NCBI GenBank assembly: GCA_016793885.1
Contig: JAEUHE010000151.1
Span: forward strand, 62,001-126,000
DNA from: Verrucomicrobiales bacterium
GTDB lineage: Bacteria; Verrucomicrobiota; Verrucomicrobiia; Limisphaerales; UBA11320
Reading direction: 5' to 3'
DNA length: 64,000 bases
Of the stretch, positions 1 to 64,000 are shown one piece after another. The notes beneath the pieces are model-generated. The model was not told the origin of the DNA. It saw only the letters and a program-made list of their open reading frames with translations, and ran no database searches. A program made the translations under genes and the position numbers. Positions within the stretch are counted from its first letter, which is position 1, and the number at the start of each line of letters is the position of its first letter.

Positions 1-583
1 GGAGCCCAGCGTCGGTGGATCCACCGAAGTCTTCGGAGCGACTATCCCCGACGTGCAACACTTGCTTCGGTTGCAATTGCAGCGCTTCACAGGTGGCGTG
101 GAAGATCGCCGCGGTGGGCTTGTGGTAGCCGAGGGGACCCGATGCGGTTACCACTTCGAAGTAATCCTGCAAGTTCAAGGCCCGGAGCGTGGCGTCGAGA
201 CGTTCATCCCAATTGGAGGTGATCGCCATCCGCAGCCCCTGGGCACGGAGCCGTTCCAACGTCGGCAGCACGTCCGGGTAGAGATGCCATGAGCGCGCCT
301 CGGTAAAGCGATCGTAAATCAGCGGAAACAGTCGCGACGCGACCTGCGAGGGGAGCACGCCCTCAAAGCTCTTTTCGACGACCTCAGCCCAGTCCTGCCG
401 CGTGTAGCCGAAACTCTTTCTGCCCTGCCAGGCTTGAACGAATTGCCGGGTTATCCGCTGTGGATCAGGGCAGGGGTAGCCCGACTCGGTGGCTACCTCG
501 GCGTAGACATCGCCAACGGAAGGCCAGGGCTCGATCAGGGTTCCGCCCACATCGAAACTGATCGCCTGGATACCCGAAGCCAT
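1..583 (-). CDS. HAD-superfamily hydrolase (partial, C-terminus beyond left edge)
   Basis: The reading frame starts at ATG 583-581 and runs off the window at base 1, giving 194 residues. It opens with a HAD motif I of the form FDVGGTL near residue 10. A motif II TSNW lies near residue 126, the motif III lysine is in GYHKP, and motif IV reads HVGDSRSED. The cap helix region lies between motifs I and II. The pattern resembles the REG-2/HDHD3-like HAD branch. The second motif I aspartate, the usual general acid/base of phosphatases, is glycine here, so phosphatase activity is uncertain. The gene lies 24 nt downstream of the prolyl oligopeptidase on the same strand and is probably cotranscribed. 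Substrate unknown. Confidence 0.85.
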   Translation of the reverse strand, partial: MASGIQAISFDVGGTLIEPWPSVGDVYAEVATESGYPCPDPQRITRQFVQAWQGRKSFGYTRQDWAEVVEKSFEGVLPSQVASRLFPLIYDRFTEARSWHLYPDVLPTLERLRAQGLRMAITSNWDERLDATLRALNLQDYFEVVTASGPLGYHKPTAAIFHATCEALQLQPKQVLHVGDSRSEDFGGSTDAGL

Positions 584-607
584 GGGTCTAGTTCTCTGAT
601 CAGAACC

Positions 608-2731
608 CTAACGCATGTCCAACTCGCGGACCAGAAAGGCCCACTTGTCGGCGCTCTCCTCAATGAGTTTGGTTGTGGGCTTGCCCGCTCCGTGCCCGGC
701 TTTCATCTCCACCCGGATCATCACCGGGTTGCTGCCTCGGTGGCATTCCTGCAGGCGGGCGGCGAATTTGAAGCTGTGCGCTGGAACGACGCGATCGTCG
801 TGGTCGGCGGTGGTGATGAGAGTGGATGGATAGCGCGTTCCGGCCTTGAGGTTATGATACGGCGAGTAGCGGTAGAGAGCTTGGAATTCATCCTGTTTAT
901 CCGATGAGCCGTAGTCGGAGGTCCAAGCCCAACCGATCGTGAACTTCTGAAACCGCAACATGTCGAGTACTCCGACGGCGGGCAGCGCCGCCGCGAAGAG
1001 GTCGGGACGTTGGGTCATGCAGGCGCCCACCAGCAGGCCCCCGTTGCTGCCTCCGGCGATGGCCAGCTTCTTCGAGGAGGTGTAGCGGTTGGCGATCAGC
1101 CATTCGGCGGCCGAGATAAAATCATCGAACACATTCTGCTTCTTGAGCTTGGTCCCGGCCTGATGCCATTCCTCTCCGTATTCGCCGCCGCCTCGAAGAT
1201 TGGGCATGGCGTAGACGCCCCCGCGTTCCATCCATACCAGAAGACTGACGGAGAAGCTGGGGGTGAGGCTGATGTTGAAGCCCCCATACCCGTATAAGTA
1301 GGTGGGGTTGTTGCCGTCCAGCTTGAGGCCTCTCTTGTGGGTTATGAACATGGGGATCCGTGTGCCGTCCTTGCTGGAGTAAAACACCTGCTTGGTCTCG
1401 TAGTCGGCCGGATCAAAATCTACCTTGGGCTGTCGGAACACCGTGCTCTGACCGGTGCGGAGGTCGTGTCGATAGATCACCCCGGGCACGGTAAAGCTGG
1501 TGAAGGAGAAAAAGGTTTCCGTGTCATTGCGCTCGCCTCCGAAGCCTGAGGCACTGCCGATGCCGGGCAACTCCAGGGTGCGGATGGGTGCCCCCTGTAG
1601 GGAGAAGACGTTGACCTGGCTTTGGGCATCCTTGAGGTAGCTGCAGACAAACTGATTGTTCAGGACACTTACCGACTGCAGGGTCTCGGCAGCTTGAGGA
1701 ATCACCTCGATCCAGCGACTGCGCTGGGGTTGGGTGGTGTCGATGGCGATCAGGCGGCCGCGCGGGGCGTTCAGATCGGTCAAAAACCAAAACACGGGTC
1801 CATCGTTCTCAACGAAGTTATAGGAGGCATCAAAGTCGTTGAGCAGTTCCACCACCTGGCTGTCGGGCTTGGACAAATCCAGATAGAACACGCGGTTTTT
1901 CGGATTAGTTCCTTGCCAGACGCTGATGATGAGGTAGTTGCCGTCGTCCGTCACCGAGCCGCCAAATCCCCACTCCTTTTGATCCGGTCGATGGTAGATC
2001 AGCTTGTCCTCGGACTGGGCGGTTCCGAGGCGATGGTAGTAAAGCTTCTGGTAGTAGTTAACACCCTTGAGGGTTTCGCCCGGTTTCGGCTCGTCATAGC
2101 GGCTGTAAAAGAACCCCTTATTGTCCTTGGTCCAGGCAGCGCCGGAGAATTTGACCCACTTGAGGTGATCGCTCAGGTCGGTTCCGGTTCGAACATCGCG
2201 AACCTTCCACTCGTTCCAGTCCGATCCCGAGGCCGACAGGGCATAAGCCAGCAGATTGCCATCGTGGCTGATGGCGGTGCTGGCGAGAGCCACGGTTCCA
2301 TCGGCCGACAAGTTGTTGGGATCGAGCAAAACCTGGGGCTCGGCCTCAGGCCGGTCCATGGAGTAGAGGACTGATTGATTCTGGAGGCCGTTATTGCGGC
2401 TGATGAAGTAGCGGTTGCCCTTGCGAGACGGCACTCCATAGCGCTCGTAGTTCCACAGCTTGGTCAATCGCTCCTTGATGGCACCGCGCTGGGGGATGGA
2501 CTTGAGATAGGCGAACGTGACTTCGTTCTGGCGAGCCGTCCAGTCCTTGGTTTCCGGGGAGTTGTCGTCTTCCAGCCAGCGATAGGGGTCCGGCACGGCG
2601 GTTCCGTGGTAGTTATCGGTTTGTTCCATCCGGCGGGTTGTGGGGTAGTTCACGGGAGAAGGGAGGTGTGCGCAGCCTTCGGTCAGGAGAGCCAAGGCGA
2701 TCGAGGCTGAGATGAGATAAGAACGTTTCAT
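608..2731 (-). CDS. Prolyl oligopeptidase, family S9A, exported
   Basis: This 707-residue serine peptidase would cleave short proline-containing peptides on the carboxyl side of proline. The N-terminal part is the seven-bladed propeller that gates access (YPTTRR, then DPYRWLEDD near residue 50), followed by the alpha/beta-hydrolase domain. The nucleophile lies in GGSNGG (Ser near 562), the aspartate in DHDDRVVP (near 645) and the histidine in KAGHGAGKP (near 680); all are intact. The start at MKRSYLIS is chosen because it gives a signal peptide ending at a cysteine (LLTEGC), possibly a lipoprotein with a poor lipobox. The open frame continues 45 codons upstream but that stretch has no signal character. 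Length matches the family. Likely periplasmic. Confidence 0.93.
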   Translation of the reverse strand: MKRSYLISASIALALLTEGCAHLPSPVNYPTTRRMEQTDNYHGTAVPDPYRWLEDDNSPETKDWTARQNEVTFAYLKSIPQRGAIKERLTKLWNYERYGVPSRKGNRYFISRNNGLQNQSVLYSMDRPEAEPQVLLDPNNLSADGTVALASTAISHDGNLLAYALSASGSDWNEWKVRDVRTGTDLSDHLKWVKFSGAAWTKDNKGFFYSRYDEPKPGETLKGVNYYQKLYYHRLGTAQSEDKLIYHRPDQKEWGFGGSVTDDGNYLIISVWQGTNPKNRVFYLDLSKPDSQVVELLNDFDASYNFVENDGPVFWFLTDLNAPRGRLIAIDTTQPQRSRWIEVIPQAAETLQSVSVLNNQFVCSYLKDAQSQVNVFSLQGAPIRTLELPGIGSASGFGGERNDTETFFSFTSFTVPGVIYRHDLRTGQSTVFRQPKVDFDPADYETKQVFYSSKDGTRIPMFITHKRGLKLDGNNPTYLYGYGGFNISLTPSFSVSLLVWMERGGVYAMPNLRGGGEYGEEWHQAGTKLKKQNVFDDFISAAEWLIANRYTSSKKLAIAGGSNGGLLVGACMTQRPDLFAAALPAVGVLDMLRFQKFTIGWAWTSDYGSSDKQDEFQALYRYSPYHNLKAGTRYPSTLITTADHDDRVVPAHSFKFAARLQECHRGSNPVMIRVEMKAGHGAGKPTTKLIEESADKWAFLVRELDMR

Positions 2732-3098
2732 GTGAGCGACAGGTGAAATTAAGGGTAACCTGCGGCTTTTGACCAGAGGGAACCGGGTGCGATTGTTTCC
2801 GGGCCCGGATCCCCCCTCCGGGGGGGGCGGGGAAGAAGCAGGCAGAAACTCCGCAAGTGCCGACAAGTCTTCGTCAGCTTTAGGCTCTCCCCGCAGCAGC
2901 CCCTTTCCAATTCGAAAACCTAGGGCTCATCAGGGCTCGACGGAGTCTCTCCCTACCTTAGTGACGTTTTCCTTTCGAGGTGCCTTTCGCTCAACCCCTC
3001 AACCTTCTGCTCGCCTTTTTGTCCAACTTGGCCGACAGTATCCGGATGGTCGCTCCCTCAAGGTTTGCCGGGGGATTCCGACATACACGAGACTATTC
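2732..3098. other. Divergent intergenic region with a partial dispersed repeat
   Basis: This 367-nt gap separates the divergent prolyl oligopeptidase and epimerase genes and must hold both promoters, though no convincing -35/-10 pair stands out. A C-run/G-run dyad (CCCCCCTCCGGGGGG type) lies near 2809-2828. Bases 2934-2966 match the left half of the CCCTACC repeat found complete at 7.2, 16.5 and 42.5 kb, including CTCTCCCTACCTTAGTGACG. An open frame from 2769 extends the epimerase upstream through this gap but looks non-coding. Confidence 0.5.
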
Positions 3099-4169
3099 AT
3101 GAGCGTTGCAATTATCACGGGATCGGCAGGGTTGATTGGTTCGGAGGCCGTCAGGCATTTCGCGAGCCAGGGGCTAGACGTGGTGGGGGTCGACAACGAC
3201 CTGAGGAAGTTCTTTTTCGGTGCGGAGGCTTCGACCGACTGGAATCGTCAGAAGCTCCAACAGGAGCTGGGTGCCAGGTATTGCCACCACAACACCGACA
3301 TTCGGGATGTGGAGGCGATCGGGAAAATTTTTAGCCAGTATGGAAAGCGCATCTCCCTGGTGATCCACACCGCCGCCCAACCTTCGCACGACTGGGCAGC
3401 CCGCGATCCTCACACCGATTTTTCGGTGAATGCCAACGGCACCCTGAATCTGCTGCAGGCGACCCGCGATCATGCCCCAGAGGCGGTATTCCTATTCACA
3501 TCCACGAATAAGGTTTATGGCGATCGGCCTAACACCCTGCCGCTCGTGGAGCAGGAAACGCGTTGGGAGATCGATCCGTCTCATCCGTATTCTCAAGGCA
3601 TTGCGGAGGACATGTCCGTGGATCAGTCCAAGCATAGCTTGTTCGGTGCATCCAAGGTCGCGGCCGATATCTTGGTTCAGGAATATGGTCGCTACTTCGG
3701 GCTTCGCACGGCGTGCTTCCGCGGAGGATGCCTGACCGGGCCGAGTCACTCCGGCACGGAGCTTCACGGGTTTCTTTCCTATCTGGTCAAATGCGGCATG
3801 ACCGGTCGGGAGTACAAGGTTTTTGGCTATAAGGGAAAACAGGTCCGCGACAACATTCACAGCGCCGACCTGATTCGGGCGTTTGACGCCTTCTTTCGGG
3901 CTCCACGGGTGGCGGAGGTTTACAACATGGGCGGTGGGCGCCATAGCAACTGTTCGATGCTGGAGGCGATTCGAATGGTTGAGACCGTGACCGGAAAGCC
4001 ATTTCGCTCCACCTACATGGACGACAACCGGATTGGAGACCATATCTGGTACGTCAGCGATCTTCGCCGCTTTCAGCAGCACTATCCCAACTGGAAGCTG
4101 CAATACGACTGCCCGAAAATCATCCAGGAGATCTACGCGAACAACGTGGATCGATGGAAAAGCGCCTGA
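3099..4169 (+). CDS. NAD-dependent nucleotide-sugar epimerase/dehydratase (CDP-tyvelose 2-epimerase-like)
   Basis: A 356-residue extended short-chain dehydrogenase. The start at [11 protein letters not shown] is fixed by the Rossmann glycine motif [10 protein letters not shown] at residues 7-16. An acidic residue for the NAD ribose follows in GVDND. The substrate-side motif TSTNKVYG is present, and the catalytic-tetrad segment reads [11 protein letters not shown]. The lysine of YxxxK is kept but the tyrosine position is phenylalanine. The downstream [17 protein letters not shown] segment resembles the CDP-tyvelose/paratose 2-epimerase branch. It probably acts on a nucleotide-activated sugar in the cytoplasm. 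No glycosyltransferases adjoin it, so the polymer it serves is unknown. The longer open frame from 2769 is not supported. Confidence 0.85.
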
Positions 4170-4220
4170 GTTCCCGAAGGGATGGTCCAGGAGCGATTGA
4201 GCCTGGATCCGGCCCTTCGT

Positions 4221-4359
4221 GAACCACGGATTTCGCGGATCGCACGGATGGGCAAAGATTCGAATGGACCACCTATTCACTCTGAGAGGGACTGCCATCT
4301 CCCGGTAAAGAATGTCACAACCCCTTTTTGATCCGTGTCATCCATGAAATCCGTGGTTA
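4221..4359. repeat. Inverted-repeat element, 'CCACGGATTT' family
   Basis: Arms at 4221-4250 and 4331-4359 are inverted copies that agree at about 24 of 29 positions; both contain AACCACGGATTTC in one orientation. They enclose 80 nt without an open frame. The element sits between the epimerase stop and the PhoD start. A related pair with almost the same spacing occurs at 19.95-20.10 kb, plus a single arm at 19831-19860, so this is a dispersed family in the genome. Confidence 0.75.
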
Positions 4360-4424
4360 CAACTGTCGTTTCCAGGTCGAATTTGCATTGAGCCCTGGGG
4401 TGAGACCGCGGCAACATCGCGGCG

Positions 4425-5759
4425 ATGAACTCGAAGCTTCTTTTCGGGCTACCGGTTTGGTTGCTCAGCCTGCTGGCTATTTCTGCTCCCGTGGTAGAGG
4501 GTTCAGCCAACTGGCTGGAGGTCGGCCCCATGGTCGGGCATGTGAGCCACACGAATGCCTCGCTGTGGGTGAAATCCCATTTGCCTGCGGAGGCTTCCGT
4601 TGCGATCAGCCGTGATTCAGGGCTGGCCGAGGTTCTCCATATCGCCGGACCGCAGCTCACGACGGAAACGGATCGGTCAGGCTCCTGGACCATTCCAGAT
4701 CTCGAGCCGTCCACTCGCTACTACTACGCCGTCTCCCTCAATGGGAAACCGGCGATGTTGCCACCGTATCCCTCGTTCATCACCGCGCCGGTTCCAGGCA
4801 CACGCGAGCACTTGCGCTTCGCCTTCATTTCCTGCTCGGGATATTCTCCGCACGATCCTGCGCCGGGCTGGGCGGATCTCGGTATGCGAACGAATGTCGA
4901 CCTCATTCTCATGATGGGGGACAACCATTACGGGAATAGTCCCGATCTAGACAAACAGCGCGCGGCTTATCTGGGGCAGCGACAGTCGAGCGGGTTTCGT
5001 CAGACGACCGAGCGTCTCCCTACCTACGGCATCTGGGATGATCACGACTTCGGGCCCAACGACAGCGATGGCACCTTGCCTGACAAGGAATCTGCTTTAA
5101 GGGCGTTTCGGGAACACTGGGCGAACCCTTCTGGAGGCGAGGCGGAAAACCCCGGGGTCTATTTCAAATTCAGCCGTGGTGCAGTTGAGTTCTTTTGCTT
5201 GGACGGACGCTACCATCGAAGCCCCAACAAGCAGACGAACAGCCCGAGCAAAACAATGCTCGGGGCGCGGCAGCTGGACTGGTTGAAGCAAGGGCTGAAG
5301 GAGTCAGTCGCCCAAGTGAAGGTGCTCGTCTCAGGCAGCGAATGGCAGAGCCATGGCACGCCCGACTCTTGGACCAGCTTTCCACGGGAGCGAGACGAGA
5401 TCTTCGAGTTTATCCGCAGTCGTGGGATCGAAGGCGTGATTCTGTTGTCGGGAGATCGGCACTTCACTGGGGCCTATCAAGTCCAGCAGCGTTTCATCGA
5501 GGTGACCTCCGGCCCATTCGGAGGCGGGACGGCGTCCACCCGGAACCTGCCCGAAATGTTTTTGAATTTTGGCAAGGGTCGCTTTTATTGCGTGTATGAT
5601 GTGGAGACTTCCACGGCTGTTCCGGTCCTTACGTTGGAAGTGTATCAGGTCGGGATGGGGCTGCTCGAACGTCGGACCTTCACATGGGACGAGGTGAATG
5701 GCCGACAGAAGATTCCCGCTCTGGGCAACTCTCTGGGATCCTCGGTCAACAAACCTTAA
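4425..5759 (+). CDS. PhoD-like alkaline phosphatase/phosphodiesterase, exported
   Basis: A 444-residue protein with a signal peptide ending near residue 26 (LLAISAPVVEG). Residues about 30-125 form the fibronectin-like N-terminal domain of the family (GPMVGHVSHTNASLWVK). The metallophosphatase domain follows, with FISCSGYSP, MMGDNHYG, GIWDDHDFGPND and LSGDRHFTG, which supply the Asp, Asn and His ligands of the binuclear site. It probably hydrolyses phosphomonoesters or diesters in the periplasm and so feeds phosphate acquisition. No Pho box was recognised upstream; the gap carries an inverted repeat instead. Its stop overlaps a possible ATG of the next gene (TAATG), which suggests cotranscription with the PQQ-like gene. 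Confidence 0.9.
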   Translation: MNSKLLFGLPVWLLSLLAISAPVVEGSANWLEVGPMVGHVSHTNASLWVKSHLPAEASVAISRDSGLAEVLHIAGPQLTTETDRSGSWTIPDLEPSTRYYYAVSLNGKPAMLPPYPSFITAPVPGTREHLRFAFISCSGYSPHDPAPGWADLGMRTNVDLILMMGDNHYGNSPDLDKQRAAYLGQRQSSGFRQTTERLPTYGIWDDHDFGPNDSDGTLPDKESALRAFREHWANPSGGEAENPGVYFKFSRGAVEFFCLDGRYHRSPNKQTNSPSKTMLGARQLDWLKQGLKESVAQVKVLVSGSEWQSHGTPDSWTSFPRERDEIFEFIRSRGIEGVILLSGDRHFTGAYQVQQRFIEVTSGPFGGGTASTRNLPEMFLNFGKGRFYCVYDVETSTAVPVLTLEVYQVGMGLLERRTFTWDEVNGRQKIPALGNSLGSSVNKP

Positions 5760-5776
5760 TGATTGCGTGTCCTTGT

Positions 5777-7147
5777 ATGAAAAAGCCGATGCTGACCTTT
5801 TGTGTTTTCGCCCTCGTGCTGGCTGCGGGACTGGGATTGCCCGTCCAGTCGCAGGCCGAGGACTGGCCCCGATTCCTGGGCCCCCGTGGCGATGGTATCT
5901 CGCAGGAAACGGGGTTGATCGACACGCTCCCGCTCGTCGGGCCGCCGTTGCTCTGGTCCAAAGCGGTTGGGACCGGCTACAGCGCACCCTCCGTGCTCGA
6001 CAACCGGCTTGTGCTGCATCATCGGCTGGAGAACCGTGAGATCGTGGAGTCATTCGATGCCGTCACCGGCAAGAGTGAGTGGCAGTATGCATCTCCCACC
6101 AGTTATGTGGATCCTTATGGGTACAACAATGGTCCGCGTTGCACTCCGCTGCTTACCGCTGAGTTATGCTTCACCCTGGGGGCGGAGGGGAGGCTGACTT
6201 GCTTGGAGCGCAAGACGGGCAAGCTGGTGTGGGAGCGCGACACAGCCAAAGATTGGCAGGTGCCACCGGCGTTTTTCGGCGTGGGAAGCACACCGATTTT
6301 GGAGGGCGATCGACTCTTGGTCATGGTTGGGGGGCAGCCCAACGCGGGGATGGTGGCCTTTGACGCTAAGACTGGCAAAACGCTTTGGGAGAGCGTCGGC
6401 CAAAAGAACTGGGAAGGGCTGACGAAGATTGGATGGCCGGGAGAGCCGGTGATTCAATGGCAGACGTGGGAAAAGCAGGCGAGTTACGCGAGCCCGGTCG
6501 CCGCCACCATTCATGGTCACCGGCACGTGCTTTGTCTCACGCGACAAGGTCTGGTCTCGGTGAACCCCACCAACGGTCAGGTCAACTTCAGTTTCTGGTT
6601 CCGTTCGCGGGCGAATGACTCGGTGAATGCGATGAACCCGGTGGTTCAGGGCGATCTGATTCTCATCTCGGGGGCTTATTATCGCGTGGGATCCGTCTTG
6701 CTGCGGGTCCGGCCGGACGGTCGTGGGGTGGATGAGGTTTGGCGGGGCACAGCTCTAGAGATTCACTGGATGACGCCCATTCTGCACGACGGCTCGCTTT
6801 ACGCCTTCAGTGGACGCAATGAACCCGACGCCCGGATCCGCTGTGTCGACATGAAGTCCGGCAAGCTTAAGTGGGACCGCGATGAAAGCTGGCCTCCCCA
6901 TAGCGCCGAACAACCACCGGTTTACGGGCGAGGTTCTTTCGTGATGGCGGATGGCAAGCTGTTCGCATTGGGGGAAGGGGGGCTCTTGGGGATATTCCGT
7001 GTCAATCCGGATAAGCTTGAGGAGTTGGGTCGATATCAGGTGCCGGATTTGAAATATCCTTGCTGGGCGGCTCCCGTCCTTTCCAATCAGCGTTTGTATT
7101 TGAGGAACGAACATCGGCTGGTGGCTTACGATGTCCGGAAGCGGTGA
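5777..7147 (+). CDS. PQQ-like beta-propeller repeat protein, exported
   Basis: This protein of about 456 residues has a signal peptide (MKKPMLTFCVFALVLAAG) and the DWPRFLGPRGDG opening usual for secreted propeller proteins of Verrucomicrobiota and Planctomycetota. Repeated blades show the tryptophan-docking pattern, for example LTCLERKTGKLVWERD, MVAFDAKTGKTLWES and IRCVDMKSGKLKWDRD. Such proteins are usually annotated as PQQ-like or outer membrane assembly-like; no PQQ ligands can be identified, so a binding or scaffold role is as likely as an enzyme. An alternative ATG at 5759 would overlap the PhoD stop. The gene is convergent with the LamG gene. Confidence 0.85.
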   Translation: MKKPMLTFCVFALVLAAGLGLPVQSQAEDWPRFLGPRGDGISQETGLIDTLPLVGPPLLWSKAVGTGYSAPSVLDNRLVLHHRLENREIVESFDAVTGKSEWQYASPTSYVDPYGYNNGPRCTPLLTAELCFTLGAEGRLTCLERKTGKLVWERDTAKDWQVPPAFFGVGSTPILEGDRLLVMVGGQPNAGMVAFDAKTGKTLWESVGQKNWEGLTKIGWPGEPVIQWQTWEKQASYASPVAATIHGHRHVLCLTRQGLVSVNPTNGQVNFSFWFRSRANDSVNAMNPVVQGDLILISGAYYRVGSVLLRVRPDGRGVDEVWRGTALEIHWMTPILHDGSLYAFSGRNEPDARIRCVDMKSGKLKWDRDESWPPHSAEQPPVYGRGSFVMADGKLFALGEGGLLGIFRVNPDKLEELGRYQVPDLKYPCWAAPVLSNQRLYLRNEHRLVAYDVRKR

Positions 7148-7164
7148 ACGAGCCTCTCTTGCAG

Positions 7165-7282
7165 CCTATCGGCTCTCGCGGAGATGCCACTTCGCTATCC
7201 TGAGCCTGGGGCAGGAGTGGGCTCGAGTGGAATCTCGCCCTACCTTTGTGACGAAACGATATGGGGTAGGGCGAGACTCCGC
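7165..7282. repeat. Dispersed CCCTACC/GGTAGGG hairpin element
   Basis: TCTCGCCCTACC at 7233-7244 and GGTAGGGCGAGA at 7265-7276 are a perfect 12-bp inverted repeat around a 20-nt loop that contains GTGACGA. The left flank (CTCGCGGAG at about 7174, then CCTGGGGCAGGAGTGGGCTCGA) is shared with the copies at 16.5 and 42.5 kb. It fills the gap between two convergent genes and could act as a transcription terminator or RNA-stabilising hairpin, but there is no U-tract. Confidence 0.75.
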
Positions 7283-7302
7283 TTTGCCTGTCCCACTTGG
7301 CC

Positions 7303-9399
7303 TCAGCGCACCACTCGGAAGAACTTCTGAGCACCGCTCGCAGCTTCCGAATGGGCTCCCAGGTTCGAGTCCAGCGCCGTCCATGGGCCAGTCAATGCAT
7401 TGGCCGCCTCGAGACGGCCTCCGCAGACCCAGCGTAAGGTGATGGCCCCGTTAACCAGACTCGTTTCCGTGATGCGCGGGGCGGGGGCACCCCCGTCGAC
7501 CCCGGCACGATAGTGAGCACGGATTTGCTCGGCGCTGAGGGCCTTGCGATAGAGCGCCACCTCATCAATCTGGCCCGTGAAGAAGTTGCCCGTTCCGTCA
7601 AAGACTCCCCCGCCACCAATATTGACATTAAAGGTCGAGGACCCGTAGTTGGCCGTGACTCCGCCGCCCGTTGCCACCAATTCGCCGTCGTAATAGGTGC
7701 GCAAGCTGGCACCATCGCCCGTGGAAACGACATGGTGCCATTCGTCCCGAGGGAACAGGTAAGGAGTATCAAGAGATCCACCGTTGGGAGTCCAAATCTG
7801 GATGATTGTGGGTGAGATGAATCCGTACTCGACGGCGTCGTTTTGTCCGATGATTCCGGAGCGCGTCGCAGTGAAGTCAGCCGGCCTGACCCAATACTCC
7901 AAGCTGAAGGCCGCCAGGCTATCGAGCAGGGGTTGGTTTGCTGTTACGGAGGTGGTCAGACCGTCGAAAATTGCGGCGCGGTTTGAAGGCAGGAATCCCA
8001 AAAATCCGAAGCCGCTCGGTCCCACATCGGTGGAGGAGGATTCAGGCAGATAGGTCCCGTCGGCCTCGGTGGCGAGCGTGCCGCTGTTTACCGCGACGGT
8101 CTCGCCGGCGGCTTCCTCAAAACGGTAATAAGCCTCAGGTTCGTCGGCCAAGACCACTTCCGAGTAAACCAGAGTGTTGGCCGTGAATTCGGTTTTGCTG
8201 CCGTTGGCGATCGTATTGGGAGTCGACGCCAAATCGGTAACGGATTTGACCTGAAGTTCGTAACGCTGTCCCTCGGTGAGGGGGGCTGCCAAGTTCAGAA
8301 TGACCTGGCTTCCATTCCCAACGGAGATCGATTCGAGGATGGTCGCGCCGACAATGGTGAAATTGGCAGCCAGGTTGGCGGTCGCCGGGGTGAGCCGCTC
8401 GGTGAAGCTGGCAAGCACGGTTTGGAGGCCGGCCCCTACGCTGGCGCAATCCAAGCGCGGAGCTTCCTTGTCCAAACTGACCGTGAGCATCGCTGCGCTG
8501 CTCGCCGTGGTGCGAAGGGGGTTGGTCACTTCGACGTAATAAGATCCCGCATCGGCCAAGCTGGCATCGGGAATGAGGTAGGAGGGGCCGGTCGCATCGG
8601 GGATCGGCACGCCAGTCCCTGGCGTGCCTTTGAACCATTGGTAGGAAATCGGTGGAGACGCCGACACCACCGCTCTGAACGTAGCGGATTGACGTTCGGT
8701 GATGACAAGGGCTCCTGGCTGGTCCGTAATCGTTGGTCCGAAGGGCTGGGTAGCGCGAAGGGCCAGGGCAAACACGACATCGGAGCTGGTGGCGCTACTC
8801 TGATGGACTTCGACCGCCACCACATTGTCCCCCTCGACCAGCGGCAGTGGGGATTCGTCCACGGTGGCCCACTTCAAGTAGGCGCTTATCCCTTCAGGCG
8901 CGAGGTTGTCCGCGAGCCCGTTCCACGCCGGGGGTTCGCCCGGTGTGCCTGGCACTCGGACCCGGCCAACTTCCACACCGTTCAGATAGACGACCATCCC
9001 GTCATCCACGTAGTTTGTGCTCTCCAGAGTCACGTTCTGAGCGTCGCCGCTCCATTGAAAATGGGTTCGAGCATAGAAAGTCACCCGGCTTCCGGTGCGG
9101 TCCCAGGGGGTCGTGAAAGGGAAGGGATAGAGACCCGCCGAATCATTGCCAAAAAGGGCCGCTCCTTCGTTCCAGCCCTCCTGGGTATCGTCGAACCCCA
9201 GCATTCGCCAATCGCCAGCCGGGTCCCCGGGGATCAGGTTGAGCGTGGGGTTGTTGTCCGCGACGGAGGTGTCGTTGTAACGCCAAGTGGATTCGTAGCC
9301 GATCAGCTCGATCGTCTGGGCAGAGGCGGTTTGCGAGACCAGAGTTGCCAGCAGGCAGGAGACGATCCATTGAGAAGGGCGGAAGGATGGAAATTTCAT
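7303..9399 (-). CDS. Secreted Ig-like and LamG-domain protein
   Basis: A 698-residue exported protein with start MKFPSFRPS, chosen for its signal peptide (cleavage near ASAQ). Residues about 25-200 form a jelly-roll, galactose-binding-like domain (STWRYNDTSVADNNPT, DDGMVVYLNGVEVGRVRV). An Ig-like domain follows at about 230-310 (ITERQSATFRAVVSASPP, QWFKG). A bacterial Ig/SwmB-like stretch follows it. A LamG/concanavalin-like domain occupies about 430-640 (YYRFEEAAGE, FSLEYWVRPADF, WHHVVSTGD). The C-terminus (KFFRVVR) is a common ending of verrucomicrobial surface proteins. Probably a carbohydrate or matrix-binding surface protein; no catalytic residues are visible. It is convergent with the PQQ-like gene. 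Confidence 0.8.
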   Translation of the reverse strand: MKFPSFRPSQWIVSCLLATLVSQTASAQTIELIGYESTWRYNDTSVADNNPTLNLIPGDPAGDWRMLGFDDTQEGWNEGAALFGNDSAGLYPFPFTTPWDRTGSRVTFYARTHFQWSGDAQNVTLESTNYVDDGMVVYLNGVEVGRVRVPGTPGEPPAWNGLADNLAPEGISAYLKWATVDESPLPLVEGDNVVAVEVHQSSATSSDVVFALALRATQPFGPTITDQPGALVITERQSATFRAVVSASPPISYQWFKGTPGTGVPIPDATGPSYLIPDASLADAGSYYVEVTNPLRTTASSAAMLTVSLDKEAPRLDCASVGAGLQTVLASFTERLTPATANLAANFTIVGATILESISVGNGSQVILNLAAPLTEGQRYELQVKSVTDLASTPNTIANGSKTEFTANTLVYSEVVLADEPEAYYRFEEAAGETVAVNSGTLATEADGTYLPESSSTDVGPSGFGFLGFLPSNRAAIFDGLTTSVTANQPLLDSLAAFSLEYWVRPADFTATRSGIIGQNDAVEYGFISPTIIQIWTPNGGSLDTPYLFPRDEWHHVVSTGDGASLRTYYDGELVATGGGVTANYGSSTFNVNIGGGGVFDGTGNFFTGQIDEVALYRKALSAEQIRAHYRAGVDGGAPAPRITETSLVNGAITLRWVCGGRLEAANALTGPWTALDSNLGAHSEAASGAQKFFRVVR

Positions 9400-9606
9400 G
9401 ACTACAGATTTACAGCGTTCGTTGGTCAAAACTCCGTCCAGGTTCAGAGGGATCTCGGACCCTACAAGTCATTCGCGATCCTGCTGGTTGGATGGGTTCG
9501 CAGTTTGTAACCGAAAACGTCACACTTGGCAACCTGTTACGGGGGGTAAGATTTTGGGGGCGTCTTCCGCATCTCGAGCTTCAAATCCCTACGTCACCTG
9601 TCTTTG

Positions 9607-10554
9607 CTACCGCGGACGAATGAGTATTTGTCCGGACCAGTCTCCTGAAGCGAGTCGGGTGCCATCGGGACTCAGGGCGAGGGCGTAGATCCAGTCGGCG
9701 TGAACAGCCCACCGGGCTTTGATCTCGTCACTCGAACCGTCGATTTGCCGGATCATGCCTTCCCGACCGCCCGAGTACAGCGTTCCAGCATCTGCGGACC
9801 AGACCAGACTAAGCACGCTTCCTTCATGATGCCGAATCGTCCGCACGAGGCGTCCGATTTCTGGCTGCCAAATTCGGACAGTGCGGTCGTCTCCCCCTGT
9901 GGCGCAAACCACGGGACCAGTTGAGTTGGATGCCAGGGGAGAAAACGCCAAAGCATGGACCGCTTCGGTGTGATGACTGAGGGAACGCTGCAGAGTTCCG
10001 TCGACTCGCGACCAAACTTTCAAGGACCGATCCACTCCAGTTGTGACGACGCTGCGTCCCGAGGGGCTGAACGCGATCCCCAATACCGCACCCACATGTC
10101 CCGTGAGTGTCCATCGACCGGTGGGCGCCGCCCCCGCCCCGAAATTCCAAATGCGCGCGAAGCCATCTGCGGAGGCTACCGCCAAGAGCGCGCCGTCCGA
10201 CGAGAAGGTGACCTGGGTGACCAAGTCCAGGTGGTTGGTGAGGCGATGCAGCGGTCGGCCTTCCGGCCAGGAGAATAGGGTTACCTCTCCCCGAACCGAA
10301 GGGGTTCCCCCTCCCACTGCCAGGCAGCGCCCTAGGGGATGAAAGCTCAGACTCGATACCTTCGGCAAATCACAAGGGATGTGGCGGAGGATCTGGGCGT
10401 CGATCGGCGACCGGACCGCCAGTTGACGGTCGCCATTGGAGACCAGGGACTGGCCGTCGGGCGAGAAGCTGAGGGCTGTAATAGGCACAGCCGCCGAGCG
10501 GCCGACGAGGCTTAGGTTCAGCAAGATGGCTAACACTGAGCTACACCAGTTCAT
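9607..10554 (-). CDS. WD40-repeat protein, exported
   Basis: About 315 residues, starting at the ATG of MNWCSSVLAILL; a GTG 12 nt upstream is the alternative. A signal peptide (LLNLSLVGRSAA) is followed by about six or seven WD40 blades. Typical blade ends are ITALSFSPDG, VTQVTFSSDG, VLGIAFSPSG, VHALAFSP, VLSLVWSADA and IYALALSPDG, with WD-like dipeptides such as KVWSR, RIWQP and GDWSG. It probably scaffolds protein interaction. It is the last gene of the five-gene exported operon and overlaps the end of the DUF1501 gene by 14 nt, which argues for translational coupling. No catalytic domain. Confidence 0.85.
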   Translation of the reverse strand: MNWCSSVLAILLNLSLVGRSAAVPITALSFSPDGQSLVSNGDRQLAVRSPIDAQILRHIPCDLPKVSSLSFHPLGRCLAVGGGTPSVRGEVTLFSWPEGRPLHRLTNHLDLVTQVTFSSDGALLAVASADGFARIWNFGAGAAPTGRWTLTGHVGAVLGIAFSPSGRSVVTTGVDRSLKVWSRVDGTLQRSLSHHTEAVHALAFSPLASNSTGPVVCATGGDDRTVRIWQPEIGRLVRTIRHHEGSVLSLVWSADAGTLYSGGREGMIRQIDGSSDEIKARWAVHADWIYALALSPDGTRLASGDWSGQILIRPR

Positions 10555-11875
10555 GGATGAAGCCACCTTCGCTCATGATTTTTACCGGGCGTCCGCTTGC
10601 GGTGAGGAGCTCCTGTGCAGGGTCGACCCCTAGCAGTTTCAGTATCGAAAAGGCCAGGTCCGGCGGTCCTACGGGTCGATCGATGGGGATCTCGCCGAAA
10701 CCGTTGGTGGCTCCGATCACTCGTCCCCCTTGAACTCCGCCCCCCGCCAGGCACACCGATCCTGCACGGGGCCAGTGGTCGCGCCCGCCTGCGGCGTTGA
10801 GTTTGGGGGTGCGGCCGAACTCTCCCATCAGGACCACCAGTGTAGTCTCCAGCAGGCCGCGTTCCCGAAGATCCGCGAGAAGCGCGGAATACGCTCGATC
10901 CAGACTGGGCAGCTTGCCACTGCCTGGAAAGCGTGAATCGGGCAGCTCCTTGAAGATCTGCTGATGCGTGTCCCATCCGGGGTCGACCACAGTGACGAAG
11001 CGAGAGCCGGCCTCGACCAGGCGCCGAGCCAGCAGGCATCCGGTGCCGATGCGAGAGGATCCATAACGTTCCCGGGATTGAGGTTGCTCAACGGAGAGAT
11101 CGAACGCGGCCTTCGCTTGGGGTGAGGAAAGGAGCCGATAGGCTTGTTCATAGAACGCGTCGCGTTCCTGGGTGACCGAGCTTTGTTCGACCTGACGGGA
11201 GAAAAGATCCATCTTTCGAAGCATTTCGCGACGTTCCTCCGCGCGGGAGAAGGTGACACCTTCCGGGTTCTGCATCCCCGGAACTCGGGCCGCATCGGTT
11301 CCCACGTTGAAGGCAGAGAAGGCGCGCGGCAGGAAGCCAGTTCGCGCCGCATTGGAGTTGCCTCCAACGGAGTCACCCGGAATGGCAACATAGGGTGGCA
11401 ACACCGAGTTCGCACCCTGAGCGTGCGCCACGATGCTGCCGAGGCTGGGGTGCTCCAGGGCTGGTTTGGGCCGATGGCCGGTGAGCAGGAAACTGGAACC
11501 CGTGTCATGGTTGCCGAGTTCGTGGGTGAGCGATCGGATCAACGCCACTTCATTCATCATTGCTGCCGTGCGCGGCAAATGTTCGCAGATGCTCAGGCCA
11601 GGCACATTGGTGGGGATGGGACGGAACTGGCTGCGGATCTCGGAAGGTGCGTCCGGTTTCAGGTCGAACGTATCGAGGTGGCTCGGCCCTCCATCCAACC
11701 AGATCAAGATGCACGCCTTGGCCCGAGGCTCCGTGCGTCTACCGGCTGCCGACGCGCGCAGCCGCAACAAGTCGGCAAGGCTGAGTCCCAGGCCAGACAA
11801 CAGCCCCAGTTGCAGGAAGTCTCGCCGGGACACCCCGTCGCAGCGCTGGCCGATCGAAAGCGAGTGAGGATTCAT
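10541..11875 (-). CDS. DUF1501 family protein (exported, sulfatase/phosphatase-fold)
   Basis: A 444-residue protein beginning MNPHSLSIGQ. A Tat-like signal (SRRDFLQLGLLSGLGLS) follows at about residue 18. The DUF1501 core begins with CILIWLDGGPSHLDTFDLKP and contains SLTHELGNHDTGS and LMGEFGRTPKLNAAGGRDHW. The latter residues suggest a metal-dependent alkaline-phosphatase-like fold, though no activity is established for the family. In Planctomycetota and Verrucomicrobiota these genes regularly follow DUF1549/DUF1553 genes, as here, with an 8-nt gap. The open frame continues far upstream across the neighbour's stop, but the Tat motif fixes this start. The partner pair is presumed to work together at the envelope. 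Confidence 0.88.
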   Translation of the reverse strand: MNPHSLSIGQRCDGVSRRDFLQLGLLSGLGLSLADLLRLRASAAGRRTEPRAKACILIWLDGGPSHLDTFDLKPDAPSEIRSQFRPIPTNVPGLSICEHLPRTAAMMNEVALIRSLTHELGNHDTGSSFLLTGHRPKPALEHPSLGSIVAHAQGANSVLPPYVAIPGDSVGGNSNAARTGFLPRAFSAFNVGTDAARVPGMQNPEGVTFSRAEERREMLRKMDLFSRQVEQSSVTQERDAFYEQAYRLLSSPQAKAAFDLSVEQPQSRERYGSSRIGTGCLLARRLVEAGSRFVTVVDPGWDTHQQIFKELPDSRFPGSGKLPSLDRAYSALLADLRERGLLETTLVVLMGEFGRTPKLNAAGGRDHWPRAGSVCLAGGGVQGGRVIGATNGFGEIPIDRPVGPPDLAFSILKLLGVDPAQELLTASGRPVKIMSEGGFIHELV

Positions 11876-11883
11876 GAGGCGCG

Positions 11884-14004
11884 TCAATGATTCACGGAGA
11901 ATTCGCGGGAGTTGAGCACGGTCCAGATGAGGTCCTGAATGGCCTCCTGGCGATCGCTTCGGCGCGAGAGAAGTGAGTTCCATTCGTTCATCTCGTTGGC
12001 TGAAGGTCGTCGGGCGAACGCCCGCAGATAAAGATTGAGGATGATTTCCTGATCCGATTGTGGCAGCCACCGGGCGACTCGATCGCCGCTGATTTTCTCG
12101 TTGATCGTTGAGCCATTGATCAGGTGAAGGGCTTGCGCCAGGCCGCCGCCGCCTGGTTGGGTAGGACTCCCGCAGGACTGCTTGCGTTGGCACCGGCCTA
12201 GAATATCCAGGGCGGGGGAGGGTATTGCTGGGCTCAGGAGTTGGACGGCCCGGGTGCCGGGAGAATACCCCGGGAATACATCGGGGACGCCCGTGACCTG
12301 TGCGACCGCGTCAACGAACACGGCGGCGGGCAGGCTCCTGACCTGCGCGTGCGAATACAGTTTCGAGTCCGTTCGGTTCGCGTCACTGGCCTGAGAGCTG
12401 AGTTGGTAGGTTTCGGACAGGACGATGGTCCGGACGAGGTGGCGCAGGTCGAGTCGATGCTGGATGAACTCTTGGGCTAGGGCGTTCAGGAGCGCGGGAT
12501 GGCTTGGAGGGTTGGTGGGCCGGTGATCGTCCTCGGGCTCTACCAGGCCACGGCCGAGCAGATGTTTCCAAACTCGATTGACGATCGTGTGCGTGAAGCG
12601 AGGGTTGTGTGGAGACGTGAGCCACGCGGCGAGTTCCACGCGGCGGTCAACGCCTTCCGCCTGCGGCTTATTAGGGGGGGCACCGAGTGCCTGGGGCGCC
12701 AGTGGCTGGCCGGTCTTGGGATGGTCCACTTCTCCTCGCTGGGAGATCTGGATGGCACCGCCATCCCGGTTGAGCCGGGCGAAATAGGCGGCAAACCTGT
12801 GATAGTCCTCCTGGGTCCACTGGTCGGACGGGTGCGCATGGCACCGGGCACAGGCGATTTGAGTGCCAAGAAAGATGCGCGCGACATGTTCCGACAAGTC
12901 CCGCGGATCGACGGCGAGCGTCATGAAGTTGGCGGGGCCCACGACCGCCAGGTCCCCCGTCGCGGTGAGCAGGGCTTGAGCCCATTGGTCGAAAGGCGCG
13001 CGTGTCGCGATTTGGTTGCGCAGCCAGCGATAGTAAGTGGTGGCGGCTTCGTCCTTGCCATTGAGCAGCAGGAGATCCGCCATCTTTAGCGTCCAATAGT
13101 CCACAAACCTTTCGTTATCCAGCAACTCCTCGATCACCTGGGCGCGCTTGGCCGGAGAGGCAGGGAGTTCCAGGAACCTGACGACCTGCTCAGGCTCGGG
13201 CAGCGTTCCCGCCAGATCCAGGTGGATCCGGCGAATGAACTCCTCGTCGCTGCAGAGTTGAGAAGCAGGAACGTTGAGCCGCTGCCGCTCCGCTTGGATG
13301 TGCTGATCGACAAAATTCACGGCCAGCTGCGGGTTGGCTGTGACCTTGGGGCCTTCAAAGGGTATTCCGATCCGGGAGGCGGCCACATGTCCGGAGTAGC
13401 GCACCATGATGGCGGTCAGGCCTGGTCGAACGGAGCGAACTAGTCCGGTGGCGGACACCTCGGCGATTTCCTCATCGTTCGACGTGAACAAGGACAGGCT
13501 CGTCACGTCGGAGAGAGTGTCGTCGGAGAGCCTGGCTACAACTCTTAGCTGCCGTGTTTGGTTCGTTGCGGAAAAGAGTTGATCGGAGGGATCTACTGCG
13601 ATGCCTGCTACGTGGAGTTCGGCGGGGCCGTAGGGTGCGCCCTTTTCGATCCAGCGTTTGAGCAGTTCGTACGGGTGCGAATCGAGGCGCAAGCGGCGTC
13701 CGCCCTCGTGATCGATCCGGTTGGACGCTTTGCGCAGGAGTAGACTGTCGTCGGCGCGGACCAGATCGAGCCTGCGTCCTCCTAGTTCTCTCGTGATCCG
13801 ATCATGGTCATCGTGCGGATCATATCCCAGAAGGCTGAGCTTGAAGCCGCCTTGACCGGTGGCAGCGCCATGGCAGGCGCCGGCGTTACATCCCGCCTTG
13901 GTCAGAACAGGAATAATCGAGGTGCGGAAGGAGAGCGTCTCAGCATCGGCGTGTGGCGAGGCGAGGAGCAGGAGGGCGAACAGGATGACGCCCCGGCGGT
14001 TCAT
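11884..14004 (-). CDS. DUF1549/DUF1553 protein with N-terminal CX4CH motif (PSCyt1-like)
   Basis: A 706-residue exported protein with signal peptide MNRRGVILFALLLLAS. Close behind comes CNAGACHGAATG (residues 39-50), a CX4CH arrangement rather than CXXCH, where a cytochrome-like domain is expected. A bacterial Ig-like (BIG2) segment follows at about 150-240 (DVTSLSLFTSNDEEIAEVS). DUF1549 begins near FVDQHIQAERQRLNV and DUF1553 near WLTSPHNPRFTHTIVNRVW. The family is abundant in Planctomycetota and Verrucomicrobiota and has no proven function; it may attach heme and take part in periplasmic electron transfer. The start codon overlaps the stop of the upstream redoxin-like gene by 4 nt (ATGA), and DUF1501 follows at 8 nt. 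Confidence 0.9.
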   Translation of the reverse strand: MNRRGVILFALLLLASPHADAETLSFRTSIIPVLTKAGCNAGACHGAATGQGGFKLSLLGYDPHDDHDRITRELGGRRLDLVRADDSLLLRKASNRIDHEGGRRLRLDSHPYELLKRWIEKGAPYGPAELHVAGIAVDPSDQLFSATNQTRQLRVVARLSDDTLSDVTSLSLFTSNDEEIAEVSATGLVRSVRPGLTAIMVRYSGHVAASRIGIPFEGPKVTANPQLAVNFVDQHIQAERQRLNVPASQLCSDEEFIRRIHLDLAGTLPEPEQVVRFLELPASPAKRAQVIEELLDNERFVDYWTLKMADLLLLNGKDEAATTYYRWLRNQIATRAPFDQWAQALLTATGDLAVVGPANFMTLAVDPRDLSEHVARIFLGTQIACARCHAHPSDQWTQEDYHRFAAYFARLNRDGGAIQISQRGEVDHPKTGQPLAPQALGAPPNKPQAEGVDRRVELAAWLTSPHNPRFTHTIVNRVWKHLLGRGLVEPEDDHRPTNPPSHPALLNALAQEFIQHRLDLRHLVRTIVLSETYQLSSQASDANRTDSKLYSHAQVRSLPAAVFVDAVAQVTGVPDVFPGYSPGTRAVQLLSPAIPSPALDILGRCQRKQSCGSPTQPGGGGLAQALHLINGSTINEKISGDRVARWLPQSDQEIILNLYLRAFARRPSANEMNEWNSLLSRRSDRQEAIQDLIWTVLNSREFSVNH

Positions 14005-14927
14005 GGTCTGCGTGGGGGTTGAAGTTCCGAGAGAAACTCTTGACCCTTCTTTCGCGCGTAGTCGGTTCCGTAGCGATCCCCGAAGTGAAGGATCCGGATC
14101 CAACCGTCGATCGCCTGTTTCTGGAGGTCGGGGTTCCCATGGATGTGTGAGCGGACGTCGGCGAGGATCTGGTCAACTACGGCGATGTCGTTGGTTTTTC
14201 GGATGAAGCTTCGCAGGAGGCCTTGAAGCCTTTCATCGGTTGGAACCGCTCCAGGGAACGGTTCCTTCTTCGGATTGGCGGCCTTCTCGTCCTCCGCTTT
14301 CATCCTGTCCGTCCGCTCGCCTGGGCCAGCGGGCCCGCGGGTCCGCCCACTCAATTCCGCGGCCGTTGGCGGGTTGGTGTCGCCACAGGTCCTGGCCAAA
14401 GCCTCGAGGACCTTGGGGGCATCCGCGATGCCGGGCTGGATTAGGGCGAAGTTCGCGGCGGCCTGTCTGTTGGTGGCGACCAGGATGGTCATCAGGCAAT
14501 CCTTGTTCAGCCCATAGTTGCCCGGCCCCTCGGCGCCATCGATCGACAGGCCTACATGCGATTTCAGCTTCAGAGACGTGGTGGCCGCTTTGATGCGCTG
14601 CTCGCCGGCGATGCGGTCGGCGGCCAGGAACACGATCTCCGTTTGCAGCCGGTCCTGCCGAAGCGCTCCGTATTCGTCGACCACCCTCAGCAAGGGAACA
14701 AGCGAACGCTCCAGTCCGTGCAGGAACACAATCGCCAGCGGGCGGTCAGAACTTCCCTCGAGGATCCTCCGAGGGCTGCCGGCGGCAACTCCGTTGATCT
14801 CGATCACTTGAAAGGGAGTTAACTTCTCCCCGGGTTGTGGTCCGGAGAAAACGGGGTCGGAAGCAGCCGAGCAAACGCGCACGACCGCAGCGGCCCAGGC
14901 CAGAGAGAGGAGAAGTCGAGCAGTCAT
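14001..14927 (-). CDS. Exported thioredoxin-fold (redoxin-like) protein lacking CXXC
   Basis: 308 residues with a signal peptide (LLLSLAWAAAVVRVCSA). Residues about 30-180 resemble the AhpC/TSA-thioredoxin fold: GPQPGEKLTPFQV, then a strand and turn DRPLAIVFLHGLERS where a redoxin would carry its CXXC, then TEIVFLAADR. No active-site cysteine is present at that place; the only mature cysteines lie in LNKDCLMTI and ARTCGD. The C-terminal third is charged and helical. The gene is locked between the ceramidase-like gene (1-nt gap) and the DUF1549/1553 gene (4-nt overlap), so its product should act with those exported proteins, perhaps as a binding rather than a redox protein. Assignment of the fold is an inference. 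Confidence 0.65.
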   Translation of the reverse strand: MTARLLLSLAWAAAVVRVCSAASDPVFSGPQPGEKLTPFQVIEINGVAAGSPRRILEGSSDRPLAIVFLHGLERSLVPLLRVVDEYGALRQDRLQTEIVFLAADRIAGEQRIKAATTSLKLKSHVGLSIDGAEGPGNYGLNKDCLMTILVATNRQAAANFALIQPGIADAPKVLEALARTCGDTNPPTAAELSGRTRGPAGPGERTDRMKAEDEKAANPKKEPFPGAVPTDERLQGLLRSFIRKTNDIAVVDQILADVRSHIHGNPDLQKQAIDGWIRILHFGDRYGTDYARKKGQEFLSELQPPRRP

Positions 14928-14928
14928 A

Positions 14929-16296
14929 TCATGGACTGAGTGTCGTTTCGGGAGCCTTGCCGGCGAGCTCTTTCAGCAGGGTCACGGCCAGATCGGCGAT
15001 GCGTTCTCCGGTGCCTGGCTCGGCATAGCTGTGATAACCGGTCCAGACCTGGTACCCGCCCAGTTTGTGACCTTCCAGGTTAGGCAGGTAGCCGACCCAA
15101 TCGTTAGCCAGCTCCGCGACGTAGGTATGCCGGAAGGGAGAGCGGTTCTTGATGTCGATTCCCAGTTGCGTAAAATACTCTGCCGGCACGCCCACGACCG
15201 CCACATCGCCGATGCGCATCGCCTGAACCCACGTGGATCGTTCCTGGCCTTGAGAGGAGCTCAGCTCGCTGCGCATGTTGCGGAACACCTTGGCGATGAC
15301 TTCGGAGCTGCCCGGGGCGTATTTGCGACAGTAGCGCAGCACGGCCGCATCCTCTGCTTGCTCGTCAAAACGACGGACTTTGAAATTCACGGACCGTTTA
15401 ATGGAATCCAGACGCGCGACTTCCCGTGGCTGGGCTTGTTCCAGGGTCTCCTTCACCGACTGTTTGATCCTGCGGATGCATTCCTCGCCGGTGAGCTTCA
15501 GATTGTGCGTCGAACCTGATGCGCCCTCGAGAAAGCAAAACGTTCCTCCCAACTCGCTCTCGAGTTCCTGGGTGGCGAGGCCATAGATGCTGGCTGAACG
15601 TTTGCCGGGCGTCTTCGTTCCTATGGAATGAGTGCTATGGTTGAAGAGGACGGACCTCCAGGCATTCATGGAATCGCGGAAGGCCAGGACAGGCAGCTCG
15701 GCATCGAAGGGACCGGTGGGTCTTACAAAATTGGTCTGGGGTCCAATCCAGTAGATCTCGCCGTCGGAGAGCAGTACGCGGCTGTTTTGGCCCACGGTGG
15801 CCTGCTCGCCCAGCGCAAAATGGAAGGTGCAGGGTGCCAGGTTGGTGGCTGCGCGGCGGGTTGCTTCGACGATCGCAGCCTGCACCTGCCGCGTGAAGGC
15901 TTCATCTGGACCATAGTCATGCACGCGCATCGTGCTAGGGGCGTGATGCGTGTGGGTGCAGTTGATGAGGATGTGAGAGGCGGGAATGCCCGTCGCGCGC
16001 TCGATGTCCGCCACCACGGGATCCAAGGTTTGGCGGGTCATCATCAGAACATCGCAGGCGACGATGGCAAGGCGGGTGGCGCCCTGGCGAAGAACGGTGG
16101 CAATACAACGCAGTCTTCCTTCCTGTCCGACGACTTTGCCTGCGGTGATTCCTCCGGCGATGACCATTTGGTCTTCTCCCTGCAGGTCCACCGAGGCAGC
16201 GCCCACTTCAAGGGTTGACGCGGCATCTCCAGAGAAAGGAAAAAGCGTTAGACAGAGTGCGAAGCAGATTGGCCAAAGGCGAACCGAGGGAGACAT
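14929..16296 (-). CDS. Neutral/alkaline ceramidase-like hydrolase, exported
   Basis: A 455-residue exported protein starting at MSPSVRLWPICFALCL. The N-terminal catalytic region of the neutral ceramidase family is recognisable: VGAASVDLQGEDQMVIAG, IVACDVLMMTR and the metal-binding NCTHTHHAPSTM, followed by FNHSTHSIGT further on. Family enzymes hydrolyse the N-acyl bond of ceramide with a zinc ion, but this length is shorter than the 650-700 residues of bacterial ceramidases, and many verrucomicrobial relatives have unknown substrates. It is the first gene of the five-gene operon. The open frame reaches back past 16700 through a dispersed repeat, which is non-coding. An in-frame ATG 36 nt upstream is an alternative start. 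Confidence 0.8.
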   Translation of the reverse strand: MSPSVRLWPICFALCLTLFPFSGDAASTLEVGAASVDLQGEDQMVIAGGITAGKVVGQEGRLRCIATVLRQGATRLAIVACDVLMMTRQTLDPVVADIERATGIPASHILINCTHTHHAPSTMRVHDYGPDEAFTRQVQAAIVEATRRAATNLAPCTFHFALGEQATVGQNSRVLLSDGEIYWIGPQTNFVRPTGPFDAELPVLAFRDSMNAWRSVLFNHSTHSIGTKTPGKRSASIYGLATQELESELGGTFCFLEGASGSTHNLKLTGEECIRRIKQSVKETLEQAQPREVARLDSIKRSVNFKVRRFDEQAEDAAVLRYCRKYAPGSSEVIAKVFRNMRSELSSSQGQERSTWVQAMRIGDVAVVGVPAEYFTQLGIDIKNRSPFRHTYVAELANDWVGYLPNLEGHKLGGYQVWTGYHSYAEPGTGERIADLAVTLLKELAGKAPETTLSP

Positions 16297-16399
16297 GAAT
16301 GAAAAGGTGCCCGGAGCGGTCCTGGACATCAAGACGGTAGTTTGTCGACCTTGGTGAGCATAGGGAGTAGGATGAGATTTGATCGCGAAGCGGTCCGAG

Positions 16400-16612
16400 G
16401 AAGGGGTAGGGCGAGACTCTGCTCGAGCCCTGATGAGCCCAAGATGGTCGAACTTGGTGGGAGCTGCGTTGTGGAGAGCCGATGGGGAGAGGGTCACCTG
16501 TCCCCTGTCCACCCTCGCGGAGTTGCCCCCTTGTTGTCCAGCGCCTGGGGCAGGAATGGGCTCGACAGAGTCTCTCCCTACCTCAGTGACGATATGGGGT
16601 AGGGCGAAATCA
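16400..16612. repeat. Dispersed CCCTACC/GGTAGGG hairpin element (second copy, plus a half copy)
   Basis: This fills most of the 319-nt gap between the TPR gene stop and the ceramidase-like start. CCCTACC at 16576-16582 pairs with GGTAGGG at 16598-16604 around TCAGTGACGATATGG. The left flank (CGCGGAGTTGCCCCCTTGTT, then CCTGGGGCAGGAATGGGCTC) matches the copy at 42.5 kb closely. An additional right-half copy, GGTAGGGCGAGACTC, lies at 16405-16419. The operon promoter for the ceramidase-like gene should also lie here but could not be located. Confidence 0.72.
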
Positions 16613-16615
16613 CGT

Positions 16616-17614
16616 TCAGGGGGCGGACTTGTCCTTTTCCTTGTCCTTCTCCTTCGATTTCTCTGGGGACTTCTCCTTGGGTTCTTTCTCGGCGTCCTCT
16701 TCGGCTTTGATGGCTTTAATCTTCTCTTTAACCCAATCCTCGGCACCAGCGTCCCGCGCCTGTTCGTACCAATATTTGGCGGCATCCCGATCCTTGAGCA
16801 TTTCGTGGGCTTGGGCTCGTTCGGTCAGAAGGGTGACATCCGGGGAACTCGGGTTGATCCGAGTGCTCATCTCCTGAATGGCATCCTCAAGATCGGTCTT
16901 GGCTGCCTCGTTTTTGCCGAGGCCCTGCTGAGCGCGGGCGCGTCGGACCAGCCAGGAGCTGCGGATGCGCGAGCTTTGCAGCTCCGGCTCGATCTTCTTC
17001 AACGCTTCGGCAAACTGCTTATCATCCAAGAGCGCTTCGATCCATTCCAGTTCGAGAACGCCGCTCCCGGTCTCGTCGATCCCTTGCCGAATGCCATCGA
17101 GCCGCTCCTTGGGCTGCTTTAGTCGCTCGTGCAGGTCACTGCGGAGGAGATACCAATCCACGTTCTGTTTATGCAGTTGGATGGCGTGGTTGCAGTCTTC
17201 GAGTGCTTTTTTGTAGTCGGCCCGAGCCTTCAGGATTTCCGCGCGTGAGGCGTGCAGGGCTGCCAGCTCGTTGGGCTCGTCGGTCTTGAGCTTCAGGGCG
17301 TGGGAGATGGTATCGAGGGCTTCGTTCGTCTTGCCGAGAGAGAAATACACGCGTCCCAGTTCCCGGTGTACCAGCAGCTTTTCCGGACCCAGGCGGATGG
17401 CTTGCTCAAGGTCACGCGCGGCTTCACCGAGTTTGCCGAGCACGCGATACTCAATGGCACGCTGTAGGAACAAGTCCGCAGTCTCTCCGCGGTTCAACAA
17501 CTCCGTCAGTTCCTCAATTTCATGCTCGGGACCCTCGTGTGCGGCCAGGGAACCCGCCAGTCCTAACCAGGCGCACATGGCAGCCACCAGCCCAAGTGAT
17601 TGGAAAGGTTTCAT
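16616..17614 (-). CDS. TPR-repeat protein, exported
   Basis: 332 residues with a signal peptide (LVAAMCAWLGLAGSLAAH). Several tetratricopeptide repeats follow: LFLQRAIEYRVLGKLGEAARD, VHRELGRVYFSLGKTNEALD, LHASRAEILKARADYKKAL and WLVRRARAQQGLGKNEAA. The last 30 residues are almost only Lys, Glu, Asp, Ser and Pro, a flexible charged tail. TPR domains bind other proteins, so it probably organises a periplasmic complex. It starts 5 nt after the stop of the purple-acid-phosphatase-like gene, so the two are an operon. No enzymatic motif is seen. Confidence 0.88.
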   Translation of the reverse strand: MKPFQSLGLVAAMCAWLGLAGSLAAHEGPEHEIEELTELLNRGETADLFLQRAIEYRVLGKLGEAARDLEQAIRLGPEKLLVHRELGRVYFSLGKTNEALDTISHALKLKTDEPNELAALHASRAEILKARADYKKALEDCNHAIQLHKQNVDWYLLRSDLHERLKQPKERLDGIRQGIDETGSGVLELEWIEALLDDKQFAEALKKIEPELQSSRIRSSWLVRRARAQQGLGKNEAAKTDLEDAIQEMSTRINPSSPDVTLLTERAQAHEMLKDRDAAKYWYEQARDAGAEDWVKEKIKAIKAEEDAEKEPKEKSPEKSKEKDKEKDKSAP

Positions 17615-17619
17615 AATCC

Positions 17620-19653
17620 CTAGTCTTCCAGTACCAGGATCGGATCCAAGCAGAAGTCCAGAGTGTCCGCAGCGGAGGTGTGGCCTTCGATAGCGAGCAC
17701 GTTCACCCCATCCTTGAGGTGGTTTTGGAAATCTTTGAGGGTGAGATAAACGCGCCCGCGATCCTCACGCGCTTTGACTCCCTGGGCGTTCCGGCCGCTG
17801 CTACGGCCGACATTTTGCCGCACTACCTCGCGTCCGTTGAGATAGGCAATGAAGGCATCTCGATAATCGATCTGAAGCCCCATTTCCGTGATGGCGTCCG
17901 CCTGGGCAACCTCAAATTCCCTGCGTAGATAGACCGTGGAGAACTTCCGACGCATCTCCTTGAGTTCGGTCTTAAACTCACCCTCGCCATAGCCAAAGCC
18001 GCCAACGCCTGTTTTCCAATCCTTTCCGGCGAAACCCAGCCGTGTCCACCCCATGCCCTGAGGGTGCGAACCCGCCAGATACTCCCACTGAGCGTGCTGG
18101 GGTATGACGATCTTGTGATCGACGGCAGGAGCGGCTTTGTCCTTTGGCTCTGAGCTGGACTTTTTATATTCCGCGGGCTGCCACGGGTTACCGACTCGAG
18201 TCGGAGTGACCACGCCGCGTTTGATGATGCTGAAGAGGTCCCGCACGTTCCCGTTGCGATTGATCATGCGTGCCACCAGGGTGTCGCCATGCACATCGAC
18301 AATGACCGAGCCGTGCTCGAGAATGATTCGGCGCATCACGGGTAGGCTACCTACACGGCTGAGGGTCTGGCCCGCGTTGCCCGTCACGACTTGGACGGTG
18401 CCTTCATGGGGGTGAATCCCTGCACTCTTGCGATACGCGCCATCTCCAGCGGGATCGCCATCTCCATCATCCAGAATGACGTTCTCCGAGACCGTGTTGG
18501 TCGCGTAAGCTCCATCCATCAGCATGGAGCGTTCGTAGGTATGGGAGTGGCCGGTTAGGACCACGTCGGTTCCCCCCGCCTCCAGGATGGGAACAATGTA
18601 GCGACGCATCTCGATCAGGTCCTTCTCCTTGTCGCTGTCGTGGCTCCCTTTGGTGTAGGGGGGGTGATGAAAGAAGGCGACAATCCAATCTGCTTTGGTT
18701 TTCTCTAGATCCGTCTTGAGCCACTTTGCCATCGGCGCGGTGGGTTTCCGATCCATGTCGTGCGAGTCCAGGCAGATGAAATGGATGTTTCCGTAATCGT
18801 AGGAGTAATAGGCTTCAGTTCCCGAAGCGAAGCCGCCCACCTCGGCGCGAGTCGGCACCACGTAGGCGTCGTAGTAAGGTCCAACACCCGTGGTCCCCTT
18901 GGAGGTATGGCCTTCGTGGTTGCCCATGGTCGGCCAGCACACCTTGTTGCGCAGGGTCTGCTCGTAAGACTCAAAGAACCGTGTTTGGAATTCCATGTCA
19001 CGACCCGTGTTGTAGGCCATGTCTCCAACATGGATCCAAAAGTCAAGCGGCACGCCCTCTTTCAGTACGGTGCTTGTCATGGCGTCGTGCACCGCCTTCT
19101 GCGCCTCGCGTCCGGTCCCGCCATCGCCAAGCACCCAGAAGCGAATGGGCCGGGCGGTGCCAGCGAGCGGCTGAGTTCGAAAATAGTAGGTGTCATCCGC
19201 GGGCGTGAGCCGCTTGTCACCGTCGTAGACCGCGTAGTAATACTGAGTGTCGGGCTTGAGGTCGGCAATCTTGGCTTCGTATTGGAAGGTCCCAACTGGG
19301 GCTGAGTGCAACTTGGGCAATGCAAGGTTTGCCGAAGTTCGCAAAGCCTTCCACCGAGGAAGCATCTCCTGACCGTTAGTCCCAAGAGAGGCTCGCGTGA
19401 CAATGGAGCCGCCGCGGACCCGCTCGGTCAAATGATTGCGATCACTCCCGTAACGGACCACGGGATCAATGGGGCCCTCAGTGCGCCAAACCACGTGCAT
19501 GAGATTAGGACTGGCAAACTGAAGATAGGGTGATCGACGAAAGGGCGGGGGGGGGTTGGCTGCCTGGGCTACCTCAACCAGGAGTGAAGAGCACAGGATC
19601 CCGTAACAAAGAGACAGTACAGGCAGCACTAGAGAATCGTTCCGCGATAGCAT
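17620..19653 (-). CDS. Purple acid phosphatase-like metallophosphatase, exported
   Basis: About 677 residues. A GTG at 19668 preceded by GAGAAG is an alternative start five codons upstream. After a signal peptide ending near VAQAA comes the N-terminal fibronectin-like domain (PYLQFASPNLMHVVWRT). The five metallophosphatase motifs are all present: LGDGGTG, HVGDMAYNTG, MGNHEGH, FFHHPPYT and GHSHTYERS. The final 170 residues form a jelly-roll domain (FGYGEGEFKT, YLNGREVVRQNVG) like those in neighbouring secreted proteins. It should hydrolyse phosphate esters outside the cytoplasm with a dinuclear metal site. It heads a two-gene operon with the TPR protein. Confidence 0.9.
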   Translation of the reverse strand: MLSRNDSLVLPVLSLCYGILCSSLLVEVAQAANPPPPFRRSPYLQFASPNLMHVVWRTEGPIDPVVRYGSDRNHLTERVRGGSIVTRASLGTNGQEMLPRWKALRTSANLALPKLHSAPVGTFQYEAKIADLKPDTQYYYAVYDGDKRLTPADDTYYFRTQPLAGTARPIRFWVLGDGGTGREAQKAVHDAMTSTVLKEGVPLDFWIHVGDMAYNTGRDMEFQTRFFESYEQTLRNKVCWPTMGNHEGHTSKGTTGVGPYYDAYVVPTRAEVGGFASGTEAYYSYDYGNIHFICLDSHDMDRKPTAPMAKWLKTDLEKTKADWIVAFFHHPPYTKGSHDSDKEKDLIEMRRYIVPILEAGGTDVVLTGHSHTYERSMLMDGAYATNTVSENVILDDGDGDPAGDGAYRKSAGIHPHEGTVQVVTGNAGQTLSRVGSLPVMRRIILEHGSVIVDVHGDTLVARMINRNGNVRDLFSIIKRGVVTPTRVGNPWQPAEYKKSSSEPKDKAAPAVDHKIVIPQHAQWEYLAGSHPQGMGWTRLGFAGKDWKTGVGGFGYGEGEFKTELKEMRRKFSTVYLRREFEVAQADAITEMGLQIDYRDAFIAYLNGREVVRQNVGRSSGRNAQGVKAREDRGRVYLTLKDFQNHLKDGVNVLAIEGHTSAADTLDFCLDPILVLED

Positions 19654-19830
19654 TGGATGATTGTTCACAGATCTTCTCGAAACGTCAATTGAAGAACGTG
19701 AGACACATTTGACGTTTAAGTGACTTTCCTGGTCGGCGATGTTCCTCGCGGAGTCGCGAGGCGATCTGAGGTTCGCTCCACTTCCTCTGGAGGAGCCGAC
19801 GTCTGGAGATTCCGATGCCTTCAGGATTCT

Positions 19831-20096
19831 TAATCCGTGGAATCAGCGAAATCCGTGGTTCACCCGTTGCTCTCCCTCTCTGCGCCCTTCCCGCCTCTGC
19901 GGTGTAAGTCCGTTCGTTGGCAGGTGCGGAAGCCTGGGAACGGGGACATTTTGCCCACGGACCACGCGGACCACACGGATCCGAGGAGAGACCGCAACCC
20001 CGACCGCGGGTGCGGGGCGAGTGGCCGAGCCGACTGAAGTTACTCTTCTGCTGAATTGCCTCCGACTCCGTGTGTTCTGTGTGTTCCGTGGGCAAA
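19831..20096. repeat. Composite inverted-repeat region, 'CCACGGATTT' family
   Basis: The 551-nt gap (about 19669-20219) has no credible gene. It holds an arm TAATCCGTGGAATCAGCGAA at 19831 on, then a segment rich in CTCTGCGCC/GCCTCTGCGGTG near 19876-19905. A pair of inverted arms follows at 19953-19980 (GCCCACGGACCACGCGGACC) and 20066-20096 (ending TTCCGTGGGCAAA), separated by 85 nt. The arm sequence and spacing match the element at 4221-4359. Confidence 0.7.
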
Positions 20097-20219
20097 ACTC
20101 TTCCTTGGAGGTTGTCTCGGCCTTCCCTTCGAGCCCTGTAGGAGCCGCTTGAGAAGAGCAGTCCCAGAAAAAGCTAAGACCGAAGTGCAACGTCTCCACA
20201 GGCTGACGCCGACGGCCTG

Positions 20220-21602
20220 CTAGACGGGCAGCTCCCAGCCGGGTCGGTAGGCCAGCTTGACGTATTGCTCGGCTTCCGGGGCGTTGAGCGCCTTCATGTT
20301 CGGGCCGTCCCACTCGAGCTTTTTGCCCACCCGCATCGCCACGCACCCCAACAGGATGATTTCGGTGAGATAGGCCGCCACGTCGAAGTTGGAGTAGGCC
20401 GGCTTGCCTCCACGGATGGCTTCAATCCACTCCTTATAGTGACCAGGACTGCGTGGAATGGTTTCCTTAGGTCCTTTGTAACCTTGGAATTTCGTTTCTG
20501 GCAACAGGAAGAACTGCGAACCGTAGTCGTCGGGGGAGTAGAGATGGCCTTTGTCGCCGATGAGCAGGCAACCGCTGCCTGGCAGTTTCTTGTCGCCTTT
20601 GGCATCTCCTTTGTTCAAGTGGTCCAGGATGCGGTGGCTCTTTTCGGAAAACGGCTTGAGACCGCCGTCGTACCAGTGAAATTCCAAAGGGGGAAGCCCA
20701 TCGCGTTTGGGAAATTGGAAGATGATCTCCGACGCACTGGGATAGGTTTCCTTCTTCATGGCCGAGGAGCGCGCCTCGATGCTGGTCGGATAGCCCAGCT
20801 TCAACGCCCGGAAGGGCATGTTGACCGTATGGCAGGCCATGTCCCCCAAGGCACCGGTGCCAAAGTCCATCCAGCCGCGCCACGCAAAGGGAGCATACAC
20901 GCCCTTCTTATAGGGCCGATACGGGGACGGCCCCAGCCACAGGTCCCAATCGAGGGTTTCGGGGATGGGATCTGACCCATCTGGACGATCCACTCCTTGG
21001 GGCCAGATCGGGCGGTTGCTCCAGACGTGCAATTCGCGGACCGGTCCGATGGCTCCCGATTGGATGACCTCAACCGCCCGACGAAGCCCATCGCCCGCGC
21101 TGCCTTGGTTGCCCATCTGCGTGGCCACCTTCATTTTCGCGGCGGTCTCGCGCATCTTGCGCGCCTCATAGACCGAGTGAGTGAGCGGCTTCTGGCAAAA
21201 GCAGTGCTTGCCCATTTTCATCGCCAGCAGACTCGCGTGGGCGTGAACGTGATCAGGCGTAGCCACGATGACCGCATCGATTTGTTTATCCATTTCCTCG
21301 AGCATCTTCCGATAGTCTCGGTAGCGCTTGGCTTCGGGATACTTGGCGCCCCGGGCATCCAGCGTGCCTCGATCCACATCGCAGAGCGCGACGATATGAC
21401 CACCGGCTTTGGCGGTTTCATCGGTGTCCGAGCTGCCCTTGCCCCCGGCTCCGATGGTCGCGACGTTGATTCGACTATTGAGGTTCTGGCCACGCAGGAT
21501 GGCTGGAAAGGCGATAGCCGCCGCGCCGAGAGTGGCGCTGGCCTGCAGAAAGTGACGTCGGGAAGAACCCATGAGGCGTGAGGTATCGTTGGGGGCTGAC
21601 AT
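20220..21602 (-). CDS. Gfo/Idh/MocA family oxidoreductase with Tat signal
   Basis: 460 residues from [10 protein letters not shown]; an ATG at 21572 is the other plausible start. A twin-arginine-like signal ([19 protein letters not shown]) precedes the Rossmann motif [16 protein letters not shown] and the second nucleotide-contact region [14 protein letters not shown]. The family EKP-type motif reads [15 protein letters not shown]. The C-terminal domain ([39 protein letters not shown]) is the usual GFO/IDH/MocA alpha/beta sheet. Exported members are numerous in Verrucomicrobiota and probably oxidise or epimerise sugars while carrying tightly bound NAD(P). It is divergent from the beta-helix gene with a 63-nt gap, suggesting a shared regulatory region. 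Confidence 0.92.
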
Positions 21603-21665
21603 ACCCCTATCGCTACGGCGTCGCTGGCGGGTAGACAAGCCAAATTTTGATGGTATTGATGTGGG

Positions 21666-24437
21666 ATGAAACCCGGTAAATTAGTTCGCGCCACTGGAAT
21701 GCTGTTGATTCTCTGGCTGATGTTGCTCAGTCCGGCAGGGCGCGCTGCCATTCCGGTGGAGGGGGTGGCGGACAAACAGACCTATACCGACTCGGCGTCG
21801 TTGAAGGTTCCGGTCGAAGCCGGCTACAGCTACCTAGCCTCGTTGAACGACCAGTCGTTTCCCCTCAACACGAACGTGACGCTCTCCCTGCCCGATTTTT
21901 ACGAGCTGCGAGTCGAGCGTACGTCCAGCATGGGTTCGGTGGAGGTGCGGATCCTGCGATTCCTCATCGCCGACAGCACACGTGTTGGCACCGAGTGGGG
22001 ATTGCCGACACATATCCCGAGTCCGTCGATCCCATCGGCTGCGCAGGAGTTTGAAGGGGGGCGCCTGCGACTGCTGATGCCTGCGCGGCTTCCGATGGGG
22101 CTGGAACTTCCGATAGTGGCCTGGGTGGAGGACTCGGAGGGCCACGCCCTCCGCGTAAACGGGTTGGTGCGAGGCGACGAGCTTTCCGGACCCTGGCTCC
22201 GGCGTGGGGTCGGCTCCGATCTCCTTCTCCTGAGCGGCCCCGCGCGCACCCTCGTGTATCGGGCGCGGGTGGCTGGGCTGGAGGCGACCAACGAAGTGGT
22301 TCTGGAAGACTCGGTCGTGTGGCTGCCGGCCAACGGAATTCTCGGAGCCCAGACCGAGTGGACGTCAGGGTCTCGGATTCATGTCACGGGCAACCTGACC
22401 GTACCTGCCGGCGGCACCCTGACGATTGGAGCTGGAACTGTGGTGCGTCTGGAACCTTTGGTGGACATTACCAACAATGGCCGGGTGCTTATCCTTGGAT
22501 CGCGCAGGGAACCGGTGGTTTTCGTTCCCGCAGTGGCGAATAAACCTTGGGGTGGATTTACCATGCGCGCCGGCACCGGCGAGATCGATGGCACGGGGGT
22601 CGTTTTCGTGGGGAGTGGAGGCGATCCACATTGGTTTTCCAAGTCCGGAAATCCGGGGAGCCACCGAAAGGAGCAGGCGCTCTTTTTTGTGAACGACGAT
22701 CAGCGCGTTCGGCTCACCGACTCGGCCGCGATCAGCCTGGCGGGGCAGCTGGGTCACTCGGTGAAGGGCGGCCTGTTCGAATTCAATCACTTTCTGATGC
22801 AGCGAGCAACCAGCGGGGGCGAGTTCACGGGCGCTCAGTTTCGCGTGAATGACAGCGCCTTTATCGAATGTCCGAGCGACACTGCCGCCTTTGTGGATGG
22901 TGACAACGACGCGCTGTATCTCGTGAGCGGGGATCACGGATTTACCAACACACTTTTCGGCTGGACCAAGGACGATGGCGTCGATTCGGGCGGGAGCGGC
23001 GCGGCGAAACTCAGGTATCAGTCCTGCTGGTTTGAGTCCATTTTTCATGAAGGCAACTCGCTGTCGGGCGCCAAGGACGTGATGGCGCGCGATACGGTCT
23101 ATTTCGACTGTGGTCAGGGATTGGAGGATGGCTATGACGCGCCGATAGGCGTGGCGGACCACTGCTTGTTTTTGGCCAACCAGGTGGGGGTTCGGCACGG
23201 CGACAACTATCCGAGCATCGGTCGCTACGACGGTAGGATCACGGCCACAAATTGCCTCATCCTGAACAACCATCGGGACGTGTTTGGTTTCAATTGGCGG
23301 AGTTCCGGGTGGACCAACGCAACCGGTCAAATGCTGGTTCAGGACAACTGGCTGACCCGAGCCAACGAGTATTTTCCAGCCAATCGCATTTGGAGCCCGG
23401 CGGAGGATGCTAATCGGCTGGCAGTTTTTGGGGCTCGCGAGGTGGTGGGGGCAGGATTCGCCACCCGGGGCTCCATCGCCACCGCGTCTGAACTCCAAGG
23501 GGGGCTTCCGGTACGACTCAGCATGGCGTGCTTAAAACCGGTGGTGCTGCGGTATCTTTGGCAGACGGATGACGGCCGCACGATCCCCGGCGTCCTGTCT
23601 TTCGCACCGGGAGAGATCCAGGCGAGGTTGCCCATCGCACCCGCTTGGGCGGGCTTTGCCCGAGCGCGGCTGGTTGAGGGCGATCAGGCCGAGATTTCGG
23701 GGCGGGATGTTGTGTTCGTGCAGCGGGTGCCTGAGAGGGCTTCCCAGCTGCTGGTTGCACGCGGCTCGGTTTGGAAATACCGCGACAACGCCCAAGACCT
23801 TGGTCAGGCCTGGAAGCTATTGTCCTTCTCCGATGAGGACTGGCCTCAGGGGCCGAGTCCGATGGGTTATGGGGATGGTCCGGAAGGCACGATGTTGAAA
23901 CCTTCCGACTCGGGGCCTGAGCCACGGCCGCTGACTTACTACTTTCGGACTCACTTTGGTGTGACGACTCCGCAAGACATCGGGTCTCTGCGGTTCGCGG
24001 TTCGCCGCGATGACGGCGTCGCCGTCTATCTCAACGGAGTTCCGCTCTTTCGCATGAACATGCCTGATCTCCCAGAGCTGAAGTATGGCACGCCGGCATC
24101 CGGGAGTGTCACCGATGAAACGAGCTACTTCCCAACGAATGTCAGTAGTTCCTTCTTGGTAGCCGGAGACAACCTGCTCGCTGTGGAGTTGCACCAATCG
24201 AGTGCGACCTCGGGAGATGCTCACTTCGATCTCGAATTGGAGGGGCTACCTGTGTCGGCGCCGGTGCGATTGGAATGGGTGGTCTGGGGGAGGGAAGGTT
24301 ATCTGATGTGGAACCAGGAGTCTGCGGTGCTTAAGGAGTCTGCTTCGTTGCTGGGACCGTGGCTACCTGTGCCGATGGCGGCGCGTCCTTATCGTCTGCC
24401 GGAGGATGGCCCCACGAGGTTCTATCGGCTCGAGTAA
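21666..24437 (+). CDS. Large secreted protein with right-handed beta-helix and jelly-roll domains
   Basis: 923 residues with a signal peptide ([18 protein letters not shown]). The centre (about 225-500) has short hydrophobic repeats like [20 protein letters not shown] and [19 protein letters not shown], typical of a right-handed parallel beta-helix. The last 250 residues include a jelly-roll domain, [37 protein letters not shown] and [15 protein letters not shown], closely resembling a stretch in the LamG protein at 7303-9399. Such proteins are usually surface-exposed and may bind or cleave polysaccharide; no catalytic signature is apparent. It ends in FYRLE, a common terminus of secreted proteins in this genome. 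Confidence 0.82.
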
Positions 24438-24570
24438 CAGGAGGACGGAGCCGATTGCTTAAAAGGCCATTCCCCAGGGCTGGTGTCGGACTGCCGTGGT
24501 GCGTGGGAACATGGCTGATCTTTACTGTTACCTTTTCCCCGGATCGGCGGTTATATATAGACTGCCTATC

Positions 24571-26022
24571 ATGGCTCCCAGTGACATTGATCTCCTGCAC
24601 GATTACGTCCGAAATAGCTCGGAGTCCTCGTTTCGTGTGCTCGTGGAGCGCCACATCCATATGGTGCATGCCTTGGCTTGGCGTCAGACCGGGGATGCGC
24701 ACTTGGCGGATGATGTGACCCAAGCTGTGTTCATCGTTCTTGCGGAAAAGGCGGCCACTATCCCACCGGACACCTTGATTCCCGGGTGGCTTTTCCGCGC
24801 CACGCGGTTTGCAGTGGCCAATGCACAACGGGCGAAGGTCCGTCGGGAGTATTGGGAAACGAAAGCTGCCGAAATGGCCCCCCCGCATATATTACCCCCT
24901 GAGGAGGAGCGCGTCTTGCCGCTCTTGAACGAAGCGCTCGAGCAACTGCCGGAGCGAGATCGGACCGCCATTCTGCTTCGCTTCTTCGAGAGCAAGAGCC
25001 ATCAGGAGATCGGGCGATCTCTAGGCACTAGCGAGGATGGGGCCAAGATGCGGCTCTCGCGTGCCGTTGAAAAACTTCGCCTCATCTTTCGGAAGCGCGG
25101 CGTAGCTATCCCCCTGGCCGCTCTCGTCGGTCTGCTTTCGGCACAGGGAGCCCACGCTGCTCCGGCGAGTTTTGTCGCCACAGCCATCTCCGTAGCTTTT
25201 CAAAAGCAGACGACCGTTTCGACTCTTCCTATCGTTCAAGAAACCCTCATGTTTATGGTCCAAAGCAAGACTAAATCTCTGCTCGGAGCGGCGGCGCTCT
25301 TTCTGGTGGCGGTCACCGCTTCGCTGGTTATCCCCTTGTTTGCCGCCAAGGCTCCCGCGCCTGCAACCAGCACCGACGGCTCCCCACCGGTAACCCTGCT
25401 GTTCCGGGATACTCCCTCGTGGAATCGGACCCCCGACTTTGAGGAGGCCTTGGAAGCCCTGAACATTCCGTTTCATTCCAAAACCTCCGCCGACATGGGA
25501 GCCACCGATCTGACCCGTTATCAGACGATCATCATCCCAGGGGCGCAGGGGCGGACCGAATTCTATAAGAACTACCGGCTCCACGCCGCGAAGTTCGACC
25601 GATTTGTGACCAACGGTGGTACGCTGGTCCTGGAGTTGAACGGGGCGGAATCTGCCTCCCTCCCCCTCCCGAGGGGGGTGACCATGGTTAGCCACGGAGC
25701 GGTGGAGAACACGATCCTGCTTCCCGGACATCCGGTCGTAGAGCCCCTAGGAGGCCGGAAGATTCGCGCGAATTTTGCCAGCCACGGGTATCTTATCAAT
25801 GTTCCGAAGGAGGCGCAGATCTTGGTGGCGGAGACCGTCGAGGAAAAGGCGGATGCCGGCAGGCCTACGTTTGCAGAATATACCCATGGTGCGGGGCGGG
25901 TTTTGGCCGCCTGCCAATGCTTTCATGACCGGGACGGGTCTGGACGGGGACCGGTTATGGAAACCCTCCTGGACTATGCGGTGGAACGTCAGTGGTTCGC
26001 TCACAAAGCGCCTACGAAATAG
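24571..26022 (+). CDS. ECF sigma factor fused to a transmembrane helix and a GATase/ThuA-like domain
   Basis: 483 residues from MAPSDIDLLHDY. Residues about 20-85 are sigma region 2 (FRVLVERHIHMVHALAW, DDVTQAVFIVLAEKA). Residues about 115-170 are region 4 (LEQLPERDRTAILLRFFE, SHQEIGRSLGTSEDGAK). An Ala-rich hydrophobic linker follows at 178-212, then a clear membrane helix at about 236-258 (LGAAALFLVAVTASLVIPLF). The final 210 residues look like a class I amidotransferase/ThuA-like Rossmann fold: VTLLFRDTPSWNRTPDFEEA, YQTIIIPGAQG, FVTNGGTLVLELNG, YTHGAGRVLAACQCFHD. It would place a DNA-binding half inside and a sensor-like half outside the membrane. No anti-sigma gene is adjacent, consistent with self-contained control. 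Confidence 0.88.
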   Translation: MAPSDIDLLHDYVRNSSESSFRVLVERHIHMVHALAWRQTGDAHLADDVTQAVFIVLAEKAATIPPDTLIPGWLFRATRFAVANAQRAKVRREYWETKAAEMAPPHILPPEEERVLPLLNEALEQLPERDRTAILLRFFESKSHQEIGRSLGTSEDGAKMRLSRAVEKLRLIFRKRGVAIPLAALVGLLSAQGAHAAPASFVATAISVAFQKQTTVSTLPIVQETLMFMVQSKTKSLLGAAALFLVAVTASLVIPLFAAKAPAPATSTDGSPPVTLLFRDTPSWNRTPDFEEALEALNIPFHSKTSADMGATDLTRYQTIIIPGAQGRTEFYKNYRLHAAKFDRFVTNGGTLVLELNGAESASLPLPRGVTMVSHGAVENTILLPGHPVVEPLGGRKIRANFASHGYLINVPKEAQILVAETVEEKADAGRPTFAEYTHGAGRVLAACQCFHDRDGSGRGPVMETLLDYAVERQWFAHKAPTK

Positions 26023-26037
26023 GCAGGCCGTTTCGGC

Positions 26038-29000
26038 TCACTTGGTCGTTTTTTTGAGTTCGCGTTCCCGCAGCCAGGTGAAGATCACGGGGGTTACGAT
26101 CAGGATGTGGAGCAGACTGCTAATCATGCCACCAATCACGGGCGTAGCCAGGGGCTTCATGATTTCAGCTCCGGTCTTGGTGCTCCACATAATCGGGAGC
26201 AGGCTGGCGACGATGGTGGCGACGGTCATGACTTTTGGACGCAACCGAAGCCGGGCTCCATCCTTGACGGCATCCACCAGGTCCGCACGGCTGAAAAGCG
26301 CACCGCGCTCCTTTTGCTTCTTGTGAAGTCGTTCCTCTAGGTAAACGACCATTACCACTCCGGTCTGAATGGCGGTTCCGAAGAGCGCAATGTAGCCGAC
26401 CCATACCGCGACGCTGAAGTGGTAGCCTAGCCACCATTGGAGGAAGACCCCGCCGGTCAGTGCGAATGGCACCGCCAAGATGACGTGCGCCGCCTCCTTG
26501 GCGCTCCCATAAACCATGAACAACAGCACGAAGATGATGAGCAGAACGGCCGGCACGATCAGGGTCAGGGTTTGACGCGCCCGAAGTTGGTGTTCGTATT
26601 GGCCGCTGTACTCAATTGTCATGCCTTTGGGAAGGTGCGGAATGATCTCCTTTTCCAATCGAGATTGAACCTCCTGAACGAACCCACCGAGATCTCGCTC
26701 CTGCACGTTCGCCTGAACGAAGACCCTCAACCGGCCGTTCTCGCTGGCAATCTCACTGGGTCCTTGAACACGCCGCAGCGAGGCGAGCTGTCCGAGTGGG
26801 ATCGTTTTGCCTGAGGGCGTTGCCACCAGAATCTGCGCCAAGTTCTCCAGATCCTCCCGCTCCTGACGGTCCAGTCGCACTTGGATGGGGAAGCGTTGGC
26901 GACCTTCGAGGGTGGTGGAGACAGTTCTGCCGCCCAATCCTGTTTCCACAATTTCCAGAACATCCTGAACCCGGAGACCATACCGAGCCATGGCGATGCG
27001 GTTGGCCTCGATCTCCAGATACGGTTTGCCCTGGACTCGCGATGGCGCAACGCCGACTGCCCCCTGCACCTGCCGCACGATTTGCTCCACCTCATAGGCT
27101 TTCTGCTGAAGCGCGTTGAGATCATCACCCAGAATCTTGATGCCGAGCTGGGCCCTGATACCTGTGCTGATCATGAGAATCCGATTTTCGATCGGCTGGA
27201 GGAATCCGGGAATATAGCCTGGTAATTCCGTCAGCCTGGCCGTCATTTCCCCGATGAGCTTCTCGCGCGTCATCCCGGGGCGCCATTCGGATTCCGGGCG
27301 GAGCATGATGGTCGTCTCGATCATTTCGACCGGAGCTGGATCCGTGGCTGTCTCGGCGCGTCCGAGTTTTCCTGCGACCGAGGCCACTTCCTGGGTGAAG
27401 CTGCTGATCACCTGATCCTGCCAGGCCATGATCCTCTTCACCTCTGTGAGCGACGTGCTGGGAAACAGCACCGGCATGAACAGCAGGCTTCCTTCGTTCA
27501 GCGTTGGCATGAACTCGGTTCCCATTCCCTTGGTGGCAGCCGCGAGGCGAGTCCATCCCCGATCCTGGAATTGCGTGCGGATCGAGGCAGGGAATCCCAG
27601 AGCCAGAACCAGGGCAGCGACCAGAAGAAACATGGCTCCAGCCAGCACCGTTTTTCGGTTTCTCAGCGACCAGTCCAGGGCCGGATCGTAGATCGCCAGC
27701 AGAGCCCGCATCAGCCAGTTCCGGTCTTCGGAATGAAATGGCCCACGAACTAGCAGCACGCACAGCACGGGGACAACCGTCACCGCTAGCAGCGTCGACC
27801 CAGCCATGGCGAAGGTTTTGGTGAAGGCCAGGGGATGAAACAGCTTTCCCTCCTGGCCGGTAAGCGCAAAGACCGGCACGAAGGCCAGAATGATGATCAC
27901 CATCGCAAAGAAGATGGGCCGTCCCACCTGTTGGCTGGCTTCCAGCGTGAGCTTGAAATAGTTGGGCTTCGAATCGTCGCCAGCGAGGGCGGCCTGCTTC
28001 TCGGCCTCCTCGCAGTGGCGGATGACATTCTCGGTCATGACAATGGCCGCATCCACCAGCACCCCGATCGCGATGGCGATGCCGGAGAGTGACATGATGT
28101 TCGAGGTCATTCCGAACTGCCTCATCAGGATAAAGGAGATCAGAATGCTCAGGGGCAGGGGAAAGGTGACGATGAGGATGCTGCGAAAATGGAATAGGAA
28201 GAGGATGTGCGCCAAGGTGACGAGGATCGCTTCTTCGGCGAGAGCATGCTTCAGGGTGTCGATCGTTCGCTCGATCAGCTCGCTGCGGTCATAGAATGAA
28301 CGGATGGTCACTCCGGGCGGCAAGCTGGACCCGATGGAGGCAATCTTCTGTTTCACGCGGCTAATGACCTCCATCGCGTTTTCGCCGGTGCGCATGACCA
28401 CGATTCCCCCCACCACCTCCCGTCCCCCGACATCCAGGGTTCCGCGGCGAAAGTCGCCGCCTCTCTCGACGGTGGCGACATCCCTCAGATACACAGGGAC
28501 TCCGTCCTTTTCGAGCAGGACGATGTTTTCCAGGTCGGTCAAGGATTTCACCAGCCCGACCCCGCGGACAACAAACTCCATCCCGTTCTCCTCGATCACT
28601 TTCCCACCCACGTTAAGATTGCTCTGCTCAACGGCAGCCATGACCTGCTGGAGCGACACGGAAGCGGCGCGCATGCGGCGACTGGAAACCTCGATTTGGT
28701 ATTGCTGAACAAAACCTCCGATGCTGCCTACCTCCGCGACTCCGGGAACTGCGTTGAGCTGGTAGCGAATAAACCAGTCCTGCAACGCGCGAAGCTCGCC
28801 GAGATCGTAACCTCCGCCCTGAGCCTTGGCGGGATCCACATGCAGGTAGTATTGGTAGATCCAACCCAAGCCCGTGGCGTCCGGACCGAGTTTGGGAATC
28901 ACCCCCGATGGAAGCGCATCGCCGAGATAGTTCAGTCGCTCGAGCACGCGAGAGCGCGCGAAATAGTTGTCCACTCGATCCTCGAAGATGACGGTGATCA

Positions 29001-29274
29001 GCGTGAACCCGAACATCGAGTTGGCGCGTACGGTTTTGACGCCCGCCAACCCTTGCAAGTTCACGGAGAGCGGGTAAGTGACCTGGTCCTCGACCTCTTG
29101 TGGACTGCGTCCCGGCCAGTCTGCGAAAACGATCACTTGGTTCTCGCTGAGATCGGGAATGGCATCGACGGGAGTTTGGTAGACGCTGCGAACTCCCCAT
29201 CCAATGAGCACGAGGGTGAAGCACCCTACCAAGAACCGATTCCGCAACGACCATTCGATGAGTCGGTTGATCAT
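26038..29274 (-). CDS. cusA: CusA/SilA-type heavy-metal RND efflux transporter
   Basis: 1078 residues, the inner-membrane proton/metal antiporter of a tripartite copper or silver exporter. Twelve membrane helices are expected; the proton-relay segment GVLVDAAIVMTEN lies at residues 404-416. The porter domain keeps the three methionines used for Cu(I)/Ag(I): Met600 in SLLFMPV, Met651 in APVEMIETTI and Met701 in NRILMISTGI, equivalent to CusA 573, 623 and 672. GKLGRAETATDPAP, also diagnostic, is present. It is the last gene of the operon, 9 nt after the adaptor gene. The family alternative is CzcA, but the methionine triad favours monovalent copper or silver. Confidence 0.95.
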   Translation of the reverse strand: MINRLIEWSLRNRFLVGCFTLVLIGWGVRSVYQTPVDAIPDLSENQVIVFADWPGRSPQEVEDQVTYPLSVNLQGLAGVKTVRANSMFGFTLITVIFEDRVDNYFARSRVLERLNYLGDALPSGVIPKLGPDATGLGWIYQYYLHVDPAKAQGGGYDLGELRALQDWFIRYQLNAVPGVAEVGSIGGFVQQYQIEVSSRRMRAASVSLQQVMAAVEQSNLNVGGKVIEENGMEFVVRGVGLVKSLTDLENIVLLEKDGVPVYLRDVATVERGGDFRRGTLDVGGREVVGGIVVMRTGENAMEVISRVKQKIASIGSSLPPGVTIRSFYDRSELIERTIDTLKHALAEEAILVTLAHILFLFHFRSILIVTFPLPLSILISFILMRQFGMTSNIMSLSGIAIAIGVLVDAAIVMTENVIRHCEEAEKQAALAGDDSKPNYFKLTLEASQQVGRPIFFAMVIIILAFVPVFALTGQEGKLFHPLAFTKTFAMAGSTLLAVTVVPVLCVLLVRGPFHSEDRNWLMRALLAIYDPALDWSLRNRKTVLAGAMFLLVAALVLALGFPASIRTQFQDRGWTRLAAATKGMGTEFMPTLNEGSLLFMPVLFPSTSLTEVKRIMAWQDQVISSFTQEVASVAGKLGRAETATDPAPVEMIETTIMLRPESEWRPGMTREKLIGEMTARLTELPGYIPGFLQPIENRILMISTGIRAQLGIKILGDDLNALQQKAYEVEQIVRQVQGAVGVAPSRVQGKPYLEIEANRIAMARYGLRVQDVLEIVETGLGGRTVSTTLEGRQRFPIQVRLDRQEREDLENLAQILVATPSGKTIPLGQLASLRRVQGPSEIASENGRLRVFVQANVQERDLGGFVQEVQSRLEKEIIPHLPKGMTIEYSGQYEHQLRARQTLTLIVPAVLLIIFVLLFMVYGSAKEAAHVILAVPFALTGGVFLQWWLGYHFSVAVWVGYIALFGTAIQTGVVMVVYLEERLHKKQKERGALFSRADLVDAVKDGARLRLRPKVMTVATIVASLLPIMWSTKTGAEIMKPLATPVIGGMISSLLHILIVTPVIFTWLRERELKKTTK

Positions 29275-29283
29275 GTAGGTTCC

Positions 29284-31038
29284 TCAGGGTTTGATTTCGG
29301 TGCCGCAATCAAGCATCTCGGCTCCGAAGTAGGGATTCCGGATCGGACCTCCTCCTTGAAGCCAGACGCCGGTTTTCGGAGCGCCTGGGAACGCCTTGGC
29401 CGTCATGGGACATTGATAAATTTTGAAGGTGCCCAAGCCTGGCTGTCGTTGAGCCGCCTTGGCGAAGTTCGAGGCCGAGCCGCTGAGACGATGGAAAGAC
29501 TGGCGTGCCGTCGGGAGATCCAGGGCCTGTGGGATCGAGGATTCCCGGGAAACCTCGGAGAGAAGCGGCTTCCAGACCGCTGTGTCGCCGATCGCGGCGA
29601 GCAACGCGGTCAGCGACTCCGCGATGCGGGAGCGCTCCTGGTTAAACCGTTCCAGGTCGTCTGCCGCCAAAGATGCCCCCAGATTGGAGAGGGCGGTCAG
29701 GAAAGCTTCCGTGGCCTTCGACGCTTCGGTAGTCAGCGCGGCAGTCGGCGGCGCTGTCTCGGTCTTCGCGGGAGCGGCGTTGCCGGCGTTGAGCTGAGCT
29801 TGCGAATCCAGAAGCAGATTCCCCATCGTCACCACCCTGTCGCCTTCCTCGAGTCCCTCGAGCACTTCCCAGGCGAGGTCGCCGAGACGCCCCAGACGCA
29901 CCTTTCGCTGTTGGTACTGTCCGTCACCCCGATCCAAATACACTACCGGCTGGCCATTTGGGTTGAGAACCGCGGTTCGAGGCACGGTCAATACCTCGGG
30001 GATCGTGAGGTCCACCACACCTTCCGCGTAGAGCCTGTGCAACAGCTCTCTTCGCTTCCGTCCACCCTCTTCAATCAGCGGGTTAGGCACCTCGACCCGC
30101 ACCTTGGCGCTCCGAGTCGCTTCGTTGAGATTGGGATCGATGAAGCGGATGGATGCGAGATAGCTTTTTCCTGGTACGGCCGGGGTGGAGACATCGACTG
30201 GCAGCCCGAGCTTGATCCAAGGTAGATCGCGTTCGTAGGCATCAAACTTGAACCACATGGTGGAGAAGTCGGCGAGTTCGAAGAGCTTTTCTCCCTCCTT
30301 GACGTACTGTCCGGCGTAAACCTCGCGCGACACCACCGTGCCGCTCATGGGCGACAAGATTTGAACCAGATGGGCGTCCTCCGGGCGCTGGGGCAGTGAG
30401 GCGATCTGCTGTTTGGCGATACCCATCAGGAGTAGTCTTCTCTCGGCTGACTGGCGCATCTGTTCCAGGCCGGGGCGGATCGCGTCCGACGCATGCTCCA
30501 ACTGCTTGAGGATTCCAAGATACTCATGCTCGAGGGCGAGCAGGGGGAGGCTGTGAAAGGTGGCCAGGGGTTCCCCCTCGACGACTTCGGCTCCCGTGTA
30601 TTGGACGTGAAGTTCCTCGATGCGGCCTTCGATGGTGGCGGATAATCTTCGATGCTTGGTGTCGTCGTCCTCCAGAACGCCCGCGACCCGAAGTGTTTTG
30701 TGTAGCTTTTGCCGTCCGATGACTTCACTGCGAACTCCGGAAACGGTGATGCTGCTGGCACTGAGCACTACCAGATCGGCGGGCGTGTCCAGGCCCTTCT
30801 GACCCTCGAACACCGGGGTCAGGGGCATTCCGCAGATGGTGCACTTGCCTGGTTGATCGGACTTAACCCATGGATGCATCGCACTCTGATAGAACAGAAC
30901 TTTGCGCTCGGATTCCGGAGCGGTCAGGGTTGTGCCCGAGGCAGGCGCGCCCGGAGGCTGGCGCTTGGCAGCCCACCAAGCCCCGGTCGCCGAGAGGATC
31001 GCCACCGCGATGAGTAGTGTTATCGAGCGTGTGTTCAT
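29284..31038 (-). CDS. CusB-type RND periplasmic adaptor with heavy-metal-binding and DUF3347-like ends
   Basis: 584 residues: an N-terminal signal anchor, then a heavy-metal-binding domain (SAMHPWVKSDQPGKCTICGM, about residues 53-72). Its first cysteine position is altered, while CTICGM is kept. The membrane-fusion core follows, with GRIEELHVQYTGAEVVEGEP (lipoyl/barrel-sandwich), an alpha-hairpin and LSPMSGTVVSREVYAGQYVK. The last 160 residues resemble DUF3347 and end in YQCPMTAKAFPGAP and NPYFGAEMLDCG, another Cys/Met site that may hand metal over. It bridges CusA and TolC. A strong AGGAGG lies 4 nt before its ATG, and its ATGA overlaps the TolC-like stop. Confidence 0.92.
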   Translation of the reverse strand: MNTRSITLLIAVAILSATGAWWAAKRQPPGAPASGTTLTAPESERKVLFYQSAMHPWVKSDQPGKCTICGMPLTPVFEGQKGLDTPADLVVLSASSITVSGVRSEVIGRQKLHKTLRVAGVLEDDDTKHRRLSATIEGRIEELHVQYTGAEVVEGEPLATFHSLPLLALEHEYLGILKQLEHASDAIRPGLEQMRQSAERRLLLMGIAKQQIASLPQRPEDAHLVQILSPMSGTVVSREVYAGQYVKEGEKLFELADFSTMWFKFDAYERDLPWIKLGLPVDVSTPAVPGKSYLASIRFIDPNLNEATRSAKVRVEVPNPLIEEGGRKRRELLHRLYAEGVVDLTIPEVLTVPRTAVLNPNGQPVVYLDRGDGQYQQRKVRLGRLGDLAWEVLEGLEEGDRVVTMGNLLLDSQAQLNAGNAAPAKTETAPPTAALTTEASKATEAFLTALSNLGASLAADDLERFNQERSRIAESLTALLAAIGDTAVWKPLLSEVSRESSIPQALDLPTARQSFHRLSGSASNFAKAAQRQPGLGTFKIYQCPMTAKAFPGAPKTGVWLQGGGPIRNPYFGAEMLDCGTEIKP

Positions 31039-32504
31039 TTGACCTCCTGAGCTTGCTTGGGGGGGATTGCAGCGGTTGGTTTTCGAATGAGCTCCAACTC
31101 CTCAAGGTCGGTGAGGCCGCAGCACAGGAGCAGTTCGGAAAGGGCCTGGTGCTGCTCGGCAATCGCGCGCGCGTAGCCTAGCTGGCTTTCCAAGTGCATG
31201 CGTCTGCCTTCCATCATGTCGTTGAATGCGCCTCGGTTGGCCATCCAGGAACTGGCGGCCGTGCGAAGCGCCAGCTCGCTCCGCGGGAGGATCTTGGTGG
31301 CAATGGCAACGGCCTCGCGTCGCGCCGCATCCACCCGAACCAACAGCAGGTGGATTTCTTCGCGCACCCCAAGCGCGTAGTCTTGTGCGTCCCAGGCCGC
31401 GGCTTCCGCTTTTCGCTGCTCGCGCTCAAGATCTTTCCGATAGAATCGTCGATTGAACCAGGGCAGGTTCATCCCCACCATGAAGGTGCCTTCACGAAAG
31501 CCGCCATCGCCGGAGAATTGGCGTCCTTCGATCCCCAGGCTCAGTTCCGGCAGCCGCTGACGGCGAACGAGAGCAACCCGGGATTCCGCGACTTGGACCT
31601 CCTGACGCAGCATTCGCAATTGCGGCTCATTTCTCAGCGCCAGCTCCACCAGCTTTTCGGAGTAGGGCAGGTCCTCCGCCATTTCGGGGAGCAACAGGGG
31701 GGGCACCGGGGTAAACTCCGGGCGGTTCAGCAGGCGGTTGACTGTGACTTGTTGGTGTGACAGTTCGTTGGTGCGGCTGATCATCTCCTCGCCCACGCGG
31801 GTGAGTTCGTTTTGGAGGCGCAGCACTTCGATCTGCGAGCTGCCACCGACGGCATAGCGCTGTTCGGCATTTCGCGCCCAACCGTGGAGCTGTGCCAGAT
31901 CCTCTTGGGCCACTTCGACCGAGCGTCGAGCCAAGGCCGCTCGGAGTAACGCCAAGGCGAGGTCGCGTCTTACAATCTGGAGTTGGTAGTCGGCGAAAGC
32001 CGCCGCTGCGCGCGTTTCCTCGGCGATCGACTTTCGTTGGAGCGTGGCCTTGCCATAGAGCGGCAGCTTCTGTTCGGCACCGTAGATGAGATCACCTTCC
32101 TCCCGCAGGTCTGGACCGCGATCCGACGAAAGGGTGCCTCCCCACTTCAAAGTTGGGTCTTCCCAGCTGCGTACACTCTCCGCGTCGGCTTGGGTGGCGG
32201 CAATGCGCGCGTCGGCCGCCTTGAATCTTGGGTGGTTGGTGCGAGCGAGTTCCAGGTAGTCGCTGATCACCTTGGGAGTGATGATGACCCCCCCGGCGAC
32301 CTGGCTCGGGTCGGCTGCGGCCGCTTCCAAGGAGAACGTTCTAAGTGAACTGTCCAATGCCAGCAGCATGACGAATAGCAGCCAGCCCTTCGCGGCGCTC
32401 CATCGAAGGGGGGGGCGACGGAGGCGGAGATGGGCATTGGGCAGTGGGCTCTGCCGCGCCTGTCTGCGCGCGGCTCGATTCGGAATCCAGAAATGGAACT
32501 TCAT
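31035..32504 (-). CDS. TolC-family outer membrane efflux protein
   Basis: About 489 residues from MKFHFWIPNRAARR. The long basic N-terminus is followed by a hydrophobic stretch (GWLLFVMLLALDSSL) that should be an unusually distal signal peptide. The two outer-membrane-factor repeats show the typical helical pattern: YLELARTNHPRFKAADARI, VRRDLALALLRAALARRSVE and YAVGGSSQIEVLRLQNELTR, then LALRTAASSWMANRGAFNDM. It forms the exit duct of the metal efflux pump. The open frame from 33038 runs through the small upstream gene and is rejected. A nearer in-frame start close to the hydrophobic segment is possible. Confidence 0.88.
   Translation of the reverse strand: MKFHFWIPNRAARRQARQSPLPNAHLRLRRPPLRWSAAKGWLLFVMLLALDSSLRTFSLEAAAADPSQVAGGVIITPKVISDYLELARTNHPRFKAADARIAATQADAESVRSWEDPTLKWGGTLSSDRGPDLREEGDLIYGAEQKLPLYGKATLQRKSIAEETRAAAAFADYQLQIVRRDLALALLRAALARRSVEVAQEDLAQLHGWARNAEQRYAVGGSSQIEVLRLQNELTRVGEEMISRTNELSHQQVTVNRLLNRPEFTPVPPLLLPEMAEDLPYSEKLVELALRNEPQLRMLRQEVQVAESRVALVRRQRLPELSLGIEGRQFSGDGGFREGTFMVGMNLPWFNRRFYRKDLEREQRKAEAAAWDAQDYALGVREEIHLLLVRVDAARREAVAIATKILPRSELALRTAASSWMANRGAFNDMMEGRRMHLESQLGYARAIAEQHQALSELLLCCGLTDLEELELIRKPTAAIPPKQAQEVK
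31043..31048 (-). promoter_or_regulatory. Ribosome binding site of the CusB-like gene
   Basis: AGGAGG on the minus strand, 4 nt before the ATG at 31038 and inside the end of the TolC-like gene. It confirms the start that overlaps the upstream stop. Confidence 0.7.
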
Positions 32505-32674
32505 AGTCTTGCGCTGACTCTGTTGGAACATCGTGTCATCAGTTTGCCTCGTTGAGGCTCCCGGACGATCCGGTGGCTGAATGCCCTTACAGGACATGGA
32601 GACTGAGAGAGGGGCCGAATGTGCCAGTGGAACACCGGTTCTGGGCACACGCCTGGTGCAGGGAAGCGAGAAGG

Positions 32675-33088
32675 TCAGATCAGCCAGGCGCAGTTTCGGT
32701 CGAACAGCGGTGGTAGAATGGATTCCGAAGCTGGACAGGGGGCGGGGAACGCAAGAGGTGTCAGGTGGGCACGGCGTTGAAACTCGACCCACTGGGGAGG
32801 ATACACTGAATCGGGTCCCTCGCGGAAGGGTGCGAGAGAAGGAGAGGCAGGGGGGGCAGTGGGCCGGTTGTCTGGTGAGCGCATCGAACAACACGAGGCT
32901 CGACCGCACGAACTCGTCTCCGCAGCCGCTGAGGCACAGCCACAGGCAAGCGTCTGGACGTTTGTCGTTGCTTGCTGTGGCCCGAAAAGCGTGAAGGGAC
33001 AACTTGAATCGGCGAAGGCCTGCAGTATGATCAGGCAAAGGCAGACGGCAGTGAGCAAAAGGCGGTGACTGGTACGTCTGAAGTCCAC
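32675..33088 (-). CDS. Small secreted cysteine-rich protein of the metal efflux operon
   Basis: 137 residues beginning with GTG (MDFRRTSHRLLLTAVCLCLII). A signal peptide ends near LQAFADSS. A short cysteine cluster follows: TLACGCASAAAETSSCGRASC. The rest is proline-rich and appears disordered. It lies 9 nt after the small metal-binding gene and 170 nt before the TolC-like gene, all on the same strand, so it probably belongs to the operon. Its cysteines could bind copper or silver in the periplasm. No family was recognised; codon pattern and position make it a likely gene rather than a shadow. Confidence 0.6.
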   Translation of the reverse strand: MDFRRTSHRLLLTAVCLCLIILQAFADSSCPFTLFGPQQATTNVQTLACGCASAAAETSSCGRASCCSMRSPDNRPTAPPASPSLAPFREGPDSVYPPQWVEFQRRAHLTPLAFPAPCPASESILPPLFDRNCAWLI

Positions 33089-33097
33089 GGAAATTGG

Positions 33098-33415
33098 TTA
33101 TTTCGCGCTCTTTTTCGCTTCCTTGTCAGCTGTTTCCTTCATTTTCTTGAGCAACTTGGCTGGGTTCTTCTTGAAATCCTTCAGGCAGCTCTTGCAGCAC
33201 AGTTTGACCTCTTGTCCTTCGTGTACGAAGGAGTAAGATTTCATGCTGGGATCCGCATCCAAGGTCTCATCCGAAACAAGGCAGGTCTTGAGCGGATAGG
33301 GCTTGGCCTTTTTGGACTCCTTACCCTCGGCCTGTTCGGCCCCGACGGGTGATTGCCCCATCGCGATGATCGCGATTCCCGTCAACAAAGAGGTGAAGGT
33401 GTGGATAGTTTTCAT
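33098..33415 (-). CDS. Small periplasmic TRASH/YHS-like metal-binding protein
   Basis: 105 residues with signal peptide MKTIHTFTSLLTGIAIIAMG. The mature part has KTCLVSDETLD and then EVKLCCKSCLKDFKKNP, a Cys...CCXXC layout like the treble-clef TRASH/YHS metal-sensing or carrier domains. A Lys-rich tail follows. As the first gene of the copper/silver efflux operon it probably binds the metal and delivers it to the pump, or buffers it. The promoter must lie in the 140-nt divergent gap to the ebo-like genes. Confidence 0.82.
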   Translation of the reverse strand: MKTIHTFTSLLTGIAIIAMGQSPVGAEQAEGKESKKAKPYPLKTCLVSDETLDADPSMKSYSFVHEGQEVKLCCKSCLKDFKKNPAKLLKKMKETADKEAKKSAK

Positions 33416-33428
33416 CAGAATATTCCTA

Positions 33429-33439
33429 GTTGAATCAAC
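33429..33439. promoter_or_regulatory. Short dyad in the divergent metal-operon promoter region
   Basis: GTTGAATCAAC, a 5-1-5 perfect dyad, lies 14 nt upstream of the first efflux gene. Upstream of it on the minus strand are TTGAGT and TATATG with a 19-nt spacer, a weak promoter-like pair. A metal-responsive regulator could bind here, but no regulator gene is present in the window. Weak evidence. Confidence 0.25.
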
Positions 33440-33555
33440 GTGCCTAATTTCATATACGCGTCAACTGGCTAAATCACTCAAAATTTTTGATGGAGGGAAA
33501 GATGGACGAATAGAGGCGGTCCTGGCTACCGTCCAACCTTACACTGAACTCGACT

Positions 33556-33837
33556 ATGACCCGTCAGCAAGTGTTGGATCTTTATTTTATGGATGCGCGT
33601 GCGCGCTTGATCGATATCGCTGCTTTTCTCGATCGCCTGGATCGAGCGTCAGGCGATGCCGACTTCCGGCTGGCCGCATATCGGCAAGCTTTGCAGGAAC
33701 TTACCGGCGTCGAACCTGATCGCGCCAAGCGAGTGCTGCTGAGTCTGAGCGATCCTACCGTTGAGCCTATTCCCGCTGCCCCGGGGAAGGGAGCGGTGGG
33801 CGCTTGGCCGGGCGTTGGCTCTGTCTCCACCCGGTAG
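33556..33837 (+). CDS. Small conserved-looking protein ahead of ebo-type genes
   Basis: 93 residues. The N-terminal 70 residues are well-formed amphipathic helix (LDLYFMDARARLIDIAAFL, FRLAAYRQALQELTGVEP); the tail is Gly/Pro-rich. No signal peptide and no known domain recognised. It lies 14 nt before the TatD-like gene and is read in the same direction. It occupies the place that EboA takes in complete ebo clusters, but it is shorter and no homology can be claimed from the sequence alone. Confidence 0.6.
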   Translation: MTRQQVLDLYFMDARARLIDIAAFLDRLDRASGDADFRLAAYRQALQELTGVEPDRAKRVLLSLSDPTVEPIPAAPGKGAVGAWPGVGSVSTR

Positions 33838-33851
33838 TTCGCTTCCTGCCT

Positions 33852-34661
33852 ATGCGCTACATTGAGCCTCACGGTCATATGGTCAGCCGGACGACGGATG
33901 ACTACCGAGACATGGTCACCGCCGGGTGCCAGGCGGTCTGCGAGCCAGCCTTCTGGGCGGGTTTTGACCGCAGTTCCTCCAGTGGTTTCTATGACTATTT
34001 CTGTCAGTTGACTGACTATGAACCGAAGCGCGCCGCCAAGTTCGGTTTGCCGCACTTCTGCTGGCTTTGCATTAATCCCAAGGAGTCGGAAGATGTGAAG
34101 CTAGCGGAGGAGGTTATCTCCCTGATTCCCGATTTCTTGACGCGACCGACCGTCCTGGGCATTGGCGAAATTGGCCTGAACAAGAATTCGCGCAATGAGA
34201 TGAAGGTGTTGGAGCTGCACGTGGACCTCGCCGCACGGCATGACCAATTGATCCTGGTGCACACGCCGCATCTGGAGGATAAGCTGAAAGGGACGCGCCT
34301 GATCTTGGATGTGCTCAAGAGCGACTCGCGGATCCGACCCGAACGATGCATCATTGATCACGTTGAAGAGCACACGGTGCAAATGGTTCTGGATGCCGGC
34401 TTCTGGGCGGGGATGACTCTGTATCCGGAATCCAAGTGTACCGCGGCGAGGGCCGTGGACATTGTGGAACAGTATGGCGCGCAGCAGATCTGGATGAACA
34501 GCGCCTGCGATTGGGGCGTGAGCGTGCCGTTGGCCGTTCCCTACGCGGCACTGGAGATGCGCAAACGGGGGCATAGTGCGGAGGCGATCGATCGGCTCAT
34601 CTACCAGAACCCCATCCGATTTCTGAGCCAAACGCCCAAGTTCAAGCTTCCGGCTGCTTGA
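33852..34661 (+). CDS. TatD-like metal-dependent hydrolase (EboB-type)
   Basis: 269 residues from MRYIEPHGHMVSRTT; the upstream extension of the frame crosses the preceding gene's end. This is an amidohydrolase-fold TIM barrel with the TatD-type ligands: HGH at residues 7-9, Glu in GIGEIGLNK, His in LVHTPH, His in IIDHVEEHT and Asp in NSACDWG. TatD proteins are nucleases or hydrolases; this divergent subgroup is found as the hydrolase of ebo clusters. Immediate neighbour of EboE, 22 nt upstream of it. Cytoplasmic. Substrate unknown. Confidence 0.82.
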   Translation: MRYIEPHGHMVSRTTDDYRDMVTAGCQAVCEPAFWAGFDRSSSSGFYDYFCQLTDYEPKRAAKFGLPHFCWLCINPKESEDVKLAEEVISLIPDFLTRPTVLGIGEIGLNKNSRNEMKVLELHVDLAARHDQLILVHTPHLEDKLKGTRLILDVLKSDSRIRPERCIIDHVEEHTVQMVLDAGFWAGMTLYPESKCTAARAVDIVEQYGAQQIWMNSACDWGVSVPLAVPYAALEMRKRGHSAEAIDRLIYQNPIRFLSQTPKFKLPAA

Positions 34662-34666
34662 GCATC

Positions 34667-34672
34667 AGGAGG
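34667..34672 (+). promoter_or_regulatory. Ribosome binding site of eboE
   Basis: A full AGGAGG lies 11 nt before the ATG at 34684, in the short gap after the TatD-like gene. It supports the eboE start. Confidence 0.65.
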
Positions 34673-34683
34673 ACCACCCTTTC

Positions 34684-35853
34684 ATGAAACTGAAACATGG
34701 CCTACACCTGGCCTACTGCACCAATATCCATCGAGGGGAGAACTGGGCGGAGACCTTTCACAACCTTCAGCACTACACGCTTGCCGTCCGAGAGCGAGTG
34801 GCTCCCCGGGTTCCTTACGCGATCGGGTTAAGGTTGGGGGTGCAGGCTGCTCGCGAACTGGCCGACCCGGGGCAGTTGGCTGGGTTCCGGCGGTGGCTGG
34901 ATGACCACGATTGCTACGTGTTCACAATCAACGGTTTTCCTTACGGGCAGTTCCACGGCACCCGCGTGAAAGAGCAGGTCTATGCGCCGGACTGGACAAC
35001 CCAAGAACGACTTGACTATACCTGCCTCCTTTTCGACGTGTTGGGGCAGTTGGTTCCGGACGGTGTGGAGGGAAGCGTGAGCACGGTGCCGGTGAGCTTC
35101 AAGGAGTTCATGAAGGAACCACGCCAGGAAGCCGCTGCGCGCAGCAAGCTGTGGCAGTGTGTTGAGTCCGTCGAAAAGGCCTCTCGCAAATGGGGCCGAC
35201 GGCTGCATCTGGGGCTAGAACCTGAGCCCCTGTGCCATCTGGAAACGACCCCTGAGACCGTGGCTTTCTTCGATCGGATGCAGCGTGATCGTCCAGGCGA
35301 TCTGCGTTTGAGGGAACATCTCGGTGTGAACTATGACTGCTGCCATTTGGCCGTGGAGTTTGAATCCGCCGGCTTGTCGCTCGAGAAGCTTAAGCAGTCT
35401 GGTATTCGGATCAGCAAACTGCACCTGAGTTCAGCGCTTCGTGTGTCCCCAAATCCAGAGGTGCGCCAGGCCCTGCGAGAGTTCGCGGACGACACATACT
35501 TTCATCAGGTGGTCGCTCGATCCGCGGGCGGTGAAATCACCCGTTACCGAGATCTTGACGTAGCGTTGGCGGGTCACAACCACCTCCCGCCGGCTTTGAC
35601 CGATGAGTGGCGCATCCATTTTCACATACCTCTCCACAGCGGTCCTACTGCCCTGTTTCAGACGACCTCAGATCATCTCAAGGAGGCCCTGGATTGGTTG
35701 GGAACCCATCCCGGGCTATGTACGCACCTCGAGATGGAGACCTATACTTGGGAGGTCATGCCTGCTGAGTTGAAGCGGCGGAGCGTCGTGGATCAGCTGG
35801 TGGCGGAATACGATTGGACGTTAGTTGAGCTGCGGAAGCGCGGGCTGGCGTGA
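34684..35853 (+). CDS. eboE: Metabolite traffic protein EboE (xylose isomerase-like TIM barrel)
   Basis: 389 residues. The opening GLHLAYCTNIHRGENWAETF, then FTINGFPYGQFHG and VNYDCCHLAVEFE, are characteristic of EboE, a sugar-phosphate isomerase/epimerase-like TIM barrel. Metal-ligand candidates are Glu in LHLGLEPEP, His in CCHLAVE and Glu in THLEMETYTW. In complete ebo clusters (eboABCDEF) the products are linked to export of cyclic secondary metabolite precursors, as shown for scytonemin in cyanobacteria. Here only a small ORF and a TatD-like gene accompany it, so the pathway must be reduced or split. Its last 33 nt overlap the convergent GNAT gene. Confidence 0.85.
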   Translation: MKLKHGLHLAYCTNIHRGENWAETFHNLQHYTLAVRERVAPRVPYAIGLRLGVQAARELADPGQLAGFRRWLDDHDCYVFTINGFPYGQFHGTRVKEQVYAPDWTTQERLDYTCLLFDVLGQLVPDGVEGSVSTVPVSFKEFMKEPRQEAAARSKLWQCVESVEKASRKWGRRLHLGLEPEPLCHLETTPETVAFFDRMQRDRPGDLRLREHLGVNYDCCHLAVEFESAGLSLEKLKQSGIRISKLHLSSALRVSPNPEVRQALREFADDTYFHQVVARSAGGEITRYRDLDVALAGHNHLPPALTDEWRIHFHIPLHSGPTALFQTTSDHLKEALDWLGTHPGLCTHLEMETYTWEVMPAELKRRSVVDQLVAEYDWTLVELRKRGLA

Positions 35854-36594
35854 CGCCAGCGCGCCTCGGCTGCGGAGCTCGGCGGTGATGGCAGAGAGAC
35901 CTAGATTTTGTTGACCCGCGACGTCAAAGTTCGAGGGATCTAGCCATTCCTCAAACGCGGCTCGTATGGCCGGCCATTCGCTATCAAGGATGGAGAACCA
36001 CGATGTATCCCGGTTTCTTCCCTTGTAGACCGTCGCCTGGCGGAAGGTTCCCTCGAACTTAAACCCTAGTCTTAAGGCCGCTCGACATGAATTCGCGTTG
36101 AGCGAGTCACATTTCCATTCGTAGCGGCGGTATCCGAGGGCAAATGCGCGCTGCATTAACAAGAACATCGCCTCTGTGGCGGCCGCGGTTCGGCGCAAGG
36201 CTGGAGAGTAGCACAGGTGTCCGACCTCGATAGATCCTTGCTCGGGAGCAATTCGCAGATAACCAGCCACCCCCACGGCCTTGAGTTCTTCGAAATCAAT
36301 GATGGCGTAGAGTTGAGGATCCTCCTGTTTGCTGACGAATTCGACCCACTGCATGTAACTCGCCAAGTTGGGGAAGGGCCCATAGGGCAGGTAGGTCCAC
36401 AAGCCGGAGTCGCCTTCGCTGGTCAAAGCGTAGTAAAGTTCGGCGGCGTGTCGCTTCACATTGATCGGCTCCAGTTGGCAGAACCGGCCCCTTAAGGTAT
36501 CGCGGTCCGGGTGAGCGGGGGGATGCCAATCGGGCAACGGAACCCCAATGGGCTGCCCATGTTCGTTGAAGATGTCCGACACGTTTGTTCTCAC
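35821..36594 (-). CDS. GNAT family N-acetyltransferase (RimJ/RimL-like)
   Basis: About 257 residues from a GTG at 36594 (MRTNVSDIFNEH), preceded by AAGGT. No ATG fits, and the longer frame to 36798 runs through tandem repeats. The acetyl-CoA fold is indicated by CQLEPINVKRHAAELYYAL, a central AVGVAGYLRIAPEQGSIEVG strand pair and the C-terminal AALRLGFKFEGTFRQATVYK. It resembles acetyltransferases that modify amino groups of proteins or small molecules. It is convergent with eboE and overlaps its 3' end by 33 nt. Target unknown. Confidence 0.82.
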   Translation of the reverse strand: MRTNVSDIFNEHGQPIGVPLPDWHPPAHPDRDTLRGRFCQLEPINVKRHAAELYYALTSEGDSGLWTYLPYGPFPNLASYMQWVEFVSKQEDPQLYAIIDFEELKAVGVAGYLRIAPEQGSIEVGHLCYSPALRRTAAATEAMFLLMQRAFALGYRRYEWKCDSLNANSCRAALRLGFKFEGTFRQATVYKGRNRDTSWFSILDSEWPAIRAAFEEWLDPSNFDVAGQQNLGLSAITAELRSRGALASRQPALPQLN

Positions 36595-36660
36595 TAAATC
36601 ACCATACCTTAAAGCTAAGGATAAGGAAAGATCGAACACTGTAGACTTGGAGAGAAATGT

Positions 36661-36753
36661 GAGGCCTGTCCCTCCTGTAACCAACCGTGTAACCAACCGG
36701 CGGATTGAGGCCTGTCCCTCCTGTAACCCACTGGCGGATGGAGGCCTGTCCCT
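36661..36753. repeat. Imperfect tandem repeat upstream of smc
   Basis: GAGGCCTGTCCCTCCTGTAA with following CC occurs at 36661-36682 and 36707-36728, and its first 13 bases again at 36741-36753. The spacers also share CGGCGGAT/TGGCGGAT. It lies in the 297-nt gap between the GNAT gene and smc. Confidence 0.75.
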
Positions 36754-36891
36754 GCAGATGATCCGGATGGTAATTGCTGGGTGGGTAAAAACTTCCACCC
36801 ATTAGTTGTAGGGTTGTGAATAACTTTCCACCATATCTTGTGGCTTTGATCTTTACTCAGGGCGGGTTCCTGGGATTTACTCTGACTCGAC

Positions 36892-39800
36892 ATGTATCTC
36901 AAAAACCTGACGGTATTAGGTTTTAAGTCCTTTGCTGACAAGACGTCCCTGAACTTCCAGCCGGGGGTTTCTGCCATCGTGGGACCGAACGGGTGCGGCA
37001 AGTCCAATGTATCGGACGCCATCCGTTGGGTTCTAGGTGAGCAATCGGCCAAGGCCTTGCGCGGTGGCGAGATGGCGGATGTTATTTTTAACGGCACCGA
37101 CTCACGTAAACCTCTCGGCATGGCCGAGGTCTCCCTCACCATCGGCGGGGTGGACGACGAGCATCTGAAGGCGGCCGGGGTTGAGATACCCTATGACGAG
37201 GTCACGCTCACCCGGCGGGTGTTCCGAGATGGGGGCAGTGAGTACTTTCTGAACAAGACTCCGTGTCGGCTGAAGGATATCCAGCAGTTGTTCATGGGGA
37301 CGGGTGTTGGCCGGAGCAGCTACAGCATCATGGCCCAGGGGAACATCACCCAGATCCTTTCCAGCAAGCCCGAGGATAGGCGGTTGATCTTCGAAGAGGC
37401 GGCGGGGATCACCAAGTTCAAGGCCCAGAAGAAGGAGGCTCTGAGGAAACTGGATCACACGGATCAAAACCTCCTTCGCGTTCAGGACTTGATTAAGGAG
37501 GTCAAACGTCAGATTGGATCCCTGCAGCGTCAGGCTGGCAAAGCTCGGCGGTATAAGCAGTTCATGACGGAGTTGCAGCATCTGGATACCCAGCTCGCCC
37601 GGCATCAGTTTGACATCCTGCAAACGGAGATTAAAGCCCGAGCCGAGCGGGGTGAGGGCCTGCGGACCCAGATCGAACGTAGCTCTGAAGAGGTGCTCCG
37701 TTGTGAGGACGAGATCCTCCAGCTGCGCAGCCGGCTATCCGAGCTGGAGCAGGAGATCAGCCGCACGCAGCAACATGGGATTGAGCTGAAGGGCCAGGTC
37801 GAGCGCAACGAAAGCCGGATCCACTTTAACGAACAGAGGCTTTTGGAACTTCAGGAGCATCATGGCAAGGCGCTGAATGAGATCGCGCAAGCAGAGGAGC
37901 GAGTGCGCCTGTCGCAGGCGGAGCTGGAAATCCTGGAGCAACGACTTGAGGAGTCCAACGACAAGCTGATTCAGCATCGTCAGACCCTTGCCCAGCGGCA
38001 AGAGGCGGTGCAAGCCATCGAGGCCAGCTTGATCGCGAAGCAGGACGCGCTGAGACAGGAGCAATCCAAGGCGTTCGCTGCTGCCCAAGCGATGTCCCGC
38101 GTCCGCAACGAGATCAACTCCCTCGACCTGCTCAAACAGGGCAACATCATCCGCCTCGAAAAGCTGTCGGCCGAAAAGGTTCAGCTGGAGGAGGAGAGAA
38201 TCCGCCTGGAGCAGCGTCTTCAGGAGTTCCATGGAAACGTCGAAACCTTCCGGCTGAATGTTCAGACGACTCGGGGCACGGTCGAGGAGCGCCAGCAACG
38301 CCTCAGGGAGGTCCAGCAATCGATCAATGAGGTGTCCCATCAGCTGGACGGGGTGCTGCGGCAGCAAGCCGAGACACGCTCCAAGCTCAACTTGCTCGAA
38401 CAGCTGGCCGCCGACCATGAGGGGTTCAGCGGAGGAAGCCTCGCGGCGTTGAAACAGACCCACCTGGTGCTTGGCTCCCTGGCCGACCGGATTCAAGTGC
38501 CGACCGAGCACATCGCCGCGATCGAGACCGCTTTGGGCCACCACTTGCAGTTGGTGATTACGGACAAGCCGGAAGCCGCAGAGCAAATTCTTGCCGATCT
38601 CGCTTCCAACAAGCGGGGGCGTGCGAGCATTGCGGCGCTGGAGCTTTCGCTCTTGGCGCCCGAGGAAGCCTTTCCGCCGACCGATCCGGCCGACGCCTCC
38701 CTGGGGGTGCTGGCCCTGGATCTCATTCAGGCGGACGAGAGCGTCCGGCCTCTGTTGCGGCGGCTGCTGGGACGAACACGGGTGGTGACCGATCTCGCTG
38801 CTGCCACTGCCGCTTGGCGGGCCAGCCAGGGCGCCTGGGACTTTGTGACGGCGGATGGTCAGGTGCTCGCCCGCCAGGGCGTTTACACCGGTGGAGCCGG
38901 CGGCGCCGCCGGGAAAGCGGCCGCCTCGATTCTGGGTCGAAAAAACCAGATCGCCGACCTGCAAGCCGCGATGACGCGGTTGCTCGAGGAATCGAACGAG
39001 TCCAGTCGGGCGAAGGGCGCGTTGGTGAGCGAGCAGACCGCGTTGCAGGCGGGGTTGCAGGAAGCTCAGACTGAACTGCGCGAGCATGAGGTTGCCGTGG
39101 CAACGCATCAGGGAGAACTGAACGCCCTGCATAATTCCCTCCGCATGCTCCACCAGAAGATTGAGACCGTGGTCTACGAGATCCAGAGCCTTTCGGCTCA
39201 TGATCAAGAAGGCGCTGAAAAGCGGTCGGCCATGGCCGCGCGAGCCGCGGAGCTGGAATTGCAGGAGAAAACCTCCCAGGAAGATGTCCTGACCCTGAGT
39301 CAGGCGGTCGAGGAGTTGCGGCAAAGCCGTGAGCACGCCAACACAAGCCTTACCGAGACGAAGGTGCTCCTGGCCTCGGACGAACAGCTGAGCGTGTCCT
39401 TGCGCCAACAAAAGCAGCCCCTCGAGCAGCGACTGCGGGAGCTGGGGCAGCTGATTCAGCAGCGGCAGCAGGAGATTGGAAGTTTTGGGAGCCGACATGA
39501 GCAATACGGAGTCGAGATTGAGGAGTCTCGCCGGCATATCATCACCCTCCAGCACGAACGCGAGCAGGTGAACCAAAAGGCGGCGCAGTTGCTCCACGAA
39601 AAGCAGTCCCAGGAAGCGGTCATCGGCACCAGCGAGGAGTCCTTGCGGGATCAGCGTCGTCAACTGACCGATGCTCAGCACCAGCGCGGGACGATCGAAG
39701 TTGAGTTGGCGCAGAAGACCATGGCGGTGCAGAATCTCCGCGAGCGCATCCAGCAGAAATATCAACTGAACCTCGACGACGTTCAGAGCGAATGCATCAA

Positions 39801-40626
39801 GATTACCTTTGCCGAGGAGGGGCCGGCGCGGGTCGAGACTTTGACGCCCGAGGACATGGCCGCGTCGGGAGTGGGGACGGATTGGGCGCAGGTTGCAGAG
39901 CAGGTCCAAGCGCTTCAGAAGCGCCTCGACGAAATTGGTCCGGTCAATCTGGTTGCGATTGAGGAGTATGAGGAGACGGAGCAACGCTTCCAGTTCCTGA
40001 CTCAGCAGAACGACGACTTGGTCAAAGCCAAGGAACAGTTGCTGGAAGTTCTGTCGCGGATCAACACCCAGACCCGCGAGATGTTCGTGGCCACTTTCAA
40101 CCAGATCCGCGACAATTTCCGGGCGATGTTCGTGGAGATCTTCGGGGGTGGCAAAGCGGATCTGATCCTGGTCGATGACAACGACGTGCTGGAAAGCGGG
40201 ATCGACATCGTGGCTCGCCCTCCGGGCAAGCAACTCCAGAGCATCACTCTGCTATCGGGTGGTGAACAGACCATGACCGCCGTGGCGCTGATGTTCTCCA
40301 TCTACCAGGTCAAGCCGAGCCCCTTCTGCATTCTGGACGAGTTGGACGCACCTCTGGACGAGTCGAATATCAATCGCTTCATCCGGGTGCTTCAACGCTT
40401 CCTCGACCATTCGCAATTCATCATCATCACTCACAACAAGCGAACCATCGGCATGGCTGATGTGCTTTACGGAGTCACGATGCAAGAGCAGGGGGTTAGC
40501 CGTATTGTGAGTGTGAAGTTCACCAAGGGTGATGGGAACGACGGAGGTGGCAAAGCGCTCGTGCCGCCCCCGGCTGAGACCACCAAGCCGAAGGACGACA
40601 ACGTGGAAGTGGCCATGGCCAAATAG
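36892..40626 (+). CDS. smc: Chromosome segregation ATPase SMC
   Basis: 1244 residues, the full length expected. The N-terminal ATPase half has Walker A GPNGCGKSN at 31-39 after FKSFADKTSLNF. Two long coiled coils (about 170-500 and 680-1010) flank the hinge near 510-660 (GFSGGSLAAL, IAAIETALGHHLQLVI). The C-terminal half has the signature LLSGGEQTMTAVAL at about 1120 and Walker B FCILDELDAPLDESN at about 1146, then IIITHNKRTIGMAD. It forms the condensin-like ring that compacts and segregates chromosomes. ScpA/ScpB genes are not adjacent. The acidic-basic tail after 1215 is extra. A large antisense open frame is a shadow of the high GC content. Confidence 0.97.
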   Translation: MYLKNLTVLGFKSFADKTSLNFQPGVSAIVGPNGCGKSNVSDAIRWVLGEQSAKALRGGEMADVIFNGTDSRKPLGMAEVSLTIGGVDDEHLKAAGVEIPYDEVTLTRRVFRDGGSEYFLNKTPCRLKDIQQLFMGTGVGRSSYSIMAQGNITQILSSKPEDRRLIFEEAAGITKFKAQKKEALRKLDHTDQNLLRVQDLIKEVKRQIGSLQRQAGKARRYKQFMTELQHLDTQLARHQFDILQTEIKARAERGEGLRTQIERSSEEVLRCEDEILQLRSRLSELEQEISRTQQHGIELKGQVERNESRIHFNEQRLLELQEHHGKALNEIAQAEERVRLSQAELEILEQRLEESNDKLIQHRQTLAQRQEAVQAIEASLIAKQDALRQEQSKAFAAAQAMSRVRNEINSLDLLKQGNIIRLEKLSAEKVQLEEERIRLEQRLQEFHGNVETFRLNVQTTRGTVEERQQRLREVQQSINEVSHQLDGVLRQQAETRSKLNLLEQLAADHEGFSGGSLAALKQTHLVLGSLADRIQVPTEHIAAIETALGHHLQLVITDKPEAAEQILADLASNKRGRASIAALELSLLAPEEAFPPTDPADASLGVLALDLIQADESVRPLLRRLLGRTRVVTDLAAATAAWRASQGAWDFVTADGQVLARQGVYTGGAGGAAGKAAASILGRKNQIADLQAAMTRLLEESNESSRAKGALVSEQTALQAGLQEAQTELREHEVAVATHQGELNALHNSLRMLHQKIETVVYEIQSLSAHDQEGAEKRSAMAARAAELELQEKTSQEDVLTLSQAVEELRQSREHANTSLTETKVLLASDEQLSVSLRQQKQPLEQRLRELGQLIQQRQQEIGSFGSRHEQYGVEIEESRRHIITLQHEREQVNQKAAQLLHEKQSQEAVIGTSEESLRDQRRQLTDAQHQRGTIEVELAQKTMAVQNLRERIQQKYQLNLDDVQSECIKITFAEEGPARVETLTPEDMAASGVGTDWAQVAEQVQALQKRLDEIGPVNLVAIEEYEETEQRFQFLTQQNDDLVKAKEQLLEVLSRINTQTREMFVATFNQIRDNFRAMFVEIFGGGKADLILVDDNDVLESGIDIVARPPGKQLQSITLLSGGEQTMTAVALMFSIYQVKPSPFCILDELDAPLDESNINRFIRVLQRFLDHSQFIIITHNKRTIGMADVLYGVTMQEQGVSRIVSVKFTKGDGNDGGGKALVPPPAETTKPKDDNVEVAMAK

Positions 40627-40631
40627 GCCGG

Positions 40632-40838
40632 CTAGGCGTAAGTATCGAGGTGCTGCCCACATCCGTTGGGGCAGCTGGCGGAAGTGGACTCCTCCAGACC
40701 CTGAATGAGCGCTTCGGCCTGCACTTTCGCCTGATCTTGAGCTTTCTTGAGGAGTGCAACGCCTGCGTCGCTCGCTTGCCCTCCCGCTCGATCCAGGTTT
40801 CCAAGAACCGTTGATGGATACGACCCGTTGATGGTCAT
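40632..40838 (-). CDS. Small YjfB-like putative motility protein
   Basis: 68 residues: MTINGSYPSTVLGNLDRAGG, then an amphipathic helix ALLKKAQDQAKVQAEALIQG, and the tail SCPNGCGQHLDTYA. The helix resembles the short YjfB family (putative motility protein), whose role is unresolved. The CPNGCG tail is an addition that could bind metal. It ends 5 nt from the convergent smc stop. Too small to be certain, but the composition is clearly coding-like. Confidence 0.55.
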   Translation of the reverse strand: MTINGSYPSTVLGNLDRAGGQASDAGVALLKKAQDQAKVQAEALIQGLEESTSASCPNGCGQHLDTYA

Positions 40839-40893
40839 GGGTAATCCATCGGCAGGTTTGGCCCGTTGCTTGAGGGTTCAAACCCGAGCTGGA

Positions 40894-42369
40894 CTATTGA
40901 GCCCGAGGTTGCTTCTTAAGCGCCTTGAGTTGTTCGTTTTCGGGCTTCTGTGCGTAGTATTTATCGAGGGGGTAGCAGCCGCTGATCAATCCGTTACGGG
41001 GTGCCGTGGTGCAGTCGCTGAATGTGCGGCAGATCAGTTTGGGCGTGAGCGCCCCCTTGAGCGTTGCGTCCGCCAGCATGTCGGGGTAGCTCAGCGTCAT
41101 CCTGCCCAACCCGATCATGTCGGTCCATCCCAGGCGCACTGTCGCCTGGGCGACCTGGGGGAGATACTCCTGCAGGTAGCTGTAACCCGTGCCGATCAGC
41201 GTCATGCCTGCAGGGGCCTGCGCCTTCAGCTCTCGAACGGCATGGACTTGGCGGGCGACGCCTACCAGTGGATCCTCGGGAGGCAGGTAGCCGTCGCTGG
41301 GCGGAAAGGACGCTGGACGCTGGATGTGTGGGTTGTAGTAAGGTGAACCCGCGCTCAAGTTGACCAGGCGGATTCCCAGCTCACCGCAAAGAGCCAGGAA
41401 GCGATGGCTCTCGGTGAGGTCTGGCTGGGTCGGATGGTCCACGTTGATCCCAAAGCCATAGCGGTAGGGCAAACAGGTGGCGTACGACTCCGGGATGCCC
41501 GGTCCAGGTTTTCCCGGGGCAGATTGGTTGGGATCCGGCCGGAACGGCACCAGATCAAAGGCGCTCAACCGCACCGCCAGGCCAATCGGGTTCCCGTCCC
41601 GGCGAATGCCGGCGACAATGTCTCGAAGAATTCGGGTGCGGTTCTCGAAGCTGCCCCCGAAGCGACCCGGCCGTGTGTGCGCTCCCAGAAACTCGTGGAG
41701 CAGGTAGCCGTGGCAGTGTTTGAGATCGACGAAGTCAGCTCCGATTTCCTGAGCGAGTCGCGCGGCCTTAACATAGTCTGCGATGAGGATCTCGATCTCC
41801 TCGTCCGTGAAGACCTGATTTTCCTGGGTCACTTGAAAACGTGAGTCGAGCAAGGGATGTCGATAGGCCACTCTGGGCTGCCATCGTTTCGGGTCTTCCG
41901 GCCGGCAAAAGCGTCCAGAGTGAGTCAGCTGAAACCCGATCAGCAAGTCCTCGGAGGTGCCGTAGCGTGATTCGTGCGCCTGGATGAGCAGGTGGCGCAG
42001 TTCGGTGATGTCCTGGCGGTTTTCTTCGGTGAGGATGAGCTGGCGTGGGTTGGCACGGCCGTCGGCACGCACCGCCATTGCTTCTCCGCCAAAAATGAGC
42101 TTGGCTCCGCTGAGTCCGAACCGCTGCCAGCGGCGGCGCACCTCCTCGGTCGTTCCGCCGGTCGTCGTTCCATCCCAGCCTTCCATCGGGTGAATCACCC
42201 AGCGATTCGAAGGTGTTTTGCCATTGAGGCTCCCATTCGACAGGGGCTGCGTCAAGGGAGAGTCTGCGCCGGTTAGGATCGAATCATCGCATGGGATCTC
42301 GATTCCCAGGCTCTGGCAGTGTGCGCGAAACTGTTCCGCCGATTTAAGTGAAGCGACACGGACGGTCAT
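40894..42369 (-). CDS. NADH:flavin oxidoreductase, old yellow enzyme family
   Basis: 491 residues from MTVRVASLKSAEQF. The FMN-binding TIM barrel is indicated by NRWVIHPMEGWDGTTTGGT, LIFGGEAMAVRADGRANP, GFQLTHSGRFCRPE and the catalytic segment DLKHCHGYLLHEFLGAHT, followed by GGSFENRTRILRDIV. It reduces activated alkenes or related compounds with NAD(P)H through FMN. Typical enzymes of this branch are about 370-400 residues, or about 670 when fused to an FAD/NAD domain; here an N-terminal stretch of about 60 residues and a longer C-terminus are extra. It stands alone between smc and the repeat at 42.4-42.6 kb. Substrate unknown. Confidence 0.88.
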   Translation of the reverse strand: MTVRVASLKSAEQFRAHCQSLGIEIPCDDSILTGADSPLTQPLSNGSLNGKTPSNRWVIHPMEGWDGTTTGGTTEEVRRRWQRFGLSGAKLIFGGEAMAVRADGRANPRQLILTEENRQDITELRHLLIQAHESRYGTSEDLLIGFQLTHSGRFCRPEDPKRWQPRVAYRHPLLDSRFQVTQENQVFTDEEIEILIADYVKAARLAQEIGADFVDLKHCHGYLLHEFLGAHTRPGRFGGSFENRTRILRDIVAGIRRDGNPIGLAVRLSAFDLVPFRPDPNQSAPGKPGPGIPESYATCLPYRYGFGINVDHPTQPDLTESHRFLALCGELGIRLVNLSAGSPYYNPHIQRPASFPPSDGYLPPEDPLVGVARQVHAVRELKAQAPAGMTLIGTGYSYLQEYLPQVAQATVRLGWTDMIGLGRMTLSYPDMLADATLKGALTPKLICRTFSDCTTAPRNGLISGCYPLDKYYAQKPENEQLKALKKQPRAQ

Positions 42370-42459
42370 GGGGGCATGGTCATCCAGGGAACGGCCTGTC
42401 GGCCAGGATTTTTTAAGACGGGGGGTTGCCGCGCGGAGAGCCGAGGGTTGGCGAACACG

Positions 42460-42600
42460 TGGTTGCCCTTGCGGAGTTGCCCGCTTGTTACCCACAGCCT
42501 GGGGCAGGAGTGGGCTCGAGCAGATCGGAACTATAAGCTCAATCGGATCGATCCTCGATCAAGTCTCGCCCTACCTTAGTGACGAGCCGAGGTAGGGCCC
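42460..42600. repeat. Dispersed CCCTACC/GGTAGGG hairpin element (third copy)
   Basis: CCCTACCT at 42569-42576 pairs with AGGTAGGG at 42590-42597 around TAGTGACGAGCCG. The left flank TTGCGGAGTTGCCCGCTTGT and CCTGGGGCAGGAGTGGGCTC matches copies one and two. Here a 45-nt insertion lies between CTCGA and the hairpin. It abuts the stop codon of the gene at 42600. Confidence 0.75.
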
Positions 42601-43472
42601 TACCGATTCTCCTCGGGAGCAGCAGGTACGGGGGGTCCCCCGGGTGTTGGGATCTGCAGTCCGGTAGGCGTCACATTGGTGACCTTCTCCGTCACCTCGA
42701 TGCGCTTGGCGCTGAATAGCTGGCGGAAATGAAGCCAGAGATCTGTGTCGGAGTTCACCCATATGCCAGCAGCGATGCGTGAGCGGGTAACGGAGAAGCG
42801 TAATTCCCGCAAGGCCCCCAACATCCCGCCCCAACCTATCTTGAGGGTCTCTTGCAGGCTGATATGGGCTTGCACGACTTCATGCTCCTCTTCGTCGACC
42901 CAGATTTTTCCGCCGACACGCGCGAGAACCTCCTCCTCGGTGGAGCTGATTTTGACATCCTTTCGCGGCCGCACCTCGATGACCAAGGTGGAACGACCTT
43001 GGAGAACCTCCCGATTGGTGATCGAGAACTGGAATCGTTTCACCATGTCGTCGTTGATCTGATGCAGCAGCGAGTCATTCCCCTGGGATCGGTCACCGCT
43101 CGGGCTTCTCGTGCGCGGCTTAGGCTCAGTCGATTCTGCTTTGGGGCTGCGCACGGGAGGCGGCTCTCCATTCTTGCTCAGCAATTCAGCCTTGGGCTTG
43201 CCGTTTTTCTCCGTGATTCGGTAGACTTTTTCCTCCTGCTTGATCACCTCGTGGTCCGAGTCGTAATGAGTGGTGGTCTTGATGCGGGTGAAGTCGTAAC
43301 CGGCAGGGGATTTTCTTGATCGCTTGGCGCGTTCGATCACTTTGGGGAGCAGTTCGTCGATGGCGGGGTACGGCTGACTTTGGGCTTGGAGGTCCGCGGG
43401 TGATGGGGGGACCACCACGAGCCACAGCAGCACCAGGTTTCGAATGAACGGCCAGTGCCTCAGTGTCATCAT
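42600..43472 (-). CDS. Exported protein of unknown function (LolA/outer-membrane-lipoprotein-like)
   Basis: 290 residues with a signal peptide (LVLLWLVVVPPSPADLQAQ). The mature protein has YDFTRIKTTTHYDSDHEVIK, IWVDEEEHEVVQAHISLQ and ELRFSVTRSRIAAGIWVNSD. This strand-rich pattern resembles the LolA/LppX-like fold. Between residues 95 and 135 it carries a disordered Ser/Pro/Lys-rich insert. It ends with a Pro-rich tail. Its start overlaps the stop of the PVC-type heme protein by 4 nt (ATGA), so it is the third gene of that operon. Fold is inferred; function unknown. Confidence 0.65.
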   Translation of the reverse strand: MMTLRHWPFIRNLVLLWLVVVPPSPADLQAQSQPYPAIDELLPKVIERAKRSRKSPAGYDFTRIKTTTHYDSDHEVIKQEEKVYRITEKNGKPKAELLSKNGEPPPVRSPKAESTEPKPRTRSPSGDRSQGNDSLLHQINDDMVKRFQFSITNREVLQGRSTLVIEVRPRKDVKISSTEEEVLARVGGKIWVDEEEHEVVQAHISLQETLKIGWGGMLGALRELRFSVTRSRIAAGIWVNSDTDLWLHFRQLFSAKRIEVTEKVTNVTPTGLQIPTPGGPPVPAAPEENR

Positions 43473-46400
43473 TTTAGTTTCTCCAGATAGGCGACCAGAT
43501 CGGCGAAATCGTCCAGGCTCAGCAAGGCATGTAGTCCTTCAGGCATCATCGACAACGCGCTCGAGCTACGCTCCTGGATGTCAGTCTTGGCCACGATTCG
43601 GTTCTTCCCTTCGAGGTCTCGCAGAGTGATCGATTCGGCGGATTCCCCTTTGATCAGGCCCGCAACCGACTCGCCATCCTTCAGCTCGAGAACCAGCTGC
43701 TGATAGCCCTCTCGGACCACCCGACTGGGCCAAAGCACGGACTCGGCCAACGCTTTTCGGTCAAACTGGGACCCGATCTGCGACAGGTCTGGGCCGATGT
43801 CACCGCCTTGGTTTTGGACACGATGGCATTTGATGCACGCCAGGCCATTCGGGTTGGCGAACACTCTTGCTCCCTTGAGGGGATCGCCCGTGTGGGAGAG
43901 CACGTGATCGAGATAGTCCTCCGGCCTTTTCTCGCTCTGGCGAAGCGTGAACAGTTTCCCGCGAGTGGCGGTCGGATGATCCTCATAGATCTTGCGGAGC
44001 GCGGACAGTTGATCGTCGCTGAATTTATCGGCCTGAGCCTCGAGGTTGTTAAGCACGCCGGCCTCATCCCGGATGGCCCGCAGGCCGCGTCGCACGGCCT
44101 CCCGAATGCCCAGATTCTGGTGGTTGATCTCTTTCGTAAAGAGATCGAGGCATTTGACGTCGGGCATGGCGGTGAGGGAGCGAATGGCCTCGTCGCGCAG
44201 CGCAGGGTCCTCCGCGACCTTGAGCATGGCGGGGATGGAGACTCGAGCCTTGGCTGAACCCAAGGCGTTGAGGGCCGCGAGACGAATGGGAATCCGGGGA
44301 TCCTCCAAGCGGGCTTCAATCCAGCTGTTCGAGCCACCCACTTGCACGGAAGCTTGGATGGCAGCGATGCTGATCTCCGAATTAGTGTCGCTCAGGCGGC
44401 GGTAGATGAAAGGGATCGAGGCTGGATCCTTGAGTGTGGCCAGCGCCTGAAGCGCCCCGATAGCGAGGATGGGGGGCGGAGCTTCTTGGTCGAGGTAGCG
44501 ACCGATTCCGGCGGCCAAGGCCGATGTGACCTCGTTGCTTGGGCTGCCGACCAGTTGGGCCGCCGACAGAGCCGTCAGAGCCAGGTTGGTCGGAACGAGT
44601 TGCCCTCGTAGCGGACTCAGGATCAACGACACCGCCTGTTTGTCGCGCAGCAATCCTAAGGTCTCCAGCATCAGCCTCCTGAACTCCGGATCTCGCTCAC
44701 GATCCAGCGCGTTGCGCACGGCCGCAGCGCCGTTCGTGACTCCAGCGGTTCCGATCCCCGCCAGAGCCAGCTTTCGGAGAGACTCCTCAGGATCGCGCAA
44801 GAGCTGCTGGAGAGTTGCCGAAACGAGGGGGGTGCCTACCCATTCCACGGTTCGCGCCGGCGGTGGTTGATTGACTGGATGATAGGCCCACCACTCTCCC
44901 TTCCAGACGGGGGCCTGCCGATGGAGGGGTGTTAGACAAGCGATGGCCTGCTGTCGTGCCATAACAGGGAATGCGCGATTGGTGGCAACCTCGTTCAATG
45001 CCCCGACCAATGCTAGGTCGAAGGTTTCGCGGAACACCAGGGCGTTCCGTTCGCGGCTCCGGGACTCAGGGTGATTCAGCCCGGCTACCAAGCGCGGCCA
45101 AACGGAGGGATTCCCACGGCCTATGGCGTTGAGGGCGGTGAAGGCTGCAAACCGCACCCACTCATCTCCGGGCTCCGCCTCCAGCAGGCCGCGAAGAGGT
45201 CGGATAGCCAGGGGATCGGCCAAACGCCCCAGCGCAGTGGCGGCGAGGAACCGAACGGAAGCCTCCTCGTCCTCCAATCGGCCGATGAACTCTGAGAGCG
45301 CGCTGTGGACCCGACGCAGCCCTAGTTGGCGAACGGCTTGACGACGCACTGCGGGATCCAGGCTGTAGATCGATCGCACAATGGCAGCGCGACCCGCTTC
45401 CCCTTCATCGATGGCATCCAACGCCCAGATCGCGTGGCATCGCGTGATCCCCTTCACGCGAGGTTCTTCCAACAGATCGATCAAAGGTTGTATGGCGTCG
45501 TTGCCGCGTTCGGACAGACGCCGTTGGGCGGTGAGCCGAATGGCCCGCGAGGGATGCTGCAATGCCAGCAGCAACTCTGAGGTTTCCGCCTCGAACAGTT
45601 TACCCGAGGCGGCTGGGGTATACCAAGGGGGCGTTGGCCAGGCCTCTTTTGGCGTCTGATGGGTGAGCTTGAACAGTCGTCCAACCGTCACCTTCTCCTT
45701 GTCGTCCCGGTGCTGCCAATCGCAGATGTAGATCGCGGTCCCGTCCGTGGAACTACAGATCCCGACGGGACGAAAGTCGGCCGGCGGATTCGGGAAGAGA
45801 TCGAGCGGGTCCAGGGCCTCGTAAGTGCCACCCTTACGAGCCAAGCGCACGTGGGTGACTTGGCGTTTTCCGAAGTCTGCCAGGAAGAGCCCGCCTTCAT
45901 ATCGCCCGGGCAATACTCCAGAGGTCTCGGCGAACGCTCCGGTGGCTGCTCCAGCACCGTAGTCGGCCATGCACCACAGGATGTAGGGTTGGCGAGGATT
46001 AAAGTCATAGGGATAGCCATAGAAGCCGCGTTCCACGATGTGGGAGAGCCGGGACATCCATTGTTTCTCGTCGGTATTGTCGTAGGTGAACACCTCGTCC
46101 TCCTCATTGACGGCGGCATCCATGATATTGCGCAGCCCCGTAGCGAAGATCTCCAGCCCGGTCCCATCCGGTCGGATCCGGACCACTCCCCCTCCATGCA
46201 TGTCGATTCTCCGGCCATCCCGTCCAACCGCGCCATACAAGCCTTTGTCGCCCACCGCGACATAGAAATAGCCATCCATCCCCAGCGTGAAGTTCGCCGG
46301 CACGTGATCATTCCAATCCTTCGCCCATGGTTCGGGATTGGTCGATTCAATGAGGTCGACCCGATCTTTACCGGTGTCTCCATCGTCCAGAAACACGCTG

Positions 46401-46906
46401 AACTTGGGGTTGTGCAGCACATACAACTTTCCATCGAGATACTTCATCCCAAAGACGGCATAGAGCGAGTCCGCGAACGTCGTGATTCGGCCTCCGGGGT
46501 GAAGGCACAGAATCCGACCTTTTTTTTCATCAGCCCGGTCGGTGCTGATGTCCATGGGGTCTTCAGCCACAAAGACGCGCCCATCGGGGGCCACGCAAAC
46601 AACCGAGGGATGTTTCAGAGTCGGCGCCTCCAACATCAGCTCCAGCTTCCATTCAGGGAGCGGGGTCGGAAGTGGCGGAGGAGTCGCCGGGCCCGGAGAC
46701 TGGGGAGCAGGGGAGCCTTCCACCGGCACCACGACCGGGAGAACGTTGGTCGAAGAAGTGGAGCCGGACGCCGTGGTGTCGGCGCTGAGCCCCACGGGAA
46801 CGCCCACCAGGTTGAATAGGAGCGCGCCGACGGCGAGCAGCCAGCCCGTGATGGGGCGGAGCAGGGGAACGCTCCTGCGGGACGGATCAGTCGGCACGTA
46901 TCGCAT
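43469..46906 (-). CDS. PVC-type heme-binding protein: propeller, HEAT repeats, cytochrome c
   Basis: About 1145 residues from MRYVPTDPSRRS; an upstream ATG 24 nt earlier is possible. Signal peptide, then a proline-rich linker, then the Pirellula/Verrucomicrobium N-terminal propeller (KHPSVVCVAPDGRVFVAED, PANFTLGMDGYFYVAVGDKG). The middle (about 430-930) is HEAT repeats (VRFLAATALGRLADPLAIRP, IRLAALNALGSAKARVSIPA). The end is a c-type cytochrome domain with CIKCH near residue 1024 (NPNGLACIKCHRVQNQGGD). It probably oxidises a sugar-like substrate or passes electrons in the periplasm. It overlaps the 3' end of the PQQ-like gene, so the three genes 48389-42600 form an operon. Confidence 0.93.
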   Translation of the reverse strand: MRYVPTDPSRRSVPLLRPITGWLLAVGALLFNLVGVPVGLSADTTASGSTSSTNVLPVVVPVEGSPAPQSPGPATPPPLPTPLPEWKLELMLEAPTLKHPSVVCVAPDGRVFVAEDPMDISTDRADEKKGRILCLHPGGRITTFADSLYAVFGMKYLDGKLYVLHNPKFSVFLDDGDTGKDRVDLIESTNPEPWAKDWNDHVPANFTLGMDGYFYVAVGDKGLYGAVGRDGRRIDMHGGGVVRIRPDGTGLEIFATGLRNIMDAAVNEEDEVFTYDNTDEKQWMSRLSHIVERGFYGYPYDFNPRQPYILWCMADYGAGAATGAFAETSGVLPGRYEGGLFLADFGKRQVTHVRLARKGGTYEALDPLDLFPNPPADFRPVGICSSTDGTAIYICDWQHRDDKEKVTVGRLFKLTHQTPKEAWPTPPWYTPAASGKLFEAETSELLLALQHPSRAIRLTAQRRLSERGNDAIQPLIDLLEEPRVKGITRCHAIWALDAIDEGEAGRAAIVRSIYSLDPAVRRQAVRQLGLRRVHSALSEFIGRLEDEEASVRFLAATALGRLADPLAIRPLRGLLEAEPGDEWVRFAAFTALNAIGRGNPSVWPRLVAGLNHPESRSRERNALVFRETFDLALVGALNEVATNRAFPVMARQQAIACLTPLHRQAPVWKGEWWAYHPVNQPPPARTVEWVGTPLVSATLQQLLRDPEESLRKLALAGIGTAGVTNGAAAVRNALDRERDPEFRRLMLETLGLLRDKQAVSLILSPLRGQLVPTNLALTALSAAQLVGSPSNEVTSALAAGIGRYLDQEAPPPILAIGALQALATLKDPASIPFIYRRLSDTNSEISIAAIQASVQVGGSNSWIEARLEDPRIPIRLAALNALGSAKARVSIPAMLKVAEDPALRDEAIRSLTAMPDVKCLDLFTKEINHQNLGIREAVRRGLRAIRDEAGVLNNLEAQADKFSDDQLSALRKIYEDHPTATRGKLFTLRQSEKRPEDYLDHVLSHTGDPLKGARVFANPNGLACIKCHRVQNQGGDIGPDLSQIGSQFDRKALAESVLWPSRVVREGYQQLVLELKDGESVAGLIKGESAESITLRDLEGKNRIVAKTDIQERSSSALSMMPEGLHALLSLDDFADLVAYLEKLK

Positions 46907-48389
46907 AGAGTTGGAACATGGTGGCGACATAGAGCGTGCGGTTGGCGGCAGTCACGGTGGCGCTGATGGGGCTATCGAGGTTGACGGTAGCCAGGACCTG
47001 CTTGTCACGCGATGCCTTGAAGATCCAAAAGTCTCCCCGACGGCTTCCCAGGTAGACCTTTCCATCTGCTACCAGGGGAGAAGCCCACATCTCCCCCTTG
47101 ACTTCGTGGGTCCAGCAACTCTTCCCGGTTTTGGCCTCAACACAATGGATCATGCGACCGCAATCCGCTGTGAAGATCAAACCCTTATAGAGTACGGGCG
47201 AGGACAGACTGTGGCGGTTCAGCGGGTAGGACCAGGCTTCCGCAGCCACCGCCTTGCCCGCGGTCCCGCCGATGGAAATGCTTTTCAGCCAGGCTTCGTT
47301 CTTTCCCCACCAAAGGTCGCCGCCCACGGTAAAATAGATGTGGGAGTCCTCAATGACAGGTAGCGAGTAGATGTTGCTCGGGCCTTCGCGGCGGTTGGTG
47401 TTGTAGCGATGCACGTCCTGCTTGGGGGCGCTGGGATCGGGATCGAAGCTCCAGCGGAGTTTCAAGGTCTGGGTTTCCGTTCCAGCATCCTTGGTGGAGG
47501 CTGGCTCGAACCCGTAGACGATGCCGTTCCCGCCGGCAAAGCAGACGGTCGGCTGGCCGTTGATCTTGGCGTAGGACGGCGATGACCAGGTGCTATGAAA
47601 GATGTTGGGGGCGATGCCGAGACGCTCCCTTGCGACGAGCCTTCCGGAGCGCTTGTCGATCACGACAAGGCTGGGTGCGTCGGGCGTGCGGATCTTCTTA
47701 TGGGTGTTGTCGACCCCGGTGCCGGTGTTGACGTAGAGGTGGTTGCCCAGGACGAGGATCGAACTATGGGCGGCGTCGTGAGGCCAGGTGCCAGCTTGGG
47801 ATGGAAGATCGTACAGCCAGAGGATATCTGCATCGCCTGGCTCGAGCGTCAGCGGAGGCTGGTTGCGGGGCGTCATGTGACGGGCTTCGTCCTGGAATGA
47901 TCCATCGTTTCCATTGGCCAGCCCGCGAGCGTCCAGGCACATGACTTCCCCTCGGTTGCTGACGACGTAAACTCGGTCGTCCTCGACGGTCACGGTGGAA
48001 GCAATGCCGCTTTTGGGCCAGTCGAGGTACGGATCTTCGTCGCGTTTGGGAACGACCAATTGCCAAAGCAGGTTTCCCGTCCGCTCATCGAAGCACATGA
48101 GCACCCCTCGGTCCCCCTGATGCTTAGGATCACGAGGCTGCCCGTTGTTGGTTCCGATGTAGACGCGGCCGTTGGCCACGATCGGCGTGGAGTGTGTCTC
48201 GGTACCCAGCGGCTTTACCCAGCGCACGTTTCGTCCAGTCTTCACGTCGAAAGATTCGGGAAGGCTGGTTTCCGGTGACACGAGGTTGCGGGTCCAGCGA
48301 GTTCCCCACTGGGGTTGATCGTTTGCGAGCGCCGGCAGGCAGAATCCCAAGATCAAAAGCCACCACCGACCCGTGATTAAATAGGGCAT
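46887..48389 (-). CDS. PQQ-like beta-propeller repeat protein, exported
   Basis: About 500 residues from MPYLITGRWWLLIL with signal peptide (ILGFCLPALAND). It opens with WGTRWTRNLVSPETSLPESF and DVKTGRNVRWVKPLGTETHS, the usual start of verrucomicrobial PQQ-like proteins. Blades are visible in LMCFDERTGNLLWQLVVP, VMCLDARGLANGND and IHCVEAKTGKSCWTHEVKG. It is the first gene of the operon with the PVC-type heme protein; that pairing suggests a periplasmic oxidoreductase or its docking partner. No definite PQQ ligands seen. Confidence 0.88.
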   Translation of the reverse strand: MPYLITGRWWLLILGFCLPALANDQPQWGTRWTRNLVSPETSLPESFDVKTGRNVRWVKPLGTETHSTPIVANGRVYIGTNNGQPRDPKHQGDRGVLMCFDERTGNLLWQLVVPKRDEDPYLDWPKSGIASTVTVEDDRVYVVSNRGEVMCLDARGLANGNDGSFQDEARHMTPRNQPPLTLEPGDADILWLYDLPSQAGTWPHDAAHSSILVLGNHLYVNTGTGVDNTHKKIRTPDAPSLVVIDKRSGRLVARERLGIAPNIFHSTWSSPSYAKINGQPTVCFAGGNGIVYGFEPASTKDAGTETQTLKLRWSFDPDPSAPKQDVHRYNTNRREGPSNIYSLPVIEDSHIYFTVGGDLWWGKNEAWLKSISIGGTAGKAVAAEAWSYPLNRHSLSSPVLYKGLIFTADCGRMIHCVEAKTGKSCWTHEVKGEMWASPLVADGKVYLGSRRGDFWIFKASRDKQVLATVNLDSPISATVTAANRTLYVATMFQLYAIRAD

Positions 48390-48559
48390 CTTGAGCCGGC
48401 CGGTACTGGGGTGTGACGAGAAGTGCACCCGCACAAAAAAGCACAAAGGCGCCCGACAGTGCAATTAAAGTCGTGCCAAATCCCCCGCCTGATGGAGGAG
48501 CCCAAGTGCAGGAATCCCAAACCCAGGAGACGGGTCATGGTCCGAACCCGCTGGCAGGT

Positions 48560-49150
48560 TCAGTAGTCGAGCATCATCCGATCGATCCAGGTGGCTTGGT
48601 TGACTCGATCATTCACCAGTTTTTCCAAGGAGTCCGGTTGCGTGGGCAGGGGGTCATACAATCGAAGAGCCTTCAGCCAAGCGCACTCCTCGGCTGGCAT
48701 TTCAGGGTCGGTGTGTTCCCTCCGCAGCTCCGAGGCCATCTGGAAGAACATTTTGAGGCTACTCCTCAGTGCCGTGCGTTCCTGCCGGCGAAAAGCACGA
48801 ATGGTGTCTGGGTAGGGATGTCGGCGTCCGATGAGACTGCAAAATAAAACGTCATTTCGGAGCGCCTCACAGATTCGCTCGAGCGTGTAAACGCCGGTGC
48901 CGTAACTGAACGTCAGCACCGCCAGCAGTTCTGCTCCGCAGTGGGGACCGTCCTCGCGATGATTGTATTGGCGTTGAGTGAGCGTCCCGAGCGATCCCGT
49001 CGCCGCCTCTCGGGCCAGATGGGCTAGTCGGATACGCGGCGGAGGTGGCAGTACCTGCGGCTCGAAGGGGGAGCCCAGCTCTCTCCGTGCCGAATTCAAG
49101 ATTTGTCCGTCCGTTGAGGGGGGCTTTCCCAGGCATGCTGTGGCATCCAT
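48560..49150 (-). CDS. Stand-alone DUF772-like transposase N-terminal domain (probable IS remnant)
   Basis: 196 residues. The central part, CGAELLAVLTFSYGTGVYTL then RRHPYPDTIRAFRRQERTAL, matches the N-terminal DUF772 domain of IS1182/IS5-type DDE transposases. Full transposases are about 450 residues; the DDE catalytic domain is absent, and the frame ends in an unrelated-looking tail (TQPDSLEKLVNDRVNQATW). No terminal inverted repeats or target duplication could be seen around it. It may be a truncated insertion sequence or a retained DNA-binding domain. It sits between the PQQ/heme operon and the NRPS gene, which are read away from it, so it could mark an insertion point. Confidence 0.6.
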   Translation of the reverse strand: MDATACLGKPPSTDGQILNSARRELGSPFEPQVLPPPPRIRLAHLAREAATGSLGTLTQRQYNHREDGPHCGAELLAVLTFSYGTGVYTLERICEALRNDVLFCSLIGRRHPYPDTIRAFRRQERTALRSSLKMFFQMASELRREHTDPEMPAEECAWLKALRLYDPLPTQPDSLEKLVNDRVNQATWIDRMMLDY

Positions 49151-49468
49151 TCACACCCATATCAACAGTTCCCATGCCACGTGGCCTGCCACCGCCAGCG
49201 CCTGGCCGATCGCCCAGCCGTGAGGCGGTTTTGACTCGGAATGGGTCAGGTTTGCGTTTGCGCACGGGGTGGGGCAGTCGTTAGGCTGCTCCAGCGCCGA
49301 TATGAGGGTTCGGATTCAAGGCAGCCGACTGCCTCGCGTCGGGACCCTATGAAGCCTGGGGGCGTGCGTTGGCTTCAAATCGGGCTCCAGTGGCCGATGG
49401 AAAAGCCAATATGATCGAAGGGCTATCGATGTCGGTCCAGGTTGGATCGTGATAGTCATCGAGATCAC
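49151..49468. other. Intergenic region upstream of the NRPS gene
   Basis: 318 nt between the DUF772-like remnant and the NRPS start, which are divergent. I see no gene, convincing promoter, or repeat that matches others in the window. Short self-similar runs (GGCAGCCGACTGCC near 49320) form a weak dyad. Confidence 0.4.
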
Positions 49469-52400
49469 ATGTTCGTGAATCGACCAGAAGATTCCTTTTC
49501 CGCGGAGCATCCTTTGACCCCGATGCAGCGTGGCATGCTGTTCCACTCCGTCCTAGCTCCGGAGTCGGGTGGGTACATTCAGCAGGTGGTCATCCGGATG
49601 GAGGCGGTGGCTGATGAGTGCGCTTTCCAGAGCATATGGAATGAGGCCATCCGCAGACATAAAGTCCTGGGTGGCCGTTTTCAATGGCGCGGAAATTCCG
49701 ATGCACGGTTTGTGATCCACGGTGTCGCGCAAATTCCGTGGGCGGCGGAGGACCTCTCCCGGATGACCGAGCTGGAGCGAGACCAACGCCTGGACCGGTT
49801 TCTGGAGGAGGATCGCCGGCGTGGCTTCGATCTCACTCAGGCTCCCTTGCTTCGGGCCATGACGTTTCGCCTGAGTGCCGATGCCTCGGTTTTCGTGCTC
49901 ACGTTTCATCACATCCTGCTCGACGGAAGATCCCTGCGGGTCCTGCTCAAGGAGGTGTTCGGAATCTATGAAGCGCATCTTCGCGGGGAAACCAAAACGG
50001 TGGAAACCGGTTCGGCGTTCGCTGATTACGTTGAGTTTCTTCAACGGCGGGATCGCGATGCAGACCGGGCCTTTTGGACGAGGAAGCTCGCCGGGTTTCG
50101 TGCCGCGAACGAGTTTCCTGGTTGGTTGAACCCGGCCGAAGGCGCGCGCAGAACTCTCGGGACGAGGGAGGCGACTGTGGTTCTTAGCCGGCAGTTCAGC
50201 GACTCGCTTCGAGCCCACGCGACCTCCGTCCAGGTGTCTCTGAACAACGTTTTCCAGGCGGCGTGGGCTTTCCTGGTTCAGATGTACAGTCGGGACGACG
50301 ACGTCGTCTTCGGAGTGGTGAGATCGTGTCGGTCGTCCGGACTGCCGGCGGGGGAAGGTGCGGTAGGTTTGCTGATCAACACGGTTCCCCTGCGCACTGC
50401 GCTGCAACCCGAACTTCCCTGGGCTGAGTTCCTGCGTGCGGTGAGAGCCGCGTGGCAGGAGTTGCGGCCTTACGAACATGCGGCCCTTGAGGACATCGAG
50501 GCTTGGAGTGAGATTCGGCCGGGCGCCTCCCTCTTCGGCAGCATTTTGATGTTCGAGAACTATGAGTTGGCGGAGGATCTCCGTCGAGATGATGGCATGT
50601 GGACGGAACGGAGCGTGAGCCTCCTGGAGCGAACGAACTTCCCGTTGACGATGTCGGTATATGCCGGAGATCGGGTCCAGTTGAAGTTGGAGTTCGATTC
50701 TCAACGAGGCCACCGGGGTTGGGCGGATCGGGTTTTGCGACGGCTTCAGTGGATTTTGGAACAGGCCCAGGCGCAGCCTGCTCAATGCCTGTGCCAGTTC
50801 AGCCTGGTCCCGCCTGAGGAGCGCGGTGAATTGCTGGCTCTCAGTGCCGGTCCGGTCCGGCCGGAGTATCAGGGCCTCAGTTATCTCCGGCGCTTCGAAG
50901 CGCAGGTGGCTCGTTCGCCGGAGGCTGTGGCTGTCGTCAGCGGTGAGGATTCCATGACTTACCGGGCGATGGACCTTCGATCGAATCAGCTCGCTCGACA
51001 CCTCGCGAAGCTGGGGGTGCGATCGGAAGTGAGAGTCGTTGTCTATTTGGAGCGCGGAATGGACACGGGAGTGATCCTCCTGGCAATCTGGAAAGCCGGC
51101 GGGGCATTCGTTCCGCTCGACCCTGCCAGCCCGGCGGCGCGTTCGGAATATCAGATCTTGGACTGTGGCGCGCCGGTCTTGGTGACACAATCCGCGCTGC
51201 TCGGCAGCCTGCCTGCATACTCCGGCATCAAGGTCGTCATCGATCGGGATTGGCAGCAGATTTCGGCTGAGCCAACCGAACCGTTAGGCCTGCCCAGTGA
51301 TCCCGATCAGCTGGCCTATGTGATCTACACCTCCGGAACTACGGGAAATCCCAAGGGCGTTGAGTTGCTTCATCGGGGGTTGTTAAACCACAACTTGTTC
51401 ATGGTTGATTGCTGGGCCTTGACTCCCGCGGATCGAGTCCTGCAGGTCTGCTCCCTCAGCTTTGATGTCTCGCTTGAGGAGATGTTCCCCACCTGGCTTG
51501 CGGGCGCGACTTTGGTCGTGGCTCCGCGCGGTCGGATTCTTCCCGATCGCCTGTTCACCGACCTGATTGGCGAACAGCGCATTTCGCTTCTCGATCTGTC
51601 CACCGCGTTCTGGCAGGAGTGGGTTCTGGAACTGGCGCGTTCGGGTGAAGCGTTGCCCGGATCGGTGAGGTTGGTGATTGTGGGGGGGGAGAAGAGCAGC
51701 GCTGCGTCGGTGGCGCGGTGGCGGCAGTTGGCTGGACCGGGGGTGAGGTGGATCGACTGCTATGGCCCGACCGAAACCACCATCGGCGTGACTCTGTTCG
51801 AGCCTGATGTTGACGCGGGAGCGGGCAAGCCCCGGGGTGGCGAATCCATCGGTCGGCCGATAGCAAACTCCTTCATCCGCATCGTCGACCGTTGGGATCG
51901 CCTTGTTCCTGCTGATGTGCCAGGCGAACTGCTGATCGGGGGTGTGGGCCTAGCGCGGGGATATTTGAACAGCCCGGAAAAGACGCAGAGAGCGTTCATC
52001 GAGCTCCCCCTTGCCGGGCAGGAAAGCGAGCGCCTTTACCGTTCCGGAGATCTAGTCCGTTGTCGCGAGGATGGTAATCTGGAGTTCTTGGGGCGCATTG
52101 ACTCTCAGGTGAAACTCCGAGGATATCGGATTGAACTTGGAGAGATCGAAGCTCGTTTGATGCAGACAACGGGTGTTTACCAAGCCGTGGTCAGGCTGCG
52201 GAAGCTCGACGGTGAGCAGCATCTCGTTGCGTATGTGATGCCTGCCGCCACCAGTCTGCGATCAGAGGTTTTGAAGGCCGATTTGGAACGGAGTCTGCCG
52301 GCCTATATGGTCCCTTCGTTTTGGGTGATGCTGGATCGGCTGCCGATGACCACGGGCGGCAAAATCGACGAGGACGCATTGCCTGCGCCTTCCGCGCAAC

Positions 52401-53557
52401 CGGAACGCATCGGCCCTCTCCCGGAAAGTCCCACGCGGGAGTTGGAGACCCAGCTTCGTCAGATCTGGATGGAGACCTTGGGCAAGCGGCACATCGCCTT
52501 CGATGATGACTTTTTTTCACTCGGAGGACATTCCTTGCTGGCGGTCCGTCTTGTGAGCCGAATTCAGAGTCGGCTGGGCTGGAACTTGCCGCTGGCGACA
52601 CTGTTCAGCGCTCCGACCATCGCCCAGATGGCCAGTTGGATACGGGATCAGGGGAACGTTCGAAGTTGGTCCTCGCTGGTCCCTATCCAGCCTCTGGGGA
52701 GTCGGCTTCCATTTTTTTGTGTCCACGCGGCTGGAGGTAATGTCCTTTTCTATCGCGACCTGGCCCATGCACTCGGTTCGGATCAGCCCTTTTATGGACT
52801 CCAGGTGGAGCGAACTGCGTCCGGTTTACCGATGAAGCGGTCCTTTGAGCAGATGGCTGAGCGCTACATCGCGGAGATGCGATTGGTCCAGCCTAGAGGT
52901 CCTTACTACCTTGGGGGAGCGTCGTATGGCGGGGTGATCGCCTGGGAGATGGCCCAGCAATTGGTACAGACGGGCGAGACCGTCGGGTTGCTCGCGCTTT
53001 TGGATACTTATGGCCCATCGTATCCCCGTTATCCGGCGAGCCTGGGGACGTTGCAGATCCAATGGCTGAAGGGACTGCGACGGTTTCAGCTGCACGCACT
53101 GAATCTCCGACTGCTCCCCGGCAGCTCCCGGTTGGGGTATGTTCGGACCAAGTTCCAGCAGCTTATTCTACAATTGCGGCGACTGGGACTTCCGCGGCTG
53201 CGCCTCTTCGGCAGGACTGTGAGCGGGTCCGCCTCAGAGCCGACGGGCTTTGAGGAGGCGGATTCGATGCAAGACTGGATCCAGGTCGCCTATGACAACT
53301 ACGTGGTGAAACCCTATCCGGGAAGAGCCACCCTGTTTCGAGCTATCCATCAACCACTGGGTGCGATCCCCGATGATCACCTGGGGTGGAAACCGTACAC
53401 CCCGCAAGGGATGGAGATCGTTCCGGTGGTTGGCTTTCATGGGAGCCTCGTGGTGGAGCCCTGCGTGGATGATCTTGCTCGAGAACTCTCGAAGCGGCTG
53501 GCGGTCTCGGGCAGCAGGGATGAATTGACTCTTGGCGAGGCAGGGTCGAGATCGTGA
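49469..53557 (+). CDS. Single-module non-ribosomal peptide synthetase (C-A-PCP-TE)
   Basis: 1362 residues from ATG 49469 (MFVNRPEDSFSAEHP); a TTG at 49442 is the alternative. The condensation domain (about 10-430) has LTPMQRGMLFHSV and the catalytic FHHILLDG near 146-153. The adenylation domain (about 465-970) has AYVIYTSGTTGNPKG, FDVSLEEMF, CYGPTETT, YRSGDLVR, LRGYRIELGEIE and GGKIDEDAL with the late lysine. The carrier protein (about 990-1065) has DDFFSLGGHSLL, with the phosphopantetheine Ser near 1022. The thioesterase (about 1080-1360) has GGASYGG (Ser near 1152), LLDTYG and GFHGSLVV (His near 1324). Starting with a C domain means it needs a donor from outside, so it may acylate or dimerise one amino acid. 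No MbtH, phosphopantetheinyl transferase or transporter is adjacent. Confidence 0.95.
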   Translation: MFVNRPEDSFSAEHPLTPMQRGMLFHSVLAPESGGYIQQVVIRMEAVADECAFQSIWNEAIRRHKVLGGRFQWRGNSDARFVIHGVAQIPWAAEDLSRMTELERDQRLDRFLEEDRRRGFDLTQAPLLRAMTFRLSADASVFVLTFHHILLDGRSLRVLLKEVFGIYEAHLRGETKTVETGSAFADYVEFLQRRDRDADRAFWTRKLAGFRAANEFPGWLNPAEGARRTLGTREATVVLSRQFSDSLRAHATSVQVSLNNVFQAAWAFLVQMYSRDDDVVFGVVRSCRSSGLPAGEGAVGLLINTVPLRTALQPELPWAEFLRAVRAAWQELRPYEHAALEDIEAWSEIRPGASLFGSILMFENYELAEDLRRDDGMWTERSVSLLERTNFPLTMSVYAGDRVQLKLEFDSQRGHRGWADRVLRRLQWILEQAQAQPAQCLCQFSLVPPEERGELLALSAGPVRPEYQGLSYLRRFEAQVARSPEAVAVVSGEDSMTYRAMDLRSNQLARHLAKLGVRSEVRVVVYLERGMDTGVILLAIWKAGGAFVPLDPASPAARSEYQILDCGAPVLVTQSALLGSLPAYSGIKVVIDRDWQQISAEPTEPLGLPSDPDQLAYVIYTSGTTGNPKGVELLHRGLLNHNLFMVDCWALTPADRVLQVCSLSFDVSLEEMFPTWLAGATLVVAPRGRILPDRLFTDLIGEQRISLLDLSTAFWQEWVLELARSGEALPGSVRLVIVGGEKSSAASVARWRQLAGPGVRWIDCYGPTETTIGVTLFEPDVDAGAGKPRGGESIGRPIANSFIRIVDRWDRLVPADVPGELLIGGVGLARGYLNSPEKTQRAFIELPLAGQESERLYRSGDLVRCREDGNLEFLGRIDSQVKLRGYRIELGEIEARLMQTTGVYQAVVRLRKLDGEQHLVAYVMPAATSLRSEVLKADLERSLPAYMVPSFWVMLDRLPMTTGGKIDEDALPAPSAQPERIGPLPESPTRELETQLRQIWMETLGKRHIAFDDDFFSLGGHSLLAVRLVSRIQSRLGWNLPLATLFSAPTIAQMASWIRDQGNVRSWSSLVPIQPLGSRLPFFCVHAAGGNVLFYRDLAHALGSDQPFYGLQVERTASGLPMKRSFEQMAERYIAEMRLVQPRGPYYLGGASYGGVIAWEMAQQLVQTGETVGLLALLDTYGPSYPRYPASLGTLQIQWLKGLRRFQLHALNLRLLPGSSRLGYVRTKFQQLILQLRRLGLPRLRLFGRTVSGSASEPTGFEEADSMQDWIQVAYDNYVVKPYPGRATLFRAIHQPLGAIPDDHLGWKPYTPQGMEIVPVVGFHGSLVVEPCVDDLARELSKRLAVSGSRDELTLGEAGSRS

Positions 53558-53697
53558 CCGGATCGCTCAGCTCAAGTTGTTGTTTTAGGTTTGCTAGCCA
53601 ACCGGCATCCACCTTATCTTCTCACACCAAGGTTCTGGGTCTCAGTGCGGCCCGGACCGTCTTGGGTGCAGGGTCGGATTTTCCCGGCCTTATTTGA

Positions 53698-55134
53698 ATG
53701 GTTCTCAGCTCCTCAACCGTGGGACAGAAGGTTTCGTGCGCCGGTCCGCTCAAGCGGAGGGAGTTCTTGCGGATTGGCCTGTCTGGCTTCGCGGCCCTCT
53801 CCTTTCCCGGGTTGCTTCAGTTGCGCGCCCAAACGCCTCCGAAGGCAGCTTCGCCTAAGACGGCGGTGATTCTGGTGTGGCTGCGGGGAGGGGCGTCGCA
53901 TCTAGAGACCTACGATCCCAAGCCGGATGCGCCCAGCGAGTTCCGGGGTGTCTTTGGCGCGATTCCAACCAAGGTTCCGGGCATGCAGATATCGGAACTG
54001 CTCCCTCGCCACGCGAAAATTGCCGACAAGTTCACCTTGCTGCGGTCAATGGCCCACACCGGTGGCGGACATCCTGCAGGCTCGCTGCAGATGCTCACGG
54101 GGGATCCGGATCCCCAGGACAAGGAGAAACCCATTTTCCCGGACTGGATGACGGTGGCGAACTACCTGCGATCGGAGCGCGGCCGCACTCTTCCGAACTA
54201 CGTGGGAGTGAACCCCGTCATTCGTTACGACAATTTTACCATCGCCGGCTCGGCCTACGTAAATCCTTCCTACGGCCCGTTTATGGTGAACGGGGATCCG
54301 AACGATCCGCATTTCGAAGTTCCCAACATCGGCCTTAGCGATCCGTCCCAAGCCGGGCGTCTGCGCGAACGTCTGAAGTTGCGCGAACGTTTGGACCAGA
54401 TGGATCGCGCGGTCGACCAAACCGGATCGATGCGCGCCCTCGACGAGTTCGAGTCCCAGGCGTTCAGCCTGCTCACGAGCCCGGCGGCGCGCGATGCCTT
54501 CGACCTCAGTCGGGAGCCGGCCCATATCCGCGATCGCTATGGGCGTCACCAATGGGGACAGCAATGTCTGATGGCCCGCCGATTGGTGGAGGCGGGTGTG
54601 GAGATTATCACCACGACGTTCGACGGGCCGTTATGTGGGCGGGTCGGAAACTGGGACGATCATGCGGTGAATCATCATGTCTTCGATGCCCTTCAGTTTC
54701 GCCTCCCTTATTTTGACCAGGCGGTCACAGCACTGATTGAGGACATCTACGCCCGCGGTCTAGACCAGCGGGTGCTGGTGGTCGTTACCGGCGAGTTCGG
54801 ACGGACTCCCCGCATCGAGCGCGTGGCGAGCAGCGGGGGCGGGGTGGCCAGTGGCGCCGCTGGCACAGTCCAGCCGGGACGCGATCATTGGCCTCGCGCA
54901 TTCTCGCAGTTGTGGGCCGGTGGAGGTATTCAGACGGGCGGCGTGATCGGGGCGACGGATCGACGTGGAGAAGACGTGACCGAGCGCATCGCGCATCCAG
55001 GCGATTTTATGGCGACGATTTACCGCCACCTGGGCATCGACGCTCCGCAGGTCTCGATTCCCGATTTCTCGGGTCGACCCAACCTGATTCTCCCGACCGG
55101 CGAGGCGATAGCCGAGTTGGGCGGGCCGGCCTAG
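53698..55134 (+). CDS. DUF1501 family protein, Tat-exported (second copy)
   Basis: 478 residues with a twin-arginine-type signal (LKRREFLRIGLSGFAALSF). The DUF1501 core follows: TAVILVWLRGGASHLETYDP, RSMAHTGGGHPAGSLQMLTG, VVVTGEFGRTPRIERVAS and GRDHWPRAFSQLWAGGGI, the same landmarks as the copy at 10541-11875. Unlike that copy it has no DUF1549/1553 partner; instead the secreted MIP18-fusion gene follows after 80 nt on the same strand. It may act with that protein. Activity unknown for the family. Confidence 0.9.
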   Translation: MVLSSSTVGQKVSCAGPLKRREFLRIGLSGFAALSFPGLLQLRAQTPPKAASPKTAVILVWLRGGASHLETYDPKPDAPSEFRGVFGAIPTKVPGMQISELLPRHAKIADKFTLLRSMAHTGGGHPAGSLQMLTGDPDPQDKEKPIFPDWMTVANYLRSERGRTLPNYVGVNPVIRYDNFTIAGSAYVNPSYGPFMVNGDPNDPHFEVPNIGLSDPSQAGRLRERLKLRERLDQMDRAVDQTGSMRALDEFESQAFSLLTSPAARDAFDLSREPAHIRDRYGRHQWGQQCLMARRLVEAGVEIITTTFDGPLCGRVGNWDDHAVNHHVFDALQFRLPYFDQAVTALIEDIYARGLDQRVLVVVTGEFGRTPRIERVASSGGGVASGAAGTVQPGRDHWPRAFSQLWAGGGIQTGGVIGATDRRGEDVTERIAHPGDFMATIYRHLGIDAPQVSIPDFSGRPNLILPTGEAIAELGGPA

Positions 55135-55214
55135 CCGCGGGGCCCGTCCGTCACGAGGACCCCGGAACGGTGAGCCAGCGCGCTCCGAGCAGCCCATGGT
55201 CGTCGAAGCTTTCT

Positions 55215-57137
55215 ATGATTTGCCCACGTCAATATCGTCCGGTGGCGCGTGTTCGCCGCGTACTGTGCTTGAGTCTGCTGCTCCTCGGGTTCGATTCTTT
55301 GGGAGCTGAAGCCGGGCAGGATCCGAAACCGGTGGATCTGCCGGTCGGGTATTGGGAGCGCAACGATCGTTTTGAGGACAAGCTCAAGCTGCTCGAGGCG
55401 GCCTGGAGGAACCGCGACTACGAGGTGGTGCGGGCTCTAACCCATACACTTCGCGACAGCGCGATTCAGGCGCAGGCGGAGGATGAGCATCCCGGAAATC
55501 CTGTTGTCTCCTCCCTGGATGCCCGGCCCGTCAGTTCACTGCCATCTGCCTGGCAAACCTGGGCTCAAGGCTGGAGTCATGTCCAAGCGCTCCAGCTCGA
55601 GGAGCTGCAGGGGTTTGATCGCAACTCCGAGCCGGTGGAGGCGCTCATCTCGGTTCCTGCTTCGCAGTCCAGCTCCTTGACCCGCGACATTCGGGTTGCC
55701 CGGGTGCAAGGAGGATCATTGAAGGAGATCCCTTCCCAAGTCTTTGCAGAGGTCAGGCGTGAAGGCGCACGTTTGTGCCGGGTTCTGTTCATGGCCGATC
55801 TGATCGCCCGAGAGAAGGCGACGTACCTCGTTTTTCACGGAAACCCATACGCCGAACTGCCGCTGTATCCCAGCGATCTCAAGGTCCGGGGCGAGGGATA
55901 TGGATTGGACATCGAGAACGAACATTACCTTGCGGTGTTGTCGCGGCAGACGGGGCAGCTGGAGCGTCTCATCTTGAAACGAGAGCACGGGCTGGAGTTG
56001 TTCTCCGGCGGGGAAGGGCATGGTGAACCGCCGGGAATCGATTGGGCACATGACTACGTCGACGCCGGCAACTTTCAAAAGCTGAGGATTTCTCTTTGGG
56101 AATCCTGTCCTGACTTCGAAGTGATTCAGGGTCCGATTTGCACGATCGTTCGTCGCTGGGGCTTTCCGCGCTCCCCAGTTTATCCGGTGTTCTCCCCCAG
56201 TCGCCTCAACATCGCCGTGGAGTACCGCTTCTATGCGGGCTTGCCTTGGTTTCACAAGGTGAGCGCCATGAAGGCAGTCAAGGCGTTCGAGGCCCAGGCC
56301 CTGCGAGATGATGAATGGGTGTTCACCGGACAGCCGTTTACTGAGAAGATCTGGATGCCTTCCGACGGGCGATTCCGCGCTGGCGACGTCGACGCGAAGA
56401 GCCAAGAAGACTTGTGGGGGGTGGGCTTGATCAATCGACAGACCAAGGATGCCTTCGTGGGGCTGTTCCTGGAACACTGGGCGGAGGGATTGCCGGATTT
56501 GAGGCACAACGGGGTTCCTAACCTGAACTACCGCTGGCACGGTCAGCTGTGGAGTCGCTATCCGCTGCCGGTCAAACAGGTGCCTGCCGGAGCCGTGCTT
56601 CATCAGCGCAATGCCTATGTTGTTGCTCCCTTCGAGGAGGCCGAAGGCTTGGCCGCCTGGGAGAGAATGCACCAGCGGCTCTCGCATCCGCTGACCGCCC
56701 TTGCTGGCACCAACCTAGCGGGCATCTCCGTGAAGGAGTCGTTGGGGCGGCTTGCTCGGTCGGGGGAGCGCAACGAGGCGGCGATTTCCAAGGATCTGCT
56801 CTGGGAGGCCATGAAGGATTGCAAGGATGCTCAGCTCTACACTGCCGACCTTAACATTGTGGACCTGGGCCTGGTGCACGACGTGCGCGTCCGGGGCGGA
56901 GTGGTGACCGTGGTCATGATGGTGCCTCATCGCGGGCGGCCGCTGGCGACTTATTTCTCGCAAGGTTCGATTTCCGTCCACCCGACCTTCTCGCTGCCGA
57001 TTCGCGACCGTCTCATGAAGGTGCCGGGGGTGACCAAGGTGTTGGTGGAGCAAACATGGTCGCCTGAATGGTCGTCCAACCGGCTCACGCCGGAAGGTCG
57101 GCGTCGCTTGGGGCTTCCCCCGTGGGAAACCAAGTAG
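55215..57137 (+). CDS. Exported protein with C-terminal MIP18/DUF59-like domain
   Basis: 640 residues from MICPRQYRPVARVRRV, with a signal peptide (CLSLLLLGFDSLGAEA). Residues about 40-500 are a strand-rich region of unknown family (TRDIRVARVQGGSLKEIP, EYRFYAGLPWFHKVSAMKAV). It looks like a beta-sandwich of carbohydrate-active or lyase-associated proteins; that is only a guess. From about 526 to 636 a MIP18/PaaD-like domain is clear: LNIVDLGLVHDVRVRGG, then LPIRDRLMKVPGVTKVLV and SPEWSSNRLTPEGRRRLGL. The conserved TSPGCP-type cysteine loop of SufT/PaaD is replaced by VPHRGRP. An Fe-S maturation domain outside the cytoplasm is unexpected. The open frame begins at 54888 inside DUF1501 but that part is in shadow frame. 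Confidence 0.72.
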   Translation: MICPRQYRPVARVRRVLCLSLLLLGFDSLGAEAGQDPKPVDLPVGYWERNDRFEDKLKLLEAAWRNRDYEVVRALTHTLRDSAIQAQAEDEHPGNPVVSSLDARPVSSLPSAWQTWAQGWSHVQALQLEELQGFDRNSEPVEALISVPASQSSSLTRDIRVARVQGGSLKEIPSQVFAEVRREGARLCRVLFMADLIAREKATYLVFHGNPYAELPLYPSDLKVRGEGYGLDIENEHYLAVLSRQTGQLERLILKREHGLELFSGGEGHGEPPGIDWAHDYVDAGNFQKLRISLWESCPDFEVIQGPICTIVRRWGFPRSPVYPVFSPSRLNIAVEYRFYAGLPWFHKVSAMKAVKAFEAQALRDDEWVFTGQPFTEKIWMPSDGRFRAGDVDAKSQEDLWGVGLINRQTKDAFVGLFLEHWAEGLPDLRHNGVPNLNYRWHGQLWSRYPLPVKQVPAGAVLHQRNAYVVAPFEEAEGLAAWERMHQRLSHPLTALAGTNLAGISVKESLGRLARSGERNEAAISKDLLWEAMKDCKDAQLYTADLNIVDLGLVHDVRVRGGVVTVVMMVPHRGRPLATYFSQGSISVHPTFSLPIRDRLMKVPGVTKVLVEQTWSPEWSSNRLTPEGRRRLGLPPWETK

Positions 57138-57203
57138 GGTGGGGTCCCCCCCCGAGAAGGGCTGATCCAGGTTGAATCCAGGGGCCAACGCCCTGCCAAG
57201 GTA

Positions 57204-57459
57204 CGGGCTTTCAGCCCTCAGCGGGTGTGGGGTGGGGGAACCTGGGGTTGTCACCCCAGGCTGGGATGGTGCTGAGCCTGTGGCTCGCGAACTTCAAAAC
57301 CATCGATCAATTCCATTCGACGCTGGGCCATTAGTCCAGGTTGGGTTTGATATGCGGTCGAAGACTCGTCTGGCTTGAGCACCAACGGTGCGTCCCATCC
57401 CAGCCTGGGGTGACAACGCCAGGTAAACATCCCCCCTTGCATCAAGGGCTGAAAGCCCG
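57204..57459. repeat. Long nested inverted-repeat (MITE-like) element
   Basis: Within the 480-nt gap 57138-57617 two pairs of arms are nested. CGGGCTTTCAGCCC at 57204-57217 is inverted perfectly at 57446-57459. The 29-bp arm at 57241-57269 (CCTGGGGTTGTCACCCCAGG and on) matches its inverse at 57395-57423 at 28 of 29 positions. The two gaps between arms are 23 and 22 nt, so the halves are in register. The interior, 57270-57394, is 125 nt with no convincing gene. Confidence 0.85.
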
Positions 57460-57598
57460 GCATACGGCCGCCGAGCCCATCGGGACTTCACTACTTTTCT
57501 CACCCACTTCTAATCACACCCATGGGGATCCCCAGCGGAGTTTTCTGCTCGCCAATGACGCGAGATGCCGGTAATTAATCCTTCAATCTCAGATCAAC

Positions 57599-57610
57599 TC
57601 GCTTAAGCGA
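57599..57610. promoter_or_regulatory. 12-bp palindrome just upstream of the sulfatase start
   Basis: TCGCTTAAGCGA is a perfect palindrome ending 7 nt before the sulfatase ATG. It could be an operator overlapping the leader, or chance. Confidence 0.3.
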
Positions 57611-57617
57611 ATCCTTT

Positions 57618-60600
57618 ATGTTGTACCCTCTCTCCATGAGGTTGAAATGTGCCTGGCTTCTGACGGTGGCTCTCACCTCTGTTTTTGTGACTCAACCGGT
57701 GCATTTGGCCAAGGCTCGGCCGAATGTGATCGTGATTCTGGCCGACGACCTTGGCTACCACGACATCGGAGTGCAGGGAGCCACTGACCTCCGAACTCCT
57801 AACATCGACTCGATCGCGCGCAACGGCGTTCGGTTCACCAGTGGCTATGTGTCCGCTCCGATTTGTAGTCCCTCACGCGCTGGGCTGATGACCGGACGCT
57901 ACCAGCAACGCTTTGGCTACGACATGAATCCTGGGCCCCAACTCGAGTATTTTGAGAAGTTTGGCATCCCGTTCACGGAGACGCCGATGAGTCAGCGGTT
58001 TAAAACGATCGGCTACACCACCGGAATGATTGGCAAGTCGCACCTCGGCGCGCTGCCGCCCTATCGCCCTCTCAAGCGAGGGTTCGATGAGTTTTTTGGG
58101 TTTTTGGAGGGCGAGCACGGCTACCTCCGGCCGGGCATACCCACCACCCAGCGGGACCCCATCCGCCGTGGAGATACGCCGGTGCCCGAGACCAACTACC
58201 TCACCTTCGCCTTTGCGCGCGAGGTGGTCGATTTCATTGATCGTCATGCCGCGGAACCCTTTTTCCTGTACCTCCCTTTCAATGCCGTGCATGAACCGCT
58301 GGAAGCTACTGAGACATTGCTGAAGCGCTTCAAGCCGTCTGACTTCCCGGATACAAACCGGTATGTGATGGCCGCGATGCTCTCGGGCTTGGATGATGCC
58401 GTCGGTGCGGTGCTGAACAGCCTGCGCCAACACCATCTGGACACGAACACGCTCATCTTTTTCACCAGCGATAACGGTGGACCCACCCCATTCAATGGAT
58501 CTAGGAACGATCCACTGCGTGGATATAAGACAGAGGTTTACGAGGGAGGAATTCGAGTGCCATTCTTGATGCAGTGGCCGGGGGTCTTGCCTAGCAATAC
58601 TGTCTATTCCGCACCGGTCAGCACTCTCGACATCTTACCGACAGCATGGGCCGCGGCCGGCGAGAAGGTTTCGCCATCCTGGAGATTGGACGGGGTGAAC
58701 TTGCTCCCGTTCGTGTCCGGCCAGACAAATGGGAACCCCCATCCGAACCTGTATTGGAGGATCGAGAGTGAGGAGGAGGCTGCCATTCGCTCGGGTGATT
58801 GGAAGTTGCTTCGGATTCGGCCAGCTTCGAACTGGCAGCTCTATAATCTGGCTCAAGACGTGGGCGAGCAGACCGACCTGGCGGATGAGCATCCCGAAGT
58901 GGTGCAGGACTTGATCGCCAAATATGACGCTTGGGCGGCTCAACTTCAAACTCCCGCCTGGGCCTACAATCAATCGAACTATTTGCGCCCGGATTTCGTG
59001 ATGACAGATGTTCGCATCGGGACATCCGAGGTGAGTTATAACCATCCTGACTTCCTCCCAGGATCCGGCTCGGTTGCCTTTCAAGATTCTGCCGGAACTC
59101 TTTGGCAAGGAAACATTGACTTAGCGACCGGGTTCTTTCGGTCGGTGCATGGACAGGATGTGCGCGTTGATTCCGGGCTAGCTCGTATTCTCGATGCCGT
59201 CGATGGCCCCCATTGGGGACGCTCGGCCAACGGAGCTTCCATCTACTACAGCAAGGTGGGCGAAGGCGGGCGATCTCAGATCTGGAGAGCCCTAACGGCT
59301 GTCGAGCCCGTGTCCGTTCAGAGGCTTACGGACGGCGGGGTTACGGGACACTTTGGTCCCCAAGCCAGTCAGGATAGCAGCCGCCCCTCGTCTCAACTGG
59401 TGTTCGCAGCAGGTCAGCCGGCCCAGTTCGTGTTATCGTGGATGGATGAAGCCTCCGCCTCGAGTGTGGCTCCGCTTCCGCAGTCTAGTTTGGTTCTCCC
59501 CAATGGACACTGGCTTCCGGGGGGAGCTGATCTCGCATTGGCTGCGCCGACGTTCCCGGCGAGCACCGTCAATCAAATTGCTCGGTATCGCACCGACAGC
59601 GGTGTGTTGCAGATGATTTCGGACGATGCCGGTGACAAGACTGACGTTTGGGCATTCCATGCTCCGGAATGGAACGGTGAGCTTTGTTATGCGGCGGTGG
59701 TGGACCACAGCGCGATCGCCATCTATCGAGATTTTCGCACCAACGCGGCGGGATTGTTCACTCGAGTGGCCACATTGAGTGTGCCGATCACGAACACGCA
59801 AAGATTTATCTATTCCATGCAGCCGATCCAAGGTCTGAGGGGATTCAATGGCATCAGCTATTTCTCGTGCGCCTCGTACACGAGCAACGATCCAAACAAC
59901 CCTGGAGATTCAGCCATCTGGGTCCTCGGGTTGGGCCCGGATCCCGCCCATCCGATCATCCGTCGTGTCGACGAAGGAAGCTTGAATGGTGAGGTTGCTC
60001 ACCGTCACGAACCGCGAACCCTGATCGGGGATCGAGAAGTGTTTCTCTATTACAACGTCACCCGACCAAACGAGTCGACCCAGCTTCGGCTTGCCAAAAC
60101 CGGATTGGTCCGGCCGGATCACGTCGGTACCCCTGATGGTTTTTCTAGCCTTGCGTTTCAGTCCAGTTGGACTCCTGGTGCCAAGGATACCAACGGCGTG
60201 CTGATGGGAGGAACGGAGACTTTGAGTTTGGTCGCCCATCAAGGTTGGCTGTTTGCCGGAGTGGGTGCCCGTCAGGACCTGCCTTATCCTCCCATTGATG
60301 CGTTGCCCCCAGGTTGGACCGGGGCGCAGATCTTGGTGAAGGAGTCGGCTGATGATCCGTGGAAAGTGGATGCCTCCTTTGCGGATCATCTGCAAGTCGA
60401 AGTGCTGAAGGAGATCGAAGTGACCACGCTTGGAAATGGCAGCCCTTTGAAGACTCCGACCAAGCTGCTCCTCGCCGGGTTGAGGGATCTTGGTGACACG
60501 GGATCCCGATTGGCCAGCGCACGCACTCGCGATGATTCGACGGGCAAATGGATTCACTCTCAGGTGACCAGGGCCGCGACCCCGGCCGTTACCATGAGCT

Positions 60601-61667
60601 TCGGGGCCCATGTCGATAGGGTGAGCGGGGTCCATCTTATTTTCGCCGGGCTGAGTAATGGGGAGATCTTCCGGGGAACGCTGGATCCCCAAGCGGATGG
60701 GGGTATCCAATGGGCAGCAGTGCCTGAGCTGTCCGGAGTTGGACCGATCACGGAGTTCGCCGAGGCCAACGGTTTTCTCTACGCGGCCTGTGGCCTCCGT
60801 CAGGCGAGTCCCAACGGCTCCGTGACCGGTGGGCTCTATGTTCGGCGAGACAATTCCAGTTCGTGGCAGGTGGTTTACCGATGGCCCCCACCGCCCGCTT
60901 TGCTCTCGGCTTCGGAGGAGGATCGCCTCGTGCGCGGGTTGACGACGGTTCGCGATCCTCACGGTGCCGACTACCAATCCCTGCTGTTAGCCAGATCGTG
61001 GTCTGGACTGATCGAGCGCGTGGATCCCACCAACCAACACGCCGCGACTGTGGAGTTGGATGTTCGGGATTTCTTTGCCCGCCGGTGGGGCCGTGAAGCG
61101 ATCCGACAGGCGCATGTCCAGGTTGGGTACAACAGCTTCACCCTAGCCACCAATCCGGTGACGGCGGAACCGATTCATTTGATTGGGGTGTGGATTGAGG
61201 ATCCCTCACTCCAGGCAGGACATCGTGGATCACATTTCCTCATCCGTCATTTGGATGGAACATACGCCTCAGCCGATATTCCATACCTTGGAGCTGCAAC
61301 TCCCTCGGATCGCGACCTCCGCGGTAACCGATGCATCGTTGTATCGCCTTTCCCCGCTGACGCAGGGCAACGTTGGTATTTTGGGGGGTACGATGCCGCT
61401 AGCGACCTCTCTCACGACACGGCCTGGATACTTCGCGGCGAGTGGGTGGCATGGCCGGCTCTCACGCTGTCGCAACCAGCACCTCCCGAGTGGCAGGTCA
61501 GTTGGCCTATCTCGGCGACCAACTGGGTGTTGGAAACCCGGATGGACCTGGGAGCTGATGGGACTTGGCAAGCGGTTCCAGGCCTGCCCACCCGATCGCT
61601 CTCGGACGAAGTTCAGGGCGTGGCACCGCAGGATCCCTCCGCTTATTTCCGTTTGCGTAGGCCTTGA
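57618..61667 (+). CDS. Giant exported sulfatase with long C-terminal extension
   Basis: 1349 residues, about three times the size of a usual sulfatase. A signal peptide (LLTVALTSVFVTQPVHL) leads into the sulfatase domain (about 34-460): NVIVILADDLGYHD with the metal aspartates at 43-44, PICSPSRAGLMTGRYQQR with formylglycine precursor Cys83 in CSPSR, and FFTSDNGGP. Residues from about 475 to 1345 are unlike sulfatases. They form a repetitive strand-rich region (GTLWQGNIDLATGFFRSVHG, SNGEIFRGTLDPQADGGIQ), suggestive of propeller blades, ending in YFRLRRP. It would desulfate a polymeric or sugar sulfate outside the cytoplasm, with the tail binding substrate. An ATG 18 nt downstream is an alternative start. 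Confidence 0.88.
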   Translation: MLYPLSMRLKCAWLLTVALTSVFVTQPVHLAKARPNVIVILADDLGYHDIGVQGATDLRTPNIDSIARNGVRFTSGYVSAPICSPSRAGLMTGRYQQRFGYDMNPGPQLEYFEKFGIPFTETPMSQRFKTIGYTTGMIGKSHLGALPPYRPLKRGFDEFFGFLEGEHGYLRPGIPTTQRDPIRRGDTPVPETNYLTFAFAREVVDFIDRHAAEPFFLYLPFNAVHEPLEATETLLKRFKPSDFPDTNRYVMAAMLSGLDDAVGAVLNSLRQHHLDTNTLIFFTSDNGGPTPFNGSRNDPLRGYKTEVYEGGIRVPFLMQWPGVLPSNTVYSAPVSTLDILPTAWAAAGEKVSPSWRLDGVNLLPFVSGQTNGNPHPNLYWRIESEEEAAIRSGDWKLLRIRPASNWQLYNLAQDVGEQTDLADEHPEVVQDLIAKYDAWAAQLQTPAWAYNQSNYLRPDFVMTDVRIGTSEVSYNHPDFLPGSGSVAFQDSAGTLWQGNIDLATGFFRSVHGQDVRVDSGLARILDAVDGPHWGRSANGASIYYSKVGEGGRSQIWRALTAVEPVSVQRLTDGGVTGHFGPQASQDSSRPSSQLVFAAGQPAQFVLSWMDEASASSVAPLPQSSLVLPNGHWLPGGADLALAAPTFPASTVNQIARYRTDSGVLQMISDDAGDKTDVWAFHAPEWNGELCYAAVVDHSAIAIYRDFRTNAAGLFTRVATLSVPITNTQRFIYSMQPIQGLRGFNGISYFSCASYTSNDPNNPGDSAIWVLGLGPDPAHPIIRRVDEGSLNGEVAHRHEPRTLIGDREVFLYYNVTRPNESTQLRLAKTGLVRPDHVGTPDGFSSLAFQSSWTPGAKDTNGVLMGGTETLSLVAHQGWLFAGVGARQDLPYPPIDALPPGWTGAQILVKESADDPWKVDASFADHLQVEVLKEIEVTTLGNGSPLKTPTKLLLAGLRDLGDTGSRLASARTRDDSTGKWIHSQVTRAATPAVTMSFGAHVDRVSGVHLIFAGLSNGEIFRGTLDPQADGGIQWAAVPELSGVGPITEFAEANGFLYAACGLRQASPNGSVTGGLYVRRDNSSSWQVVYRWPPPPALLSASEEDRLVRGLTTVRDPHGADYQSLLLARSWSGLIERVDPTNQHAATVELDVRDFFARRWGREAIRQAHVQVGYNSFTLATNPVTAEPIHLIGVWIEDPSLQAGHRGSHFLIRHLDGTYASADIPYLGAATPSDRDLRGNRCIVVSPFPADAGQRWYFGGYDAASDLSHDTAWILRGEWVAWPALTLSQPAPPEWQVSWPISATNWVLETRMDLGADGTWQAVPGLPTRSLSDEVQGVAPQDPSAYFRLRRP

Positions 61668-61776
61668 AATCGTTAGCGAGGTGAATGTCTCCGATCCAAT
61701 CCGCTGTGGCTGTTTTCGCGGGCAGCCAGGGTCTGAATGGAGTGGAGAACTGTGGGATGCTTTGGCGCCTGAAGCC

Positions 61777-64000
61777 TCAGCCGTGGGGCTTGGGACGCGG
61801 AATTCCGAAATGATGCAGCACGTTGCGCATCACCGCCGCCCATTTTGGATCGGCGTGGAGCGTCCAACCGGATCCGATTGCGCCCGCGTTGAATACTTTG
61901 CCACCATCCGTTCGCTCCCAGTAGATCATCTCCCCGCCTTGATCGGTCTTGGGTTTGATTCCGCGGAAGAAATAGTCCATGGCGTGGCCGCCTTCCCCCC
62001 ACGGTAAAACACCGTTGGCCAGGCGTAGCATTCCGGCGGGATCCTGAGGCACCACGCCGCCTTCAGGGGAAGCTTCTACCTGCAAGGCGGCGAAGGTGGA
62101 GGGACGAATATCCACTTCGTGCCCGTTCGCCATCGGTAGTTTTCCCGGTCCCGCCCAGGCGAAGGCGTCCCCTATCCGGAGGCCGCTTGGCTCCGGGTGG
62201 TTGAATAGAAAGTGATCCGCGCGTTCGACGCGATAGGGCCCAAAATTTTTGGGGTTGGACTGGTTATTCCACCCGATGATATCGAGTCCGATCAGCTGGA
62301 TCCCCGGCATTCCACATTCGCGCGCGGGACCACCCCGCAGCCCGTCGTGACTATGCCACGCCTCTCCCCGACGTGACGCGGGGACCTGATCTCCCGGGCA
62401 GTCCACCTTCCGGCTTTCCATAATGGTGCAGTCTTCATTGAAGCTGACCCGCCATCCCAGAGTGTTCCCGCTCAGCACGGCCAGGTTCCCACCTGTCCGG
62501 AGATAGCTCTCCATGGAGCGGTACATGGGAAGCGACCAATATTCATTGTGCCCCACGACCATGACTGCCTTGTAGCCACGCAAGAGAGAGGGATCGCGGT
62601 GCAAATCCACATCGCTGACGAGATCGTAGGCGTAACCCTGCTGCTCCAGCCAGATTTGGGAGAACCGATCCGCTCGCATCAGGTGGCTATAGTCCGTGGC
62701 GCCTCCATAGAGCACATACGGTCCAGCAGCAGGCCAAGGCATGTGTAGGCCCAGCTGATAGGTGCCTTGACCGGCCGCATGGGGCCGGTACAGGCAGTAG
62801 GAGGGCAGACCCCGATCCGGGCCTAACCCGTCGGTGCCCCAGACCTGCTTCAGTTCCGAGGGCGGGATGGCGAAGGGTGTTCCACTGTAAGCCCGCCAGG
62901 TGTTCGTCGCGCAGACGAAGAGCAGGGGAGCCTTGCGGCGGCGCGGGGCGCGGCGAACCAAAAAGGTGCAGTGGTGCAGGCGAGTCTTGCCGTCCAGCTG
63001 ATACCGCATTCTAGCAACATAAATCCCGGAGCGAGCACCGGACGGAACCTTCCACTGGTGGGTGACCTTCCAACGACAATCGTAAAGATCATCGGCGGCC
63101 AGCCTCAGACCGTGACCTCGTTCCGGATCTTTGGACGGGTTGTAGTCGCCGAAGCGGGGCACCGCCGCGCGAAAGGAAGGACCTCCGATCATCCAGGTTC
63201 CATGATTGATGATTCGGCCATGGCGGTGGTGTCGTGAGGCATCGGCCACGGTGTCACCGCGCTCCTCCTCCAGAGGCCAGCATGCCAAAAGGTGGCGGCT
63301 CGGCGGCAAAACGAGGGCCTTGGCCGTCACCCGTGCGCGGATGTCCTGCAGCGTTAAGCTACGATCGTAAATGGCGGGCATCGCGATATCTCCGTCCAGG
63401 AAGTGCAGGGCCGCGCCTGCTTGGGACATCGCTCCCAGACGCAAGGGGTGTTTGCCCGGCGCGAGGCGGCCCTCAAACGGCCACGCTCCCACCTGTTCTC
63501 CATCGACATACACACGCTTTTCCGTTCCGTCCCAAACCGCGGCGACGTGGTGCCAGCGGTTGCGAACGACGACCCCCGGGCCGGTGCGATGAACCACTTT
63601 CTCGTCCGGCGACACTCCGTCACCCAAATAAAACCCGACATACCCTTTTTCTCCCAGGCCGAGGGCAAAACCTTCGTAAGAGTCCTTGTCCTCTTGGCTG
63701 ACGACGCCTTGCAGGCGTTCGAGTGCCCAGGGGCGGACCCAGCACTCGATGGAGAAAGCGGTGAGCGATCCCCGAATCGATTTGGGAATGTGAACGTAGG
63801 ATCCGGGGTGGATCGGTTGCGGAATCGCAGGCTGGGCAGGGAAGTCGGCGAGGACTAGATCGGAGGACGGATTGTCGACCTCCAGCCCTAGGCGGCAGAG
63901 GGTCAGGTCGTAGGGAACGCTGGAGCTGACGCAGAGGCGCAGCGTATCACCGGCCGCAACACTGTGTTCCATGGCATACGCATGAACCCCGGGAACGTCC
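61777..64000 (-). CDS. N,N-dimethylformamidase-like large subunit with LamG domain (partial, runs off right edge)
   Basis: The frame is open to the window edge, so the N-terminus is missing; bases beyond 63972 still code (GVHAYAMEHSV). A LamG/concanavalin-like domain (about the first 200 residues shown: FSIECWVRPWALERLQGVV, HHVAAVWDGTEKRVYVDGEQ) is followed by the C-terminal domain of the dimethylformamidase beta-subunit-like family: LLFVCATNTWRAYSGTPFAI, YDLVSDVDLHRDPSLLRGYK, VVGHNEYWSLPMYRSMESYL and GTYQLGLHMPWPAAGPYVLY. The known enzyme hydrolyses an amide C-N bond with an iron centre. Here substrate is unknown. No signal peptide can be assessed. Convergent with the sulfatase (109-nt gap). 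Confidence 0.82.
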   Translation of the reverse strand, partial: DVPGVHAYAMEHSVAAGDTLRLCVSSSVPYDLTLCRLGLEVDNPSSDLVLADFPAQPAIPQPIHPGSYVHIPKSIRGSLTAFSIECWVRPWALERLQGVVSQEDKDSYEGFALGLGEKGYVGFYLGDGVSPDEKVVHRTGPGVVVRNRWHHVAAVWDGTEKRVYVDGEQVGAWPFEGRLAPGKHPLRLGAMSQAGAALHFLDGDIAMPAIYDRSLTLQDIRARVTAKALVLPPSRHLLACWPLEEERGDTVADASRHHRHGRIINHGTWMIGGPSFRAAVPRFGDYNPSKDPERGHGLRLAADDLYDCRWKVTHQWKVPSGARSGIYVARMRYQLDGKTRLHHCTFLVRRAPRRRKAPLLFVCATNTWRAYSGTPFAIPPSELKQVWGTDGLGPDRGLPSYCLYRPHAAGQGTYQLGLHMPWPAAGPYVLYGGATDYSHLMRADRFSQIWLEQQGYAYDLVSDVDLHRDPSLLRGYKAVMVVGHNEYWSLPMYRSMESYLRTGGNLAVLSGNTLGWRVSFNEDCTIMESRKVDCPGDQVPASRRGEAWHSHDGLRGGPARECGMPGIQLIGLDIIGWNNQSNPKNFGPYRVERADHFLFNHPEPSGLRIGDAFAWAGPGKLPMANGHEVDIRPSTFAALQVEASPEGGVVPQDPAGMLRLANGVLPWGEGGHAMDYFFRGIKPKTDQGGEMIYWERTDGGKVFNAGAIGSGWTLHADPKWAAVMRNVLHHFGIPRPKPHG

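Follow-up and report, generated by a model that had tools for sequence, protein, structure and literature searches.

The module and its described counterparts

Single-module non-ribosomal peptide synthetases (NRPSs) with the domain order condensation-adenylation-carrier-thioesterase (C-A-PCP-TE) include SrfA-C and EntF. SrfA-C needs a partner that ends in an E domain; EntF needs an aryl-carrier partner. Starter C domains of lipopeptide synthetases stand first and have no upstream peptidyl donor (Rausch 2007, PMC1894796; Crz-C1, PMC11342130). They were first recognised as deviating C domains that are always first in the assembly line, and the known ones share ancestry with LCL, not DCL, domains (PMC1894796). 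DCL domains such as McyB C1, BacC, PvdL and TycB1 carry the C1 motif PLTPMQxGMLFH, in which the channel position is Gly, and have Trp after HHxxxDG. The A1 domain of the anabaenopeptin synthetase ApnA (PDB 4d4g) activates Arg, or Arg plus Tyr or Lys, and opens a multimodular synthetase.

The window, a stretch of 64,000 nucleotides (G000:C151:62001-126000), comes from an 8.7-Mb draft genome of 274 contigs that is 95.7% complete; by its gene content, the organism probably belongs to the Verrucomicrobiota or a close phylum. Its NRPS gene (49469..53557; this and all features within it are on the plus strand) is an uninterrupted ORF for a protein of 1362 aa, starting at ATG 49469 (alternative TTG 49442). 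The protein is identical in domain order to SrfA-C and EntF and similar in size; neither an E-terminated nor an aryl-carrier partner is seen for it. Five Pfam domains follow in order: Condensation (1.7e-73), AMP-binding (7.4e-81), AMP-binding_C, PP-binding (4.8e-16) and Thioesterase (1.2e-25). The C domain (PF00668, residues 15-456) is located at 49511..50836 and the A domain (residues 476-974) at 50894..52390; the latter also matches TIGR01733 (6.4e-125) and has the A3 motif YTSGTTGNPKG. The carrier domain (PF00550; 52451..52642) contains LGGHSL, with the phosphopantetheine Ser at 52532-52534. The type I thioesterase domain (PF00975 and PDB matches; 52691..53494) contains GASYGG; its catalytic set consists of Ser 52922 (GxSxG) and, by motif, likely Asp 53003 and His 53438. 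The catalytic motifs of C, A, PCP and TE are all intact on one chain, which is what defines a single-module NRPS. The GC3 of the gene is 0.684, inside the range of the neighbouring genes.

A Condensation-model search of the genome gave 11 matches on seven contigs, and this protein is the sole NRPS on its 144-kb contig. The single ORF, the Pfam order and the lone position support the initial annotation, which described a stand-alone C-A-PCP-TE module. A larger NRPS operon just beyond the window is ruled out by domain searches of the contig and flanks; no further A, C or TE domain was found in the window or in the 18 kb flanking it on each side. The neighbouring genes encode PQQ-like, HEAT/cytochrome c, DUF1501 and sulfatase proteins, and their annotation agrees with the earlier statement that no MbtH, phosphopantetheinyl transferase (PPTase) or tailoring gene is adjacent. 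No acyl-donor gene is seen adjoining the NRPS gene. No MbtH was found in the whole genome; the one Sfp-type PPTase (273-aa frame) is located on contig C167, not beside the NRPS gene.

Searches of four congeners, all drafts that are 80-94% complete, did not find the NRPS gene. Flank genes are present without it in three of the four, and in the congener G002 the two flanking blocks sit on different contigs; thus, as far as the drafts show, the gene occupies a junction particular to this genome. A protein search of the genome contigs found no close ortholog elsewhere. The nearest relative, at 52-54% identity, is a fragment of 472 aa at a contig end in G001; it is without the pocket region and has different neighbours.

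An ORF on the minus strand (48560-49150) is weakly similar to IS1182 transposase (E 9e-4). Since a homolog adjoins the same PQQ gene in the congener G001, this ORF is no evidence for transposon delivery of the NRPS gene.

The same genome encodes a second lone C-A-PCP-TE protein (L056:8210-12310, G000:C103; 1367 aa, code DIENVGSVTK), whose C domain has no recognisable HHxxxDG and a very long branch. It also encodes a free-standing 494-aa condensation-like protein (L097:6672-8153, G000:C31) with HQLIADG in place of HHxxxDG; this is a possible in-trans partner.

Adenylation pocket and likely substrate

Alignment to GrsA, with the sequence checked against 1amu, gives the ten-residue code DVEDIGCIGK: D235, V236, E239, D278, I299, G301, C322, I330 and G331 at 51464..51787, and K517 at 52361. 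The GG of VIVGGE aligns with GrsA A301-G302, which places Ile and Gly at 299 and 301. The initial annotation was right on the Asp-Val-Glu start, Cys322, Ile330 and Gly331; its Val/Val at 299/301 was one residue off, and it left out position 278, which is Asp on realignment. The pocket was consequently described as unfamiliar. This is explained by the misalignment; the code is near both the published Arg consensus and codes that have been experimentally linked to Arg.

The consensus for Arg-activating domains is D-A/V-E-D-I/V/L-G-A-V/I-T/D-K, and in a survey that included 37 Arg domains, Glu239 with Asp278 is part of the pattern by which Arg codes cluster (PMC12283262). DVEDIGCIGK matches this consensus at 8 of 10 positions, Cys322 and Gly331 being the differences; by this comparison the pocket comes near to having a confident common code, contrary to the initial reading.

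In ApnA A1, the codes are DVEDIGAIEK in Arg-only strains, DVEDIGGIEK where Arg is activated with others and DVEDIGIIAK where it is activated with Tyr (PMC5311044); DVEDIGCIGK differs from each at two positions. ApnA A1 is also the best PDB match among single-A-domain structures (396 bits over 500 aa). It shares E239 and eight of the ten code positions with the window gene, and D278 is common to the window gene and some Arg genotypes. In contrast to the window gene, which has Cys322 and Gly331 and forms one module only, ApnA A1 has Ala, Gly or Val at 322 and Glu or Ala at 331.

Positions 331 and 278 are reported to be important for Arg/Tyr bispecificity in ApnA A1, and Cys322 and Gly331 fall at positions reported to affect its specificity (PMC5311044), which counts against the Arg reading. 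Mixed specificity is possible because Gly occupies position 331, which is tied to bispecificity. Given the match at 8 of 10 positions to the consensus and to the ApnA A1 Arg code, Arg is the likeliest substrate, perhaps alongside Lys or Tyr. Judged by its code, the pocket itself is ordinary and of a known type.

Condensation domain and the Arg-type branch

The C1 motif of the C domain, LTPMQRGMLF (49514..49543), is DCL-like; in a register taken from motif alignment, Gly takes the place of the channel Arg of LCL domains (compared with PMC8097023). The window gene shares this Gly, and its clade, with the DCL domains. The catalytic His motif HHILLDGR (49907..49930) is followed by Arg, while DCL relatives have Trp at this position, and no E domain precedes it. 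C domains with HHxxxD[G/A] then Arg are referred to here as Arg-type, and those with Trp as Trp-type.

Among PDB chains, the C domain matches McyB (255 bits), BacC (231 bits) and PvdL (210 bits); matches to McyA, Txo1/2, DhbF and LgrA reach at most 96 bits (the DCL and LCL labels of these chains are in part presumed). Profile scores differ by a small gap, with 301 bits for DCL versus 276 for LCL. In a first tree of 84 C domains, the domain groups with DCL references and first-module C domains of the same order. In a second tree, centred on Arg-type domains, it lies in a 22-row branch (support 100/99) nested in the D-clade with McyB, BacC and PvdL, and is separated from the LCL rows with 100/100 support. 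All 22 rows are from the same order and class as this genome. A classical LCL elongation domain is rejected by both bit scores and trees; the choice between starter, LCL and DCL, raised in the initial annotation, thus falls on the D-clade, in a first-position Arg-type branch.

The domain is one of the more diverged sequences in this branch, where its inner position is not fixed by the tree, and its motif SGGYIQQ has no Asp where the branch typically has one (SGVDIEQ). In an alignment of 14 branch members, the second His, the Asp and the Arg of the catalytic His motif do not vary; L273, a related protein found later, has Ser where the branch has Arg. The branch profile has a match in 31 of 320 genomes of the order, some of the weaker matches being Trp-type. 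A limited literature search found no description of the branch.

All branch members stand at the N-terminus of their proteins; downstream of them, Leu and Thr codes predominate, alongside some Gly, Orn and Lys-like ones. Where at least 1.9 kb of sequence was visible before an N-terminal C domain, the gene immediately upstream was an NRPS gene for 1 of 22 Arg-type domains (including L273 and the window gene) versus 7 of 8 Trp-type domains (Fisher p = 3e-5, which is optimistic because relatedness is ignored and several rows come from one genus). The sole Arg-type exception is L236, and the protein before it has a TE of its own at the end. Among the eight Trp-type rows, L061 is LCL-like; without it the count is 6 of 7. 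The window C domain is first in its protein, with no other NRPS on the contig, as is typical of Starters. The context of a DCL domain was not found; there is no E domain upstream to feed it and no E-terminated NRPS in the draft genome.

A similar C domain and a TE are also combined in the one-module proteins L106, L236, L272 and L273. The nearest analogue of the window gene is L106:9916-13836 (G168:C123), a lone C-A-PCP-TE whose code, DAEDVGTIVK, is Lys/Arg-like and whose C domain reads PHLLLDGR where HHxxxDGR is expected. L236 has the Orn code DVGEIGSIDK. L272:5920-9993 and L273:8015-12160 are one-module C-A-PCP-TE proteins with the unusual code DSHSGGFIYK and no NRPS neighbour visible. Arg-type first modules with a Leu code at L103, L105 and L101 adjoin glycosyltransferase genes (WecG with STAS domains at L103 and L105, GT4 at L103 and L101); their products are perhaps glycosylated or surface-linked lipopeptides.

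Proposed working and alternatives

The protein may be a one-module NRPS that works on its own, from chain start to release, as an N-acyl-arginine-type synthetase; the chances of this are about even. The A domain would activate a basic amino acid, with L-Arg the likeliest choice, Lys a possible one and Tyr a possible side substrate, and load it onto the PCP, whose Ser would be primed by the Sfp-type PPTase. The front-position C domain would then join a non-amino-acid acyl donor, conjectured to be an acyl-CoA or acyl-carrier supplied in trans, to the alpha-amine. The TE would free the N-acyl-arginine-type product, with hydrolysis or cyclisation as conjectured modes of release. Domains, motifs, pocket, branch and context are read directly from the sequence, and the amino acid is deduced from the code. 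An N-acyl amino acid had already been suggested in the initial annotation; it is also the predicted product here, from C-domain phylogeny and context.

The gene could instead encode an orphaned terminal subunit, which, like SrfA-C, is supplied in trans with an aminoacyl or peptidyl chain of D configuration by an NRPS whose gene lies elsewhere. The best matches of the C domain among solved structures are DCL domains, and the Trp-type C-A-PCP-TE proteins L152 and L160, from other phyla, follow subunits with a terminal E-like domain. However, none of the NRPS proteins examined in this draft genome has a C-type domain in the E position after A-PCP or ends in PCP-E, the contig holds no other NRPS, and Arg-type domains, to which this C domain belongs by its motif, are without an upstream NRPS. 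The missing E-terminated partner and the motif weaken this account, which is unlikely. Since the domain belongs to a front-position branch of the D-clade, has the Arg motif and follows the upstream-gene pattern of Arg-type domains (1 of 22 versus 7 of 8), it is probably chain-initiating and N-acylating rather than part of an orphaned module.

Iterative use as in EntF, with an aryl or acyl starter coupled to the amino acid and several such units oligomerised or cyclised by the TE, is quite improbable. The domain order is the same, the TE resembles that of EntF, and EntF is among the curated-family matches; however, the score is below the family cut-off (391 versus 2400 bits), no aryl-acid or siderophore genes are seen nearby, and an Arg pocket gives no hydroxyl for ester-linked oligomers. 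The gene might also be left over from a rearranged cluster, silent or in decay and without a product today. Its absence from the four draft congeners, the flanks without it in three, the separate flanking blocks in G002 and the lack of cluster genes around it fit such a history, but with catalytic motifs intact, no frameshift and GC3 within the neighbours' range, this is very improbable.

The N-acylating reading bears on the whole branch. Starters were recognised as deviating C domains that are always first; because Arg-type domains are likewise always first and group with DCL domains, they appear to form a separate chain-initiating subtype, with an acyl donor likeliest. Known Starters have LCL ancestry, whereas the Arg-type branch lies among DCL relatives; the trees contained no reference Starter sequence, and this separation rests on the published topology (PMC1894796). 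A tentative proposal, given somewhat less than an even chance, is that the HHxxxD[G/A]R branch of the D-clade is a second, independently evolved kind of chain-starting C domain that takes non-peptidyl (acyl) donors; here, fusion with an Arg-type module and a TE would yield a one-protein N-acyl-arginine synthetase.

The architecture and pocket type are already known; the Arg-type C branch is the unusual part. If this branch starts chains, genome-mining tools that label it DCL would postulate an absent D-amino-acid donor in places where the real donor is an acyl group, and would misinterpret the assembly lines of this bacterial group. One-module members such as the window gene are small enough to assay and could settle the donor question.
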